Source: an uncultured Pelagibacteraceae bacterium
GTDB lineage: Bacteria > Pseudomonadota > Alphaproteobacteria > Pelagibacterales > Pelagibacteraceae
Direction: 5' to 3'
DNA: 64,000 bases
Assembly: GCA_902595115.1 (NCBI GenBank)
Contig: CACJOS010000005.1
Location: forward strand, 1 to 64,000
In this document: in pieces, positions 1-64,000 of the stretch
Layout: the number at the start of each line of letters is the position of its first letter
Position numbering within the stretch: position 1 is the stretch's first letter
Program-made: the position numbers and the translations under genes
Notes under the pieces: model-generated
What the model saw: the letters and a program-made list of their open reading frames with translations, nothing else
Databases searched by the model: none
What the model was told of the DNA's origin: nothing

Positions 1-798
1 ACAGGAATTAAAACTGAATTAATAAGTAAAGCATCAAAAATAGTTTCTAATGCAACAGGATTTCCAGTTCAATTTAATAAAGCGATTGTCGGAAAAAATG
101 CATTTGCGCACGAGTCTGGGATACATCAAGATGGGATGCTTAAAAATAGAGAAACTTATGAAATTATGACGCCTGAAAGCGTTGGAGTTAAAAAAACATC
201 CTTAGTTATGGGTAAGCACTCAGGTAGACATGCGTTTAAAGATAAACTTAACGATCTTGGTTATACTGATGTGACGGACGATGTGATACAAGCAGCTTTT
301 GGAAAGTTTAAAATTTTAGCAGATAAGAAAAAACACATTTATGATGAAGATATAGTCGCGTTAGTTGATGACAGTTTAATAATTGATAATAAAATCAATG
401 CAATAAATTTAAAATCGCTAAAAGTCTTTGCTGGCACAGGTGAACCCCAAAGAGCAGAAATGACATTAGATGTATTTGGAGAGATTAAAAAAACTACACA
501 AACTGGAGATGGACCAGTTGATGCTATTTTTAAGTGCATAAAGGAATTATATCCACATGATGTAAAATTATCTCTTTACCAAGTGCATGCCGTTACTGAG
601 GGTACAGATGCACAAGCAACAGTAAGTGTAAAAATAGAGGAAAATGATAGAACTACAGTTGGTCAGTCTGCTGATACAGATACTCTTGTTGCTTCCGCAA
701 ATGCGTACTTGAATGCTTTAAATAAAATGTTAATAAAACGAGAAAAAAAATCGCTTTCTCAAAATATAGAACACCAAAAAGTAAAAGGAGGAGTGTAA
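1..798 (+). CDS. leuA: 2-isopropylmalate synthase, C-terminal part (truncated by window start)
   Basis: Frame is open from base 1 (TGIKTELISKASKIVSNATGFPVQFNKAIVGKNAFAHESGIHQDGMLKN...); HESGIHQDG motif plus C-terminal LeuA regulatory-domain-like sequence. Confidence 0.93.
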   Translation, partial: TGIKTELISKASKIVSNATGFPVQFNKAIVGKNAFAHESGIHQDGMLKNRETYEIMTPESVGVKKTSLVMGKHSGRHAFKDKLNDLGYTDVTDDVIQAAFGKFKILADKKKHIYDEDIVALVDDSLIIDNKINAINLKSLKVFAGTGEPQRAEMTLDVFGEIKKTTQTGDGPVDAIFKCIKELYPHDVKLSLYQVHAVTEGTDAQATVSVKIEENDRTTVGQSADTDTLVASANAYLNALNKMLIKREKKSLSQNIEHQKVKGGV

Positions 799-1836
<1,038 letters not shown>

Positions 1837-1845
1837 TTTGAAGAA

Positions 1846-2694
1846 ATGCAAGCTGGCAGAGATGACTTTGTAATTGCTATTCGTTCCGCTTTTTTAAAAA
1901 AAGAGAACAAACAAAAATTTTCGTTATTAGCTTTAATATTTTTAACATTTATTATAATTCTCTCCGAAAAGTTTAATTTGAAGCCAATTGATTATCTAAA
2001 AATTTCTCTTAGAGAAGTAGCTTACAGATCAAGTTTTATAGTATCAGCTCCTGAAAATTTTATTAAGGGAGCTTATGTTGCAACTAAAAATCATTTTAGT
2101 GTTTATGAAGAAAATAAAGAATTAAAAGAAAAATTGAATTTTGAATTATCTAAAAACTATAATTCAGAATATATTTTAGAGGAAAATAAAAGACTTAGAT
2201 CTACAATAGATGAAACTACTTTTCTAACATCGGAGATAATTGGTAAAGTCCTAATTGACAAAAAAAGTCCATTTTTAAGATCTGTAATTATTAATAGAGG
2301 TAGCAAGGATGGAGTTGAGTTAGGAATGGCCGTGATGGATAAGAGCTACTTAATAGGAAAAGTTGTTGAGGTTTCTTTTACCACATCAAGAGTTTTACTT
2401 TTATCCGATTTAAATAGTAAAGTTCCAGTTGATATTATGCCAAATGATATCCAATCTATTTTATCAGGTACGGGTGGCGACGAAGGTGTCATCCAATACA
2501 CCAGACAACAAGATCTAATTGAAAAGGATGCCGTTGTATTTACATCTGGGGCGGGTGGTTTATTTAAATCTGGAATTCCAATAGGAAAAATTGCTATGGA
2601 TCCATCAAATTTAAAAACGGTAGTAAGTTTTTTTTCTGATTTTTCTCAGCTTAGATACGTAAAAATAATTTCTTTTAAAAAGGAAACTGAATAA
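1846..2694 (+). CDS. mreC: Rod shape-determining protein MreC
   Basis: N-terminal TM, coiled coil, beta domain (VIINRGSKDGVELGMAVMD...LIGKVVEV); position after mreB. Confidence 0.9.
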   Translation: MQAGRDDFVIAIRSAFLKKENKQKFSLLALIFLTFIIILSEKFNLKPIDYLKISLREVAYRSSFIVSAPENFIKGAYVATKNHFSVYEENKELKEKLNFELSKNYNSEYILEENKRLRSTIDETTFLTSEIIGKVLIDKKSPFLRSVIINRGSKDGVELGMAVMDKSYLIGKVVEVSFTTSRVLLLSDLNSKVPVDIMPNDIQSILSGTGGDEGVIQYTRQQDLIEKDAVVFTSGAGGLFKSGIPIGKIAMDPSNLKTVVSFFSDFSQLRYVKIISFKKETE

Positions 2695-3212
2695 TGGGAG
2701 AGATAAGCAAATTTAGTAATTTTAAAAAATTCTTAGAAAAAGGCCCAATTATCCTTTTAATAGTTTCAGTTTTGAATGAATTTGATTTTAATTATCTAAA
2801 TTTAAAGTACTTTTCATTCAATTTTCCTTTTATTTTAATTTATTATTGGAGCTTAAAGAGATCTGGAAGTTTGGGTTATGGATTAATATTTTTAAGCGGT
2901 TTGTTAAATGATGTTGTAACTGGTTTACCTATAGGTGTCAGCTCTCTTGCTTACTTACTTATCTGTGTTTTTTCTTCTTATCTTAGAAATATAACGTTAA
3001 GGCCAAGCGCTATTAAAGACTGGTTTTTCTTTGGTCTTGCTATTTTAGTTGTAAATTCTCTAATCTATTTAATTGTTGCTTTGTTATTTGAAGTAGAATT
3101 AGAATATTACAGTATATTGGTTAACATACTTTTCACTTTTTTATTTTATATTATTTTTAGTGGATTATTTGATTATTATCAAAAAGTAATCTTTGGAGGC
3201 CAGAATGTTTAG
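2694..3212 (+). CDS. mreD: Rod shape-determining protein MreD
   Basis: Small polytopic membrane protein between mreC and mrdA, overlapping start/stop. Confidence 0.75.
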   Translation: MGEISKFSNFKKFLEKGPIILLIVSVLNEFDFNYLNLKYFSFNFPFILIYYWSLKRSGSLGYGLIFLSGLLNDVVTGLPIGVSSLAYLLICVFSSYLRNITLRPSAIKDWFFFGLAILVVNSLIYLIVALLFEVELEYYSILVNILFTFLFYIIFSGLFDYYQKVIFGGQNV

Positions 3213-5172
3213 TGGTGATGATTCAAATGTACGAAAATTTAATACCATAAATAGAAGAGTTTTTATTCTATCTTTAGCAAAAGGAATTGTATTTACAGGA
3301 ATATTAGCAAGATTATTTACTCTTCAAATAAGTGACAACAAAAAATATTTAACTCTATCAGATAAAAATAGGCTTCGAGAATGGAGGCTGCCACCAGTTC
3401 GAGGAGAGTTTAAAGATTATTTTGATAAAACAATTGCCGGCAATATAGAAGTTTATCAATTACATGTCATTCCAGAACAGGTTGAAAACTTTAAATATTT
3501 GATGATTAGATTAAAAAATATTCTTCCTTTATCAAACAATGAATTTGCAAAAATCATTAAGAAAAAAAATCAACAAAAGCCCTGGGAAACACTTATTATT
3601 TCAGAGAATCTAACCTGGGATCAATTTTCCAAAGTAAATTTTTATTTACATGAACTATCTGGAGCCAAACCTGTTCTATCTGTTGTAAGAAGCTACCCTT
3701 TTAAGGAAAATTATACTCATGTTTTGGGATATGTTGCTCAAGCTAGTGAAAATGATTTATTAAATAATGAAAACATAAAAAATAAACATGTTCCTGGACT
3801 AAGAGTTGGAAAAACAGGTTTAGAAAAATCTTTTGAAAACGATTTAATAGGTACTAATGGTGTTCAAAGATATGAAGTTAATGCATTCGGAAAAAGAATA
3901 AAACAAGTCAATTTCCAAAAAGGAGATAAAGGAAAAGAAATTAAACTTACTCTAGATACTGAAGTTCAAAAATTATGTAATGATTTGCTGGCTAATAAAG
4001 CTGGATCTATTAGCGTAATGGATATTTATTCTGGTGAAGTTATTGCGATGCATTCTTCTCCTTCGTTTGATCCAAACTTATTTTTATATGGAATAAGTTA
4101 TAAAGATTGGGATGAAATTAGAGATAATCCTGACAAACCATTAATTAATAAAACTATTTCGGGACTATATTCACCCGGATCCACTATAAAACCAATTGTA
4201 GCTTTATCAGCTCTTGAAAATAATGTTATATCACCGAACTTCAAGGTCAGGTGCACTGGAAAGATGGAAATGTATGGCCAAACATATCATTGTTGGAAAA
4301 AAAAAGGACATGGAGTTGTAGATCTTAGAGGTGCAATTATTCAATCCTGTGATACTTATTTTTATGAAATGTCCAGAAGGCTTGGAGTCGATAGGCTTAA
4401 AGTAACAGCTTCTAGATTTGGTCTTGGTAATAAAGTTTTTGATAATTTATATAAAGAGGAAAAAGGAGGATTATTTCCATCTACAAGTTGGAAAAAAGCA
4501 AATCTTGGTCAGGGTTGGGTGTTAGGGGAAACTTTAATAACTGGAATTGGACAAGGTTATGTTCAAACAACTCCTCTTCAGTTATGTTTAATGACTGCTC
4601 AATTAGCAAATGGTGGTTTTAAAATTTATCCAACACTCGTTTCTAATAAAAATCAAGAAAGTCTTGAAAAAATTAAGTATAAGATGGCACAAAATCTTAT
4701 TACTGAAGAAAAATATGATTCATCCATAATCAGGACAGCTGAAGAATTTTTTAATCCAGGAGAAAAAGATTATAAAAAACTTTTCAGAAATCAGGAAAAT
4801 GTCAAATTTGTTTTGGAAGCAATGTTTGCATCTACAAATCAATGGAATGGAACTTCATACAAATCAAGGATCGAGGATCCAAAATATCAATTTGCAGGAA
4901 AAACGGGAACTGCGCAGGTTAAGAAAATAACGGAAGAACAAAGGGAATTAGATCTTGAGACATCCCAAATACCTTATGATGATAGAGATCATGCTTGGTT
5001 TGTTGCGTTTGGTCCTTATAAAAACCCTAGGTATTCAATCAGTGTTTTTGTTGAGCATGGTGGATCAGGAAGTAAAGCAGCTGCACCATTAGCTAAACAA
5101 GTAATTAAAAAAGTTATAGATAGACACGAGGAAAGAGAAAAAATTAGACAGAGAAATTTAGTAAATATATAA
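3193..5172 (+). CDS. mrdA: Penicillin-binding protein 2 (start may be the internal ATG at 3205)
   Basis: Transpeptidase motifs SPGSTIKP, SCDTYFYE, AGKTGTAQ. Confidence 0.95.
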   Translation: MEARMFSGDDSNVRKFNTINRRVFILSLAKGIVFTGILARLFTLQISDNKKYLTLSDKNRLREWRLPPVRGEFKDYFDKTIAGNIEVYQLHVIPEQVENFKYLMIRLKNILPLSNNEFAKIIKKKNQQKPWETLIISENLTWDQFSKVNFYLHELSGAKPVLSVVRSYPFKENYTHVLGYVAQASENDLLNNENIKNKHVPGLRVGKTGLEKSFENDLIGTNGVQRYEVNAFGKRIKQVNFQKGDKGKEIKLTLDTEVQKLCNDLLANKAGSISVMDIYSGEVIAMHSSPSFDPNLFLYGISYKDWDEIRDNPDKPLINKTISGLYSPGSTIKPIVALSALENNVISPNFKVRCTGKMEMYGQTYHCWKKKGHGVVDLRGAIIQSCDTYFYEMSRRLGVDRLKVTASRFGLGNKVFDNLYKEEKGGLFPSTSWKKANLGQGWVLGETLITGIGQGYVQTTPLQLCLMTAQLANGGFKIYPTLVSNKNQESLEKIKYKMAQNLITEEKYDSSIIRTAEEFFNPGEKDYKKLFRNQENVKFVLEAMFASTNQWNGTSYKSRIEDPKYQFAGKTGTAQVKKITEEQRELDLETSQIPYDDRDHAWFVAFGPYKNPRYSISVFVEHGGSGSKAAAPLAKQVIKKVIDRHEEREKIRQRNLVNI

Positions 5173-6297
5173 ATGTTTCAACAATCATCATACTCAGAAC
5201 AATTAACATTTTTTCAAAAATTAAGATCTTTTGATTTTGTGCTTGTTTTTTCTGTTCTTTTATTAGGATTAATTAGCAATATTTCAATGTTTTCGACAGA
5301 TGGCGGAGAACTACTATATCACACTAAAAGTCATCTAATTAGGTTTGTAGTTTTTTTTGTGATGATGTTATTTTTGTCCTTTTTAAATTTAAGATTTTGG
5401 CACTCAACAGCATATCTATTTTACATAATTGTCCTTGGATTTTTAGTTTGGGCATCCTTGTATGGTATAACCGCGTCTGGATCTCAAAGATGGGTGAATT
5501 TATATTTTATTAATTTGCAACCATCCGAATTAATGAAAGTTGCAATTATAGTGTGTTTTGCCAGATATTTTCATAGAGAACAGATTACAAATGTAAGTAG
5601 TTTTAAAAATATAATATTATCTTTAGCAATTTTGGTAATGCCAATAGTTTTAGTGGTGAGTCAACCAGACCTTGGTACGTCTATATTAATTGCAGCAAGT
5701 GGATTGATTGTACTATGGTTGGCAGGTTTAAATATTAGATACTTCGTTTACAGTGCCTTAGTATTGTTAGTCTCTTTTCCATTTGTAATATCCTTTTTAA
5801 AACCTTACCAAAAATTAAGAATTTTAAGTTTTTTCAATCCTGATCGAGATCCTCTTGGAGCGGGTTACCAAATAATACAATCCAAAATAGCAGTTGGATC
5901 TGGAGGATTTACAGGTAAAGGTTTTTTACAAGGCACCCAAAGTTATTTAGAGTTTCTTCCAGAAAAACATACAGACTTTATATTTACACTTTTTTCTGAG
6001 GAACATGGATTTATTGGATCGGTATTTTTATTAATATTATATGCAATTCTTATTTATAGAATTATTAAAATTGGATCTATCTCAAGAAGTTATTTTGGAA
6101 GATTGTTTTGTTTTGGATTTGGCTCTGCAATATTTATTTATGTAGCCGTAAATATGTCTATGGTTTTAGGTTTGCTACCTATAGTTGGTTCTCCTTTGCC
6201 TATCATGTCTTATGGTGGATCTTCAATGCTTGCAACTATGATAGGACTAAGTATTGTGATGAGTACAAAAATCTATCATAAACAAATAATTAATTGA
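5173..6297 (+). CDS. mrdB: Rod shape-determining protein RodA (SEDS family)
   Basis: SEDS signatures (WVNLYFINLQPSELMKVAII, SQPDLGTSIL, FLPEKHTDFIFTLFSEEHGFIGS). Confidence 0.95.
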   Translation: MFQQSSYSEQLTFFQKLRSFDFVLVFSVLLLGLISNISMFSTDGGELLYHTKSHLIRFVVFFVMMLFLSFLNLRFWHSTAYLFYIIVLGFLVWASLYGITASGSQRWVNLYFINLQPSELMKVAIIVCFARYFHREQITNVSSFKNIILSLAILVMPIVLVVSQPDLGTSILIAASGLIVLWLAGLNIRYFVYSALVLLVSFPFVISFLKPYQKLRILSFFNPDRDPLGAGYQIIQSKIAVGSGGFTGKGFLQGTQSYLEFLPEKHTDFIFTLFSEEHGFIGSVFLLILYAILIYRIIKIGSISRSYFGRLFCFGFGSAIFIYVAVNMSMVLGLLPIVGSPLPIMSYGGSSMLATMIGLSIVMSTKIYHKQIIN

Positions 6298-6358
6298 TAA
6301 ACTCTGTTGAATAATTTGTCGCGATAAATTTATATTAATAATAATATATATTTATAAT

Positions 6359-7594
6359 ATGAATAATAAACGTGTAGGTATAATTGGTGCTGGCATACAA
6401 GGCATATGCAACGCTCTTTTCCTTCAGAAAAAAGGATTTGAAGTTGTGATTTTTGATAAAGAGGAGCCAGGAAGTTTAGCCTCTTATGGAAATGCTGGTC
6501 ATTTTTCGCCTTACGCTTCAGTTCCACTAAATAGACCTGATATACTGACCGATGTTCCTGCTATGTTATTAAGTTCAACTGGACCGCTTGCGCTTAAATG
6601 GAATTATGTTCCTAAAATGATTCCATGGTTCTTAAAGTTCATTAGAAATTGTACACAAAAAAAAATGATGCATACAGCTAAGTATATGCATCAGATATTA
6701 GATTTATCCTTACCAGCTTACGAAGAATTATTTGATGAGATTGATACTGAAAATCTAGTTGTAAGTAATGGAATTATGTATATCTGGAGTAATAAAAATT
6801 TATCAAGCAGAGAACTTGAAATTAATATTCGAGATGAACTTGGGGTTAAACAACAATTACTTAACCCAAAAGAAATTCATGATTTAGAACCAAATATAAA
6901 ACCAATATATGATGGTGGTGTATTTTATTCCTATGCCAAACATACAAACAATCCAAGAAGATTGCTTTTAAAATTGTTTGACCTGTTTTCACAAAAAGGT
7001 GGAAAATTTTTTAAATATCAAATTAAAGATATTAATTTTGATGAGCAAAAACCTGTTTTAAGAACAGAAAGTCAAAGGTTTGTATTTGATAAAATTGTAA
7101 TAGCATGTGGTGCATTGTCAAAAAAATTTACAAATGATTTATTTGAAAAAGTTCCACTCGATACGGAAAGAGGTTATCACATTCACTTCAAAGATTGTGA
7201 GCATTTAATATCTCGACCTGTTGTATTTTCTAATAGAGGTTTTGGGATGACACCAATGGAACAAGGATTGAGAGTTGTTGGAACTGTAGAGTTTGGAGGT
7301 TTAAAAAATGGACCCTCAAAAAGCAGGATTAAAAACTTAGTTGAAAATGCTAAATTTATGCTAGATGGTCTACCGGACCATGAAGATGAATGGTTAGGAT
7401 TCAGACCAACACTGCCAGATTTTTTACCAGTAATTGGACCATCAAAAAATTATAAGAATGTATTTTATTCTTTTGGTCATCACCATTTAGGTTGGACTTT
7501 AGGAGCAATATCAGGGAAGATAATTTCTAAAATGATTTCTGAAGAAAAGACAAATTTGGAATTAGATCCTTATAGCTCCTTAAGGTTCAGCTAG
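6359..7594 (+). CDS. FAD-dependent oxidoreductase, D-amino acid dehydrogenase (DadA)-like
   Basis: GxGxxG FAD motif (VGIIGAGIQGICNALFLQKKGFEVVIFDKE), C-terminal GHHHLGWTLGAISGKII. Confidence 0.85.
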   Translation: MNNKRVGIIGAGIQGICNALFLQKKGFEVVIFDKEEPGSLASYGNAGHFSPYASVPLNRPDILTDVPAMLLSSTGPLALKWNYVPKMIPWFLKFIRNCTQKKMMHTAKYMHQILDLSLPAYEELFDEIDTENLVVSNGIMYIWSNKNLSSRELEINIRDELGVKQQLLNPKEIHDLEPNIKPIYDGGVFYSYAKHTNNPRRLLLKLFDLFSQKGGKFFKYQIKDINFDEQKPVLRTESQRFVFDKIVIACGALSKKFTNDLFEKVPLDTERGYHIHFKDCEHLISRPVVFSNRGFGMTPMEQGLRVVGTVEFGGLKNGPSKSRIKNLVENAKFMLDGLPDHEDEWLGFRPTLPDFLPVIGPSKNYKNVFYSFGHHHLGWTLGAISGKIISKMISEEKTNLELDPYSSLRFS

Positions 7595-8481
7595 TGAGCC
7601 TTAATATAAAAGCTTACGTGATGCTGGTTCTAGCATCAATCTTTTGGGCCGGAAACTTCATTGTAGGAAAATTTGCTTTTGTTGAGAGCATTTCTCCCTT
7701 CTCTCTGGTTTTTTTCAGATGGATAACTGTTTGGTTCATACTGTTACCTTTTACTTACAAAGAAATACTGAACAAAAAAAAAGAAATTCTTAACAATTTA
7801 CCCTTACTACTTTTTCTTGGACTTACAAGTGTGGGTTTATTTAATTCATTCGTATATGTTTCACTACAATATACGCAAGTAATAAATGCATCTTTATTTA
7901 ATACTGCTATTCCTGCAGCAATCATTTTATCTTGCTTTATATTCAAAATAGAAAAAACAAACCTTTATCAATTACTTGGACTTTTAATTTCAGTTTTAGG
8001 AATTTTAGTAATAATTACTAAATTTAATTTAAATATTTTATTAAATTTAGATTTTAATATAGGTGATATATGGATGATAGGAGCTGTGATATGTTGGGGG
8101 CTTTACTCCTCTTTTTTAAAAAAATTAAAACTAAAGATATCACTTTTAAGTTTTGTACATATTGTTTGTTCATGTGGATTAATTTTTTTATTACCTCAAT
8201 TTAGTTATGAATATTTTCAAGGTAATGCTGCAGCTATTGATAAAACATTTATATATTGTTTAATTTATTTGGCTTTATTTCCAAGTATTGGATCTTATTA
8301 TTGCTGGGCAGGAGCTGTCTCAATCATTGGACCTAACAGATCTGGAATTTTTTTGTCATTAATACCTTTGTTTAGTACATTTATGGCCATGTTTTTTTTT
8401 GATGAGCAATTTAGATATTTTCATACAATTGGTTCAATTTTAGTTATAATTGGTTTATTTTTATCGAATAAGAAAAAATAA
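7594..8481 (+). CDS. EamA/DMT-family transporter
   Basis: About 10 TM helices, two EamA repeats, FWAGNFIVGKFAF N terminus; GTG start. Confidence 0.85.
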   Translation: MSLNIKAYVMLVLASIFWAGNFIVGKFAFVESISPFSLVFFRWITVWFILLPFTYKEILNKKKEILNNLPLLLFLGLTSVGLFNSFVYVSLQYTQVINASLFNTAIPAAIILSCFIFKIEKTNLYQLLGLLISVLGILVIITKFNLNILLNLDFNIGDIWMIGAVICWGLYSSFLKKLKLKISLLSFVHIVCSCGLIFLLPQFSYEYFQGNAAAIDKTFIYCLIYLALFPSIGSYYCWAGAVSIIGPNRSGIFLSLIPLFSTFMAMFFFDEQFRYFHTIGSILVIIGLFLSNKKK

Positions 8482-8482
8482 A

Positions 8483-8863
8483 ATGTCTAAAATTTATAAA
8501 TCTAAACTTACAGCTGAACAAAAAATAGTTTTGCTAGAGGAGGGCACAGAGCCCCCTGGTTCAAGCGAATTAAATTCTGAAAAAAGGAAAGGAAGTTATC
8601 ACTGTGCAGGCTGTGGTATAAAATTATTTGAATCTTCTACTAAATATGAAAGTGGATCAGGTTGGCCTTCTTTTTTCGAATCTTTACCAGACGTTTTTGA
8701 AACAAAAGTGGATCATTTATTAGGTTATCCAAGAACAGAATATCATTGTAGAAATTGTGGCGGACATCATGGTCATATTTTTGATGATGGGCCAAAACCA
8801 ACAGGAAAAAGATATTGTAACAACGGCATATGTCTAATTTTTAAACCTAAAATTAGTAATTAA
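8483..8863 (+). CDS. msrB: Peptide-methionine (R)-S-oxide reductase
   Basis: Motifs CAGCGIKLFESSTKYESGSGWPSF, YHCRNCGGHHGHIFDDGPKPTGKRYCNNG; ATG at 8483 preferred to the upstream ORF start. Confidence 0.95.
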   Translation: MSKIYKSKLTAEQKIVLLEEGTEPPGSSELNSEKRKGSYHCAGCGIKLFESSTKYESGSGWPSFFESLPDVFETKVDHLLGYPRTEYHCRNCGGHHGHIFDDGPKPTGKRYCNNGICLIFKPKISN

Positions 8864-8902
8864 TTTATATACATTTCATATAAGATGTTTTAAAAATATA
8901 TT

Positions 8903-9745
8903 ATGAGAAAAATTATCCCAGTAATCTTATCATTTTTCATATTTTCATCAGCTTATGCAGATGATTTAACAAACAAAATTTCAAATATAATAAGTGATTT
9001 AATACCTGGTGAAGGCACTACAGAAGTAAGTTTTGATCTAAGAGAAAACCACAAACCAGATTATAGTATTCTTGGGGTTAGAGAAATTGATAAAACTGAT
9101 AGTGGTAATCTTTTTACACAATTTTCTTTATTTAATACTGAAAAGAATAATACCGAGCGAACCGTAGGAAATCTTGGTCTTGGACAAAGAATGTTAAGCG
9201 AAGATAATACTATGATGACAGGTTATAATATTTTTTGGGACTACGATAGCTATGGAAATTCAAGAACAAGTTTAGGATTAGAGGCAAGAAATGCAGTATT
9301 AGATTTTGGTGCCAATTATTATTTAAACGTTGGTGACGGAATTGACGAAGAGAAGGCTTTAGATGGATATGATATAAATTTAGCTTCACAAGTTCCTTAT
9401 ATGCATTGGGCGGATGTGTTTGTTAACTCTTATAAATGGTATGGAAGAGAAAGAGACGATATCAAAGGTACAAAGCTTGGATCAGAGCTTCTTTTAAACC
9501 CAAATTTAAATATTGAGTTAGCATATGACGATAAGGATAAAGCTGGATTAGAGGATGAGTGGTATGCAAAATTTATTCTTGTATATCCCCCTAGAATTGG
9601 CCCATCACTTCAAGATGGATTCATAAGTACTTCACCATGGAAGGAAGAAAAGAACATGAGTGGAGAACTGTTAACGAAAGTTAAACGAAACAACAAAATT
9701 GTAGTAGAATTTAAAGGAACATCAACAATATCAAGAACAGATTAA
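8903..9745 (+). CDS. Exported inverse-autotransporter/intimin-like beta-barrel domain protein
   Basis: Signal peptide; LGLGQRMLSEDNTMMTGYNIFWDYDSYGNSRTSLGLEARNAVLDFGANYYLNVG resembles the inverse autotransporter barrel family; no long passenger. Confidence 0.65.
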   Translation: MRKIIPVILSFFIFSSAYADDLTNKISNIISDLIPGEGTTEVSFDLRENHKPDYSILGVREIDKTDSGNLFTQFSLFNTEKNNTERTVGNLGLGQRMLSEDNTMMTGYNIFWDYDSYGNSRTSLGLEARNAVLDFGANYYLNVGDGIDEEKALDGYDINLASQVPYMHWADVFVNSYKWYGRERDDIKGTKLGSELLLNPNLNIELAYDDKDKAGLEDEWYAKFILVYPPRIGPSLQDGFISTSPWKEEKNMSGELLTKVKRNNKIVVEFKGTSTISRTD

Positions 9746-10518
9746 TGAACAGATCATTTAAAATTTTAATATTTGCAAAACTTTTACTAATAATTTTTGT
9801 AAGTTACTCATATTCTGCGAGTACTACAGGTGCTGCAGATGTATATAAAGTTACAATGAGAAAAGTTGAACTTTGTACAGCGAGTACAAGTGTCACGAGT
9901 TGTGAAAATGCAATTGTAATTGGTAATACAGACAAAACAGTAGACATAGCATCAGCCTCAGCGGGCTCATCTGCTGCATCTTACGGGGACACTGCACTTT
10001 TACCTCTTGGAGTAACATACACACATATGAGAGTTACTATTGATAGAAAATTTACAATACAAGCTGACTTAACAGTAGCAGGTGTAGATGATAAATGCAC
10101 AACTACTGCTGCACTATCTGGATCAGCTTATCCTGGTGGCTCTTTAAGTGGTAACGAAAAATACGATAGATTACCCATCGTAGCAGATGGAGGAACCGCA
10201 GCAGAAGCTGAATTGTATTTAAAAAATGATCAAATGAAAACTTGTACTAATGCAGCATGCTCAGCTGTCTCAGCTGCGAATGATATAACTTATCAACAAG
10301 GAGTTGTCTCAACTTTTCAATCTCAACATGCTGATGGAAGTACTTCAGACGACCATGTAATGGTCTATAAACTCACATCTCCTTATACAGTAGCATTAAT
10401 TGCACCTATAATAGATATTTCTTTTGGTACATCCAAAGCTGTTACAGCCTCTGAGGTAGGTACAAATTTTTGTATGTTTGAACCTGATGAACCTATTGTT
10501 ACAATTACAATAAAATAA
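9745..10518 (+). CDS. Exported protein of unknown function, coupled (TAATG) to the barrel gene
   Basis: Signal peptide, several Cys, Ala/Ser/Thr-rich; start overlaps upstream stop. Confidence 0.75.
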   Translation: MNRSFKILIFAKLLLIIFVSYSYSASTTGAADVYKVTMRKVELCTASTSVTSCENAIVIGNTDKTVDIASASAGSSAASYGDTALLPLGVTYTHMRVTIDRKFTIQADLTVAGVDDKCTTTAALSGSAYPGGSLSGNEKYDRLPIVADGGTAAEAELYLKNDQMKTCTNAACSAVSAANDITYQQGVVSTFQSQHADGSTSDDHVMVYKLTSPYTVALIAPIIDISFGTSKAVTASEVGTNFCMFEPDEPIVTITIK

Positions 10519-10535
10519 TTTTAATTAAACAATTT

Positions 10536-10877
10536 ATGATTTTTAAATATGCTAGTTTCTTGGTAGGAGTAATTTGGTCCTATTCTTTAATTAAGACACA
10601 ATCTATTTTCAGTAAAAAAGCTGGTCTAATTTTTAAAGTATTTATATCTAATGTTTCCTGGCTAACTTTGATTGCTGCAATTTATTTTGGATATAAAAAT
10701 TTTTCTATTAAATTTATTTTAATTGGTGTTGCTTTTTCAATTGTCTTGGTTCATTTTGGATTTAAATTTTTAGGTAAATATTTGGCTTCAAAATTTACTG
10801 AAAAACAATTGCTTATATCAAAAACTTTTTTTGAATATTCTTTGATTGTTTGGGTTATTTATTATCTTTTTTATTAA
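10536..10877 (+). CDS. Small integral membrane protein, unknown function
   Basis: 3-4 predicted TM segments in ORF translation. Confidence 0.6.
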   Translation: MIFKYASFLVGVIWSYSLIKTQSIFSKKAGLIFKVFISNVSWLTLIAAIYFGYKNFSIKFILIGVAFSIVLVHFGFKFLGKYLASKFTEKQLLISKTFFEYSLIVWVIYYLFY

Positions 10878-10885
10878 ATTTAGTT

Positions 10886-11995
10886 CTATTTAATAATTTC
10901 TATTAATTTTTTTGCTAAGACTTTATGTCCAACTTTATTAAAATGTGGATCATTTTTGAAATAGTATTTTTTATAAGTTTCTAGGTACGAAGAATTATTC
11001 ATTTCATCGAAGAAAATCGGAAAATAATTAATAAAATTTTCACATTTATTTTTGCAGAATTCCTGCCATATTTCTACGTGTATCGAATTTATTACATCGT
11101 TTTCTAACTGATGTGGCCAAGGATAAACTGCTAAACTTAATTTTATACTTTGTTGGGAAAGAATTTCATACAACTTCTCCATTTGATCTACCATAATTTG
11201 GTTTCCTTCGTTAATTCCTAAATCATATCCTTCGATTTTATTTTCATTTGAATATGTCCATTTTGCTTTTAGGTTCACTTTATCTGTGAAAATAGGACTT
11301 TCATTAATATTGAATTTTTTTCTATGTTCACTCCTAAATTTATATTTTTTTAAAACAAACATATAGAAATTTGTTAATGGAAAATTATTTCTCAAAAATT
11401 TTCTACGTTTTAAATTTTTCTTTTCTGAATATTTCTCTGTAACTTTCAAATTTTGATCAATTGAGTAAAAATTTGTATCATCATAAAAATCACTTATATC
11501 AATAAAGACAATTACATGATCAAATTTGAAACCTTCTTGAAGAAGATAATTTACTTTAGATAAGTATATTTTGGGTGAATATGAAACTATTCCGAGGTTT
11601 GCAGTTTTGTATCCTGTTTTTTCAGTAAAAATTCCAACAAAACTATCTTCATACTCGATCGGGGTTCCTTCCGTAAATGAGTCTCCTATAAAAGCAAAAT
11701 CATAATTTTTGTTATCAATTTGATTACACTTAGATTTAAAACCATGATTATTTGTACAAAGTTCATATGTATCCTCAAAATTTACGTTATTAGTGTATTG
11801 AACATTTTCCCTCAATGTATGATGATAGGTTGGATGATCTATTCTAATTAATCTTTCATAAAATTGTGATTTTGCAAAAAAAGAATCAAAGTAACTAAGA
11901 ATTTTTGCACCAAAGAAAAAATCAATTACTAAAGAAAAAATGAATGTTACAAAAAGAATCTTCACTAAATCAAAAAGTTTTTTTACAATAAACAT
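10886..11995 (-). CDS. SGNH/GDSL hydrolase-like protein with N-terminal TM
   Basis: FIGDSFTEG block and C-terminal DPHFNKVGHKVLA block. Confidence 0.7.
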   Translation of the reverse strand: MFIVKKLFDLVKILFVTFIFSLVIDFFFGAKILSYFDSFFAKSQFYERLIRIDHPTYHHTLRENVQYTNNVNFEDTYELCTNNHGFKSKCNQIDNKNYDFAFIGDSFTEGTPIEYEDSFVGIFTEKTGYKTANLGIVSYSPKIYLSKVNYLLQEGFKFDHVIVFIDISDFYDDTNFYSIDQNLKVTEKYSEKKNLKRRKFLRNNFPLTNFYMFVLKKYKFRSEHRKKFNINESPIFTDKVNLKAKWTYSNENKIEGYDLGINEGNQIMVDQMEKLYEILSQQSIKLSLAVYPWPHQLENDVINSIHVEIWQEFCKNKCENFINYFPIFFDEMNNSSYLETYKKYYFKNDPHFNKVGHKVLAKKLIEIIK

Positions 11996-12117
11996 TTAAT
12001 CAGTATATTTTTTCTTTAAATTTCATTAATTTTGCGAAAAATCACAATTTTGTAGACTATTTTGAGCCAATTCTACAGTTTAAAATTTATTTCAATATAG
12101 CTATTATATAAATAGTT

Positions 12118-13131
12118 ATGTTTGAAAAATTAGAAGATTTAGCAAAAAATAATAAAAAAATTTCTGACTTTCATATTAGAAGTGGATGGCCACTAGCTTA
12201 TAGACAAACAGGTGAGATTCATAAAATACCTGAAGTGATGGTTAAAGCTCAAGACCTTCAAGATTTAATATCAACAAATTGTAACGAGATTGAGATGAAA
12301 AGATTTCAAGACACTCATGAGTTAGATTCATCTGTAACTTTAAGTGGATTAAGATTTAGAGCAAATTTTTACAAAACTATTCATGGTCCAGCAGCAGTTC
12401 TAAGAAGAGTAGAAAGTGTTATACCTTCTATGGAACAATTTGATCTGCCTCCAGTCTTATATGATATAATTGATATGCACAAAGGTCTCGTTTTAGTAAC
12501 TGGACCAACTGGCTCTGGTAAATCAACTACGCTTGCTGCAATTGTTAACGAAATAAATAAAACAAGAACATCAAATATTATTACAGTTGAGGATCCAGTA
12601 GAATTTATCCACAAAGATTTAAAAAGTATTGTCTCGCATAGAGAAGTAGGCAAACAAACGCAAACATTTGCAACTGCATTAAAAGCAGCATTACGAGAAG
12701 ATCCAGATGTAATATTGGTTGGTGAGATGAGAGATTTGGAGACAGTCTCATTAGCATTGACTGCAGCTGAAACAGGTCACCTTGTATTTGGAACTCTTCA
12801 TACTAGCGGCGCACCAAGTACAATAAATAGAATTATCGACGTATTTCCACCAGAGCAACAAGCACAAATCAGAGCGCAAATTTCAACTTCACTAAAAATG
12901 GTTGTAACTCAAAGACTTCTAAAAACTAAAGATGGACAAGGTAGATGTGGTGCCTTTGAAGTGATGAAGTGTACTCCACCAATTCAAAACTTAATTAGAG
13001 AAGCAAAGATACATCAAATTCCAAGCATCATGCAAACTGCAGTAAAAGATGGAATGATTACTATGAACAAGTCTTTAGAGGAATTAGTAAAAGCAGGAAA
13101 GATAGATGCAGGAGCAGGAAAAGAAGAATAA
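12118..13131 (+). CDS. pilT: Type IV pilus retraction ATPase PilT
   Basis: Walker A GPTGSGKSTT; EDPVEFIH; LREDPDVILVGEMRD; TGHLVFGTLHT. Confidence 0.93.
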   Translation: MFEKLEDLAKNNKKISDFHIRSGWPLAYRQTGEIHKIPEVMVKAQDLQDLISTNCNEIEMKRFQDTHELDSSVTLSGLRFRANFYKTIHGPAAVLRRVESVIPSMEQFDLPPVLYDIIDMHKGLVLVTGPTGSGKSTTLAAIVNEINKTRTSNIITVEDPVEFIHKDLKSIVSHREVGKQTQTFATALKAALREDPDVILVGEMRDLETVSLALTAAETGHLVFGTLHTSGAPSTINRIIDVFPPEQQAQIRAQISTSLKMVVTQRLLKTKDGQGRCGAFEVMKCTPPIQNLIREAKIHQIPSIMQTAVKDGMITMNKSLEELVKAGKIDAGAGKEE

Positions 13132-13849
13132 AGGTTTTTCATTATTAGAAATAATTGTTGTGTTAGCAATAGTTGGTGCTCTTGCTGGAGTTGGTATTCC
13201 TAACTTTGCTAAATGGAATAACAAAAGGATAATATCTAATGCTTCTGAAGAAGTTGCATCCTTGTTAAGAAATATACACGCCACAACTGAAAGAGGAACT
13301 TTTGCTTATGTTCAGTTAATATTTGAGAGTGATAATGAAGATGGAATTTCAATTAAAACTAAAGGTGTGACAATGGATAATTTTACAACCATAATGAATG
13401 ACACGAGTGCTAATTGGAATACTTCAAGTGATAATAGGTGTTCAGTGACACCTTTGGACGATGAATTTTGGACCAGTGAAGACACTGATAGAGATGAATT
13501 AAAAGCAAATATATTTGAGATTTCAAGAAGCGATGTAGTATTCAACTTTATAGGTGAAGCCTCTTTGTGTTTGTCAAGGAACGGAAAATTTTATTATGGA
13601 ACGGGAGCAATAGCTACAGGTGAGCAACCAGAGAATTATATATATTTACTATTAAATAAAGGGGAAAACACAGAGTGCACTATTACTTACATTGATGATG
13701 AACCTGATGAAAAAGTTATTCCACAACCCGATGCATGGGATGGAGGTGGGTGTAAATATGTAGGAGCAGTAAGGTGGACAAGGTTTGGAGAAATAGATAC
13801 ATTTAAATGGAATAGGAGAGATACTGAAGATTTATCAGAATGGAAGTAA
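13106..13849 (+). CDS. GspH/FimT-like pseudopilin
   Basis: Prepilin site KNKG/FSLLEIIVVLAIVGALAGVGIPNF. Confidence 0.8.
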   Translation: MQEQEKKNKGFSLLEIIVVLAIVGALAGVGIPNFAKWNNKRIISNASEEVASLLRNIHATTERGTFAYVQLIFESDNEDGISIKTKGVTMDNFTTIMNDTSANWNTSSDNRCSVTPLDDEFWTSEDTDRDELKANIFEISRSDVVFNFIGEASLCLSRNGKFYYGTGAIATGEQPENYIYLLLNKGENTECTITYIDDEPDEKVIPQPDAWDGGGCKYVGAVRWTRFGEIDTFKWNRRDTEDLSEWK

Positions 13850-13854
13850 ATTTT

Positions 13855-14454
13855 ATGAAAAAAAATAACAAAAGTAATTTAGGAGTTTCAATAATAGAAG
13901 CACTAATTTCAATGGTAATTGTTGGTATTGGATTTGTGGCTGTTTTACAAATAACACAGTATTCAATCAATTCTGTAAAAACGTCTGGGGAAAGAACTAA
14001 AGCTACTTTTTTTGTTAATATGTTTGTAGAGGACTCGCTTTCACTTAGAGATAATTCGACTAGTGAAAATTTTACAGATATTTTAGCAGTTGATGATGCC
14101 AGACAATTCAGTTCAGCATGCGGAACACAAGGAGCCAAAGATTTAGTCAAAGCTGACACTGCAGGAGATATTTATAAAAATTCAACTTCAGATAACGATC
14201 CGGCGGAGAATAAAACTGAAAAATGGAATGCTTTAGTCGCTAATAGAGATTATATGGATTGCTCAAGCAGTGGAAGAGAAATAAGAGCTTTTGAAATTTT
14301 TAAGCTTTGTAATAATACATCTTCACCAGGATGTATCGAAAACAAAAATCAAAGAGATGAAATCATGTATGTAGGTAGAGCTCAAATGACTTTGAACAAT
14401 GGTCAAAAAAGAAAATATTTATATTTCCAGTCTGATTTTAGATTAAAACCATGA
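13855..14454 (+). CDS. PilV-like minor pilin
   Basis: MKKNNKSNLG/VSIIEALISMVIVGIGFVAVLQ; start at internal ATG 13855 favoured. Confidence 0.75.
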   Translation: MKKNNKSNLGVSIIEALISMVIVGIGFVAVLQITQYSINSVKTSGERTKATFFVNMFVEDSLSLRDNSTSENFTDILAVDDARQFSSACGTQGAKDLVKADTAGDIYKNSTSDNDPAENKTEKWNALVANRDYMDCSSSGREIRAFEIFKLCNNTSSPGCIENKNQRDEIMYVGRAQMTLNNGQKRKYLYFQSDFRLKP

Positions 14455-15485
14455 TTAAAAAAAATAAAAATAATAAAGGTCTTACTCTTATTGAAATATT
14501 AATTTCAATAATAATTACATCTGTGATGGTTGCAGCAATGTATACATCTTATAATGTTGTTAGTGGAGCATACAAACAGGTTAGTGATAAAGCAAAAATT
14601 AGTGGATCTAGTAGAGATCTAGTTACAATGATTATGAGAGATATAAGAATGGCAGGTTTTAGATATTATGCGGGAGAACATGCAGCTCAAGAATTTTTAA
14701 ACAATCCATTAAATGCTACATGTGTTGCTGATGGCCTTCGACTAACTGAAAGAAATTATATTTCATTTAATACTGGCTTTGATGGAGATGAAGTCAATAG
14801 TCATGCGCCTTTAGTTATCAGAAAAAATATAGCGAAAGATGCGCCAAGTCTTCATAATCCATTTGATACATGTTGTGATAGTATTGAAATAATTTATGAA
14901 GATTTTAGTTTACTTACAGAACAAGATCAGTTTCAACCATATAAAATATTTAAAATTTCATACTATGCAGCTCAAATAGATAAAGATAGTGACAAAAGAT
15001 ACGGAGTTTATAAAAAAGTACAAAGTTGGGTACAGCCAAGGGAAGCAGCTTATGAATTAGGAATATGTAATTGGCCAGGTCGTGAAGAAGACCTAGTTAT
15101 GGGATTTTGGGATGATGATTGCCCAGAATGTTACGAAGATTTAGTAAGAGATCATGTGGTGGATATGGAATTTATACCATTTGATGAAAATGGCAGAATA
15201 ATAACCGACCCGGCAAAAAATTTCCCTGCACCAGAAAACTTAAACCTCAGAGATAGATTATTTGATATTAGAACAGTTGATATGAGACTTACTTTCAGAT
15301 CAAAGAATGAATTTTATAAAGATAACAAACAAATAGATCCAAGCAATCCAAGCAATAGGGTCGCAAGAAAAATTTATGGTTTGCAAAGAAATTTCACACC
15401 AACTGATGATAAATTAGATAAATATTTGAGAGACTCTGTAATTGTAACAGTAAACACAAGAAATATAGGGCAAGCATTTCAATGA
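14451..15485 (+). CDS. pilW: PilW-like minor pilin
   Basis: KNNKG/LTLIEILISIIITSVMVAAMYTSYNVV...MIMRDIRMAGFRYY. Confidence 0.8.
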   Translation: MIKKNKNNKGLTLIEILISIIITSVMVAAMYTSYNVVSGAYKQVSDKAKISGSSRDLVTMIMRDIRMAGFRYYAGEHAAQEFLNNPLNATCVADGLRLTERNYISFNTGFDGDEVNSHAPLVIRKNIAKDAPSLHNPFDTCCDSIEIIYEDFSLLTEQDQFQPYKIFKISYYAAQIDKDSDKRYGVYKKVQSWVQPREAAYELGICNWPGREEDLVMGFWDDDCPECYEDLVRDHVVDMEFIPFDENGRIITDPAKNFPAPENLNLRDRLFDIRTVDMRLTFRSKNEFYKDNKQIDPSNPSNRVARKIYGLQRNFTPTDDKLDKYLRDSVIVTVNTRNIGQAFQ

Positions 15486-16162
15486 TTAAAAAAAATAATA
15501 AAGGATTTGCTTTAGTATTATCTTTAGTTTTACTATTAGCTATGTCTTTAATGGGTGGAGCTTTAGTAATTACTGCTTCCTCAGATCATTCAAGTAATAA
15601 TAGTAGCGATGAATATCAACAAGCTTTTTATGTAGCTGAAAGTGCTTTGCTTGAAGCTCAAAAAAGTTTAATGGATCAAATGATAGGTCCGATAAATAGA
15701 GATAATGGATTTAGAGATTATAGTGCAAGAAATGTTCCAGGAAACCAAGAAGCTGCACTTCCAGGTACAACTGGAAGCGACAGCACACCTTGTGTAAAAA
15801 GTTTTAAAAATATTGATAGTAGTGATGGTTCCACATTTAGGGTTGTTGAGTACGTAAGAGATCAAAGTTTTTATCAGCTGATTGGACCTATTATTGAAAA
15901 TGATCTATTAGGTGCAACTTTAGGAAGTCCCGAAGATATTCAAAGAGAACGAGACAAGCTACAGACTTATAGATATGAGTATATTTCAACTTATATTGGG
16001 GCAGAAACTTATTCTGGTAGCGGCACAAGTCTTAAAAAAAGTGCTACCAATATTCAAAGAAGAGGTGCAGCTTACAGGTTATATGGATGTGGTATCCTAG
16101 GAACTGTCGATAGGCCACAAATTCTAGTTCCGCTAGAGACTATAGTTATATTGGCATACTGA
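15482..16162 (+). CDS. pilX: PilX-like minor pilin
   Basis: MIKKNNKGFALVLSLVLLLAMSLMGGALVITAS...QQAFYVAESAL; position between pilW and pilY1. Confidence 0.75.
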   Translation: MIKKNNKGFALVLSLVLLLAMSLMGGALVITASSDHSSNNSSDEYQQAFYVAESALLEAQKSLMDQMIGPINRDNGFRDYSARNVPGNQEAALPGTTGSDSTPCVKSFKNIDSSDGSTFRVVEYVRDQSFYQLIGPIIENDLLGATLGSPEDIQRERDKLQTYRYEYISTYIGAETYSGSGTSLKKSATNIQRRGAAYRLYGCGILGTVDRPQILVPLETIVILAY

Positions 16163-16247
16163 GTAATCAAATGAAATAATTATTAAAAGCTTAAATTCAT
16201 CACTTAAGAGTGTTGAATATTGAGTAAATTTTACTAAAATCTTTATA

Positions 16248-16757
16248 ATGAGAAATATAATCATACTATTGTTTCTAGTTTTAATTACACAATCAAAAGC
16301 ATATGCATGCTCTATATTAAATGTTGATATAGGAACTTCAGTTAATGTTGCTAAAGAGAAATTTGATTTTCTTGAAACATTCGATTCATCTACATATGGG
16401 GATGATTTCTCCGTTAGATACACTGTACCTGCCAAAGATTATTGTGAGGACTCAAATTTAGAAAATGCTGATTTAGAAGTGATTGTATACAACTCCCAAA
16501 TTGCTGGGATTAATGTTTTATCCTGGGACCCTAATATAAAAAATGAAATTTATGATTTTACAAACAGTTTTATTGGTTCTATTGGTGAAGATTTAAAAAA
16601 CGACAGAGCTGGCTTAAAAGATTTAAGTCTTGGAAATTTGTTAATAATATATAGTAAATATGAACATCAAGAACAAATACACGAACTTTTAGAGATAACA
16701 AATAATCAATTAAGCAACTACGTCGTTGGTGAACAAATTTTAGATGCAAATTTATAA
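16248..16757 (+). CDS. Exported protein of unknown function inside the T4P minor-pilin cluster
   Basis: Signal peptide (MRNIIILLFLVLITQSKAYA); flanked by pilX and pilY1. Confidence 0.65.
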   Translation: MRNIIILLFLVLITQSKAYACSILNVDIGTSVNVAKEKFDFLETFDSSTYGDDFSVRYTVPAKDYCEDSNLENADLEVIVYNSQIAGINVLSWDPNIKNEIYDFTNSFIGSIGEDLKNDRAGLKDLSLGNLLIIYSKYEHQEQIHELLEITNNQLSNYVVGEQILDANL

Positions 16758-16758
16758 A

Positions 16759-19700
16759 ATGAATAAAATTTTAAAATTATTGTTTGTAATATTTATTTTT
16801 TTTAATTTGCAAACAAGCTCAAATTCAAAACCAGTTCCACCAGGAGCTGGAGAGGGAGATGTAGCAGCCAATATTTTATTTTTGGTCGACAGCTCAGCGA
16901 GTATGTCTGCCTGGATTGGTAATGATGGTTTGGATAGTATACCAAACGCTGTATATGACTCAGCTGGAAGAATTATAGTTACTCAAGCAAGAGGTCAAGG
17001 AGTAGTTAGATATACATATAATAATGATGCTGACGTTCAAGCTTATGAAAGAGATCGATCTTTTGGTTCTAGAGGTGCGATTAGATTTGCAGGCACATGT
17101 AGGCAAGTTTTATTTAATAACGGTGCAACTGGCACCAATCAAAGAATGAATACAAACGTCTCTAGGAATAGAAATGCTAAATCTGTTAGAGGATTGACTA
17201 CTAATGTTTTAAATAATGAAAATTTAATTTTTTTTAATACAATAGTAAGAAGAACATTTCATTTAATATTTGCTTTTGATGAAACAGGTAGAAATTGTAG
17301 AATGGTATTGGATCTTCCAGAAATTGGAACCGTTAGAGGTTTTGATGTTAAAACTATAAATGGCGTTCCTTATATATTTGCTTTAGGCGTAAGTAATGCA
17401 AGTAGAAGAAACGGATCTTTCGCGTCTTGTAATTTACAAACACTTATGTGTGAGACACAAAGATTTGCTAGAGGAGCTTGGAGTAACTTAATAAATAGTT
17501 TTTCTCGAATGTCTGTAAATAATGAAGGTACCATGCTGTACTTAGGAAATGGTGATTTACATGGTCATGCACTTACAAGAACTGGAAATGCGTTTACGTT
17601 AAATCAGAGCAGACAAAGGTATTGTACAAGGACTAACAATCCAGACTTAGATACTCAATTAGTAAATGTAACTTCAATAGCTGTTTCTCCAGGTGATAGT
17701 AATATTATATATGTTGGCTCAGGCATCAATTTTGCAATCCAAAAGTTACAAGTTTCAGATACAGGATGTACTGTAGTTTCGAGTATTGGAAAAGGTATAA
17801 GAAGTTACAATAAAAATACTCCAGACTCAGGCTCAACTACTATAGATGCAGATAGTGTTAATTTTTCACAGGTTTGGGGATTGGAGGTTGATTCTGCAAA
17901 TAACAGAATACTGACATCAACCGATTTTGGATTTATTGATGAATTTAACGAGGACGACTTTACTAATGCCGCCAGAGATTCTGCTTGGTTAGAAAGTATG
18001 GGAGGTCCAAGAATAAATAGATGGACTGGAGTTAAGCAAGCTATTGATGCAATTGTAAATGACACAACTTTAACAACTGGAGCTCATTTTGGATTTGGAC
18101 ATTGGAACGCAGGCGAAAGTGGTCGAGGAAAAAATAGTAGAAGAGGCGGTAGGCATTGTCATAGAAATGACGGGTGTGTTTACTACCGTGGCTGGAATGG
18201 TTCTCACCCAGAGGGTAGAAGCCAACTATGTAATAGTGACTCTTGTATAAATGTTGGAGTAAGCTCAAGAGGCGCGGGCAGGATAATGAATGTTCTTAGA
18301 CCATTGGGGCTTGCGTGGGGTACAGATGCTAATGCCTTTTCACAAATGGCACAGAAATATTTTAATGATGCTAGTGCAGGTGGATTAGTTTTTGATGCGA
18401 CGTCTGAATGTCAGTTAAATTATGTGATTGTCGTTGGAGACGGTGCTATGAGAAATACAGGTCCAGCACAAGCTCGTATCGCAGCATTGAGACGACAGGG
18501 TATTAAGACATTATTTGTAGCATACGGCGGAAATATAAGAGGAACCTCAATGAGAGCATTTGAGAGGTTAGCTAATGCTGGTTCTTGTGGCGACGATAGT
18601 TCAGATGAATGTGAAGACGTCATTGTAGCAAATACACCTGAAGATTTAAAAAGTGAACTGACAAGTAAAATTAGGCAAATTATTGCTGACAAGTTAGCGT
18701 TTACAGCTCCATCAATTACCGCAACTATTCAAGAAGGTGGATCATTGTATCAAGCACAATTTGGTTATGAGCAATTTGCAGAATGGAGAGGAAAAATATT
18801 AAGAAAAAAATTAGATAAGGACGGCACAGTTACTCATGAAATGAACGTTGAGGGAAATTGGAATGCAGCAGTAACGATTCGAAATCAATCAGCATCAGCA
18901 GGCAATGATGATAGAAGAAATCTTTGGACTGCAATGCCAACTGTTCCATACATAGGAGATTGGGATAATTTCACAACTGAAAACTCAAGTGCGATTGGAA
19001 ATCTATTTGAATCTTTAAACTATACTGTAAAAGATTATCACGATGGTGCAACAGGTTGTAATTTAGGTTCTAATGGAAATTCAGATGATATAATTGGACT
19101 AATTAATTTCATGAGCGGTACAGATTATTTTGATTATGATGGAGATTGTAATATTAATGAAAAAAGAGATAGCGTCATGGGAGATGTTTACCATTCACAA
19201 TTGGTAGAAGTTGGAAAACCAGATGCAAATGTTAAATTTGATAGTGAAAATAAAGAAGCCTATTGGAGAGGCAAAAATAATTATCAAAGCTTTGCAATAA
19301 ATAATGAGTCAAGAAAAAGTGTAATCTATGCTGGAGCAAATTCAGGTATACTTCATGCTTTAGACGCAAAAACTGGAGAAGAACTTTGGGGTTTTATACC
19401 ACCTTTTGTTGCAGGACTATTACCTCAAGTGATAAATAAAAATTATAATGGTAAAGTAAACGGTAATGCTGGTGGTTCCAATCCAATATTTGGTGTAGAC
19501 GGCTCACCAGTGATACACGACGTTTTCATAAAAGGAATTTCACCTTCGGGAGCTATTGAAACTAAAAAAAGTTGGCATACTATATTATTCATTCCATATG
19601 GACGAGGAGGAGCTGGTTTCTCTGTATTAGATGTTACCCATCCAGAAATAAGTGGATCTAAGGGTCCAATTCATATGTTTTCAATTTACAATGATAATAT

Positions 19701-21528
19701 CAATAAAAGAATTTTAATTGCTGACCATGAGGGTAATATCACACAAAAAACTTACAACTCTGGTTTTGCATCTATGTTGCAATCTCAAGAGGGTATTGTG
19801 GCACAAGAAAACTATAATGCTGCAAGAGAAGAGGATGAGGGAAATCAAACAGACGCTAATCCTGAAGTTACTGAACGACAAGATGCAATAGCACCTTGTG
19901 ATGATAGTGATGATTTTGCTGTTAATGGAACAGCATCTTGTTTCAGAGGAACAACTTTTAATTTCGATGGTATAGTTCTCGATTACGACGATGGAGATAG
20001 CATACCAGATGGAGTTTTAACAGCTACAGAAATAAAAGATGGAGTGGCAAAGTCTATACCAATCGCAAGCGCAATGATGAAAGATGGTAGTTTGCAAGTT
20101 ACATTTAATGAAGAAAAAGTAATTAATATAAATGTGTCTGATGCTGAACCGACTGAATCTAATCAATTTAGTATCTCAACAGCATGCAGAGGTGCAACTG
20201 GAATAGATCCAATTTACGATTATACGCAGTTAGGTGAAACTTGGTCATCACCGAGAATATTTAGAATTCCTTCAGTATCTAAAACAAAAAGAGATGATGT
20301 AAAAAACGATACCTATGTGGCAGTGATGGGGGGTGGTTTAAGTAAGAATGATCCATGCGCAGGTTCTGCTCTTTTCTTAGTAAATTTAGAAGATAGAGAT
20401 AACCCTGGTTCAATTTTTGGCGCAGAAGAAAATGGAGGACCTATAAGTATAGTTGATACCGATCCAGCTGGCATTACAGTGGGTGATAATGTAGAGCCTA
20501 CACCAGGTGGAAGTGATATAAATAATTCAATACCTTCAACGCCTTTAGTTATCACACCAGATACAGCGTTTAATATTCCTTGGAGAGGAGCAATGGTTTA
20601 TGTAAATGATCTTGAAGGAAAGATTACAAAAATAAACCTTACAAGTTCACAAGAAAATGATGCAGATTTATTTGATCAAACAACATTATTCAAACTAAAT
20701 GCTAGTACAGATAATGCAAGGTATAGCTATTTCTCAATGGATGCTGGTATAGGTTTCACTGACAATCAGTTCTGGTTATTTGGTTCTACCGGTAATTTTA
20801 CAGACTTAGGTGGTCAGGAGCCAGGATTAGATAATATTTTATATGGAGTTAAAGATGAAGATTTTCCATTGTTTAATCATAATGCACGAAATTCCGGTGC
20901 ACCTCACACAAAAGTTCCAAAAGGATCTGAAGATGGTTTTGTAATTAAAGCGAACCAAAATGCTGAACAGGCAGATAGTTTAGAGGATGCAGTTATTTGT
21001 AATAATGTTACTGGGGATGTGTTTGGTGATAAATGTCCTACACGAAACAAGAAAGCTTGGTACATAGCATTAGATAGAGATGAAGGTGGATCATTTATAA
21101 CACCAAGACAATATAGAAAAGCATCTGCACCACCAACTTTATTTAGTGGTAAGGTATATTTTCCAGTTTACCAACCACCTATTGGTCAAAATAAATGTAA
21201 TCAAGGTAATGCCTACATATGTGTTACGGATGACGAATGTGGCACGAACAAATCTCAAGGACTACAAACCAACGCTTCAATTGAAACCAATGTTGATAAT
21301 AACACGGCATCAAGCACTGGTTCTCAAGATACAGTTACCATTGGAACAGAAAATAATGCTTGTGCTTATATTAATGAAGGTGTGTTGTCCGAACTTGTTG
21401 TGTTTGGAACCAATCTCTACGCTAACGTTGCAGGTCCAAGTGAAGACTCTTCTACACTTTATAGAGTTCCTGCCTTACCTGGAGATATAATTTCAAATAG
21501 AGGCGGTTGGAGAGACAGTAGTTATTAA
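16759..21528 (+). CDS. pilY1: PilY1-like tip adhesin with VWA domain
   Basis: VWA MIDAS LVDSSASMSAW; C-terminal propeller YAGANSGILHALDAKTGEELWGFIPP; start at ATG 16759 favoured (ORF track 16744). Confidence 0.88.
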   Translation: MNKILKLLFVIFIFFNLQTSSNSKPVPPGAGEGDVAANILFLVDSSASMSAWIGNDGLDSIPNAVYDSAGRIIVTQARGQGVVRYTYNNDADVQAYERDRSFGSRGAIRFAGTCRQVLFNNGATGTNQRMNTNVSRNRNAKSVRGLTTNVLNNENLIFFNTIVRRTFHLIFAFDETGRNCRMVLDLPEIGTVRGFDVKTINGVPYIFALGVSNASRRNGSFASCNLQTLMCETQRFARGAWSNLINSFSRMSVNNEGTMLYLGNGDLHGHALTRTGNAFTLNQSRQRYCTRTNNPDLDTQLVNVTSIAVSPGDSNIIYVGSGINFAIQKLQVSDTGCTVVSSIGKGIRSYNKNTPDSGSTTIDADSVNFSQVWGLEVDSANNRILTSTDFGFIDEFNEDDFTNAARDSAWLESMGGPRINRWTGVKQAIDAIVNDTTLTTGAHFGFGHWNAGESGRGKNSRRGGRHCHRNDGCVYYRGWNGSHPEGRSQLCNSDSCINVGVSSRGAGRIMNVLRPLGLAWGTDANAFSQMAQKYFNDASAGGLVFDATSECQLNYVIVVGDGAMRNTGPAQARIAALRRQGIKTLFVAYGGNIRGTSMRAFERLANAGSCGDDSSDECEDVIVANTPEDLKSELTSKIRQIIADKLAFTAPSITATIQEGGSLYQAQFGYEQFAEWRGKILRKKLDKDGTVTHEMNVEGNWNAAVTIRNQSASAGNDDRRNLWTAMPTVPYIGDWDNFTTENSSAIGNLFESLNYTVKDYHDGATGCNLGSNGNSDDIIGLINFMSGTDYFDYDGDCNINEKRDSVMGDVYHSQLVEVGKPDANVKFDSENKEAYWRGKNNYQSFAINNESRKSVIYAGANSGILHALDAKTGEELWGFIPPFVAGLLPQVINKNYNGKVNGNAGGSNPIFGVDGSPVIHDVFIKGISPSGAIETKKSWHTILFIPYGRGGAGFSVLDVTHPEISGSKGPIHMFSIYNDNINKRILIADHEGNITQKTYNSGFASMLQSQEGIVAQENYNAAREEDEGNQTDANPEVTERQDAIAPCDDSDDFAVNGTASCFRGTTFNFDGIVLDYDDGDSIPDGVLTATEIKDGVAKSIPIASAMMKDGSLQVTFNEEKVININVSDAEPTESNQFSISTACRGATGIDPIYDYTQLGETWSSPRIFRIPSVSKTKRDDVKNDTYVAVMGGGLSKNDPCAGSALFLVNLEDRDNPGSIFGAEENGGPISIVDTDPAGITVGDNVEPTPGGSDINNSIPSTPLVITPDTAFNIPWRGAMVYVNDLEGKITKINLTSSQENDADLFDQTTLFKLNASTDNARYSYFSMDAGIGFTDNQFWLFGSTGNFTDLGGQEPGLDNILYGVKDEDFPLFNHNARNSGAPHTKVPKGSEDGFVIKANQNAEQADSLEDAVICNNVTGDVFGDKCPTRNKKAWYIALDRDEGGSFITPRQYRKASAPPTLFSGKVYFPVYQPPIGQNKCNQGNAYICVTDDECGTNKSQGLQTNASIETNVDNNTASSTGSQDTVTIGTENNACAYINEGVLSELVVFGTNLYANVAGPSEDSSTLYRVPALPGDIISNRGGWRDSSY

Positions 21529-21571
21529 TAATTATAAATTAATTATAATAATTAAAATGTATTTTTCTCAA

Positions 21572-22336
21572 TCAAACTAAGAACAAAAATATAAAGTCTA
21601 TAAGTAATAAATAAAGAACACACCCAATTACTAAGTGAGGACCAAAAGGAATTTCAGTACTTAAATTTTTTGATTTTCTAATTAAACTTGGCAAAGAAAA
21701 TCCTAAAGCTGTTAAAGATGAGAAAATTAAAATGAATGGGATTGAAATCCAACCAAACCAAAACCCTAGAGCAGACAAAAGTTTTGCATCACCTAAACCC
21801 ATACCGTCTTTATTTTTGATTCTTTTATATAAAAATATTAATAACCAAATTATAGAATATCCAAACACACCACCAATAAGAGAGTGAATAAAATCCGGAA
21901 AGATAGATTGATTTAAACTAGGGTCAAATGATTTGATAAATCCTATAGCCATTAAGCTATATGTTATTTGGTTGGGAATGATAAAATGTTTTAGATCTAC
22001 AAAAAAAATAATAATAAAAGATATAATAAGTATAAAAAATAACAAAGTCGTAGTCGTTAAGCCAAATAACAAAAAAACAAAAAGAAAAGAAAAAGCACAA
22101 ATTGCTTCAACTAAAAAATATTGAAAGCTTATTACAGAATTACATGATCTACATTTTCCTTTAAGAACCATAAATGAAAAGAATGGAATATTGTCATACC
22201 AATTAATTTGCTTTTTACATTTTAAACACTTAGACCTTCCAGTAATAACGTCCTCATCCAATGGTAGCCTATAAATACATACATTACAGAAGCTACCCCA
22301 CAGAGCTCCCAAAATGAATGCTGTAATTGATAACAC
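21572..22336 (-). CDS. pilD: Prepilin peptidase (type IV leader peptidase)
   Basis: GALWGSFCNVCIYRLP, two CxxC pairs (CLKCKKQ/CRSCN), DLKHFIIPN, GMGLGDAKLLSALGFWFGW. Confidence 0.93.
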   Translation of the reverse strand: MLSITAFILGALWGSFCNVCIYRLPLDEDVITGRSKCLKCKKQINWYDNIPFFSFMVLKGKCRSCNSVISFQYFLVEAICAFSFLFVFLLFGLTTTTLLFFILIISFIIIFFVDLKHFIIPNQITYSLMAIGFIKSFDPSLNQSIFPDFIHSLIGGVFGYSIIWLLIFLYKRIKNKDGMGLGDAKLLSALGFWFGWISIPFILIFSSLTALGFSLPSLIRKSKNLSTEIPFGPHLVIGCVLYLLLIDFIFLFLV

Positions 22337-22439
22337 GGTCTATAGTTTGATTTGGGCTGTAATTTCTAATATACTATCAAAAACATAATGAATTAAAACA
22401 AGTGCATCTTGTAAATGAAGGTAAAAGTTAGGTGAATAA

Positions 22440-23780
22440 ATGATTACTTCCATGGTGGAAAATTATCAAAAAAGTAATAGATTGCCAATTAAAAACATGT
22501 TTTTTGGTAAGAAAAAAGAATTGAAAAATGAGGTAGAGGATACTAGTAGCAAAGATTTGGCTATTGTAACTCAAATGAACCAGGAGTTTGCAAAGTCTCT
22601 TGATTTGAAAGAAACATTACAGAATTCATTAGAAGTAATTATTAAAAGAATTAATGCGCAAGCAGCAAACATTTTTCTTATTGATGACAAAAGCCAAACA
22701 TTTCAGTGTATTGCATCCAAACATCAAGCTTACCTAGAAGATTTTGAAATACCAATTACTCAAGGTGTAATGGGAAAAGCAGCAGTTATAAAAAAATGTA
22801 TTAGAGTTGGAGATGTAAGAAAAGATGTAAGAGAAATTGCAGAGTTTTATTTTGATTTAGATAACAAAACAAATTTTACTACATATTCTGTTTTATGTTC
22901 ACCATTAATTGTTTCAGGGGAATGCATTGGTGTTATACATTGTTTAAATAAAAAAACTGGCAATAAACTTTTTGAAGAAAATGATAGAAAACTTTTAGAA
23001 ACTTTATCTGGACCAGCTGCTTTAGCAATTAGAAATGCAAAGATGGCAAAAGATTTAGTTGAAAAGAATAGAATGCAAAAAGAAATAGAAATTGTTGGTG
23101 AAATACAAAAAACTTTATTATCTCAAAACAAAAAAGAAAATTTTCCAATCGCTGGAATAAATATTCCTGCAAAAGTAGTTTCAGGAGATTTTTATAATTT
23201 CGCAGAGATTTCAGACGGAGTTTTTGGATTTGGTGTTGCAGATGTTTCAGGTAAAGGAATTAAATCATCTTTGTTAATGTCAAAGGCTTCAAGTCTTTAT
23301 AGATGTTTAAGTAAAACAAATTTTTCTGCAGCAGAACTTTTAAATATTTTAAATTCTGAAATATGTGAGACTACTTCAAGAGGAATGTTTGTTACAATGT
23401 TGATAGGAATTTATGATAGCAATAAAAAAGAATTAACTTTAGCAAACGCAGGACACGAACCTCCGTTAATTTATTCTAAGAACGGAAACTTTTCTAATTT
23501 TGAAGAAGCAGGTCCACCACTTGGTATTGCACCAAAATTTAAATTTAAAGAAACAAAAATTAATTTTTCTAATAGCTCAATGTACATTTTTACTGATGGT
23601 ATTACGGAGATTAAAGATGCAGAAGGAAAAATGTTAGAGTCTCAAGGTTTCCAAAATTATATAAAGAAGTATCAAGAAGTTCCAAACAACGAAAGATTAA
23701 ATAAAATTATTGAAGATATAATTAAATCTGGTCGGATACAGAAAGATGATTTAACAATTGTGGTTGTTGATGGTAAATGA
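22440..23780 (+). CDS. GAF-PP2C (RsbU/SpoIIE-like) serine phosphatase
   Basis: GAF-like block, then PP2C blocks VSGDFYNFAEI, GFGVADVSGKGIKSSLLMSKASSLYR, LANAGHEPPLIY, TDGITEIKDA. Confidence 0.9.
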   Translation: MITSMVENYQKSNRLPIKNMFFGKKKELKNEVEDTSSKDLAIVTQMNQEFAKSLDLKETLQNSLEVIIKRINAQAANIFLIDDKSQTFQCIASKHQAYLEDFEIPITQGVMGKAAVIKKCIRVGDVRKDVREIAEFYFDLDNKTNFTTYSVLCSPLIVSGECIGVIHCLNKKTGNKLFEENDRKLLETLSGPAALAIRNAKMAKDLVEKNRMQKEIEIVGEIQKTLLSQNKKENFPIAGINIPAKVVSGDFYNFAEISDGVFGFGVADVSGKGIKSSLLMSKASSLYRCLSKTNFSAAELLNILNSEICETTSRGMFVTMLIGIYDSNKKELTLANAGHEPPLIYSKNGNFSNFEEAGPPLGIAPKFKFKETKINFSNSSMYIFTDGITEIKDAEGKMLESQGFQNYIKKYQEVPNNERLNKIIEDIIKSGRIQKDDLTIVVVDGK

Positions 23781-24082
23781 TTGGTATAAGCAAGATAATG
23801 ATTATATTTGGGATAATTCTTACAACTATTTTGTATTGGGCCTCAAGTAATGTCTGCAGATATAACTTTGCAATAGAAAAAAAATCAAATATATTAAATA
23901 TAATTACTAATGAAATAGATCCTTCGTTATATCAATCAAGAAATTTTTACTTTAAAGAATTAAATTGCAATAAAGTTAATCTAGATTTTAATTTAGAGAG
24001 AATGATTGATAACTTTAGAACAATAACTGTAATGGTCTACCAAGAATTAAATACAGATATAAGAGGAAACCCTCTTGAATAG
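23777..24082 (+). CDS. Small exported or membrane-anchored protein, unknown function
   Basis: N-terminal hydrophobic helix; overlaps stop of the PP2C gene (ATGA). Confidence 0.6.
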   Translation: MIGISKIMIIFGIILTTILYWASSNVCRYNFAIEKKSNILNIITNEIDPSLYQSRNFYFKELNCNKVNLDFNLERMIDNFRTITVMVYQELNTDIRGNPLE

Positions 24083-24633
24083 GTAAAATTTGATTTATTT
24101 CATAATTAATTCTTTAATTTAAAAAAATTTAAAAAAAAACAATTTAAAAGTGCATTATTTTTAAAAATTTTTCTAAAAATTGTACAATTTAAGGTAGAAA
24201 AAAAATTTATTTGTCAAATTTTTCATCTTTTGTGAAAATTTTGAGCTCTAAAATAAAAAAATTTTTATAAAAAAATATCTCTAACACAAAAAGGTACTAC
24301 TCTAACACAAAAAAAGTTAATTATTTAATAATTGTAATTATTGTTGATTTTATTGAGTTTTTTGAAAATTTAAAAATTTAATATTCTCTAACACAATTTA
24401 AAAACCTGACTTGTGTTAGAGTTTTTAAAAATTGTGTTAGAGATTTGTAAATTTACCACAATTTCAAAAATTTTGCTTAAAATTTTTTTTTAATTAAAAA
24501 GTGTTGATTTAATTGGATTTTTGCATAAATAGCCCATTTTGGTCATGCAACTTATAGTTATGTGTTAGACTTACAATGATATTTGTGTTAGAGATTCGTA
24601 AATTTGTGTTAGAGAAAATATATTTAAAATGAT
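24083..24633. promoter_or_regulatory. Long AT-rich intergenic region carrying an array of TTGTGTTAGAG/CTCTAACACAA motifs
   Basis: CTCTAACACAA at 24279-24289, 24300-24310, 24386-24396; TTGTGTTAGAG at 24411-24421, 24432-24442, 24583-24593, 24604-24614; near match ATGTGTTAGAC at 24560-24570. Confidence 0.8.
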
Positions 24634-27000
24634 ATGAACGATCAAGACGACGAAAAAAAAATAGTTAACGAGGAAAGTTCTCAGTCAAATGATGAGAATC
24701 AACCAAAAATTGATTCAAATGATAGCACAAAACCTGAGGAGAGTTCAAATAATGAGACAACTTCTGAGGGAAATGAGAGTAAAGATCAAAAAGTTGACCA
24801 AAATCAAGAATTAAGAGTTGAGAGCAGCACAAACGACCAAGATTCTGGTTCTGGCCACCAAGTAATACATAAAAAAGATGGAAGATTACATATTTATGTA
24901 AGGCAAGATAAGTATAAAGGCGAATTAAAATCAAAAAATTGGGTAGGTAGACTTTATATTGACGGAAAACAAAAAATTTCTTCTTCAGGTACGACGAATT
25001 TGGATGAAGCAATACCAATTCTTGAAAAATGGTACGATGACGTTATTGCTGAGAGCGAAAGATTAAAAAAACAAAGTGTTCAAGCAGAAAATATTGAAAA
25101 TCAAACAAGTGTTGAGGAAAATAAACCAAATATTAATGAACAACCTGCGCCTACCGCTTCAGTACCCGAGAGTGTAGCTGCAAACCAAAACACAGAAAAT
25201 AAAACTTCAGATCAAGCAACTCAAGCTCAAACAACAGAAAGCTCTGAAGTTTCAAAAACGGATCAAGTGAAAAGTAAACTAACAAATATATTTGGAAAAT
25301 TAAAAGATATTAAAATTAAAAAACCAAATATATCAGGAATTAAAACACCAAAACTTTCAGCAGGCTCAAAAAATAATTTAAAATCTAAACTTGAAGGTTT
25401 TTTTAAATCTAAACTTGGAAAATCTTCCGTACAAGGTGAAGAAATTCTTGGTGTGGAATTATCTAACAAAGAAATTAGACTTGCTCAAATTTCAAGTAAC
25501 AAAGCTAATCAATGGGTTTTAGAAAAATTTCATACCCACAAAATAGAAATTTCAGATGAAAGTACAGTTTTAGAAAACGCTGATAAATTTACAGAAGAAC
25601 TTAAATTAGTCCTTCAAAAATATAAAATTTCTACTCCTAATGCAGCTTTGTCAATACCAGTTACAAGCGCGATAATTAGAGTTGTAACTGCCCCACTTAT
25701 GAAAGAAGAAGAATTACAGAAAGCTATCGAAACAAACTCATTGTGGGAAAACTTAGTTCAATTAACTGATAATCTTGACGACTATTCTATTTTTCATCAA
25801 GTAATAAATAAAAATGAAAAAGCAAATACAATGGATATATTGTTCGTTGCTTCAAAATTAGCAGACATTAATAGTTATACAACAATTATTAAAAATGCTG
25901 GATTAAATCCAGTGATCATTGATGTAAAATGTTTTGCATTGAAATCTGCAGTAGATCAAATTAACCAAATTTCAAATAAAACTGAGGATGCAAATTTAAC
26001 TGCTGTATTAGAGTTTGGTTTAGATGAAAATTATTTAATGATATTGTACGATAATAACCCAATTATTACTGATATATTTTTAAGAGGATTAGACAGAAAA
26101 ATTATTCTATCCTCACAAGATGTCGAAGAGAAAGAGGGACTTGTTAGAAGGTATGTAACACAAGTTAAACAGGCAATTCAAGATTTTGAGACTAAATACG
26201 AAAAAAGAATTAGAAATATTAAAGTTGTATCCGATATTGAAAACGTAGAAGAATATTTATCTTTTTTTAGACGCCATTTAATGAATGTTGGTTTTAATCT
26301 TTTTGACCCGATCGAGGGTTTAAATGTTCCAAAGCAATTCGAAGAAAAAGTAAATCTACCAAATAGATCATATCTTACAACAGCTATTGGTCTTGCATTT
26401 AGAAAATTAGATGTATTCGGTTACTATAAATTTGTTACTGCAGTAAAAAATATCAACTTATTGCCAAATAGACAAAGCATGTTCAAACAAAAGAAGATGA
26501 AGGCAATTTCTGGTTTCGCCTTCAAGGGCGTAGCTGCAACTGTTGCAGGGCTATACTTAATTTTATTTTCTTTATCATTTTGGCAAATTTATTCATATAA
26601 CAAGCAATTATCTGATTATGAAAAGGTAAAAAAAATTCATGTTGAGAAAGGAAAAGAAGTTAAGGAAATTGATAAAGAGTTAAAGCTAATTGAGACCACA
26701 TTAAAGTTGAGCAGAACTTTAAAATCAAACAAGGAACTTACATATAGAGTTCTTGCACAAGTTGCTTCTAGTGTACCAAAAAGGGTAAGATTTGACTCTG
26801 TTGAATACAACGGGAAATTTAATATCACTATTCAGGGTATCGCGGCTACTGACCAAGACATTTTAAAATTTATTGAAAATTTAGGAAAACAAAAATTGAT
26901 AGAACAAGCATCCTTGTCATCAATGAAACTTCCAAGATCAACTGTAGGAGGAGCAACAATGAAAGGATTTAGAGTTTTTGTAAAAATTAAAAGAGGCTAA
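24634..27000 (+). CDS. pilM: Fused PilM-PilN pilus assembly protein with long acidic/linker N terminus and arm/AP2-like segment
   Basis: PilM actin-like region (ILGVELSNKEIRLAQIS..., NAALSIPVTSAIIRVV...) followed by PilN-like NINLLPNRQ + TM + coiled coil + VRFDSVEYNGKFNITIQGIA. Confidence 0.85.
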   Translation: MNDQDDEKKIVNEESSQSNDENQPKIDSNDSTKPEESSNNETTSEGNESKDQKVDQNQELRVESSTNDQDSGSGHQVIHKKDGRLHIYVRQDKYKGELKSKNWVGRLYIDGKQKISSSGTTNLDEAIPILEKWYDDVIAESERLKKQSVQAENIENQTSVEENKPNINEQPAPTASVPESVAANQNTENKTSDQATQAQTTESSEVSKTDQVKSKLTNIFGKLKDIKIKKPNISGIKTPKLSAGSKNNLKSKLEGFFKSKLGKSSVQGEEILGVELSNKEIRLAQISSNKANQWVLEKFHTHKIEISDESTVLENADKFTEELKLVLQKYKISTPNAALSIPVTSAIIRVVTAPLMKEEELQKAIETNSLWENLVQLTDNLDDYSIFHQVINKNEKANTMDILFVASKLADINSYTTIIKNAGLNPVIIDVKCFALKSAVDQINQISNKTEDANLTAVLEFGLDENYLMILYDNNPIITDIFLRGLDRKIILSSQDVEEKEGLVRRYVTQVKQAIQDFETKYEKRIRNIKVVSDIENVEEYLSFFRRHLMNVGFNLFDPIEGLNVPKQFEEKVNLPNRSYLTTAIGLAFRKLDVFGYYKFVTAVKNINLLPNRQSMFKQKKMKAISGFAFKGVAATVAGLYLILFSLSFWQIYSYNKQLSDYEKVKKIHVEKGKEVKEIDKELKLIETTLKLSRTLKSNKELTYRVLAQVASSVPKRVRFDSVEYNGKFNITIQGIAATDQDILKFIENLGKQKLIEQASLSSMKLPRSTVGGATMKGFRVFVKIKRG

Positions 27001-27002
27001 TT

Positions 27003-27692
27003 ATGGACTTAAATATTGATTTAAAAAATTTAAAAGTCGAAGATATAAAAGAAAAAATTTTAAAGTTAGCAGATAAAAAAACTTTAACTAAAATAGGTAT
27101 TGCGGTAGGAGCTGTAATATTTTTCTTAATCATTTACTATGCAGTTTTAAATCCAATAGTTAATAAGAAAAAAATCCAATTAGATGACATGAACAAGAAA
27201 AAACAGGAAACTGTTGAATTTGTTCAACAAATAAAATCAAAACAAAGAAAAATTAAAAAACTTAAACCAAGATATGATCAGTACTCAACTTTATTCCATT
27301 CAAAAGCTGAGGTGGAAGGCTTGTATAACACTTTAAGTTTATTTGCTGGAGAAAATGATTTAGTTATTTCGAAAATTGAAAAAAAAGAGATAAAGCAGGT
27401 TACCAAATCAGCTGCACTTGCCAAAGTATCTAAAGGCAAAAAAAAGAAGAAAAAAGCAAAGAAAAAAGGTGCAATTAAAAAAGAAAATGTGGCTTACTAC
27501 ACAATCCCAGTAGATTTTGAGATTACAGGTAATTTTATTGGCTATATTAAGTTTAAAAGAGCTCTGTCTCTATCTAAAAAAATGTTAAACTTTGACAAAG
27601 AGTCAATCAAAGTGGTAAAAGGGGATTCAACCGGGACGATAAAAGTAAGTGGAACTTTAACGATAGTGGGGTTGGCTGATGACTTTTTTTAA
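27003..27692 (+). CDS. pilO: Type IV pilus assembly protein PilO
   Basis: N-terminal TM, coiled coil, ferredoxin-like C-terminal region; position between pilN and pilP; Lys-rich insert KGKKKKKKAKKKG. Confidence 0.75.
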   Translation: MDLNIDLKNLKVEDIKEKILKLADKKTLTKIGIAVGAVIFFLIIYYAVLNPIVNKKKIQLDDMNKKKQETVEFVQQIKSKQRKIKKLKPRYDQYSTLFHSKAEVEGLYNTLSLFAGENDLVISKIEKKEIKQVTKSAALAKVSKGKKKKKKAKKKGAIKKENVAYYTIPVDFEITGNFIGYIKFKRALSLSKKMLNFDKESIKVVKGDSTGTIKVSGTLTIVGLADDFF

Positions 27693-28173
27693 AACATTAA
27701 TTTCATCGATAGTAATTTTATTATTATTGGTTAGCCACTCTATGTCTGATAACCACGATAAAGAGCAAAACATTATTGAGAAAGCTAAAAAAATTAATCA
27801 AGAAGTTAAAAAAGAACAAGCATTAAAAAGTGCAGAGGAACCATTACCGCTGAACGATCCTTTTGTAGGCGATTCTTCAATAAGCGGCAGAACAGAAGTT
27901 AAATTATTAGAAAACGATCAAACTAGTAGCGAGCCTAAAGCAGGTGAGAGCTTGTACAATTACAAATTGGTAGGAGTTGTAGCTAGTGAAGCAGATAGCT
28001 TTGCAACACTTATAAACGCTGGTGGAGACACACTCACATTAAAACTTTTTGAAGAATTAAGTCCAGGAGTAAAGTTAGTTGCACTTAATAATAATGAGGC
28101 CGTATTTGAAAGAGATGAGGACTCATATTTAGTAATAAATTTTAAAAACCAGATTGTTGAGAGGGCAAGATAA
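27679..28173 (+). CDS. pilP: PilP-like pilus assembly protein
   Basis: Signal sequence, DPF motif (LNDPFVGD), HR-domain-like YKLVGVVASEADSFATLINAGGDTLTLKLFEE. Confidence 0.7.
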   Translation: MTFFKTLISSIVILLLLVSHSMSDNHDKEQNIIEKAKKINQEVKKEQALKSAEEPLPLNDPFVGDSSISGRTEVKLLENDQTSSEPKAGESLYNYKLVGVVASEADSFATLINAGGDTLTLKLFEELSPGVKLVALNNNEAVFERDEDSYLVINFKNQIVERAR

Positions 28174-28176
28174 AAA

Positions 28177-29760
28177 ATGAATAAATTAATTAACAAAACA
28201 ATATTAATTTTATTTATCTCAATTATCGCCTTATCAGGTTGTCAAACCAATCAAAAAGATAAATTCAAATTTGGAAAAAAATATAAGCATAACACTCCTT
28301 TAATAAAAACTGATGTAAAAGAATTAGGAAAAAAAGAAATAGATCAAACTGTTGATATGGGACCAACTCCTGTTGAAGGTGATGTTATAAAGTTAAATAA
28401 AAGAAAAAAAATTTCCTCAGTTAAAGAAAAAAACTATCTATTAATACCTGACGACTATGATCTTCTAAAACAAAATGTAACATTTAAGTTTCAAAATTTA
28501 GATTATAAAGAAGCAATGAACTTAATGGCTAAAATTGGTGATATAAATATTTTAGTTGGTGAAGATGTTGCTGGATCTGTAACAGCTGAGTTAGTCGAAG
28601 TTCCGTGGGATAAAGCGTTTAATGCTCTTTTAGATATTAAAAGTTATGCAGCAGATATCGATGTTGCAAGTAATATTATTAGAGTTGCAACTCCTTCTAC
28701 TTTAACTTCTCAAGAAAGCTACAAGTCAGCAAGAGCCTCTGCTGTTAAAAAGAAAATCGAAATAGAAGACTCTGTTGAACCTATAGTTTCAGAAATTTTT
28801 AGATTATATTATATCTCTCCAGCCGAAGCTAAAGCTACAATATTAGAACTATTTACACAGACGGCTGGAACAGGAAGCTTTGTTCCGATCCAAGTGACTG
28901 AAGAAAGCACCACAAGATCAGTAATTGTCAGAGGAAAAGAAAAGGATTTAGATGTTGTAGATAAAGTAATTAGAGAAATTGACGTAAGAACAAAGCAAGT
29001 ATTGATTGAAGCTTTTATAGTTGAGGCAACATCAACTTTTGAGAAAAGATTAGCTACGAAACTTGGTGGAGCTTATACAAGAAAAAGTCTGAGAGCCGCA
29101 GGTACGGGAGGAGATGGACCGACTATAACTTCTGGTCCAAGTGGATCTGAAGGTGCAGATTTTACTGCAGATACAGCAGCAATCACAGGTGCGGGATCTT
29201 CAGGCGCTGATGGAATATTTAATTTTAATGCTTCTGGTACCATACCAGCTACCGCAGGTTTAGGTGTATTGAAAAAGACACCTGCTGGTATATTAAGAGT
29301 TCAGATAGAAGCTTTACAAGCAGAAGGACAAACAAAAATTATTTCAAACCCTAAACTTTTTTCCTTAAACAATCAGTCAGCATCTATAACTCAAGGTATT
29401 CAAATACAAGTACCAGGAAGCGGAGACAGCCCGGTCACATTTAAAGACGCAGCTTTAAAAATGCAGGTAACTCCAAATATAATAGGAGATGGAAATGTTC
29501 TTTTAGATATCCAAGTAAATAATGACTCTCCAGTTGGATCAGCAGGTAGCATAAATACAATGGAAATACAGACTAAATTGCTTATTGCTGATGGTGATAT
29601 AGTTGTAATAGGTGGGATAAAGAAAAATGACATCTCAGATAACCTAGAAAGCGTGCCAGGTCTTAATAAGTTGCCGGTTGTAGGAAAAATGTTTTCAGGT
29701 AAAGGAAAAGTGGATAATATGTCTGAACTTTTGGTATTTATAGCACCGAGAGTACTTTAA
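28177..29760 (+). CDS. pilQ: Type IV pilus secretin, lipoprotein type (PilQ/MshL-like)
   Basis: Lipobox ALSGCQ; N-domain KEAMNLMAKIGDINILV; secretin core VLIEAFIVEAT... and C-terminal VIGGIKKNDISDNLESVPGLNKLPVVGKMF...ELLVFIAPRVL. Confidence 0.9.
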   Translation: MNKLINKTILILFISIIALSGCQTNQKDKFKFGKKYKHNTPLIKTDVKELGKKEIDQTVDMGPTPVEGDVIKLNKRKKISSVKEKNYLLIPDDYDLLKQNVTFKFQNLDYKEAMNLMAKIGDINILVGEDVAGSVTAELVEVPWDKAFNALLDIKSYAADIDVASNIIRVATPSTLTSQESYKSARASAVKKKIEIEDSVEPIVSEIFRLYYISPAEAKATILELFTQTAGTGSFVPIQVTEESTTRSVIVRGKEKDLDVVDKVIREIDVRTKQVLIEAFIVEATSTFEKRLATKLGGAYTRKSLRAAGTGGDGPTITSGPSGSEGADFTADTAAITGAGSSGADGIFNFNASGTIPATAGLGVLKKTPAGILRVQIEALQAEGQTKIISNPKLFSLNNQSASITQGIQIQVPGSGDSPVTFKDAALKMQVTPNIIGDGNVLLDIQVNNDSPVGSAGSINTMEIQTKLLIADGDIVVIGGIKKNDISDNLESVPGLNKLPVVGKMFSGKGKVDNMSELLVFIAPRVL

Positions 29761-29767
29761 AATTGTT

Positions 29768-31519
29768 ATGCTAAAAATAAGTAGAGAAAGCGAAATTAAT
29801 TTAATTAACGTCTTAATTGATAATGACGTTATATCTGGCAAAGATTTAATAAGTATAAAAAAAAATAGTACCGAAGGTAATAAGTCACAAATTGAAGCTG
29901 TATTTGATTTAAAACTAACTGATGAAGATAAGATTTTACAACTTTTAGTAAAAGAGCAAAATCTTGAAGTGGAAGATTTATCTAAAATTGAAATTTCAGA
30001 TGATATTAAATCAGTACTGCCATCTAATTATATTAAAGTAAATTTTGTTGCACCTTTCAAGATAGATGGAAAAACACTTCATATAGCTATACCAGACAGT
30101 TCCAAACTTGGCTTAATGAGAAACCTTAAAGCAATAACAAAAAAAAATATTGAATTGCATGGTGCTAAAATAACTCAAATTTCAGAATTTATAGAAAAAT
30201 TAACTAGCGAAAGTGGCGAAGTTACAGCGGCAACAATTAGAGAAGAAAATAAAGAAAAGACAAAAACTTTTGATTCTGATTTAGGTGAAGCAGGAGAAGT
30301 TCTAGAAAAAGCACCAGAAGAAGATATAGAAGCAATTGAAAATGAATCTGAAGTTATTAAGTTTAGTACTGCAGTTGTTGCAGATGCAATTAAATCAGGC
30401 GTCAGTGATATTCACATAGAACCATATAGGTTTTCATCTAGAGTAAGATATCGTTTGGATGGAATGCTTCAAGAACAAGAGCAGTATAGAAAATTTTTAC
30501 ATGATAACTATGGTGCAGTTGTTACAAGATTTAAGATAATGGGCAAACTAGATATTGCTGAAAGAAGACTTCCTCAAGACGGAGCAATAAATTTCAAAAT
30601 TGATGGAAAAGTTGTTGACCTTCGACTATCGATTTTACCAACAGCAAACAATGAAAGAATTGTTATGCGGGTTCTAAACAAAGACGCAGGAGATATAACT
30701 TTAGAACAATTAAATTTTGATGATGCGGATTTAAAAAATTTAAGAAAATCAATACATAGTACTCAAGGATTAATTCTAGTTACTGGACCAACTGGATCTG
30801 GTAAATCAACTACCTTGTATAGTATATTAAAAGAAGTTAGTAAGCCTCATCTTAATATTTTAACAGCTGAAGATCCTGTCGAATATGAACTTGATGGAGT
30901 TGGACAAGTTCAAATTAAGGATGACATAGGATTAACTTTTGCATCAGCCCTAAGATCTTTTTTAAGGCAAGACCCTGAAATAATACTCGTCGGAGAGATG
31001 CGGGATAAAGAAACGGTTGATATTGGTTTGAAGGCTGCATTAACCGGGCACTTAGTATTTAGCACACTGCACACTAATGATGCACCAAGTACAATCACAA
31101 GATTGCAGAACATGGGAACTCCAGATTATTTAATTAGTGCAGCTTGCCAATTAGTTTTAGCACAAAGACTTGCAAGAAGAACTTGCAAAGAATGTAGAGT
31201 ACCAGACGAAGATGTAACACCAAAAGTTTTACAAGATTTAGGATTTACAGCTGAACAAGCATCAAGAGCTAAAGCTTTCAAAGGAAAAGGTTGTCCTAAG
31301 TGTAAGGATACAGGTTATAAAGGTCGTCAAGGTATTTATGAAATACTGGTTGTTTCAAAACCATTAAAAGAAGCAATATTAAGACAAGCAACAACTCCTG
31401 AACTTAGGGAAATTGCAATCAAAGAAGGCTTCCAAACAATGCAAGATATGGGAAGAAGATTAATTTCTGCGGGAGATCTTAATTTTAGAGAGTACGAAAG
31501 AGTTCTCACTTCAGAATAA
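29768..31519 (+). CDS. pilB: Type IV pilus extension ATPase PilB (GspE family)
   Basis: GPTGSGKSTTLYSIL; AEDPVEYELDGVGQVQI; tetracysteine motif CKEC...CPKC. Confidence 0.93.
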   Translation: MLKISRESEINLINVLIDNDVISGKDLISIKKNSTEGNKSQIEAVFDLKLTDEDKILQLLVKEQNLEVEDLSKIEISDDIKSVLPSNYIKVNFVAPFKIDGKTLHIAIPDSSKLGLMRNLKAITKKNIELHGAKITQISEFIEKLTSESGEVTAATIREENKEKTKTFDSDLGEAGEVLEKAPEEDIEAIENESEVIKFSTAVVADAIKSGVSDIHIEPYRFSSRVRYRLDGMLQEQEQYRKFLHDNYGAVVTRFKIMGKLDIAERRLPQDGAINFKIDGKVVDLRLSILPTANNERIVMRVLNKDAGDITLEQLNFDDADLKNLRKSIHSTQGLILVTGPTGSGKSTTLYSILKEVSKPHLNILTAEDPVEYELDGVGQVQIKDDIGLTFASALRSFLRQDPEIILVGEMRDKETVDIGLKAALTGHLVFSTLHTNDAPSTITRLQNMGTPDYLISAACQLVLAQRLARRTCKECRVPDEDVTPKVLQDLGFTAEQASRAKAFKGKGCPKCKDTGYKGRQGIYEILVVSKPLKEAILRQATTPELREIAIKEGFQTMQDMGRRLISAGDLNFREYERVLTSE

Positions 31520-31527
31520 AAAAATTT

Positions 31528-32775
31528 ATGGAAATTTATAATTACAAAGGTATTTCGGATGGTAAATACGTAGAAGGTGATATTGAGGCTCTAAATCTCG
31601 ATGAAGCATCTCATAAACTTAAAGAGCAAAAAGTTATTATTACCAATCTTATAAAGGGTAAGAAGAAAAAAACTGAAAAATCAGGGGAAAAGAAAAAAGG
31701 CTTTTCGTTATCATTTTTAGGCAAAAGTAAGAAAATTAAAGTTGAAGAAATCCTTATATTTACAAAACAATTTGCAACAATGGTAAAAGCTGGACTACCA
31801 ATTCTTCAGGTTTTAGCAATGTTAAGAGATCAGCTTGAAGGTCCAGCAATAAAAGAAGTTATAGAGGATATTAGGAAAAGTTTAGAAGGTGGAGTTACTT
31901 TATCAAAATGCTTTGAAAAGTACCCACAACATTTTGACAACGTTTATGTAAACCTAATTAAAGCAGGTGAGGCTAGTGGTAAATTGGATGTCTTTTTATT
32001 CAAAGTACTAGATGCCATCGAAAAAAAAGAGAAAATTAAAAAGAAAATCAAAGGTGCATTGATGTATCCTAGTATAATGCTCACAGTTGCACTTACTGTA
32101 ACAGCATTCATGTTGATTAAAGTAGTTCCAATATTTGCAGAAATGTATTCTGGAATGGGATTAGAATTACCTGCTGCAACAGCAACGATTATGGGTATGA
32201 GTGATTTTTTAAGAGGTACAGGCGGTAAAGTAATATTTTTTGGTGGTATTGCTTTTTACTTTGGATTTAATTTTGCAACAAAAAAAAATGCAGCCATTAA
32301 ATATAGATGGCACAAACAAGTTTTAAAGTTACCATTATTTGGAGAAATGATATTAAAATCAATGCTGGCAAGAGTTTCATTAATTCTTGGAAATTTAAGT
32401 GCAGCTGGTGTTAATTTATTGGAAAGTTTAGAGATTGCAAAATCGGTAAGTAACAATGTTGTTGTACTCGAAGCTCTTGAAAATGTAAAAAAAGGAGTTT
32501 TCTCAGGAGATACATTGACAAAATTATTTTTAAAAGAACCTCTATTTCCACCAACCTTCAGTCAATTAATTTCTGTAGGAGAACAAACAGGACAACTCGA
32601 TGAAATGTTTAATTCAGTTGCAAAATATTATGAGGAAGAATTCGACCAAACGGTAGATAATATGTCTGCATTGATTGAACCTATAATGATTGTATTTATG
32701 GGAGTTATGATTGGTGGTTTAATGATAGCTATGTATTCACCAATATTTAACGTTGGTGCTTTGATGGGAGGTTAA
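31528..32775 (+). CDS. pilC: Type IV pilus inner-membrane platform protein PilC (GspF family)
   Basis: Two GspF repeats (FTKQFATMVKAGLPILQVLAML..., SLILGNLSAAGVNLLESLEIAK..., LISVGEQTGQLDEMF). Confidence 0.92.
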   Translation: MEIYNYKGISDGKYVEGDIEALNLDEASHKLKEQKVIITNLIKGKKKKTEKSGEKKKGFSLSFLGKSKKIKVEEILIFTKQFATMVKAGLPILQVLAMLRDQLEGPAIKEVIEDIRKSLEGGVTLSKCFEKYPQHFDNVYVNLIKAGEASGKLDVFLFKVLDAIEKKEKIKKKIKGALMYPSIMLTVALTVTAFMLIKVVPIFAEMYSGMGLELPAATATIMGMSDFLRGTGGKVIFFGGIAFYFGFNFATKKNAAIKYRWHKQVLKLPLFGEMILKSMLARVSLILGNLSAAGVNLLESLEIAKSVSNNVVVLEALENVKKGVFSGDTLTKLFLKEPLFPPTFSQLISVGEQTGQLDEMFNSVAKYYEEEFDQTVDNMSALIEPIMIVFMGVMIGGLMIAMYSPIFNVGALMGG

Positions 32776-32778
32776 ATT

Positions 32779-33210
32779 TTATAATTGTTTAGTGAGAACT
32801 AAATGATTAATCCAAGGTTTTTTCCCATCCTTAAATTCCACAGCATCCATTATTTCTTGAATAAAAAAAGTTCCAAGTCCACCTGGTTTCACATTATCAA
32901 TTTCTCTATGCTTTACTTTTTTTGGATCAACAGGTGTTCCTCTATCGTAAAAAGCTATTTGGAGTTTGTTGTTTTCACAACTTATTTGAACAACCATTAA
33001 CTCAGTTGGACTTGCGGAATTTTTAAATGCATGTTTAACAATATTTTGTGCAGCTTCTGCAATAGCTAAAACTAATTCATCTTTTAGATCTTCTTGAATA
33101 TGAAGTTTTTCAAATACTTCTCTACAAAAAACTCTAACATCTTTTAGGCTAGATGAATTTACCAAAAATGCTTTTTTTTCAATGTGATCTTGGTGAGCGA
33201 TTTCACTCAT
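32779..33210 (-). CDS. RsbW-like anti-sigma/switch histidine-kinase-type ATPase
   Basis: HATPase_c_2 motifs EAAQNIVKHAF, DRGTPVD, GGLGTFFI. Confidence 0.85.
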   Translation of the reverse strand: MSEIAHQDHIEKKAFLVNSSSLKDVRVFCREVFEKLHIQEDLKDELVLAIAEAAQNIVKHAFKNSASPTELMVVQISCENNKLQIAFYDRGTPVDPKKVKHREIDNVKPGGLGTFFIQEIMDAVEFKDGKKPWINHLVLTKQL

Positions 33211-33214
33211 GAAT

Positions 33215-33514
33215 TTATTCCAAATTTAATATTTGTTCTAATTTTGCCATCATAATAACTTTTAGAACTGACTTACTTACATCCTTAATAATAACTTTAG
33301 TATTTTTCTCAAGTGCTCTTTGATGACTTTCTATTAATACTGATATTCCGGAAGAGTCCATATATTGAACTTGACTTAAATTTAAATGAACTTCTTTACC
33401 ACTATCAATAACTGGAAAAATTACCTCTTTAGCTTTTTCTGTTACATCCATATCTATTTCTCCATCTAGATGTACAGTGCTTATATTTCCCTCCTCAGTA
33501 ACTTTATAACTCAT
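33215..33514 (-). CDS. STAS-domain anti-anti-sigma (RsbV-like) protein, copy 1
   Basis: STAS phosphoacceptor block YMDSSGISVLI. Confidence 0.88.
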   Translation of the reverse strand: MSYKVTEEGNISTVHLDGEIDMDVTEKAKEVIFPVIDSGKEVHLNLSQVQYMDSSGISVLIESHQRALEKNTKVIIKDVSKSVLKVIMMAKLEQILNLE

Positions 33515-33795
33515 AAAAATTTCCTCGCCATTGATAAAACTTTTTCTACAGGTTTACTTACCTCTATTAATTCAAATTTTGTACTTTTTTTTTCAGCAAG
33601 TTGTTTACCTTCAATGAGTACTGAAATACCAGAAGAGTCCATATAATCTACTTTGCTTAAATTTACTTGAACACTTTTTCCACTCTCAATTAATGGTAAA
33701 ATAGTTTGTCTTGCTTTATCTGCAACATCCATGTCAATTTCACCATTAAGATGGACAATGCTTATGTTATTTAGTTCCTCTACTTTATAGGTCAT
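33511..33795 (-). CDS. STAS-domain anti-anti-sigma (RsbV-like) protein, copy 2
   Basis: STAS block YMDSSGISVLI; clear paralogue of adjacent ORF, ATGA overlap. Confidence 0.88.
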   Translation of the reverse strand: MTYKVEELNNISIVHLNGEIDMDVADKARQTILPLIESGKSVQVNLSKVDYMDSSGISVLIEGKQLAEKKSTKFELIEVSKPVEKVLSMARKFL

Positions 33796-33849
33796 AATTT
33801 ACAAGTTATGCCCAATTTGAGCATAATTCTTTTATTTTATACACTTTTT

Positions 33850-33878
33850 TTGATATTTACATAATCAAAATTTATTAT
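33850..33878 (+). promoter_or_regulatory. Candidate sigma70-type promoter of the first pilin
   Basis: TTGATA (33850-33855), 17-bp spacer, TATTAT (33873-33878); pilin ATG at 33916 with upstream AGAGG. Confidence 0.5.
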
Positions 33879-33915
33879 TAATGTTTCACAATAAAAATTT
33901 ATAAAAGAGGTTTTA

Positions 33916-34428
33916 ATGAAAAAAAATAACAAAGGTTTTACTCTTATTGAGCTACTAGTTGTTGTAGCGATTATAGGAATTTTAGCAGCTGTTGGAGTTG
34001 TTGCCTACAATGGTTACATATCTTCAGCTAAGAAAAATGCAGTAAAGTCTATTCATAACAATGTTATGAAATACATTGCATCAGAGTACACAAAATGCTC
34101 GATTAATGATGGTGATACTATTATGAAAAAAGGTGGTACAGGTGGTTTAGACTGTAAAACAGGAACACAGTATTTAGCTGCGAGTGATATTACAGCCCAC
34201 TTAGAAAGTACATCCACTTCACCAATCGAAGACAAAAATCCGTACGATACGGATAGTCTTGCTGTGGACGAAGGAACTGGTGATGCTTACAGTGCTGGAA
34301 CTGTTACTATATCACCAACAAGTGATAGCTTAATAACTATTACAACATGTTTTGGTAATGGTAAGACTGATGAGCCATGTGAAGCAGATGGTGATTTTGT
34401 TTTAAAGAATACAGTAACTGTTGAGTAA
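33916..34428 (+). CDS. Type IV pilin (candidate major pilin)
   Basis: MKKNNKG/FTLIELLVVVAIIGILAAVGVVAYNGYISSAKKNAVKS. Confidence 0.9.
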   Translation: MKKNNKGFTLIELLVVVAIIGILAAVGVVAYNGYISSAKKNAVKSIHNNVMKYIASEYTKCSINDGDTIMKKGGTGGLDCKTGTQYLAASDITAHLESTSTSPIEDKNPYDTDSLAVDEGTGDAYSAGTVTISPTSDSLITITTCFGNGKTDEPCEADGDFVLKNTVTVE

Positions 34429-34882
34429 TAATCTAAATTGTTTTTATAAAAGCCCGGGTAAATGCCCGGGCTTTTCACTTATAGAACTACTGGTAGTAGT
34501 AGCTATTATTGGAATCTTAGCATCTGCTAGTGTGCTAACTTATAACGGTTATTTAAATTCTTCAAAAAAAACTACAATGAAAAGTTTAATGCAAGCAGTT
34601 GCTCTTGCAGAGGCAGAATGGTATGCAGAAACTGGTTCGTACTTAACTAATTCAGAAGACGAAACTTGTAATCCTAGTGAGACCACAGTTGCAGCATTGA
34701 ATGACTCACTTTTTGATGATGAAGATGTAGTGCCTGACGATTTAGGATGGACACTTTGTGTTGCTTCAGCTGGTAGCGGAGGATCGTTTCAAATTTTCGC
34801 TGAAAAAACAGGTGGTGGAGCTGAAGATGTAATGTGTCTTAACAGAAATGGCTCAATACGTGAGGGTGGTGATTGTAGTTAA
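34421..34882 (+). CDS. Second type IV pilin, no in-frame ATG before the leader; possible TTG start or silent/pseudo copy
   Basis: ...YKSPGKCPG/FSLIELLVVVAIIGILASASVLTYNGYLNSSKK; ORF opens with TTG at 34421 overlapping the end of pilin 1. Confidence 0.7.
   Translation: MSNNLNCFYKSPGKCPGFSLIELLVVVAIIGILASASVLTYNGYLNSSKKTTMKSLMQAVALAEAEWYAETGSYLTNSEDETCNPSETTVAALNDSLFDDEDVVPDDLGWTLCVASAGSGGSFQIFAEKTGGGAEDVMCLNRNGSIREGGDCS
34448..34475 (+). terminator. Perfect hairpin (rho-independent terminator-like) after pilin 1, inside the leader-coding part of pilin 2
   Basis: AAAAGCCCGGG (34448-34458), loop TAAATG, CCCGGGCTTTT (34465-34475). Confidence 0.8.
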
Positions 34883-35010
34883 TATTAAACGACCAATAAA
34901 TATTAGATTATCTAGCTAAACTCTCCATTTATCTTAGACATTTGACGAAAAAAATTAATTGAAATTTTCATTTATTAAAATATTCTCTGTTGAATTTTGA
35001 GTTAGGGAAC

Positions 35011-36312
35011 ATGTACAATATTAAAAAAATATCAGTAATTTTATTCATTACTTTTTTATTTTTCACGAAAGCTATTTCATCTGAAAAAAATATCACTTAC
35101 ATGCAAATATTGCAAAAACCTAATGATTTAGAATTAAATATAAAGTACGCGCAGCAACAAGGAAAGATGGGTAACTTCAAACAAACTATTTCAACATTAG
35201 AAAGATTGAACATGGTTTACCCAGATAATATTGAAATTAAAATGTATTTACTTTCTGTTCTTGTTCAAGCAGACTCGCCAGATAAAGCTTTAATCGTTAT
35301 TGATGAAATTAAAAAAAGCGAGGATGCTACTGAAGAAGATTTATTAACAGTTGCGGATATAGAAAAAGAATTAGAAGACAGAGCAAGACCTAAGTTATGG
35401 AGTTTTGTTGCTGGAGTGAACTGGGGTTTTTCACAAAGCAACAACGTTAACAATGTTTCAAAAACTAGATTAGGATTAACTTCAGATGCAATCGATGTAT
35501 TTACATCTCCATTGCACGATAGAACTTACTCAGCTAGTACTGATTTATCAGCAGTTAGAAGAATTGGAGAAGACTCCTCGTTTTTACTTAACGCAAGTGT
35601 TTCTGATTCACGACAAGTTATTGAAACCGGTGATGATGTTGAAGGATATACATTAACAACTTCCTATGACACAACAATAGGCAATCAAGGAATATCCATA
35701 TTTGGAATGTTTAGTAAATCTGACTACATAGATGATGCTGACAGTTTTTCGACTATAGCAGGATTATCGGGCTTTTTTCCAAGCGGAGATAGAAGTACAT
35801 ATAGCTATTCTTACACTTTAACTGATTCTAAAGGTAACCACAATTCATCAGATACAACAGCTAATGAAACTAATTCAATTGGACATAGCATTAACATAGG
35901 ACATGATTATGCAGCAACTGAAATTGTCTCTACTAGTACAGGAATTGGATATAGTATCTCTGAGAATAAGGTTGGAATGAATGACTATGAGACCTTTGAA
36001 TTTACTATGAGATTAAATCTTAACTTTCCATTCGCTTATATATCTATAGGAGATGCCCTTTCATTTAATGATTACTTTGAACCTGACACAAGCGTTTATT
36101 CAAAAAAAATAAGAACAGATGTGTCAAACACTTTTGATATTATACTATTAAAACCGCTTGGTGATTTTTTGCCTATTTTAGATCCTAATAAATTAATAAA
36201 CTTATCTTTGTCGTATGATAAAACAGTATCAGAGGCAAATATTATCAATTTTGATTACGAGGCAGAATCTATAGCTTTTGGTATTTCAAGATCATTCAAC
36301 TTAAGACCTTAG
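35011..36312 (+). CDS. Exported TPR protein with C-terminal beta-barrel-like region
   Basis: Signal peptide, TPR-like repeats (MGNFKQTISTLERLNMVYPDNIEIKMYL), alternating amphipathic C-terminal strands ending in F-N-L-R-P; ATG 35011 favoured over ORF start 34990. Confidence 0.65.
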   Translation: MYNIKKISVILFITFLFFTKAISSEKNITYMQILQKPNDLELNIKYAQQQGKMGNFKQTISTLERLNMVYPDNIEIKMYLLSVLVQADSPDKALIVIDEIKKSEDATEEDLLTVADIEKELEDRARPKLWSFVAGVNWGFSQSNNVNNVSKTRLGLTSDAIDVFTSPLHDRTYSASTDLSAVRRIGEDSSFLLNASVSDSRQVIETGDDVEGYTLTTSYDTTIGNQGISIFGMFSKSDYIDDADSFSTIAGLSGFFPSGDRSTYSYSYTLTDSKGNHNSSDTTANETNSIGHSINIGHDYAATEIVSTSTGIGYSISENKVGMNDYETFEFTMRLNLNFPFAYISIGDALSFNDYFEPDTSVYSKKIRTDVSNTFDIILLKPLGDFLPILDPNKLINLSLSYDKTVSEANIINFDYEAESIAFGISRSFNLRP

Positions 36313-36434
36313 AAAAATCTTTTTAGAAAAGTTTATTTAACCCCCTGTTTTATTATGTTTTTTAGGTTGTAAAAAACCCAAAGTGAGTAAAATAATGGTT
36401 TTTTAAGTCTTAAAAATTGGTATAAACTGACCTT

Positions 36435-37814
36435 ATGAGAAAAATATTGTCTTTAATTGTTGGCTTTATATTTTTAACTACATCCTTGCATGCCGAGGAG
36501 AAACTAACAATTGAAAAACAACTAGTTGGTATTGTTGGAGCTATAAATGGAACTGTTAAAACAGGTAACAGAACTCTAAAAGCTGGTGACAAGATATACT
36601 TAAATGAAACAATCTTTGCAGCTGAAAACTCAGGAACACAAATCTTACTTTTAGACCAATCAACTTTTACAATTGGTGCAGAGTCAGAAGTTGTGATGGA
36701 TACCTTTATATATGATCCAGAGACAAACGATGGAAAAATAGTTGCAAGTGTAAAGCAAGGAAGCTTAAAAGTAATTTCTGGATTAATTAGCAAAAAAAAT
36801 CCAGATAGTTTAACAGTAGAAGTTCCAGAAGGAACACTAGGATCTAGAGGTACAGAATTTCAGACTAATGTAACTAAAGGAAAAACAGATACATTATTAA
36901 TCGGACCAGGAAAAAATAACACTTTAGGATTAAGACCTGGAGCAGTACTTGTTGGTAATGATAAAGGTCAAACTTTATTAAACAAACCTTACAGTATAGC
37001 AAGTATGACAAAAGGAAAAGCACCTGGTAAAGCAAAACAAATTACAAAAGCACAATTGAAAAAATTCAATAAAAAAATGAAAGCTTTGAGAGTAGCAAAA
37101 GCTTCTGGTGCTTCAAAAGAAGAAAAGAAAGCGCTTAGAAAAAAAATTAGACAAGAATTAAAAGCACAAGGTTTTGAAAAGGAAGAAATTAGATCGATAA
37201 TAAAAGAGAACTTCAAAAAAGATAAAGAGCAAAGAATTGTTTTGCTTAACGAAAATGAACCACAAACGAATGAGTTAGAGGTTGACCAAAATATTGCTGA
37301 AGAAGTAGAAGCTCAAGAAATAGAGGTTGCTGAACCAGATGCTCCTAAGGCTACTGAAGAGAAACCAAAGAAAGAAAAAGCTAAAAACAAAAAAGGTAAA
37401 AAGAAAAAAGATAAAGCTAAAAAGAAAAAAGGTAAAAAGAAAAAAGAAAAAGCTAAAAAGAAAAAAGGAAAAAAGAAAAAAGAAAAAGCTAAAAAATCAA
37501 AAGGTAAAAAGAAAAAAGCTACTAAGAAAAAAGCAACTAAGAAAAAAGCTACAAAAAAATCAACTAAGAAAACAACAAAGAAAAAAGCTACTAAGAAAAA
37601 AGCTACTAAGAAAAAAGCTACTAAGAAAAAAGCACCTAAAAAGAAAAAAGCAGTTAAGAAAAAAGCACCTAAAAAGAAAAAAGCAGTTAAGAAAAAAAAG
37701 GTTAAAAAGAAAAAAGTAGTTAAGAAGAAAAAAGTAGTTAAGAAGAAAAAAATAGTTAAGAAAAAAATTGCTAAAAAGAAGAAGAAGAGAAAAAAGAAGA
37801 GAAAAAAGAAATAA
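36435..37814 (+). CDS. Exported FecR-domain protein with extreme Lys-rich C-terminal tail
   Basis: Signal peptide; FecR-like block LKAGDKIYLNETIFAAENSGTQILLLDQSTFTIGAESEVVMDTF...GTLGSRGTEF; Lys-rich tail from about residue 310. Confidence 0.8.
   Translation: MRKILSLIVGFIFLTTSLHAEEKLTIEKQLVGIVGAINGTVKTGNRTLKAGDKIYLNETIFAAENSGTQILLLDQSTFTIGAESEVVMDTFIYDPETNDGKIVASVKQGSLKVISGLISKKNPDSLTVEVPEGTLGSRGTEFQTNVTKGKTDTLLIGPGKNNTLGLRPGAVLVGNDKGQTLLNKPYSIASMTKGKAPGKAKQITKAQLKKFNKKMKALRVAKASGASKEEKKALRKKIRQELKAQGFEKEEIRSIIKENFKKDKEQRIVLLNENEPQTNELEVDQNIAEEVEAQEIEVAEPDAPKATEEKPKKEKAKNKKGKKKKDKAKKKKGKKKKEKAKKKKGKKKKEKAKKSKGKKKKATKKKATKKKATKKSTKKTTKKKATKKKATKKKATKKKAPKKKKAVKKKAPKKKKAVKKKKVKKKKVVKKKKVVKKKKIVKKKIAKKKKKRKKKRKKK
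37375..37811 (+). repeat. Lys-rich coding tandem repeats (12-aa AKKKKGKKKKEK units, then 5-aa KKKAT units)
   Basis: In-frame 36-bp and 15-bp repeat units read directly in the sequence. Confidence 0.85.
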
Positions 37815-37876
37815 TCTCTAAAATCCCCTCTAATAAGTTTTATTTACTTTAATTATAATAGATATACATTCAAGTA

Positions 37877-39970
37877 GTGAAGGCTTTATTATCAAAATAC
37901 AAAAACTATTTTACTTTTTTTATTCTGCTAATTCTTTTAATTTCAATTAAAGTTTCAAATCCTAGCTTTGTTAAATCAATTTCATTTATAAGTTTTGATT
38001 TATACCAAAAAATATTTCCATTAGAAAAAAATGAAACAGAAGTTGTAATAATTGACATAGATGAAAAAAGCTTAGGAAAATTTGGACAATTTCCATGGAG
38101 CAGATCAGTTTTTGCTAAAATTTTAGAAAACGTTAATGCAACAAATCCAAAAGCAATTGGTTTTGATGTTTTCTTTACTGAGAAAGATAAACAATCTCCA
38201 GATGAATTTTTAAAAGCTTATAACTTAATACCAACAGATGTAGGTGAAATCCAAAATTTAAAAGGACATGATGAAAAATTTAGTGAACAATTAGAAAAAT
38301 CAAATTCAATAACAGCAGTTTTAGGAAGTAATGTTCCATCTCACAGCAACTATGATAGAAAAGCAAAAGCAAGATTTTTATCAAAAGGTGGTGACCCTAA
38401 AAAGTTTACCTACTCTTACCCTTATTCGATTGGATCTTTAGAAATGTTGGAAAAAAGTGTAAAGGGACTTGGTTCAATTTCTTTTTTAGACCAAACTGAC
38501 GGAATAATAAGATCTCTACCATTAATAGTTCAATTTGATAAAAAAATTTATCCAACAATGGGCCTTGAAATGATCCGGGTTGGTGAAAAACAAAAAAATC
38601 TTTATGTTGAAATGAATGAAGTTGGAATTACTAGAATAAGTTCTAGACCACATAAGATTTTATCAGATCCAAACGGAATTATTTGGATAAAATTTAAAAA
38701 ATCTTTAAAGAGTCAGTATATTTCTGCAAGTGCAGTTTATGACGGTAAATTTGATGACGAGAGATTTAAAAACAAATATGTTCTAATAGGAGCTTCAGCA
38801 CAAGGTTTATTTGATCTAGTAAAAACCCCATTAGGCAGAACCATACCCGGTGTTGAGGTTCATGCTAATGTAATAGAAAATATACTAAATCAATCCTATT
38901 TAATAAGAAATCCAAACACTTATGTTTTCGAACTATTTTTTTCGATATTAGTGGCATTTATAACTTTCTTTCTCTCTCAAAGAATAAAACCAAAGTATAG
39001 CTTAACTGTATTTTTTGGAAGTTTAGTAGCTACTATAGTAATTGGATTTAGTTATTTTTTATTTAAATCTGAATTAGTTGATATCAGTTATCCAATTTTT
39101 ATACTTACTTTAACTTTTTTAACAGGTTTGTATTTTAGGTTTTTAGAGGAAAATAAAATTGCACTATCAAATTTACAAAAAGAGGCAAAACTTCTTAAAG
39201 AAAGGGAGCTCGCTGGTGGAGTTCAAAAAAGTCTTTTTCCTAACATCGAAAAATTTGAAAATTTTATCTATGCAAAAAACGTGCCAGCAAGAGACGTATC
39301 AGGTGACTATTTTGATGTTGTAAAAGTAAGTTCAAATGAATATTTCTTTACACTTGCCGATGTATCTGGAAAAGGAATTAAAGCAGGTATGTATATGGCC
39401 AAAGCATCTTCTATATTTAGGACTTTATCTAACTTGTCCTTTCCACTTGAAAAAGTTGTATTTGGTGTGAACAATGAACTCGTAGAAGCAAAATTTAAAG
39501 GAATGTTTGTAACTGCTGTTTTTGGAAAGTTTAATATTGAAACATGTGAAGTAAATTTTGTAAATGCTGGACATGAAAGTATTATGGTATTTGATCGTAA
39601 TAAAAATTTTGAATTTATTAAATCGGAAATGCCTCCAATTGGAATTATAAAGTACTTTACAGAGTCAATGGTAAAATCGAAAACAATTAATTTAAAAGAT
39701 AAAACCTTTGTAGTTTATACTGATGGAGTTACAGAAGGATATTTAAAAAACGGAGAAGAACTTGGGGCAGAAGGTGTTCAAAAAATTGTAAAAGGCTTAA
39801 CCAGCATCACACCAAAAATTATTGTGGATAGTATTGCAGAGAAACTAAATTGGGGAGCTGAAAAATTAAGAGATGACATAACCTGTTTAGCCTTAGATCT
39901 TAAAAATACAGATTTAATTAAACAAATTAAGAAAAAAAAGGTTGAAAATAAAGAAGAAAGCAAAATATAG
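37877..39970 (+). CDS. CHASE2 sensor - PP2C (SpoIIE/RsbU-like) serine phosphatase
   Basis: CHASE2-like VVIIDIDEKSLGKFGQFPWSRSVFAKIL...GFDVFFTEKD...YVLIGASAQGLFD; TM helices; PP2C ARDVSGDYFDV, LADVSGKGIKAGMYMAKASSIFR, VNAGHESIMV, YTDGVTEGYL. Confidence 0.88.
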   Translation: MKALLSKYKNYFTFFILLILLISIKVSNPSFVKSISFISFDLYQKIFPLEKNETEVVIIDIDEKSLGKFGQFPWSRSVFAKILENVNATNPKAIGFDVFFTEKDKQSPDEFLKAYNLIPTDVGEIQNLKGHDEKFSEQLEKSNSITAVLGSNVPSHSNYDRKAKARFLSKGGDPKKFTYSYPYSIGSLEMLEKSVKGLGSISFLDQTDGIIRSLPLIVQFDKKIYPTMGLEMIRVGEKQKNLYVEMNEVGITRISSRPHKILSDPNGIIWIKFKKSLKSQYISASAVYDGKFDDERFKNKYVLIGASAQGLFDLVKTPLGRTIPGVEVHANVIENILNQSYLIRNPNTYVFELFFSILVAFITFFLSQRIKPKYSLTVFFGSLVATIVIGFSYFLFKSELVDISYPIFILTLTFLTGLYFRFLEENKIALSNLQKEAKLLKERELAGGVQKSLFPNIEKFENFIYAKNVPARDVSGDYFDVVKVSSNEYFFTLADVSGKGIKAGMYMAKASSIFRTLSNLSFPLEKVVFGVNNELVEAKFKGMFVTAVFGKFNIETCEVNFVNAGHESIMVFDRNKNFEFIKSEMPPIGIIKYFTESMVKSKTINLKDKTFVVYTDGVTEGYLKNGEELGAEGVQKIVKGLTSITPKIIVDSIAEKLNWGAEKLRDDITCLALDLKNTDLIKQIKKKKVENKEESKI

Positions 39971-40048
39971 GATAAAACTCAAATTGGTTTATAAAAATTT
40001 TTCTTTAAAAATTTTTTGTATATATTATTAATAGATCGTTAGGGAAAC

Positions 40049-40372
40049 ATGAAAAAACTATTTGTTATAACATTAGCTTTCTTATTTTTAAATGGATGCG
40101 CGCAGACAACATCTATGATGGGCCCGACTTATACAATGGTTAAAACTGGAAGTATTCTTCAAGCAGGATCATCTGCTGCAACATCATACGGAATTAAACA
40201 AGCATTAGGTCAATCTCCATCTGAATATATAATTTCGTTATCAAATGATCAAACTTTAGAAAATGATCAAGCTGAAGTTAAAAAATGTCAAACATTTACT
40301 CTTACTGAAATATTTTTTGAGACATTAGATAATATTGATTGTTTAACAAACCCTTTTAAAGTTTTAAGATAG
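40049..40372 (+). CDS. Small lipoprotein, unknown function
   Basis: Lipobox FLNGCAQ after hydrophobic signal. Confidence 0.65.
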   Translation: MKKLFVITLAFLFLNGCAQTTSMMGPTYTMVKTGSILQAGSSAATSYGIKQALGQSPSEYIISLSNDQTLENDQAEVKKCQTFTLTEIFFETLDNIDCLTNPFKVLR

Positions 40373-40373
40373 A

Positions 40374-40631
40374 TTAATTTCCTAAAATATTTCTTAGCTC
40401 TCCACTTTTTTCTAAAGCTCTGAGATCTTCGTATCCACCTATATGATTATCTTCAATAAATATTTGCGGCACAGTTCTTCTACCATTACTTTTTTTGATC
40501 ATCTCTTCTCTAATTTTAATATCATTTCCTATATCAATCTCTTTAAAAGATGCATTGTTTCTTTTAAAAAGTCTTTTTGCTGCATCACAGAATGCACACA
40601 TAGGTCCAGTGTACATGATTATATTTTTCAT
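40374..40631 (-). CDS. Glutaredoxin (GrxC-like)
   Basis: Active-site-like CAFCDAAK, TVPQIFIEDNHIGGYEDL. Confidence 0.9.
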   Translation of the reverse strand: MKNIIMYTGPMCAFCDAAKRLFKRNNASFKEIDIGNDIKIREEMIKKSNGRRTVPQIFIEDNHIGGYEDLRALEKSGELRNILGN

Positions 40632-40662
40632 AATTTATATATAACAAGTTATTTTCTTATTA

Positions 40663-40959
40663 CTAGGTTTGAAATTCGTTTTTATTTATTTTAATTCTGA
40701 TGTTTTTTCTGCCTGCTTCAAATTTTTTTCTGTGTTTTATACTTTTTGAATGGACACGTTTTCTCCAAAGTCTGAAGGATGATGGTTTAAGAGACTTTCG
40801 CATAATTTTAATTACCTCATTTTCAGATTTTCCAGTTTTGCTTTTAATTTCCTCAAAAGTGATTCTGTCTGCCCAGGCTGCCCATATAACCCAATCTGGA
40901 CTCTCTAGTTTTGGCTCTGGATTTTTAACTTTAGTTTGAGGTCTGTGACTTTTTTTCAT
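40663..40959 (-). CDS. TIGR03643/DUF2805 family small protein
   Basis: SPDWVIWAAWADRITFEEIKSKTGKSENEVIKIMRKSLKPSSFRLWRKRV. Confidence 0.75.
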   Translation of the reverse strand: MKKSHRPQTKVKNPEPKLESPDWVIWAAWADRITFEEIKSKTGKSENEVIKIMRKSLKPSSFRLWRKRVHSKSIKHRKKFEAGRKNIRIKINKNEFQT

Positions 40960-41150
40960 TATTTTTTTAATAAATTTGATAAAATCATTAATGAAATATT
41001 TATACCATATGTTATATTGTTTAAAGATAGTCCTATCTAGCCATCTTTAGCTCCCGGTTTTATAGGGCTATCCACAATTACTAAAGTCAAACTTCCCATT
41101 TTTTTACTAATTAGAAATTTTTGGTGTAATAATAATGTTATCTATTTTTT

Positions 41151-41921
41151 ATGAAACTAGGCTTTATAGGTACAGGAAATATCACATCAGATGTGATCAC
41201 AGGTGTTTGTAGATCTGATTTAAAATTTAAACAAATTATAATCTCACCTCGAAATAAAAAAAAAGCTAAAAAACTTAAAAAAAAATTTAAGAGAGTGATT
41301 ATTGCAAAAAACAATCAAGAGGTTGTAAATAAATCTAATTGGGTATTTATTGGGGTTCTACCTAAGGTTGCTAATCAAATTTTACCTAATTTAAATTTTA
41401 GAAAAAAACAAACTGTTGTAAGCTTTGTTGCAACTTTAAATCTATCGAACCTAAAAAAAAAAATTAATTGTAAGGTAAATTTAGTGAGAGCGATACCTAT
41501 GCCTCCGATATCTCTTGGACTAGGTCCAGTTATAATGTGTCCGCCAAATAAAAAAGTAAAGAATTTTTTCAATAAACTTGGAACAAGTATTGAAATTAAA
41601 AACGAAAAATTATCTAATAATTTTTGGGCTATTTCGGGAACAATGGCAGCATTTTACGAAACTTTAAAAATTTTGTCAGATTGGTTAGTAAAAAAGAAAA
41701 CTAACAGAAAAAAAGCGCAAGAATATATTACCTCTCTTTATTTTGCATTAGCTGGGTTAGCATTAGAAAATTCTGATAAAAATATGAATAAATTTGTTTC
41801 TAATTCCCAAACACCCGGAGGATTAAATTGGCAAGGAGTAAACCAATTAAGAAAAGCTGGCTACTATAAATTATTACAAGGCTCACTAGACAATTTGTTA
41901 AAAAGATTAAACAAATCTTAA
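41151..41921 (+). CDS. Pyrroline-5-carboxylate reductase-like NAD(P)-binding protein
   Basis: MKLGFIGTGNITSDVITGV; VNLVRAIPMPPISLGLGP. Confidence 0.75.
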   Translation: MKLGFIGTGNITSDVITGVCRSDLKFKQIIISPRNKKKAKKLKKKFKRVIIAKNNQEVVNKSNWVFIGVLPKVANQILPNLNFRKKQTVVSFVATLNLSNLKKKINCKVNLVRAIPMPPISLGLGPVIMCPPNKKVKNFFNKLGTSIEIKNEKLSNNFWAISGTMAAFYETLKILSDWLVKKKTNRKKAQEYITSLYFALAGLALENSDKNMNKFVSNSQTPGGLNWQGVNQLRKAGYYKLLQGSLDNLLKRLNKS

Positions 41922-41924
41922 TTT

Positions 41925-42704
41925 ATGCAGCAAAACAAAAACATTTTGCAAGTTAACGGACTTTCAAAATATTTTGGAGGTTTAGCGGCAGTATCAAATT
42001 GTACACTCAATATTAAAAAAGGCTCTATTACAGGAATAATTGGTCCTAATGGTTCAGGTAAGACCACATTATTTAATTTAATTGCAGGCAATTTAAAACC
42101 AAATCAAGGCACAGTTTTATTTAATAATGATGATATTACTGGAGTTCCTGCTTATGAGCTTTTTTCAAAAGGCATATTAAGAACATTTCAAATAGCTCAT
42201 GAATTTACGAATCTTACTGTATTGGAAAATTTGATGATGGTACCTGGAAATCAAACTGGAGAAAAACTAATTAATGTTTTAATGAGTTCCAAAATTATAA
42301 AATCAGAGGAAGAAGAAATCAAAAATAAGGCATTAGAGGTTGCTGAATTTTTGAATTTGAAGCATTTGTCAAATGAATTAGCAGGCAACTTGTCGGGAGG
42401 ACAAAAAAAACTTTTAGAACTTGGTAGAACTATGATGGTGGATGCCAATTTAGTTTTATTGGATGAAGTTGGTGCGGGAGTGAATAGGACATTATTGAAA
42501 GATTTAGGAACTGCAATACTCAGATTAAATAAAGAAAGAGGATATACCTTTTGTATGATTGAACATGATATGGATTTTATAAGCCGTATGTGTGATCCTG
42601 TTATTGTTATGTCTGAAGGCTCAGTATTATTTGAGGGTACTTCAGATGAAGTGAAAAAAAATGAGAAAGTAATTGATAGTTATTTAGGAAGAGGAAAAAA
42701 ATAA
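41925..42704 (+). CDS. livG: LIV-type ABC transporter ATP-binding protein (LivG-like)
   Basis: GPNGSGKTTLFN, LSGGQKKLLELGR, LLDEVGAG. Confidence 0.88.
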   Translation: MQQNKNILQVNGLSKYFGGLAAVSNCTLNIKKGSITGIIGPNGSGKTTLFNLIAGNLKPNQGTVLFNNDDITGVPAYELFSKGILRTFQIAHEFTNLTVLENLMMVPGNQTGEKLINVLMSSKIIKSEEEEIKNKALEVAEFLNLKHLSNELAGNLSGGQKKLLELGRTMMVDANLVLLDEVGAGVNRTLLKDLGTAILRLNKERGYTFCMIEHDMDFISRMCDPVIVMSEGSVLFEGTSDEVKKNEKVIDSYLGRGKK

Positions 42705-43412
42705 ATGGCATTTTTTGAGGGAAGCAAAATGACTGCTGGATATGGAGATGGTCCAGACATAATTAGCTCATGCACAATAAATGTCGATAAAGGAGAAATT
42801 GTTGCAATTCTAGGCCCCAATGGCGCAGGCAAATCCACGGCAATGAAAACTATGCTTGGATTACTTGATTTAAAATCCGGCAGTGTTTTAATTGATGGTG
42901 AGGACATAACAAATTTATCACCGCAAGACAGAGTCAAAAGAGGAATATCTTTTGTTCCTCAAAGTAAAAATGTATTTGCTGAGTTAACTGTAAAAGAAAA
43001 CCTGGAGGTGGGTGCTTTCTTAAGAAATGATAACCTAGACAAAATCCTTAATGATATTTATGACTTGTTTCCTATTTTAAAAGATAAACAATCACAAATA
43101 GTTGGAGAGTTATCGGGAGGTCAAAGACAACAAGTTGCACTTGGACGCGCTCTAATGATCAAGCCTTCTGTATTAATGTTGGATGAGCCTACTGCTGGTG
43201 TCTCACCAATTGTGATGGACGAGTTATTTGAGCATATAATTAAAGTAAAAGAAACTAATGTTGCAATAATAATGGTAGAACAAAATGCTAAGCAGGCTCT
43301 AAGTATATCTGATAGGGGTTATGTTTTAGTTACAGGTCAAAATAAATTTGAGGGATCAGGTAATGAACTTCTAAACGATCCAGAAGTTAGAAGATCTTTT
43401 TTAGGAGCTTAA
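42705..43412 (+). CDS. livF: LIV-type ABC transporter ATP-binding protein (LivF-like)
   Basis: GPNGAGKSTAMKT, LSGGQRQQVALGRALM, MLDEPTAGVSP. Confidence 0.9.
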   Translation: MAFFEGSKMTAGYGDGPDIISSCTINVDKGEIVAILGPNGAGKSTAMKTMLGLLDLKSGSVLIDGEDITNLSPQDRVKRGISFVPQSKNVFAELTVKENLEVGAFLRNDNLDKILNDIYDLFPILKDKQSQIVGELSGGQRQQVALGRALMIKPSVLMLDEPTAGVSPIVMDELFEHIIKVKETNVAIIMVEQNAKQALSISDRGYVLVTGQNKFEGSGNELLNDPEVRRSFLGA

Positions 43413-44423
43413 ATGGATTTTATAAACGCAATTATATTACTTTTAAATTACACTGTAATCCCAGCACTTACTTATGGATCACAACTAGCTTTAGGCGCAA
43501 TATTTGTAACTTTAGTCTACGGTATTTTAAGGTTTGCTAATTTTGCAACTGGGGACATGATGTCGTTTGGAACAATGGTTGCTGTACTATTAACATTTTA
43601 TTTCCAGTCTTTGGGAATAAGTTTTGGTTTTTTACCTACTGCTTTACTAACAATACCACCCGCAATTTTAGCGATGATTTTTTACATGTTATTTATTGAT
43701 AAGTTTGTATTTAGTTATTATAGAATTAAAAAAAGCCCACCTGTTCAGCTAGCAATGGTTAGCGTTGGTGTAATGTTTCTTACACAAGCAATAATAAGAA
43801 TAATTATAGGACCATTTGATAGAAGGTTTTTTGATGGGGAAAAATTTATTTTAAAAGCCAATGAATTTAAGGAAATGACTGGGCTAAATGAAGGTTTAGC
43901 AATTAAATCTACTCAAGCAATAACAATTTTTGTTACAGTAATTGTAGTTTCAATAATGTTTTGGTTTTTAAATAGAACTAAAACTGGAACAAGTATGAGA
44001 GCTTATTCTGATAACGAGGATTTAGCTTTATTATCAGGAATTGATCCTAAAAAAGTTGTTTTAATTACTTGGATTATTGCTGGTATATTAGCCACAATCG
44101 GTGGAGTGCTCTACGGTTTAGACAAGAGCTACAGACCTTTTGTTTATTTTAATAATATGCTTCCAATTTTTGCAGCCGCGATTGTGGGTGGAATTGGAAA
44201 TCCATTCGGAGCTTTTCTTGGCGGTTATGTAATTGCATTTGCAGAAATTTTAGTTACTTATGCTTATAAAAAATTTTTCACATATTTATTGCCAGAATTC
44301 ATGGAACCAGATTCCCTGATGCAGTTATTATCAACAGACTATAAATTTGCAGTATCATTTTCTATTTTAGTGATTGTACTACTTTTTAGACCATCAGGAA
44401 TATTCAAGGGTAAAACTTTATGA
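43413..44423 (+). CDS. livH: LIV-type ABC permease (LivH-like)
   Basis: Polytopic; LVYGILRFANFATGDMMSFG; IVGGIGNPFGAFLGGYVI. Confidence 0.88.
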   Translation: MDFINAIILLLNYTVIPALTYGSQLALGAIFVTLVYGILRFANFATGDMMSFGTMVAVLLTFYFQSLGISFGFLPTALLTIPPAILAMIFYMLFIDKFVFSYYRIKKSPPVQLAMVSVGVMFLTQAIIRIIIGPFDRRFFDGEKFILKANEFKEMTGLNEGLAIKSTQAITIFVTVIVVSIMFWFLNRTKTGTSMRAYSDNEDLALLSGIDPKKVVLITWIIAGILATIGGVLYGLDKSYRPFVYFNNMLPIFAAAIVGGIGNPFGAFLGGYVIAFAEILVTYAYKKFFTYLLPEFMEPDSLMQLLSTDYKFAVSFSILVIVLLFRPSGIFKGKTL

Positions 44424-45796
44424 TGCAACATAAAAATATTATAGCTGCTTATTCAATAATGATATTATTGATTATTGCAGTTGGAATACTCCAGTCTTGG
44501 ACTATAGCTCTTACAATCTTAAACTATTGTTTAATATCCGCTGTAATGACAATAGGTGCAAATATACAATGGGGTTATGCTGGTCTAATTAATTTTGGAA
44601 TTATGGGCTATACAGCGCTAGGAGGTTTGGCGGCAGTTTTAGTTAATGTACCACCTGTAAAAGAAGCTTGGAAAGCTGGGGGATTGGGTATGGTTGTTTC
44701 TCTAATTCTTATAATATCTGGTGTTTATATAATCCGTACAGTTCTGAGAAAATTCGAAAATTCAAAAAAAAAAAATTATATAGTTGCTGCAATTATTATT
44801 ATAGGTTTTGTAATCATAAGATATATTTCTGGTCCAGCAATTGAAAATATAGAAGCTGTTGACCCAGCCAAAACAGGGTTCCTTGGTGGATTAGGTTTAC
44901 CAATAATTTTCTCATGGATAGTTGGTGGTTTATTTGCTGCAGGTATAGCTTTCATAGTCGGTAAAATTGCACTTGGACTAAGAGCAGACTATTTGGCGAT
45001 AGCTACGTTACTTATAGCAGAAATTATAGTATCAATAATTAAGCATGAAGATTGGTTAGCTAGAGGTGTAAAAAATGTTATTGGTTTAAAAAGACCAGTT
45101 CCTTACGAAGTCGATTTACAAGGTTCGACATGGTTTATAGATCTAGTAGAAAAATTCCATTCAAAAAAATTGGATTTAATTACTTCCTTATCTGAAAGGC
45201 AAGATGTTCTAAATCAATTAGTAATTGATGCATCTTCAGTTTATGTAAAATTGTGCCTAGCAGGTCTATTTTTGACTGTTGTAATAATTTTATTAATTCT
45301 TACTCAAAAAGCGTTGTACTCGCCTTGGGGAAGAAAAATGAGAGCCATAAGAGACAATGAAGTGGCAGCAAATGCAATGGGAAAAAATGTTGTTAAAGAA
45401 CATTTATTAATATTTATTTTGGGTTCTGCAATTGTCGGGATTGCGGGTGCTATGATGGTGACAAATGACGGCTTATTTACACCAGGCAGTTATAGACCAA
45501 TGAGATACACATTTGTAATATGGGTAATGGTAATTGTTGGTGGGACAGGAAATAATTTTGGTGCAATATTAGGTGGATTTGTCGTTTGGTTTCTGTGGGT
45601 TGAAGCTGCACCAATCGCTCTATTTTTTATCAACTTCTTTACATCTCACTTAGAAGAAACTAATGCCTTAAAAGCGCATTTAATTCAAAGTGCTGCATAT
45701 TTTAGATTTTTACTAGTTGGGATTGGATTATTAATAATAATGAGATATCGTCCAAAAGGCATAATACCAGAGAAAATAAATATTAAAAAAATATGA
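44420..45796 (+). CDS. livM: LIV-type ABC permease (LivM-like)
   Basis: WGYAGLINFGIMGY, MRAIRDNEVAANAMG, VGGTGNNFGAILGG. Confidence 0.9.
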   Translation: MMQHKNIIAAYSIMILLIIAVGILQSWTIALTILNYCLISAVMTIGANIQWGYAGLINFGIMGYTALGGLAAVLVNVPPVKEAWKAGGLGMVVSLILIISGVYIIRTVLRKFENSKKKNYIVAAIIIIGFVIIRYISGPAIENIEAVDPAKTGFLGGLGLPIIFSWIVGGLFAAGIAFIVGKIALGLRADYLAIATLLIAEIIVSIIKHEDWLARGVKNVIGLKRPVPYEVDLQGSTWFIDLVEKFHSKKLDLITSLSERQDVLNQLVIDASSVYVKLCLAGLFLTVVIILLILTQKALYSPWGRKMRAIRDNEVAANAMGKNVVKEHLLIFILGSAIVGIAGAMMVTNDGLFTPGSYRPMRYTFVIWVMVIVGGTGNNFGAILGGFVVWFLWVEAAPIALFFINFFTSHLEETNALKAHLIQSAAYFRFLLVGIGLLIIMRYRPKGIIPEKINIKKI

Positions 45797-45861
45797 AGTA
45801 TATTTTATTAGGAATGGCTTTAGCTTTTGCAATGTATTTATCTGATAAATACATATTTTAA
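45793..45861 (+). CDS. 22-aa hydrophobic micro-ORF coupled between livM and the MFS gene
   Basis: ATG at 45793 overlaps the livM TGA; MKYILLGMALAFAMYLSDKYIF*; TAA at 45859-45861 overlaps the next ATG. Confidence 0.45.
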   Translation: MKYILLGMALAFAMYLSDKYIF

Positions 45862-47033
45862 TGAATAAAAATCTTATTTTATTAACCCTAAGTCAAATTT
45901 TTAGTTTTACGGCGGCACCAGTAACTGTATTTTTGAGTGGAATAATAGGATCTCAAATTAGCCCTATGAAATCATTAGCGACTTTACCTATGTCAATCTC
46001 TGTTGTTGGAATAGCTATTGGCGCAATTGTAGCTACAAAAACTATGAGCTTAGTAGGAAGAAAACTTGGTTTTATTTATGCATCAATTGGCAATACATTA
46101 TTTTCAATTTTGGCAGCTTATTCAATATTTAATCAGAATTTTTATATTTTTTGTTTTGCTAACTTTTTTATAGGTATTGGAATGGCCTTTACTCATCAAT
46201 ATCGTTTTGCTGCTGCAGAAAGTGTTGAAAAAAAAATGGCTCCAAAAGCGGTTTCGATACTATTGTTTGGAGGTATCATTTCAGCTTTTTTAGGGCCAAG
46301 TTTGGCCAATTATTCAAAAGATTTTGTTAGCGAGAATTTGTACGTAGGATCATATTTATCTTTAGCAGTTTTAACATTCATACCCACAATTCTTTTTTTG
46401 TTTTATGAAAGCAAATCAATTAATAAGGAAAATATTAATTATACTGGAAGAAGTTATTTAGAATTAATTTCTCAACCAAGATTTATTCAAGCGTTAGCAG
46501 CATCAGCATTTGGATATGCAATAATGACTTTTTTAATGACAGCAACACCTATAAGTATGCATGTTATGGAAAAAATGAGTTTAAGTAAAACAGGTATTGT
46601 AATTCAATTTCATGTTGCTTCTATGTTTTTGCCATCGCTTGTAACAGGACATCTAATTAAAAAAATTGGCCATAGTAATGTGATCTACATTGGTATATTT
46701 TTTTACAGTATTACCTTGTTTATAAGTATTTTTGATCAAACTTTTTTTAATTATATGTTTGCCCTTATTTTTTTAGGTATAGGTTGGAATTTTTTATTTA
46801 TATCAGGAACAAGTTTACTTGTGCTTACATACGAAGAGAAAGAAAAATATAAAGCACAGGGCTTAAATGATTTTATTGTTTACTCAGTTCATGCATTAGG
46901 CAGTTTATCAGCAGGAGTGTTTATTGCTTTAATAAGCTGGAAGATAATGAATTTAATTTGTATCCCTTTTATGATTTTAATTATTTTAGCGAGTATAAGA
47001 GCTGATATTTCAAATAAAAACACCCTAGCGTAA
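45861..47033 (+). CDS. MFS transporter
   Basis: About 12 TM helices, MFS-like loop VGRKLGFIYASIGN. Confidence 0.8.
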   Translation: MNKNLILLTLSQIFSFTAAPVTVFLSGIIGSQISPMKSLATLPMSISVVGIAIGAIVATKTMSLVGRKLGFIYASIGNTLFSILAAYSIFNQNFYIFCFANFFIGIGMAFTHQYRFAAAESVEKKMAPKAVSILLFGGIISAFLGPSLANYSKDFVSENLYVGSYLSLAVLTFIPTILFLFYESKSINKENINYTGRSYLELISQPRFIQALAASAFGYAIMTFLMTATPISMHVMEKMSLSKTGIVIQFHVASMFLPSLVTGHLIKKIGHSNVIYIGIFFYSITLFISIFDQTFFNYMFALIFLGIGWNFLFISGTSLLVLTYEEKEKYKAQGLNDFIVYSVHALGSLSAGVFIALISWKIMNLICIPFMILIILASIRADISNKNTLA

Positions 47034-47051
47034 TAAAACGCTAGGGTGTTT
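47018..47051. terminator. Bidirectional terminator between convergent MFS and LIV binding-protein genes
   Basis: AAACACCCTAGCGT-AATAAA-ACGCTAGGGTGTTT, perfect 14-bp stem. Confidence 0.88.
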
Positions 47052-47061
47052 AAAATAAAAA

Positions 47062-48252
47062 TTATCTTTGTTTTTTAGTTTTAAACTTGCCGCCTTTAAT
47101 TTCTTTCTCTAAGAAAGAACCAAAAGCTTCACCAACATCAGTAAATTCTACTCCTGTTGCTCCTTCATAATTTACAGCTTTTCCTTTAGCTAGCAAATCA
47201 AGAGCCTTTTTAAGTTGGCCTGGGTAAATTTTTGTTCCAGGTGCATTCGCAACAGACATTACATTTTTTTGAATAGTATTTCTGTCTGCTTTACCACCAG
47301 CTTGCATAGCAAGTGTGATTAATGCAGCTGCATCATAAGATTCTCCAGTATATGGTCCTGATGAGTCAATGCCAGCAGACTTAGCTACTTTGGCAAATAC
47401 TCCAGCACCTTTTCCTGTTGATCCAGGTATAGATCCAAATGATTTATTTAAAGCTTTACCAAAAGAGTCTGTAAGAGAGTCTCCAATCATACCATCAGAT
47501 AAAATAAATTTATCAAATGCGCCTGAGTCTAAAGATCCTTGAATAATACCTTTTCCACCTTGATCAAGATATCCAATAACTGCAACAGCGTCTCCACCTG
47601 CAGAAGCTAATGTTGCTACTTCAGATGAATAATCTGCTTTACCATCTTCGTGAGCCGCAACTGTTGTTACTTTAATACCATGAGCTTTTACTGCAGCTGA
47701 ATATACATCTGCAAGTCCTTTTCCATAGTCGTTATTTGTATAAGTTATTGCAACGCTTTTAACTCCTCTATCTTTAGTTATATCCGCAAGAATTTGTCCT
47801 CCTCTTGCATCTGATGGGGCAGTTCTAAAAAAATAACCTCTATCATTAATATCAGTTAGTCCTGGAGATGTAGCTGATGGTGAAATCATAACAACTCCAT
47901 TTGGTACAGCAACTTTTTCTGCAATTGCTCCAGTAACTCCTGAACAATCTGCTCCCATAATTGCAACAGCTCCACCAGAAACTAATCCTTCAGCGGCTGT
48001 AACAGCTGCAGCAGAGTCCACACAAGTCGAGTCTGCTCTTGTTACTGAAATTTTTTTACCACCAAGTAATGAGCCTGAGTCGGAAGCTTCTTTAAATGCA
48101 AGCTCCGCAGATGCTGCCATTGCAGGTGTAAGTGATTCAATTGGACCAGTGAAACCTAAAATAATACCCATTTTAATTCCGTGTCCATCTGCATTAGAAT
48201 TTGTGACCATAGAAGATACAAATAAAAATACAGCAATTATTAATTTTCTCAT
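47062..48252 (-). CDS. LIV-type ABC transporter periplasmic binding protein
   Basis: Signal peptide; IKMGIILGFTGPIESLTPAMAASAELAFKEAS; peripla_BP_6-like. Confidence 0.88.
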   Translation of the reverse strand: MRKLIIAVFLFVSSMVTNSNADGHGIKMGIILGFTGPIESLTPAMAASAELAFKEASDSGSLLGGKKISVTRADSTCVDSAAAVTAAEGLVSGGAVAIMGADCSGVTGAIAEKVAVPNGVVMISPSATSPGLTDINDRGYFFRTAPSDARGGQILADITKDRGVKSVAITYTNNDYGKGLADVYSAAVKAHGIKVTTVAAHEDGKADYSSEVATLASAGGDAVAVIGYLDQGGKGIIQGSLDSGAFDKFILSDGMIGDSLTDSFGKALNKSFGSIPGSTGKGAGVFAKVAKSAGIDSSGPYTGESYDAAALITLAMQAGGKADRNTIQKNVMSVANAPGTKIYPGQLKKALDLLAKGKAVNYEGATGVEFTDVGEAFGSFLEKEIKGGKFKTKKQR

Positions 48253-48382
48253 TTTTCCTCTAATTTGTTAGTATTTATAAAAAGTTAATTTAAGGACGAT
48301 TAAATTTAATTTTCAACATTAAAATTATTATATATTTTGATGGGAAAATGCTGCTATTTTATCCAAAAAAGAAACTTTAAAC

Positions 48383-50344
48383 ATGAAAAAATTGTGGCGA
48401 GCATCAAAAAATCAAATTTTGAATTCAAATTTGATGCAGTATGAAAAATTCATAAAAGATAAATATAATCTTAATTTCAAAAGTAATTACGATAAAATAT
48501 TTAATTGGAGTATAAAACATAAAGAAAATTTTTGGGACAGTATTTGGGATTTCTGTAAAGTTAAGGGACTTAAAGGAAAAAATAAAATTAAAAATTCAAA
48601 AATTTTTTATAAAAATTTATTTTTAACTGACTACAAATTAAACTTCGCAGAAAACATCTTAGTCAAAAGTGATAATTCAAAAGCTATTACATTCATAAGT
48701 GAAAATGGGTTTAGAGAAGAAAGATCATGGTTTCAGTTAAATCAAAATGTGAGAAAGATAATTTCATATTTTAATAAAATAGGTATTAAAAAAGGTGATA
48801 GAGTATCTGCATACTTACCAAATATAATTCAAACTGTTGAAAGCTTTGTTGCCACTTCTGCAATTGGAGCAATATGGTCATCTTGTTCTCCAGATTTTGG
48901 TTTAAATGGTCTAATTGAAAGGTTTGCTCAAATAAAGCCAAAAATTTTAATTATTGGTGATAGATATTATTATAACGGAAAAGAAATCAATGTTATTGAA
49001 AGACTTCCAGATATATTAAAAAAAATTAAATCAATCAAACACGTTCTTGTAATTAATTACCCAGGTAAAAAATATCTAAATTTTAAAAAATCTAAAGGTA
49101 TAAAATTTAAATTCTGGAAAGAAATCGAAAGATATTCCTCATCTTCAATTAATTTTAAAAAATTTAATTTTAATACTGAACTTGCTATTCTTTACTCAAG
49201 TGGAACGACTGGTAAACCTAAGTGCATATGCCACAGATCAGGTGGTATACTGTTACAGCATTTAAAAGAGCATCAGCTTCATTCAAATATAAAAGAAAAT
49301 GATAATATTTTTTATTTTACAACATGTGGATGGATGATGTGGAACTGGTTAGTAACCTGTCTAAGTTCTAAAGCGTCTATCGTTTTATTCGATGGATTTC
49401 CAATGTTTAAACAAAAAGATTTACTATTAAAAATTGTCAGTAAAGAAAAAATCACACTTTTTGGCGTAAGTGCAAAATATATAGATGCTTTAAAAAAAAG
49501 TAATATTTCAAACAATTTTGATTTAAAAAAACTAAATACAATATGTTCGACTGGATCTCCCTTATCAAAAGAAGGATTTGAATATGTATATAAAAAAATT
49601 AAAAAAAATGTTCATCTTGCATCAATTTCTGGTGGTACAGATTTAGTTTCATGTTTCGTACTTGGAAATATTTATAAATCTGTAATTTCAGGAGAAATAC
49701 AATCAAAAGGCTTAGGAATGGATGTGGATATTTTTAATGAAAGCGGTAAATCAGTAAAGAATATAAAGGGAGAGCTGGTTTGTAAAACTCCATTTCCTTC
49801 AATGCCAACAAAGTTTTGGAATGATAAAAATAATAAAAAATTTCAAAATGCTTACTTTAACAGATATAAAAATATTTGGCATCATGGAGACTATGGAGAG
49901 ATAAAAAATTCAGGTGGGTTTTTAATTTATGGTAGATCAGATGCCACTTTAAATCCTGGCGGTGTAAGACTGGGCACAGCAGAAATATATTCCGAAGTAG
50001 AAAAATTTAAAGAAATAAAAGAGTCGATTGTTGTGGGTCAATCTTGGGATAATGATATCAGAATAATTTTATTTGTTATCCTTAATAACGGGGTGATACT
50101 AAATGATGAATTAATAAAAAAAATTAAACAACAAATTAGAATAAATGCTTCACCAAGACATGTTCCAAATAAAATATTTAAAGTAAAAGATATTCCTAGA
50201 ACCAAAAATGGAAAAATTGTCGAATTAGCGGTGAAAAATATAATAGATGGTAACACAATTAAAAATAAAGAAGCGCTGGCAAATCCTGAAGTTTTAGAGG
50301 AATATACACAAATAAAAGAATTATATGAATTTAAAAAAAATTGA
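48383..50344 (+). CDS. Acetoacetyl-CoA synthetase
   Basis: ANL superfamily AILYSSGTTGKPKCICHRSGG; GRSDATLNPGGVRLGTAEIY; N-terminal ACAS-like region. Confidence 0.88.
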   Translation: MKKLWRASKNQILNSNLMQYEKFIKDKYNLNFKSNYDKIFNWSIKHKENFWDSIWDFCKVKGLKGKNKIKNSKIFYKNLFLTDYKLNFAENILVKSDNSKAITFISENGFREERSWFQLNQNVRKIISYFNKIGIKKGDRVSAYLPNIIQTVESFVATSAIGAIWSSCSPDFGLNGLIERFAQIKPKILIIGDRYYYNGKEINVIERLPDILKKIKSIKHVLVINYPGKKYLNFKKSKGIKFKFWKEIERYSSSSINFKKFNFNTELAILYSSGTTGKPKCICHRSGGILLQHLKEHQLHSNIKENDNIFYFTTCGWMMWNWLVTCLSSKASIVLFDGFPMFKQKDLLLKIVSKEKITLFGVSAKYIDALKKSNISNNFDLKKLNTICSTGSPLSKEGFEYVYKKIKKNVHLASISGGTDLVSCFVLGNIYKSVISGEIQSKGLGMDVDIFNESGKSVKNIKGELVCKTPFPSMPTKFWNDKNNKKFQNAYFNRYKNIWHHGDYGEIKNSGGFLIYGRSDATLNPGGVRLGTAEIYSEVEKFKEIKESIVVGQSWDNDIRIILFVILNNGVILNDELIKKIKQQIRINASPRHVPNKIFKVKDIPRTKNGKIVELAVKNIIDGNTIKNKEALANPEVLEEYTQIKELYEFKKN

Positions 50345-51071
50345 TCCGAAATTTTCAAAAAAAACAAACCCTAGGATTGGTTTGATTGCTTTAGCCTCAG
50401 ATTTTATAATTGAAAAAGATTTCGCAGATGTCATCAAAGATAAAGATATAGATTTTTTTGTTAATCGTATAAAGACATATGACCCTTTAACTAAAGAAAA
50501 TTTAATTAAAATGTCAGAAGATCTTACAAATGTCACGAATGATATTTTGCCAAATGAGAAAATTGATTGTGTTGTTTATGGTTGTACATCTGGAACAATT
50601 GCAAGCGGTTATGAAACTATTGAAAAAAAGATAAAAAATGCAAAACCTTCATCAAAAGTTACAACTCCTAGCACTGCAGCTATAGCTGCATTAAAAAAAT
50701 TGAATATTAAAAAAATTTCTATTTTTACTCCTTATCCCCAAAAATTGAATAATCAGGTTGTCTCTTTTTTCAAGGATGAGAAATTTCAAGTAACATCAAA
50801 TTCATATTTAGATATTGATTCCGATAGTGATATTTGGAAAGTAGATCTAGATTTTTTGTATGAAGTTTTAACAAATATGGATCATGGAGATGCTGATGCA
50901 GTATTTATTTCGTGTACCGCTCTTCCAGTTCTTCAAATTATTCAAAAACTCGAGAAAAACCTAAATAAATTTGTTCTTTCTAGCAATCAAGTTTTAATCT
51001 GGGATACGTTAGAAAAGATTGGACAAAATAATTCTATATCTGGATTTGGAAAGTTGTTTAATTCAAATTAA
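50325..51071 (+). CDS. Asp/Glu racemase superfamily protein (maleate isomerase / EutA-like)
   Basis: Two catalytic-Cys blocks VVYGCTSGTIASG and FISCTALPVLQII. Confidence 0.7.
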   Translation: MNLKKIDPKFSKKTNPRIGLIALASDFIIEKDFADVIKDKDIDFFVNRIKTYDPLTKENLIKMSEDLTNVTNDILPNEKIDCVVYGCTSGTIASGYETIEKKIKNAKPSSKVTTPSTAAIAALKKLNIKKISIFTPYPQKLNNQVVSFFKDEKFQVTSNSYLDIDSDSDIWKVDLDFLYEVLTNMDHGDADAVFISCTALPVLQIIQKLEKNLNKFVLSSNQVLIWDTLEKIGQNNSISGFGKLFNSN

Positions 51072-51073
51072 TC

Positions 51074-52240
51074 ATGTCCTTTACAAAAGATGAATATAAA
51101 GAAAGATTAAAAAAAACAAAACAGTCTATGCAACAAAAAGGCATAGAACTACTAATATCCCAAGATACCAATAATATGAATTATCTTACTGGATATGATG
51201 CTTGGTCTTTTTATTATTCTCAATGTGTACTTGTTCATGCTGATCTAGAAGAACCGATTTGTTTTGTTAGGGCCCAGGATGCTGGAGGCGCTTATATTAA
51301 GACGTATTTAAAAAGGGAAAATATTATTGTTTATAAAGAAAAGTATATTCATACATGGCCAACACACCCATACGACGCATTAATTGATTTTATTAAAGAA
51401 AGAAAATGGGAAAAATCAAATATTGGTGTTGAAATGGATAGTCATTACTTTACTGCATTTTGTTACGAAAAGTTAAAACAAGGATTGCCAAATTCAAAGA
51501 TCAAAGACTCTAAAAGATTAGTCAATTGGGTAAGATTAATAAAGTCAGATGCAGAAATAAATCTAATGAAGGGAGCTGCAAAGATTTCCGAAAATGCAAT
51601 GAAAGTTGCAATGGATAGCATAAATCCTGGAGTAAGACAGTGTGATGCAGTAGCAGAAATTCAAAGGGCTTTATTTAGAGGAACTCCAGAAATTGGTGGA
51701 GAATATGCAAGTATTGCTGTTTTACTACCCACAGGCAAAGGCACATCCGCATCACATTTAACGGCTACAGATGAGAAATTTGTAAAAGGAGAGGCGACTG
51801 TTGTTGAATTATCTGGAGTAACCAAAAGGTATCATTGTCCAATGGCACGAACAGTCCATCTTGGAAAACCAGAGCAAAAAAAAATAGATGCAATGAAAGC
51901 TACAAACGAAGCTTTGAATGAAGGAATATCTGTAGCTAAACCTGGAAACACAGCAGATGACGTGGCTCAAAAATTTTGGGGAGTTCTTGATAAATATAAT
52001 ATTAAAAAAGAGTCTAGAACAGGATATTCAATTGGAATTGGATATCCTCCAGATTGGGGTGAACATACTTTAAATATTTACAAAGGAGATAAAACTATTC
52101 TTAAACCAAATGTTTGTTTTCATATGATTGCTGTAATGCAATTTGGTGATTGGGGTGTTGAAGCATCAGAGTCTGTAAGAATTACGGACAAAGGAAGTGA
52201 GTTATTTTGCAATTTCCCCAAAGACTTGCATATAAAATAA
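51074..52240 (+). CDS. M24-family peptidase-like hydrolase (EutD/DoeA ectoine hydrolase-like)
   Basis: Creatinase-like N terminus LISQDTNNMNYLTGYDAWSFYYSQC; pita-bread fold motifs. Confidence 0.7.
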   Translation: MSFTKDEYKERLKKTKQSMQQKGIELLISQDTNNMNYLTGYDAWSFYYSQCVLVHADLEEPICFVRAQDAGGAYIKTYLKRENIIVYKEKYIHTWPTHPYDALIDFIKERKWEKSNIGVEMDSHYFTAFCYEKLKQGLPNSKIKDSKRLVNWVRLIKSDAEINLMKGAAKISENAMKVAMDSINPGVRQCDAVAEIQRALFRGTPEIGGEYASIAVLLPTGKGTSASHLTATDEKFVKGEATVVELSGVTKRYHCPMARTVHLGKPEQKKIDAMKATNEALNEGISVAKPGNTADDVAQKFWGVLDKYNIKKESRTGYSIGIGYPPDWGEHTLNIYKGDKTILKPNVCFHMIAVMQFGDWGVEASESVRITDKGSELFCNFPKDLHIK

Positions 52241-52278
52241 CTTGAAAAAACATCACTTAAATGTTTTAAAACACGCTT

Positions 52279-53364
52279 ATGTCTAAGAATTCAGAATTCG
52301 TCAAATTCGATAAAGTCGATAAAAGTTATGATGGCAAAGTTTTAGTTGTTAAAGATCTTAACTTAGATATTTCAGAAGGTGAATTTATAACAATGCTTGG
52401 ACCATCTGGCTCTGGAAAGACAACTTGTCTTATGATGTTGGCTGGTTTTGAAACTCCAACAAATGGAGAAATTTATTTAGATTCAAATCCAATTTCAAAT
52501 ATTCCTCCACACAAAAGAGGAATTGGAATGGTATTTCAAAATTATGCACTGTTTCCACACATGACTGTTTATGAAAATTTAGCTTTCCCTTTAAAAGTAA
52601 GAAAAGTTTCAAAAGATGAAATTGATAAAAAAGTTGATAAAGCACTGTCTATGGTTTCTCTAACTGGTTTTGAAAACAGAATGCCAGGGCAATTATCAGG
52701 TGGACAACAACAAAGGGTCGCTGTAGCTCGTGCGTTAGTTTTTGATCCGGCTGTTGTTTTAATGGATGAACCATTAGGCGCTCTAGATAAAAATTTGAGA
52801 GAGAGCATGCAGTATGAGATTAAACATATTCATGAAAGTATTGGAGTTACAGTAGTTTATGTTACACATGACCAAGGTGAAGCATTAACTATGTCAAACA
52901 GAATTGCTGTATTTAATGATGGCAAAGTTCAACAACTTTCATCACCTGACAAATTATATGAAGAACCAGTGAATTCTTTTGTAGCAGAATTTATTGGGGA
53001 AAATAATACTTTCCAGGGCGAAGTATCAGATATTTCTGATGGAAAATGCAAAGTTAAATTAAAAGAAGGTGAAATAGTAGCTAATCCAATAAATGTTAAA
53101 TCAAAAGGTGATAAAACTACTGTTTCTATAAGACCTGAAAGAGCTCTTATTAACCCACCTCAAAAAATGGATAATAATTATAAGGGAAAAATTGAGGAAG
53201 TGATTTATCATGGTGATCATACCCGTGTAAGACTTAACGTTCTTGGAAATCCTGAATTTATTTTAAAAGTTCCAAATAGTTCACAAAATATCGATATTAA
53301 ACTTGGGAATACAATTAATATTAGTTGGAACTCAACCGATGCAAGAGCTTTAGACCCAAAATAA
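52279..53364 (+). CDS. potA: Spermidine/putrescine-type ABC transporter ATP-binding protein
   Basis: GPSGSGKTTCLMMLAGFE, LSGGQQQRVAVARALV, LMDEPLGALDK; TOBE-like C terminus. Confidence 0.9.
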   Translation: MSKNSEFVKFDKVDKSYDGKVLVVKDLNLDISEGEFITMLGPSGSGKTTCLMMLAGFETPTNGEIYLDSNPISNIPPHKRGIGMVFQNYALFPHMTVYENLAFPLKVRKVSKDEIDKKVDKALSMVSLTGFENRMPGQLSGGQQQRVAVARALVFDPAVVLMDEPLGALDKNLRESMQYEIKHIHESIGVTVVYVTHDQGEALTMSNRIAVFNDGKVQQLSSPDKLYEEPVNSFVAEFIGENNTFQGEVSDISDGKCKVKLKEGEIVANPINVKSKGDKTTVSIRPERALINPPQKMDNNYKGKIEEVIYHGDHTRVRLNVLGNPEFILKVPNSSQNIDIKLGNTINISWNSTDARALDPK

Positions 53365-53432
53365 ACCAATTTAGAATTATTCTTAATATAATCAGCCCTA
53401 ATCCACTTAATTTTTAGCAAATACTTGGTTGA

Positions 53433-53486
53433 CTCCGTTTTTTTTACTTGTTGTAATTATGTTTTTAAAAAAACGTTTAAACGGAG
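53433..53486 (+). promoter_or_regulatory. Candidate 5'-UTR structure that can sequester the potD Shine-Dalgarno
   Basis: CTCCGTTT (53433-53440) complementary to AAACGGAG (53479-53486), which contains the SD; overlapping alternative pairing CGTTTTTTT (53436-53444) with AAAAAAACG (53467-53475). Confidence 0.4.
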
Positions 53487-53491
53487 GATAA

Positions 53492-54607
53492 ATGAAAAAA
53501 TTAAGTAAATTATTACTTACCCTTTCTTTTGCTCTTTCAATAACTTCATCAGCATTTGCAGTTACAGTTGCATCTTGGGGTGGAGCATACACTGAAAGTC
53601 AAAAATTAGGATATGGTGATCCTACTGCTAAGAAACTTGGTGTACCTATTAACTGGGTGGATTATTCTGGTGGATTATCAGAAATTAAAGCACAAAAAGA
53701 AGCTGGTGCAATTACATGGGATATAATCGATGTATTTGCAATGGATACTATTACTGGATGCGACGAAGGTTTATTTGTTGAATTTGATTTTGATAAAGAC
53801 TTTCCACCAGCACCTGATGGAACTCCAGCGAGTAAAGATTTCTTTGCTCCAATGCCAAGTAAGTGTGCTGTAGGAAATATTTTATATTCTTGGACTTACG
53901 CTTATAATACTGAAAATGTAAAAGGCACTCCAAAAACTATAAAAGATTTCTTTAACACAAAAAAATTTCCTGGAAAAAGAGCTATATACAAAGGCGCTTT
54001 AACAAATTTAGAGATTGCTTTAGCAGCTGATGGTATTAAACCAGGAAAAGGTGGAGCAAAAATCTATGAAGCTTTAGAAACAGAAAAAGGTGTTGATAGA
54101 GCAATGAATAAGATCAAAAAACTTTGCACAGACCCTCAAGGTGGATGTGTATTTTGGTCTGCAGGTGCTCAACCACCAGAACTTTTAATGAGTGGTGAAG
54201 TAGTAATGGCAACTGGTTGGAATGGTAGATTCTTTAACGCAATTGTTGGAGAAGGTGCACCATTAAAACAAGTTTGGGATGGCCAAGGTCTTGACTATGA
54301 ATATTTCGTTTTAGTCAAAGGTGGACCAAACGAAGCAGATGCTAAAAAAGCATTAGCTGAGATGACAAGTACAGAAGGTTTAGCAGGAAGTGCTAAATAT
54401 ATAGCATACGCACCTTGGAGAAAATCATCTTTAAAAATTATGGAAGCAGGTGAGCCGTGGTACAAAGACGGTAAAACAAACATGGTTCCAGAAATGCCAA
54501 CTGCTCCAGGAAACACAAAAAATTACTTCTTAGTTGACCCAATTTACTGGGCCGATAACGGTACAGAGCTTGGAGAAAAATGGGAAGCAATGAAAGCTGG
54601 ACTATAA
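53492..54607 (+). CDS. potD: Polyamine-type ABC transporter substrate-binding protein
   Basis: Signal peptide; VTVASWGGAYTESQKLGYGDPTAKKLG; between potA and potB. Confidence 0.85.
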   Translation: MKKLSKLLLTLSFALSITSSAFAVTVASWGGAYTESQKLGYGDPTAKKLGVPINWVDYSGGLSEIKAQKEAGAITWDIIDVFAMDTITGCDEGLFVEFDFDKDFPPAPDGTPASKDFFAPMPSKCAVGNILYSWTYAYNTENVKGTPKTIKDFFNTKKFPGKRAIYKGALTNLEIALAADGIKPGKGGAKIYEALETEKGVDRAMNKIKKLCTDPQGGCVFWSAGAQPPELLMSGEVVMATGWNGRFFNAIVGEGAPLKQVWDGQGLDYEYFVLVKGGPNEADAKKALAEMTSTEGLAGSAKYIAYAPWRKSSLKIMEAGEPWYKDGKTNMVPEMPTAPGNTKNYFLVDPIYWADNGTELGEKWEAMKAGL

Positions 54608-54643
54608 TTTAAGTTTTAAAGACTAAAATTATATAATATATTT

Positions 54644-54670
54644 AGGGCGGTTTTAATAACCGCCCTTTTT
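54644..54670 (+). terminator. Intra-operonic terminator/attenuator between potD and potB
   Basis: AGGGCGGTT (54644-54652) / AACCGCCCT (54658-54666) followed by a T run. Confidence 0.85.
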
Positions 54671-54675
54671 ATTTT

Positions 54676-55929
54676 ATGAGCAGCGAAACTAAACAAATAT
54701 TAACTACTGACGGAATTCCTTTAGAGGTAAGCTTAAAAAAAGCAGAAAAAAAAAATAAAATTAAAGCTTTTCTTTTAGTAGCTCCATTATTACTTTTTTT
54801 AATAATTACATACATTTTTCCAATAGGTGAAATGCTTTTTAGAAGTGTAGATGATCGAATGGTCACAAACATGCTTCCAAAAACATTTAAAGCAATGGAA
54901 AAATGGGATGGTAAAGAATTACCCCCAGAGGAAGTTTTTGAGGCATTTTATTTGGATTATAAATTTCTTGTTGAGGAAAAAACATTTGGAAAATTAGCCA
55001 CTCAATTAAATTACGAAAAAAATGGTTTTAAAAGTATTCTAAAAAAACTTCAACGTAAAATGAAAAAATTTGAACAAGGTAATTATAAAGAGCAAATCAT
55101 GAATGTACATAAACGTTGGGCAAACGTTGAATATTGGAGAGCTATAAAGAGAAGAGCCCCAGATATTACTTATTCAAAATATCTCAAAGCAATGGATATG
55201 TATGAAAATGAAGATGGAAAAATATCACAAGTTTCAGAAGATAGAAGAGTGCACAGAATATTATGGCTTAGAACTTTAGAGATTGCTTTTTTTGTAACTA
55301 TATTATGTTTTTTAATGGCATACCCGATCGCACATTTACTAGCAACCTTACCAATGAAATATAGTAATCTATTAATGATTTGTGTTCTATTACCTTTCTG
55401 GACTTCTTTATTAGTTAGAACAGCAAGTTGGATGATACTTTTACAACAACAAGGAATTGTAAATGATTTTTTTGTATGGATTGGCCTTGTTGGCGAGGAA
55501 AATAGACCAGAAATGATGTACAACAAAACAGGCACTTATGTTGCAATGACCCAAATTTTATTACCTTTTATGGTGCTGCCACTTTATAGCGTTATGAAGA
55601 CAATTTCCCCAAGTTTAATGAGGGCAGGAAAATCACTTGGAGGAACTCCTTTTGTGGCTTTTTGGAAAGTTTATTTTCCCTTAACAATTCCTGGAATTGG
55701 GGCTGGGTGTTTATTGGTTTTTATACTTGCAATTGGATACTATATTACACCAGCACTTGTTGGAGGTGCCTCAGGTACTTTAATAAGCAATCAAATAGCT
55801 TTCCACATGAAAAGTACTTTAGATTGGAGTTTTGCATCTGCAATGGGTCTTATGCTTCTAACCGGAGTTCTTGTAATTTATTGGATTTATAACAAACTTG
55901 TTGGAGTAGACAATATTAAACTAGGATAA
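54676..55929 (+). CDS. potB: Polyamine-type ABC permease with ~130-aa extra N-terminal/periplasmic region
   Basis: Permease core LLPFWTSLLVRTASWMILLQQQGIVN; MRAGKSLGGTPFVAFWKVYFPLTIPGI. Confidence 0.88.
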   Translation: MSSETKQILTTDGIPLEVSLKKAEKKNKIKAFLLVAPLLLFLIITYIFPIGEMLFRSVDDRMVTNMLPKTFKAMEKWDGKELPPEEVFEAFYLDYKFLVEEKTFGKLATQLNYEKNGFKSILKKLQRKMKKFEQGNYKEQIMNVHKRWANVEYWRAIKRRAPDITYSKYLKAMDMYENEDGKISQVSEDRRVHRILWLRTLEIAFFVTILCFLMAYPIAHLLATLPMKYSNLLMICVLLPFWTSLLVRTASWMILLQQQGIVNDFFVWIGLVGEENRPEMMYNKTGTYVAMTQILLPFMVLPLYSVMKTISPSLMRAGKSLGGTPFVAFWKVYFPLTIPGIGAGCLLVFILAIGYYITPALVGGASGTLISNQIAFHMKSTLDWSFASAMGLMLLTGVLVIYWIYNKLVGVDNIKLG

Positions 55930-55931
55930 TT

Positions 55932-56786
55932 ATGGCATTACCAAAATATACAGAGACAAGATATAGAATTTGGCACTACTTTTATCTTTTTATATGTACC
56001 TGTGTTTTTTTCTTTTTGATTGCACCTTTGTTTGTAATTTTTCCATTATCATTTAATGCAGAAGAGTTTTTAGTTTTTTCAGATGGAATGAAAAGATTAG
56101 ATCCAGACGCATTCTCACTAAGATGGTATAAGGATATGATATATGGAACTAAAAATCCTTGGGGCCTTGCAACAAAAAATAGTTTTATAATTGCAACTTT
56201 TGCTACAATAGGCTCTGTGATACTTGGAACAGTTGCAGCATTAGGGTTAAGTAGCAGACATATGCCTTACAAAGGAATAATAATGGCGACACTAATATCT
56301 CCAATGATCGTACCTTTGATTATTTCTGGTGTTGCAATATTTTTCTTTATGGCAAAAGCAGGACTGGCTGCAACTCATACAGGAATCATTTTGGCACATA
56401 TTGTTTTAGGAACTCCGTTTGTAGTAATTACAGTAACTGCTACACTATCTGGCTTTGATCATAGCGTAACTAGAGCTGCATCAAGTTTGGGAAGTGATCC
56501 CGTTAATACATTTATGAAAATTACATTACCTTTGATTTTACCAGGAGTAATATCTGGAGGTTTATTTGCCTTTGTAACTTCTTTTGATGAAGTAGTAGTT
56601 GTTTTATTCTTAGCTGGATTAGAAAATACAACTATTCCAATTCAAATGTGGACAGGTTTAAGAGAGCAATTAAGCCCAACAATTTTGGCAGTTGCCACAT
56701 GTTTAATTGTTTTATCAACTCTAATTTTGGTTACAGCTGAACTTTTAAGAAGAAGATCAGAAAGAATTAGAGGAATAAATAGATAA
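55932..56786 (+). CDS. potC: Polyamine-type ABC permease
   Basis: TRAASSLGSDPVNTFMKITLPLILPGVISG; follows potB. Confidence 0.9.
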   Translation: MALPKYTETRYRIWHYFYLFICTCVFFFLIAPLFVIFPLSFNAEEFLVFSDGMKRLDPDAFSLRWYKDMIYGTKNPWGLATKNSFIIATFATIGSVILGTVAALGLSSRHMPYKGIIMATLISPMIVPLIISGVAIFFFMAKAGLAATHTGIILAHIVLGTPFVVITVTATLSGFDHSVTRAASSLGSDPVNTFMKITLPLILPGVISGGLFAFVTSFDEVVVVLFLAGLENTTIPIQMWTGLREQLSPTILAVATCLIVLSTLILVTAELLRRRSERIRGINR

Positions 56787-57911
56787 TTAATCTACCGACT
56801 CAATTACAGTAGCAATCCCCATACCAAGACCGATACATTGAGTTGAAAGCGCATATTTTTTATTTTCTCTTCTTAAAAGATCAGCAGCTTTTCCGGTAAT
56901 TCTTGCTCCTGTAGCTCCAAGCGGATGTCCTAAGGCTAATGCACCCCCATCAATGTTAACTTTTTTTTGGTCAATACCCAAATCTTTTATACAAGCTAAA
57001 GATTGTGATGCAAAAGCCTCGTTAAGTTCAAAGATATCAATTTTATCAATTGATAAATTTGCACGCATAAGTGCTTTTTTTGATGCACCTATTGGACCAA
57101 GTCCCATATAATCTGGATCACAACCTTCAACAGCTGTAGAAACTATTCTACCCAATATATTAAGATTATTTTCTTTCGCATAATTTTCTTCACAGATTAT
57201 TGTTGCCGCTGCTCCATCAGTTAAGGGTGAGGATGTTGCTGCTGTGACTGTTCCTTTTGTATCAAAAGCAAGTTTTAATTGATCTAATTTTTCTTGAGTA
57301 CTATTGGGTCTAATATTTCCGTCTTCTTTACATTCACCTATTGGAATTATTTCTTCAGATAACTTTCCATTTTTTTGAGCTTCATGTGCTTTATTATGAC
57401 TTGATATTGCAAATTCTTGTTGCTCTTCTCTTAAAATATTAAATTTTCTTGCTACGTTTTCAGCTGTAGTACCCATTGAAAAATATACATGAGGGTTTTC
57501 TTTTTCAGTATAAGGATAAGGGACTGGGTCAAATCCAGTATTAACTCTAGACATACTTTCTACTCCACCACAAATAAAAACTTTACCTGACCCCATTACA
57601 ATTTTACCTGATGCTATATGGATAGCCTCCATTGAAGATCCACACCACCTGTCAACGGTCATACCTGAAGTTTTAACATTCATATCAGCTAAAAAAGTAA
57701 CTAATTTTCCAATGTTGAAACATTGTTCACCGACTTGAAAAGCACAACCGACCACAATATCTTCAATATCTTCCTTATTAATTTTGCTTTTAGAAACTAA
57801 ATTTTTTACAACTTCGGATAATAAATTTACTGGCTTAACATCAATAAGTGCACCCTTCCTTGCCATAGTGAAGGGCGAACGAGCATATCCGACAATAACA
57901 GGTTTAAACAT
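56787..57911 (-). CDS. Thiolase (acetyl-CoA C-acyltransferase)
   Basis: VDRWCGSSMEAIHIA, NVNGG-type VNIDGGALALGHPLGATGAR, STQCIGLGMGIATV. Confidence 0.92.
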   Translation of the reverse strand: MFKPVIVGYARSPFTMARKGALIDVKPVNLLSEVVKNLVSKSKINKEDIEDIVVGCAFQVGEQCFNIGKLVTFLADMNVKTSGMTVDRWCGSSMEAIHIASGKIVMGSGKVFICGGVESMSRVNTGFDPVPYPYTEKENPHVYFSMGTTAENVARKFNILREEQQEFAISSHNKAHEAQKNGKLSEEIIPIGECKEDGNIRPNSTQEKLDQLKLAFDTKGTVTAATSSPLTDGAAATIICEENYAKENNLNILGRIVSTAVEGCDPDYMGLGPIGASKKALMRANLSIDKIDIFELNEAFASQSLACIKDLGIDQKKVNIDGGALALGHPLGATGARITGKAADLLRRENKKYALSTQCIGLGMGIATVIESVD

Positions 57912-57929
57912 ATTAATATGTATATATAT

Positions 57930-59093
57930 TTATTTAGGAAATGGCAAAGAGGTAATAGTACCTTTTACTAATTTGCCGTCTAAGGTTTCTACTAAAACTT
58001 TTTGATTTTCTTTCCAATTATCTTTTGAAATCATAGAAAGACCTATATTTTTTTTTATTCTCGGTGAAAAAATTCCAGATGTAATTCTTCCAATAATTTT
58101 TTTACTTAGTGAAAGTACTGGCAAAAGCTTACCATTAGGTTTATAGGGTTTTCCACCAAACATAACCCCTCGCATTTTTTGTTTTAATCCACTTTTTTTA
58201 ATTTTTTCAAGAGCTTTTTTTCCAATGAAATCATGATCATCAAATTTACAATATTTTTCTAAATTACATTCGTAAGGATTATTTTCTTTAGTAAAATCGT
58301 TTCCATATGACATTAGCCCACCTTCTATTCTATCTATCAGATTAGGACATCCCGGTGAAATATTAAATTTTTTTCCAGCTTTCCAGATTGTGTCCCAAAG
58401 CTTTTGTCCCAAGTCTTTACTATCAAAATATTTTTCAAAACCTTTGAAGTAAATTTCAAAACCATCTTGTTTACTATAGCCTGATCTTGCTATTATTTGT
58501 TTGGTTCCCATAAAGTCAAATATTCTAAAATTGAAAAATTTTATTTTTCTTATTTCTTCTCCAAAAATGGATACAAGTAAATCTTCAGATTTTGGTCCTT
58601 GTACTGCTAATGGGTAAACATCTGGTTCTTTTATTTTAACATCCAAACCTAATCCAATTGCAATACCATTGGCCCAAAGCAATATATCAGAATCAGCAAT
58701 AGAAATCCAAAACATGTCATCATCTAATTTTAGGAGAACAGGATCATTAATCATACCTCCTTTTTCATTTAAGATTGGAATATAAAAGCATTTTCCAGTT
58801 TGCATTTTTTTTAATGGTCTTGGTGTTAACTTTTGAATAAGTTTAAAAGCATCTCTACCAGATATTTGAACCTGTCTTTGACAAGAAACATCCCATAGCT
58901 GAACATGTTTGCTTAAATGCCAATAATCTTGCTCTACAGTTTTTCTAAAACCTTTTGGTAAGAGCATATGATTGACAACAGTAAAATCTGACACACCTAA
59001 TTTTTCAACCCTATCAGTAAAAGGCGTACGTCTTATACGTCTTGACATATTTAATTTGATATTTTTTGATTTATGAACTGTTATTTTTCTCAT
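57930..59093 (-). CDS. GcvT-family aminomethyltransferase, DMSP demethylase (DmdA)-like
   Basis: SRRIRRTPFTDRVEKLGVSDFTVVNHMLLPKGF...HVQLWDVSCQRQVQISG...ISIADSDILLWANG...ARSGYSKQDGFEIYF...SPGCPNLIDRIEGGLMSYGNDF; start at ATG 59093 (or 59048) favoured. Confidence 0.7.
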   Translation of the reverse strand: MRKITVHKSKNIKLNMSRRIRRTPFTDRVEKLGVSDFTVVNHMLLPKGFRKTVEQDYWHLSKHVQLWDVSCQRQVQISGRDAFKLIQKLTPRPLKKMQTGKCFYIPILNEKGGMINDPVLLKLDDDMFWISIADSDILLWANGIAIGLGLDVKIKEPDVYPLAVQGPKSEDLLVSIFGEEIRKIKFFNFRIFDFMGTKQIIARSGYSKQDGFEIYFKGFEKYFDSKDLGQKLWDTIWKAGKKFNISPGCPNLIDRIEGGLMSYGNDFTKENNPYECNLEKYCKFDDHDFIGKKALEKIKKSGLKQKMRGVMFGGKPYKPNGKLLPVLSLSKKIIGRITSGIFSPRIKKNIGLSMISKDNWKENQKVLVETLDGKLVKGTITSLPFPK

Positions 59094-59097
59094 TAAT

Positions 59098-59433
59098 TTA
59101 TTTTGACCACCACACGGAATATCCGTTTGGTGCAATTATAACAGGTATATGATATTTTTTCTTAGGATTTTTCATATTAAACTTGATTACTATATCTGTA
59201 ACATTAGTTTTTTTTTTATAGTAATTTTGTATATTAAAAATAATTTCATATTTTAAGGAGGTATCTTTTTTTGTTAGAGAAAATTGTTTATAGATTCTCC
59301 CATGTTTATCTGTTTTAGATTGAAAAATTTTTCTTCTTGATCCATTTTTATTTATTTGATTTATAATTACTTTCACACCTGATGCATGTGAACCATCTGT
59401 TGAACTTAATAAGTGTGATGAAACTATTGCCAT
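59098..59433 (-). CDS. Transthyretin-like / 5-hydroxyisourate hydrolase-family protein with altered C terminus
   Basis: SSHLLSSTDGSHASGVKVII...TDKHGRIY...KKYHIPVIIAPNGYSVWWSK. Confidence 0.75.
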   Translation of the reverse strand: MAIVSSHLLSSTDGSHASGVKVIINQINKNGSRRKIFQSKTDKHGRIYKQFSLTKKDTSLKYEIIFNIQNYYKKKTNVTDIVIKFNMKNPKKKYHIPVIIAPNGYSVWWSK

Positions 59434-59436
59434 TTA

Positions 59437-61179
59437 TTATTCAATTGATGCTTTATCTCTCTTATTGCTTACTGCAGCTACAATCGGGCTGATAACTCCT
59501 TTAGCTTTTACATTTACACATGCAGTTTTTCCACTTGCCAGAGCTCTTTTCAGTGCTGGAGCAAGCTCTTCTCTTTTAAGGACAAGCTCACCATGACCTC
59601 CAAATCCTTCAAATATTTTATGAAAGGGAATATCTCTAAAATCAGTTGCAAAATGTTTTCCACTTTCAAACAACCTTTCTTGTTGTTGAGAAATACAATC
59701 TAACCCACCATTATTATCTATTACAACTACTATTGGCTTCTTTTCTTGAAAAGCTGCTTCAATAGATAAGCCTCCAGATAAAAAAGCCCCATCGCCACTT
59801 ATCAATACTACATTTGATTTTGGATTTAGATTTTTTGCAGAAAGTGCAAACGGAACTCCAACACCGAGCATACTAAAAGTTCCGGGATGTAAAATACCAC
59901 CAAGTTTTTTTCCTTTATGACCAGCAATATTAATTGCTATTTCAGACCAAAAATGAGTATTTCCACCATCTATCACCAACCAATCATTATCCTTCATTGC
60001 ATCTTGTACATCTAAAGCTAATTGGAGAGGATGAATTTTACCACCTTTTTTTTTTGCTTCGATTGTTTCTTTTTCAAGATCTTTTAAAGATTTATCAATC
60101 CATTTCTTTTTTCCCAATATGTTTTGCTCAATCCATTTACTGTCTAAATTCCATTTATTATTTACTTTTAATTTACTTAAAGTGTCCAAAAATACCCCTG
60201 GATCACACAGCATATTAATATCTGCAGCTCTATTTAATTCGATTTCTTCATGAGATCCATTTATACAAACAATTTTTGTAGATTTAGGAAATAGTGGGGG
60301 ATTCCCAAAATTCATCTGATTGTCAAGTCTTGTTCCAACCATTAAAATTAAGTCTGATTCATCAAACGCAAATTTTGAAGGGGGATATTGGTGTATATCT
60401 GCCAATCCCATGTACGATTTAGCTTCCTCCCCTAAAAGTTTTTGATGGTATGGAACATTAAAAATTGGAATATTTAAATTTTGACCTGCAGCTTCTAATT
60501 TCTTCTCAGAACCTGACCACCAGACACCATGGCCACCGATAAGCATCGGTTTTTTGGAATTCGACGCTAATTTTAAAACTTCACTCATTTGATTGGGGTC
60601 TGGCCAAGCAATATTTTTTATTTTTTTTGATTGAGAAAAAGGTCTTTCCTCTAATCCTGCATTTTCAGGAAAAGATGAAAACATTATATCAACTGGGACA
60701 CTTAAGTGAACTGCCCCCGGGTAACCATTTGTTGCTATTAAATAAGCTTTATCGACAAATTCACGAATTCTATTTCCATCAGTAATACTTGCGCTATATT
60801 TTGTTAATGGTTCAGCAATTTTGACATCATCAATTTCTTTAAATCCTCCTGCCCCCTGTCTTCTTAAACTACTTGATCCAGTTATGAAAATCACTGGAGA
60901 TCTTTCTCCCCATGCTTCCATCATAGATGGAACAGCATTTGCAAATCCCTCTGGCCCAACAAGACATACAGTAGGTTTTCTAGTAATTCTTGTGTGTCCA
61001 TCGGCAAGGTGCCCTGCAATCTGTTCATGAGGGCAGTTTATTACATCTATTTGACATTCCATTAACCCTTCTAATGCAGGATTGCAGAATCCACCTGATA
61101 AAGTGAAAACATTTTCTATACCTTTATCCCTTAAAGCTCTTGCAATTAGAGATCCACCTCTTATTTTTTTTTCTGACAT
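59437..61179 (-). CDS. Thiamine diphosphate-dependent enzyme (acetolactate synthase / benzoylformate decarboxylase superfamily)
   Basis: GIENVFTLSGGFCNPALEGL, PHEQIAGHLADGHTRIT, ISGDGAFLSGGLSIEAAFQEKKPIVVVIDNNGG. Confidence 0.88.
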   Translation of the reverse strand: MSEKKIRGGSLIARALRDKGIENVFTLSGGFCNPALEGLMECQIDVINCPHEQIAGHLADGHTRITRKPTVCLVGPEGFANAVPSMMEAWGERSPVIFITGSSSLRRQGAGGFKEIDDVKIAEPLTKYSASITDGNRIREFVDKAYLIATNGYPGAVHLSVPVDIMFSSFPENAGLEERPFSQSKKIKNIAWPDPNQMSEVLKLASNSKKPMLIGGHGVWWSGSEKKLEAAGQNLNIPIFNVPYHQKLLGEEAKSYMGLADIHQYPPSKFAFDESDLILMVGTRLDNQMNFGNPPLFPKSTKIVCINGSHEEIELNRAADINMLCDPGVFLDTLSKLKVNNKWNLDSKWIEQNILGKKKWIDKSLKDLEKETIEAKKKGGKIHPLQLALDVQDAMKDNDWLVIDGGNTHFWSEIAINIAGHKGKKLGGILHPGTFSMLGVGVPFALSAKNLNPKSNVVLISGDGAFLSGGLSIEAAFQEKKPIVVVIDNNGGLDCISQQQERLFESGKHFATDFRDIPFHKIFEGFGGHGELVLKREELAPALKRALASGKTACVNVKAKGVISPIVAAVSNKRDKASIE

Positions 61180-61180
61180 T

Positions 61181-62338
61181 TTAATATTTAAATTCTCTTA
61201 TAAATCTCTCAGCTATAATATCCGAAGATATATCTTTTATATCATTTAAACCTACTAATCCCAAGGCTGTACTAACTTCCTCTTTAATTATATCGACTAT
61301 TCTTTTCAACCCTTTAGCACCGTCAGCTCCAATACCATACATTAAAGGTCTACCAACCATTGTGAAATCAGCTCCAAGGGCTAATGCTCTTACAATATCA
61401 CTACCGCCTCTAATACCACTATCAAATATGATTGGAAAATCTTTTCCCAAAGAATTTCTTATCAAAGGAAGTACTTCAATTGATGCTGTTGCGCTATCTA
61501 ATTGTCTTCCACCATGATTTGAAACTTGTATAGCATCAGCTCCTTCTTCTTTAATTTTAATTGCATCTTCTGGAGACATCACGCCTTTTATAATAAGTTT
61601 TCCTTTCCATTTTTCTCGCACTCTTTTTAATGTATTCCAATCAGTGGATCCTCTACTTTCACCTCTATTAAATTTATTTCCTCGCTTCGATGTTTCATAA
61701 TTCATTGGCTTAGGAATTCCATATAGAAGTGTGCTTATTGACCAAAGTGGATGTGTAGCAAAATCAAAAAATTGTTTTGGGCCTAAATTAAACGGTACGG
61801 TAAAACCATTCTTATTATCTTTGGCTCTTCTAAATTGTATAGGGACATCAACAGTAAGAATTGCAACTTTATAACCTTTTTGATGACCTCTATCTAAAAG
61901 TTCCATAAGAAATTCTTCATCTTGAAAGTTGTATAATTGTAACCAACAATTTCCTTTAGAAAGATCATACATTTTTTCTAGTGAAGTTGATGATGCCATC
62001 GATACACATATTGGCACATTATTATTAACGCTTTCTTGCGCTAACATTACATCTGCACCTGGCCAAGTTAAATTACACATTCCCATTGGTGCAAAGCCAA
62101 ATGGTTGATCGTATTCGGAGCCTAAAAAACTTTTATTAATTTTTCTTTTTTCCACATTTCTGAGAACACGAGGTTGAAGTCTAATCTGATCTAAAGCTTT
62201 ACTATTATTTTCGCATAATTTTTCGTCTCCAGAAGCTCCATCCACAAAATCAAACATCATTCTTGGCATTCTTTTTCTAGCTAAATTACGAGCATCTTCA
62301 ATACTATGAATTCTTTTGCTTGGAAAAATATTACTCAT
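61181..62338 (-). CDS. FMN-dependent alpha-hydroxy-acid dehydrogenase (LldD/glycolate oxidase family)
   Basis: RMPRMMFDFVDGASGDE, VSNHGGRQLDSATASIEVLPLI, FDSGIRGGSDIVRALALGADFTMVGRP. Confidence 0.93.
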   Translation of the reverse strand: MSNIFPSKRIHSIEDARNLARKRMPRMMFDFVDGASGDEKLCENNSKALDQIRLQPRVLRNVEKRKINKSFLGSEYDQPFGFAPMGMCNLTWPGADVMLAQESVNNNVPICVSMASSTSLEKMYDLSKGNCWLQLYNFQDEEFLMELLDRGHQKGYKVAILTVDVPIQFRRAKDNKNGFTVPFNLGPKQFFDFATHPLWSISTLLYGIPKPMNYETSKRGNKFNRGESRGSTDWNTLKRVREKWKGKLIIKGVMSPEDAIKIKEEGADAIQVSNHGGRQLDSATASIEVLPLIRNSLGKDFPIIFDSGIRGGSDIVRALALGADFTMVGRPLMYGIGADGAKGLKRIVDIIKEEVSTALGLVGLNDIKDISSDIIAERFIREFKY

Positions 62339-63029
62339 TCGTTTTTTTTATATGATCATTTAATACAATTCTATTATTATTATCATCAATAAAATATGCA
62401 TTTCTATTTTTGCTTGAAGAACAAACAGAAGTTGGTTTACCGTTTATGAATAGAACAGCAACACCATCATCAATAGCTATACCATTAGGTATTTTTTTAT
62501 TCTTAATACTTAATTCAAATTCATAAATTCTATTTTTTTCAGACGCATGAGGTGTACAACTTCCTGATATAAAATTCATTCCTCTAAGGGGTTTATATCC
62601 ATCTCCTAGAGAATCTGTAAATATCCATTCAAACCAACAAACAGCACCAGCGCTAACACCTGATAAAATAATTCCTGAGTTATAAGCTTTTTCAAAATAT
62701 TTATACAATTTATTTGTCTGCCACAAATCTAGCATGAAGTTGGTATTTCCTCCTCCAACATAAATTATATCTTGATCCATTATCCAATTTGAGAAACCTT
62801 TTACTTTTGAACAAAGTTCAAAATGAGATAATTCAAGATTATATTTTTTTAATTCTTCATAATATATTTTAATTTTATTTAAATTATCTTTGCTTGCTGT
62901 AGGTAAAAATCCAAATTTAATTTTTCTATCGATTATTTGATTAATTACAAATTCATCTAAAAATTTGTCTGTTTGGTGTGTGAATCCGCCACCGCCTATA
63001 GATATAATTTTTTTCTCAACAATATCCAT
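62331..63029 (-). CDS. Peptidase S51 / peptidase E-like protein
   Basis: IIYVGGGNTNFMLDLW, GIILSGVSAGAVCWFEWIFTDS (nucleophile elbow GxSAG). Confidence 0.88.
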   Translation of the reverse strand: MDIVEKKIISIGGGGFTHQTDKFLDEFVINQIIDRKIKFGFLPTASKDNLNKIKIYYEELKKYNLELSHFELCSKVKGFSNWIMDQDIIYVGGGNTNFMLDLWQTNKLYKYFEKAYNSGIILSGVSAGAVCWFEWIFTDSLGDGYKPLRGMNFISGSCTPHASEKNRIYEFELSIKNKKIPNGIAIDDGVAVLFINGKPTSVCSSSKNRNAYFIDDNNNRIVLNDHIKKTNE

Positions 63030-63038
63030 TTAAAGAAA

Positions 63039-64000
63039 CTATTTTGTTTGAATTCCTGGCCAAGGTTCTGGCTTAGTTGGTATATTTTCTACTAAGCCCC
63101 TAACTATCTCATTTTTTTTATCGTACATTGGTAGACTGCAAATTTCACCTTTATAAATTTTTCCATCTGAACACTTCACATCTATTACTGAGCTAGGTCC
63201 AAATTGATCATTATTTAAATGTATAATTGCAACTCCACAAACTTGAAATGGCGACCATGTGCTTGATGTAACTCTTCCAATTACTTTGTTATTAGAAAAA
63301 ATATTTTCACCTTTTAGAGCCACACTTTCTTTAACTCTAAGGCCCCATGTTCTACATTTTTTTTCAAGACTCGATAAAGCTTTTTTTCCAATAAAATCTT
63401 TTTTATCTAAATCAACAAATTTACCAAGTCCAACAGAAAAAGGATTTGTATTCTTGTCAAAGTCTTGTCCTGCTGAAAGAAGACCTGCCTCTATTCTTCT
63501 TCCTCTAAAAGATGGTGTAGCTGTTAAAATCATGCCCATCTTTTTTCCTTCAGATAGAATTAAATCACCAATTTTCTCAGCGTTATTTTCAGGTCTAAAG
63601 TAAATCTCCCATCCAAGTTCGTTTGTAAATCCAGTCCTGCTTATTATAATCTTTTCACTGAATATTGTTACTTCTTTGCAATCAAAATAGTTCCATTTTT
63701 CTGCAATGTCTTCTTTTATTAATTTTGATAACAACTCCATTGATTTGGGACCTTGTATTTGACTTATCCAAACATTTGGATCAGATATTTTTACATTGTA
63801 ACCTTCGGCATTCGCTTTGTACCATGAAAAAAGATCTCCATCAGCTTGAGCAAACCAAAATTTATCCTCTTCTAATCTTAATAATATTCCATCAGTTATC
63901 ATTCCACCATCATGGTAACAAGCAAACTGATAAGAACATCTACCAACTTTCATTTTTGAAATATTTCTAGGGAAAATTTTTTCTAAAAATTTCAAAGAGT
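63039..64000 (-). CDS. GcvT-family (DmdA-like) protein, N terminus beyond the window
   Basis: KVGRCSYQFACYHDGGMITDGILLRLEEDKFWFAQADGDLFSWY...RIEAGLLSAGQDFDKNTNPFSVGLGKFVDLDKKDFIGKKAL. Confidence 0.8.
   Translation of the reverse strand, partial: SLKFLEKIFPRNISKMKVGRCSYQFACYHDGGMITDGILLRLEEDKFWFAQADGDLFSWYKANAEGYNVKISDPNVWISQIQGPKSMELLSKLIKEDIAEKWNYFDCKEVTIFSEKIIISRTGFTNELGWEIYFRPENNAEKIGDLILSEGKKMGMILTATPSFRGRRIEAGLLSAGQDFDKNTNPFSVGLGKFVDLDKKDFIGKKALSSLEKKCRTWGLRVKESVALKGENIFSNNKVIGRVTSSTWSPFQVCGVAIIHLNNDQFGPSSVIDVKCSDGKIYKGEICSLPMYDKKNEIVRGLVENIPTKPEPWPGIQTK

Follow-up and report, generated by a model that had tools for sequence, protein, structure and literature searches.

The DNA upstream of a type IV pilus operon in an uncultured marine bacterium carries one short sequence many times over, and the question that this locus raises is which protein recognises these repeats and to what end. 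The window that we analysed is a 64,000-nt stretch of a 919-kb genome (72% complete) from the SAR11 group, family Pelagibacteraceae. Seven exact copies of TTGTGTTAGAG and an eighth with two mismatches span 336 bp upstream of pilMN:

24279..24289, minus strand: site 1, arm-type-like, exact TTGTGTTAGAG, kept in relatives
24300..24310, minus strand: site 2, exact TTGTGTTAGAG, 21 bp from site 1
24386..24396, minus strand: site 3, inner left arm, exact TTGTGTTAGAG
24411..24421, plus strand: site 4, inner right arm, exact TTGTGTTAGAG
24432..24442, plus strand: site 5, exact TTGTGTTAGAG
24560..24570, plus strand: site 6, ATGTGTTAGAC, two mismatches
24583..24593, plus strand: site 7, exact TTGTGTTAGAG
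24604..24614, plus strand: site 8, exact TTGTGTTAGAG, 21 bp from site 7, with the start codon 30 bp further on

A re-reading of the sequence bore out what a preliminary description had reported here, namely eight motif positions with three minus-strand copies on the left and five plus-strand copies on the right, three start-to-start distances of exactly 21 bp, a perfect 11-bp inverted repeat formed by the two inner copies (sites 3 and 4), and a near match at 24560 that differs by two bases. Since many relatives carry a site at the same place as this near match, mostly one mismatch off the consensus and often reading TTGTGTTAGAC, site 6 is very probably a genuine eighth site. The place of site 4 is empty in some relatives, which have a second minus-strand site nearby instead. 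An order-2 Markov model predicts approximately 0.03 exact copies for the window as a whole and 0.00017 for the 336-bp span of the array. The preliminary description had also raised the possibility that such clusters arise by chance; in 30 windows simulated with a Markov model, only pure A/T 11-mers clustered more than three times in 350 bp, and no comparable cluster of other composition appeared. Its remark that no further full copy had been noticed in the window could be extended to the whole 919-kb genome (72% complete), where no exact TTGTGTTAGAG was found outside the array and all seven exact copies lie at this locus. Matches with at most one mismatch number 27 genome-wide, seven of them being the array itself, and a reversed control pattern gave 15; one-mismatch copies outside the array are near background. 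A dispersed DNA uptake sequence was excluded because the motif is confined to a single locus, with seven exact copies there and not hundreds across the genome. A search for phage DNA similar to the array gave no match.

We then compared the array across relatives. A search of 101 related genomes found clusters of exact copies in 16, all of the same genus, and each of the 75 distinct pilMN upstream regions of the extended-PilMN type that are at least 450 bp long contains 4-9 sites. Across 597 sites from 90 distinct upstream regions, the 10-bp core TTGTGTTAGA is nearly invariant, sites are most often, and by a wide margin, 21 bp apart, and the intervening DNA drifts. The array, first noticed in one stretch of DNA, is a real, old and conserved feature. 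In the main clade it follows a common plan, with two minus-strand sites on the outer left near -355 and -334 from the start codon, the inner sites lying at about -250 to -200 and the promoter-proximal ones, on the plus strand, at about -74, -51 and -30. It invariably adjoins the pilMN start codon, regardless of the gene upstream, and in most relatives it ends approximately 30 bp before that codon. Site layout and upstream gene vary by clade; motif and PilMN domain are constant. Six distant long-form pilMN upstream regions contain the array in a different layout, and in other genera of the family the domain and the array were also found, again before pilMN and next to other upstream genes, the neighbour in several cases being a divergent reading frame that looks PilT-like by eye. 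In other genera and distant members (L180-L184, L231 and L232), the array often stands between pilMN and this divergent frame and therefore could serve two promoters. Longer arrays of about 10-11 sites lie upstream of pilMN in L076 and L082; in L082 the conserved Trp of the domain (ELKSKNW) is replaced by Leu.

The gene that the array adjoins encodes an unusual pilus protein, followed by further pilus genes:

24634..27000, plus strand: pilMN, an N-terminally extended PilM-PilN fusion of 788 aa (Pfam PilM_2 E 8e-22, PilN E 4e-9)
24856..25071, plus strand: PilMN residues 75-146, an N-terminal domain predicted to be integrase-type and arm-binding (alignment, AlphaFold, integrase homology)
26527..26583, plus strand: candidate transmembrane helix in the PilN part, residues 632-650 (hydropathy)
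27003..31519, plus strand: downstream pilus genes pilO?-pilP?-pilQ-pilB, in the same direction as pilMN

The PilM_2 and PilN domains and the position in a pil operon identify PilMN as a type IV pilus PilM/PilN protein. The pilO and pilP assignments are by position only, for two frames that have no Pfam match; the secretin gene pilQ and the ATPase gene pilB follow. Pfam contains no family for the N-terminal extension of PilMN. Its domain comprises about 65 residues, lying between unalignable linkers in the long forms, and is the best-conserved part of extended PilMN proteins: its median pairwise identity is 91%, and PilM reaches 80%, PilN 62% and the linkers on either side 18-25%. The domain profile has a single match in its own genome, so PilMN is the sole carrier found there. 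AlphaFold models give a beta-beta-beta-alpha fold (pLDDT 79 and 85) that returned no significant PDB match with Foldseek. Searches of the PDB by sequence and by fold produced nothing significant and no integrase among the fold matches, the weak top matches being largely dsRNA-binding domains. Arm domains of the Tn916 type also fold into three strands and a helix, and that of Tn916 has been described as dsRBD-like in topology, which we treat as a lead only. Since PilN spans the inner membrane, and the candidate helix at residues 632-650 would do so in PilMN, whose topology we take by analogy with PilN, the N-terminal domain should lie on the cytoplasmic side.

Presence of the domain and presence of the array coincide. 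In a sample of 61 genomes (G000-G060), the array cluster occurs in all 16 with extended PilMN, in none of the 10 with short PilMN, not in the one with another distant PilM type, and in none of the 34 without a PilM match. Roughly half of the genus's orthologues are of the short form, aligning only from residue ~228 onward, and no array was found in 11 short-PilMN upstream regions that were read directly. The main weakness of this correlation is that it is close to one evolutionary event seen in many genomes, because a single change explains the split between domain and no-domain proteins on the PilMN tree. Under midpoint rooting, which is provisional, the tree would read as a joint loss in the short clade. 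This sister clade, which has neither domain nor array, offers a natural control.

Having delimited the domain, we looked for it in other proteins. The PilMN profile matched the N-termini of two proteins of ~425 aa in the order (E 4e-28 and 5e-29), both tyrosine integrases (PF00589), and a third SAR11 integrase with the domain is 87% identical to one of them. Outside the order, one alphaproteobacterial integrase matched (E 1.8e-4); moreover, integrases from alphaproteobacterial plasmids align with the domain in this N-terminal part, ahead of the core-binding domain, and Rhizobium and Asticcacaulis integrases can be aligned with the PilMN domain. The N-terminus is where complex tyrosine recombinases have their arm-binding domain, and this domain recognises arm sites in the vicinity of the recombination site (PMC8138268). 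PilMN contains neither the core-binding nor the catalytic domain of a tyrosine recombinase and is not itself a recombinase. Its N-terminal domain was apparently captured from an integrase of the phage or mobile-element type, and since such domains occur broadly in integrases we infer that the transfer ran from integrase to pilus. The loci of the three SAR11 integrases are:

L175, 2961-4235: arm-domain tyrosine integrase, by tRNA-Leu(CAA)
L176, 3103-4380: arm-domain tyrosine integrase, by tRNA-Leu(CAA)
L188, 1498-2754: arm-domain tyrosine integrase, by tRNA-Leu(CAA)

At all three, a gene that looks like a serine recombinase by eye stands beside the integrase. The non-coding flanks of the integrases hold TTGTGTAAGAG, TTGTGTAAGAC, TAGTGTAAGAG and similar sequences, and TTGTGTAAGAG differs from the pilMN motif at one base only (position 7, A for T). 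Specifically, 1341 bp of flanking DNA contain 11 matches within one mismatch of TTGTGTWAGAN compared with 0.41 in shuffles, a comparison that is only indicative because the regions were picked after the matches in two of the loci had been seen. The motif lies on both sides of the integrase at two of the three loci and on one side at L188. The integrases found with this domain number only three, two of which resemble each other. The near-identical motif beside them ties the domain to the motif without recourse to the pilus locus.

The arm-type domain also occurs on IMG/VR contigs classed as viral (L217 at 3971-4327, L218, L219 and L220), where it was found only with the integrase profile, the PilMN profile giving nothing in IMG/VR. 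There it is part of a protein of ~115-119 aa with a hydrophobic helix C-terminal to the domain, that is, a membrane-anchored copy; membrane tethering of the domain has therefore arisen elsewhere. These contig fragments contain no exact match to the site motif, and one-mismatch matches do not exceed the control; the protein might conceivably act on the pil array of a host. A tblastn search of phage records for the domain found none.

What the data show is that the array is conserved, that it co-occurs with the domain, that this domain is related to integrase N-termini and that a near-identical motif lies at integrase ends; that PilMN physically binds the sites, loops the DNA and regulates its own operon, and in which direction, we infer. 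We hold with considerable confidence that PilMN is the protein that binds the array. That autoregulation is the array's main function is a proposition toward which we lean, and the full reading that we favour, and consider reasonably probable, is that the repeats are arm-type sites bound by PilMN through its captured integrase domain, mainly as an assembly-coupled autoregulator. PilMN, as a PilM-PilN platform protein of the inner membrane, would bind the arm-type sites before its own operon through its cytoplasmic N-terminal domain. Several PilMN subunits of one platform, or free PilMN, would occupy the 7-8 helically phased sites in their two opposed arms, the long flexible linkers allowing subunits of one platform to reach several sites, and the occupied arms would loop the 336 bp before the pil operon, perhaps with the aid of IHF or HU. 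In lambda, Int subunits similarly connect arm sites with core sites (PMC4880445). The amount of PilMN present or assembled would then set how strongly pilMN and the genes that follow it are transcribed. The sign of this control is a guess; it is probably negative, because sites 7 and 8 abut the start codon. The preliminary description had offered a cooperative operator, an iteron-like site or a recognition sequence linked to the type IV pilus. The first and the last fit, because the array always adjoins pilMN and is absent where PilMN has no domain, and the sites lie at the start of the operon and are conserved there; a replication iteron found no support among the neighbouring genes. To this we add a probable binder, PilMN itself, and the probable arm-type nature of the sites.

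Two further sequence elements in the array region may contribute to such a complex:

24341..24363, unstranded: accessory element TTGTTGATTTTATTGAGTTTTTT, between sites 2 and 3
24501..24523, unstranded: accessory element again, as GTGTTGATTTAATTGGATTTTTG, oriented like the first copy
24593..24597, unstranded: GATTC, a GANTC (CcrM-type) site sharing the last base of site 7

The accessory element TTGATTTTATTGACTTTTTT, searched for with a loose pattern, is present in the left half of 52 of 55 aligned upstream regions, and the right copy in 16 of 55 with the same pattern. It is reminiscent of an IHF/HU bend site. On the other strand the left copy reads A6-N8-AATCAA, which fits the IHF consensus, and the third conserved block (TTR) does not fit in this copy; relatives have HU-, IHF-alpha- and IHF-beta-like genes with scores below the curated NCBIfam cut-offs. 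The junction of a site with GATTC at the promoter-proximal position recurs in 49 of 55 upstream regions of relatives. CcrM-like PF01555 methyltransferases scored above the cut-off in 27 of 31 relatives, and none was found in the 72% complete genome studied here. The junction and these enzymes may add a cell-cycle input. A promoter scan of the array region performed no better than on shuffles, and a terminator scan was likewise uninformative.

An alternative is that PilMN binds the array so as to tether the locus, chromosome or pilus physically and not to control transcription. Each genome examined has a single array, on opposed arms, whose up to about 10-11 sites (L076 and L082) exceed the needs of a simple operator; PilMN is a membrane protein with long variable linkers, and in L217-L220 the domain belongs to a short protein anchored by a membrane helix at its C-terminus. 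However, a pure tether would need neither a position directly before pilMN, which is always seen, nor a distance of ~30 bp from its start codon, which is seen in most relatives; we regard this alternative as rather unlikely. A combined arrangement, in which pilus assembly, locus position and transcription form one physical system and the platform protein in the envelope holds its own operon, is a tentative idea that we rate as possible and somewhat doubtful; perhaps it would include gating by GANTC methylation and mimicry by phages that encode the membrane-anchored domain.

Another transcription factor might instead bind the array, the PilMN domain doing something else and hitch-hiking in an exchanged pilus cassette. 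The tree shows a single joint change of the two, domain and array, so their linkage could be historical. This account is nonetheless improbable, as it leaves unexplained the near-identical motif flanking integrases that have a homologous domain, the top conservation of the domain within PilMN, and the persistence of motif and domain despite changing layout and upstream gene. Arm-type sites set in two opposing arms, with what may be IHF-like elements in between, and the integrase-derived domain would also suit a relic or live attP-like attachment site of the mobile element whose integrase gave the domain to pilM. We think this very improbable, since no domain-bearing integrase was found in the 72% complete genome, where the domain profile matches only once, the window has no tRNA and no visible integrated element, the array shows no sign of a core-type site or crossover, and it is under evident selection in dozens of lineages. 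That the repeats act as RNA, with the perfect 11-bp inverted repeat of sites 3 and 4 folding into a 5' leader hairpin, has the slightest likelihood of all, since most sites repeat in the same direction with no partner close by and their sequence is kept beyond mere pairing potential, which points to recognition of duplex DNA.

The proposed binding of the array by PilMN as an autoregulator has partial parallels in known systems. Like the arm domains of lambda Int, Tn916 Int and the complex tyrosine recombinases (PMC8138268), the PilMN domain is small, N-terminal and joined by a flexible linker, and like the lambda arms (PMC4880445) the array consists of short repeated sites in opposed arms, possibly with IHF-type elements between them. 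Unlike integrases, PilMN has no core-binding or catalytic domain and is fused to a pilus platform protein, and its sites flank no attachment core but stand at a presumed promoter. PilMN shares PilM_2 and PilN domains, and an operon with a secretin and a PilB ATPase, with other type IV pilus PilM/PilN proteins, but it is one polypeptide with an additional putative DNA-binding domain at the N-terminus and an array. We know of no counterpart of this combination among PilM/PilN proteins, nor of any type IV pilus structural protein that binds DNA sequence-specifically, and a search of the open-access literature yielded no paper on this motif or on a DNA-binding domain in a PilM. ToxR and CadC are membrane-anchored one-component regulators, and PilMN would work in a similar manner, as a membrane protein with a cytoplasmic DNA-binding domain and multiple promoter sites; in contrast to these, its domain is not a winged helix and the carrier is itself part of the pilus machine. 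Replication iterons are likewise phased short direct repeats for several copies of one protein, whereas the array is chromosomal and lies at a pilus operon, with pilus genes and an RsbU-like gene as neighbours and no Rep protein encountered among them. If the favoured reading is true, an integrase domain of a mobile element has been recruited to regulate a surface machine, in a group that is among the most abundant ocean bacteria and is credited with a very small regulatory repertoire.

Two minor features of the neighbourhood were also observed. Between the RsbU-like gene and the array, positions 23777-24082 encode a small protein of 101 aa that has a hydrophobic helix in its N-terminal part and matches no Pfam family. 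At 27446-27800, within the gene in the pilO position, and at 37397-37530, A-rich 11-mers, AAGAAAAAAGC and GCTACTAAGAAAAAA among them, lie in clusters and are probably lysine-rich coding repeats.
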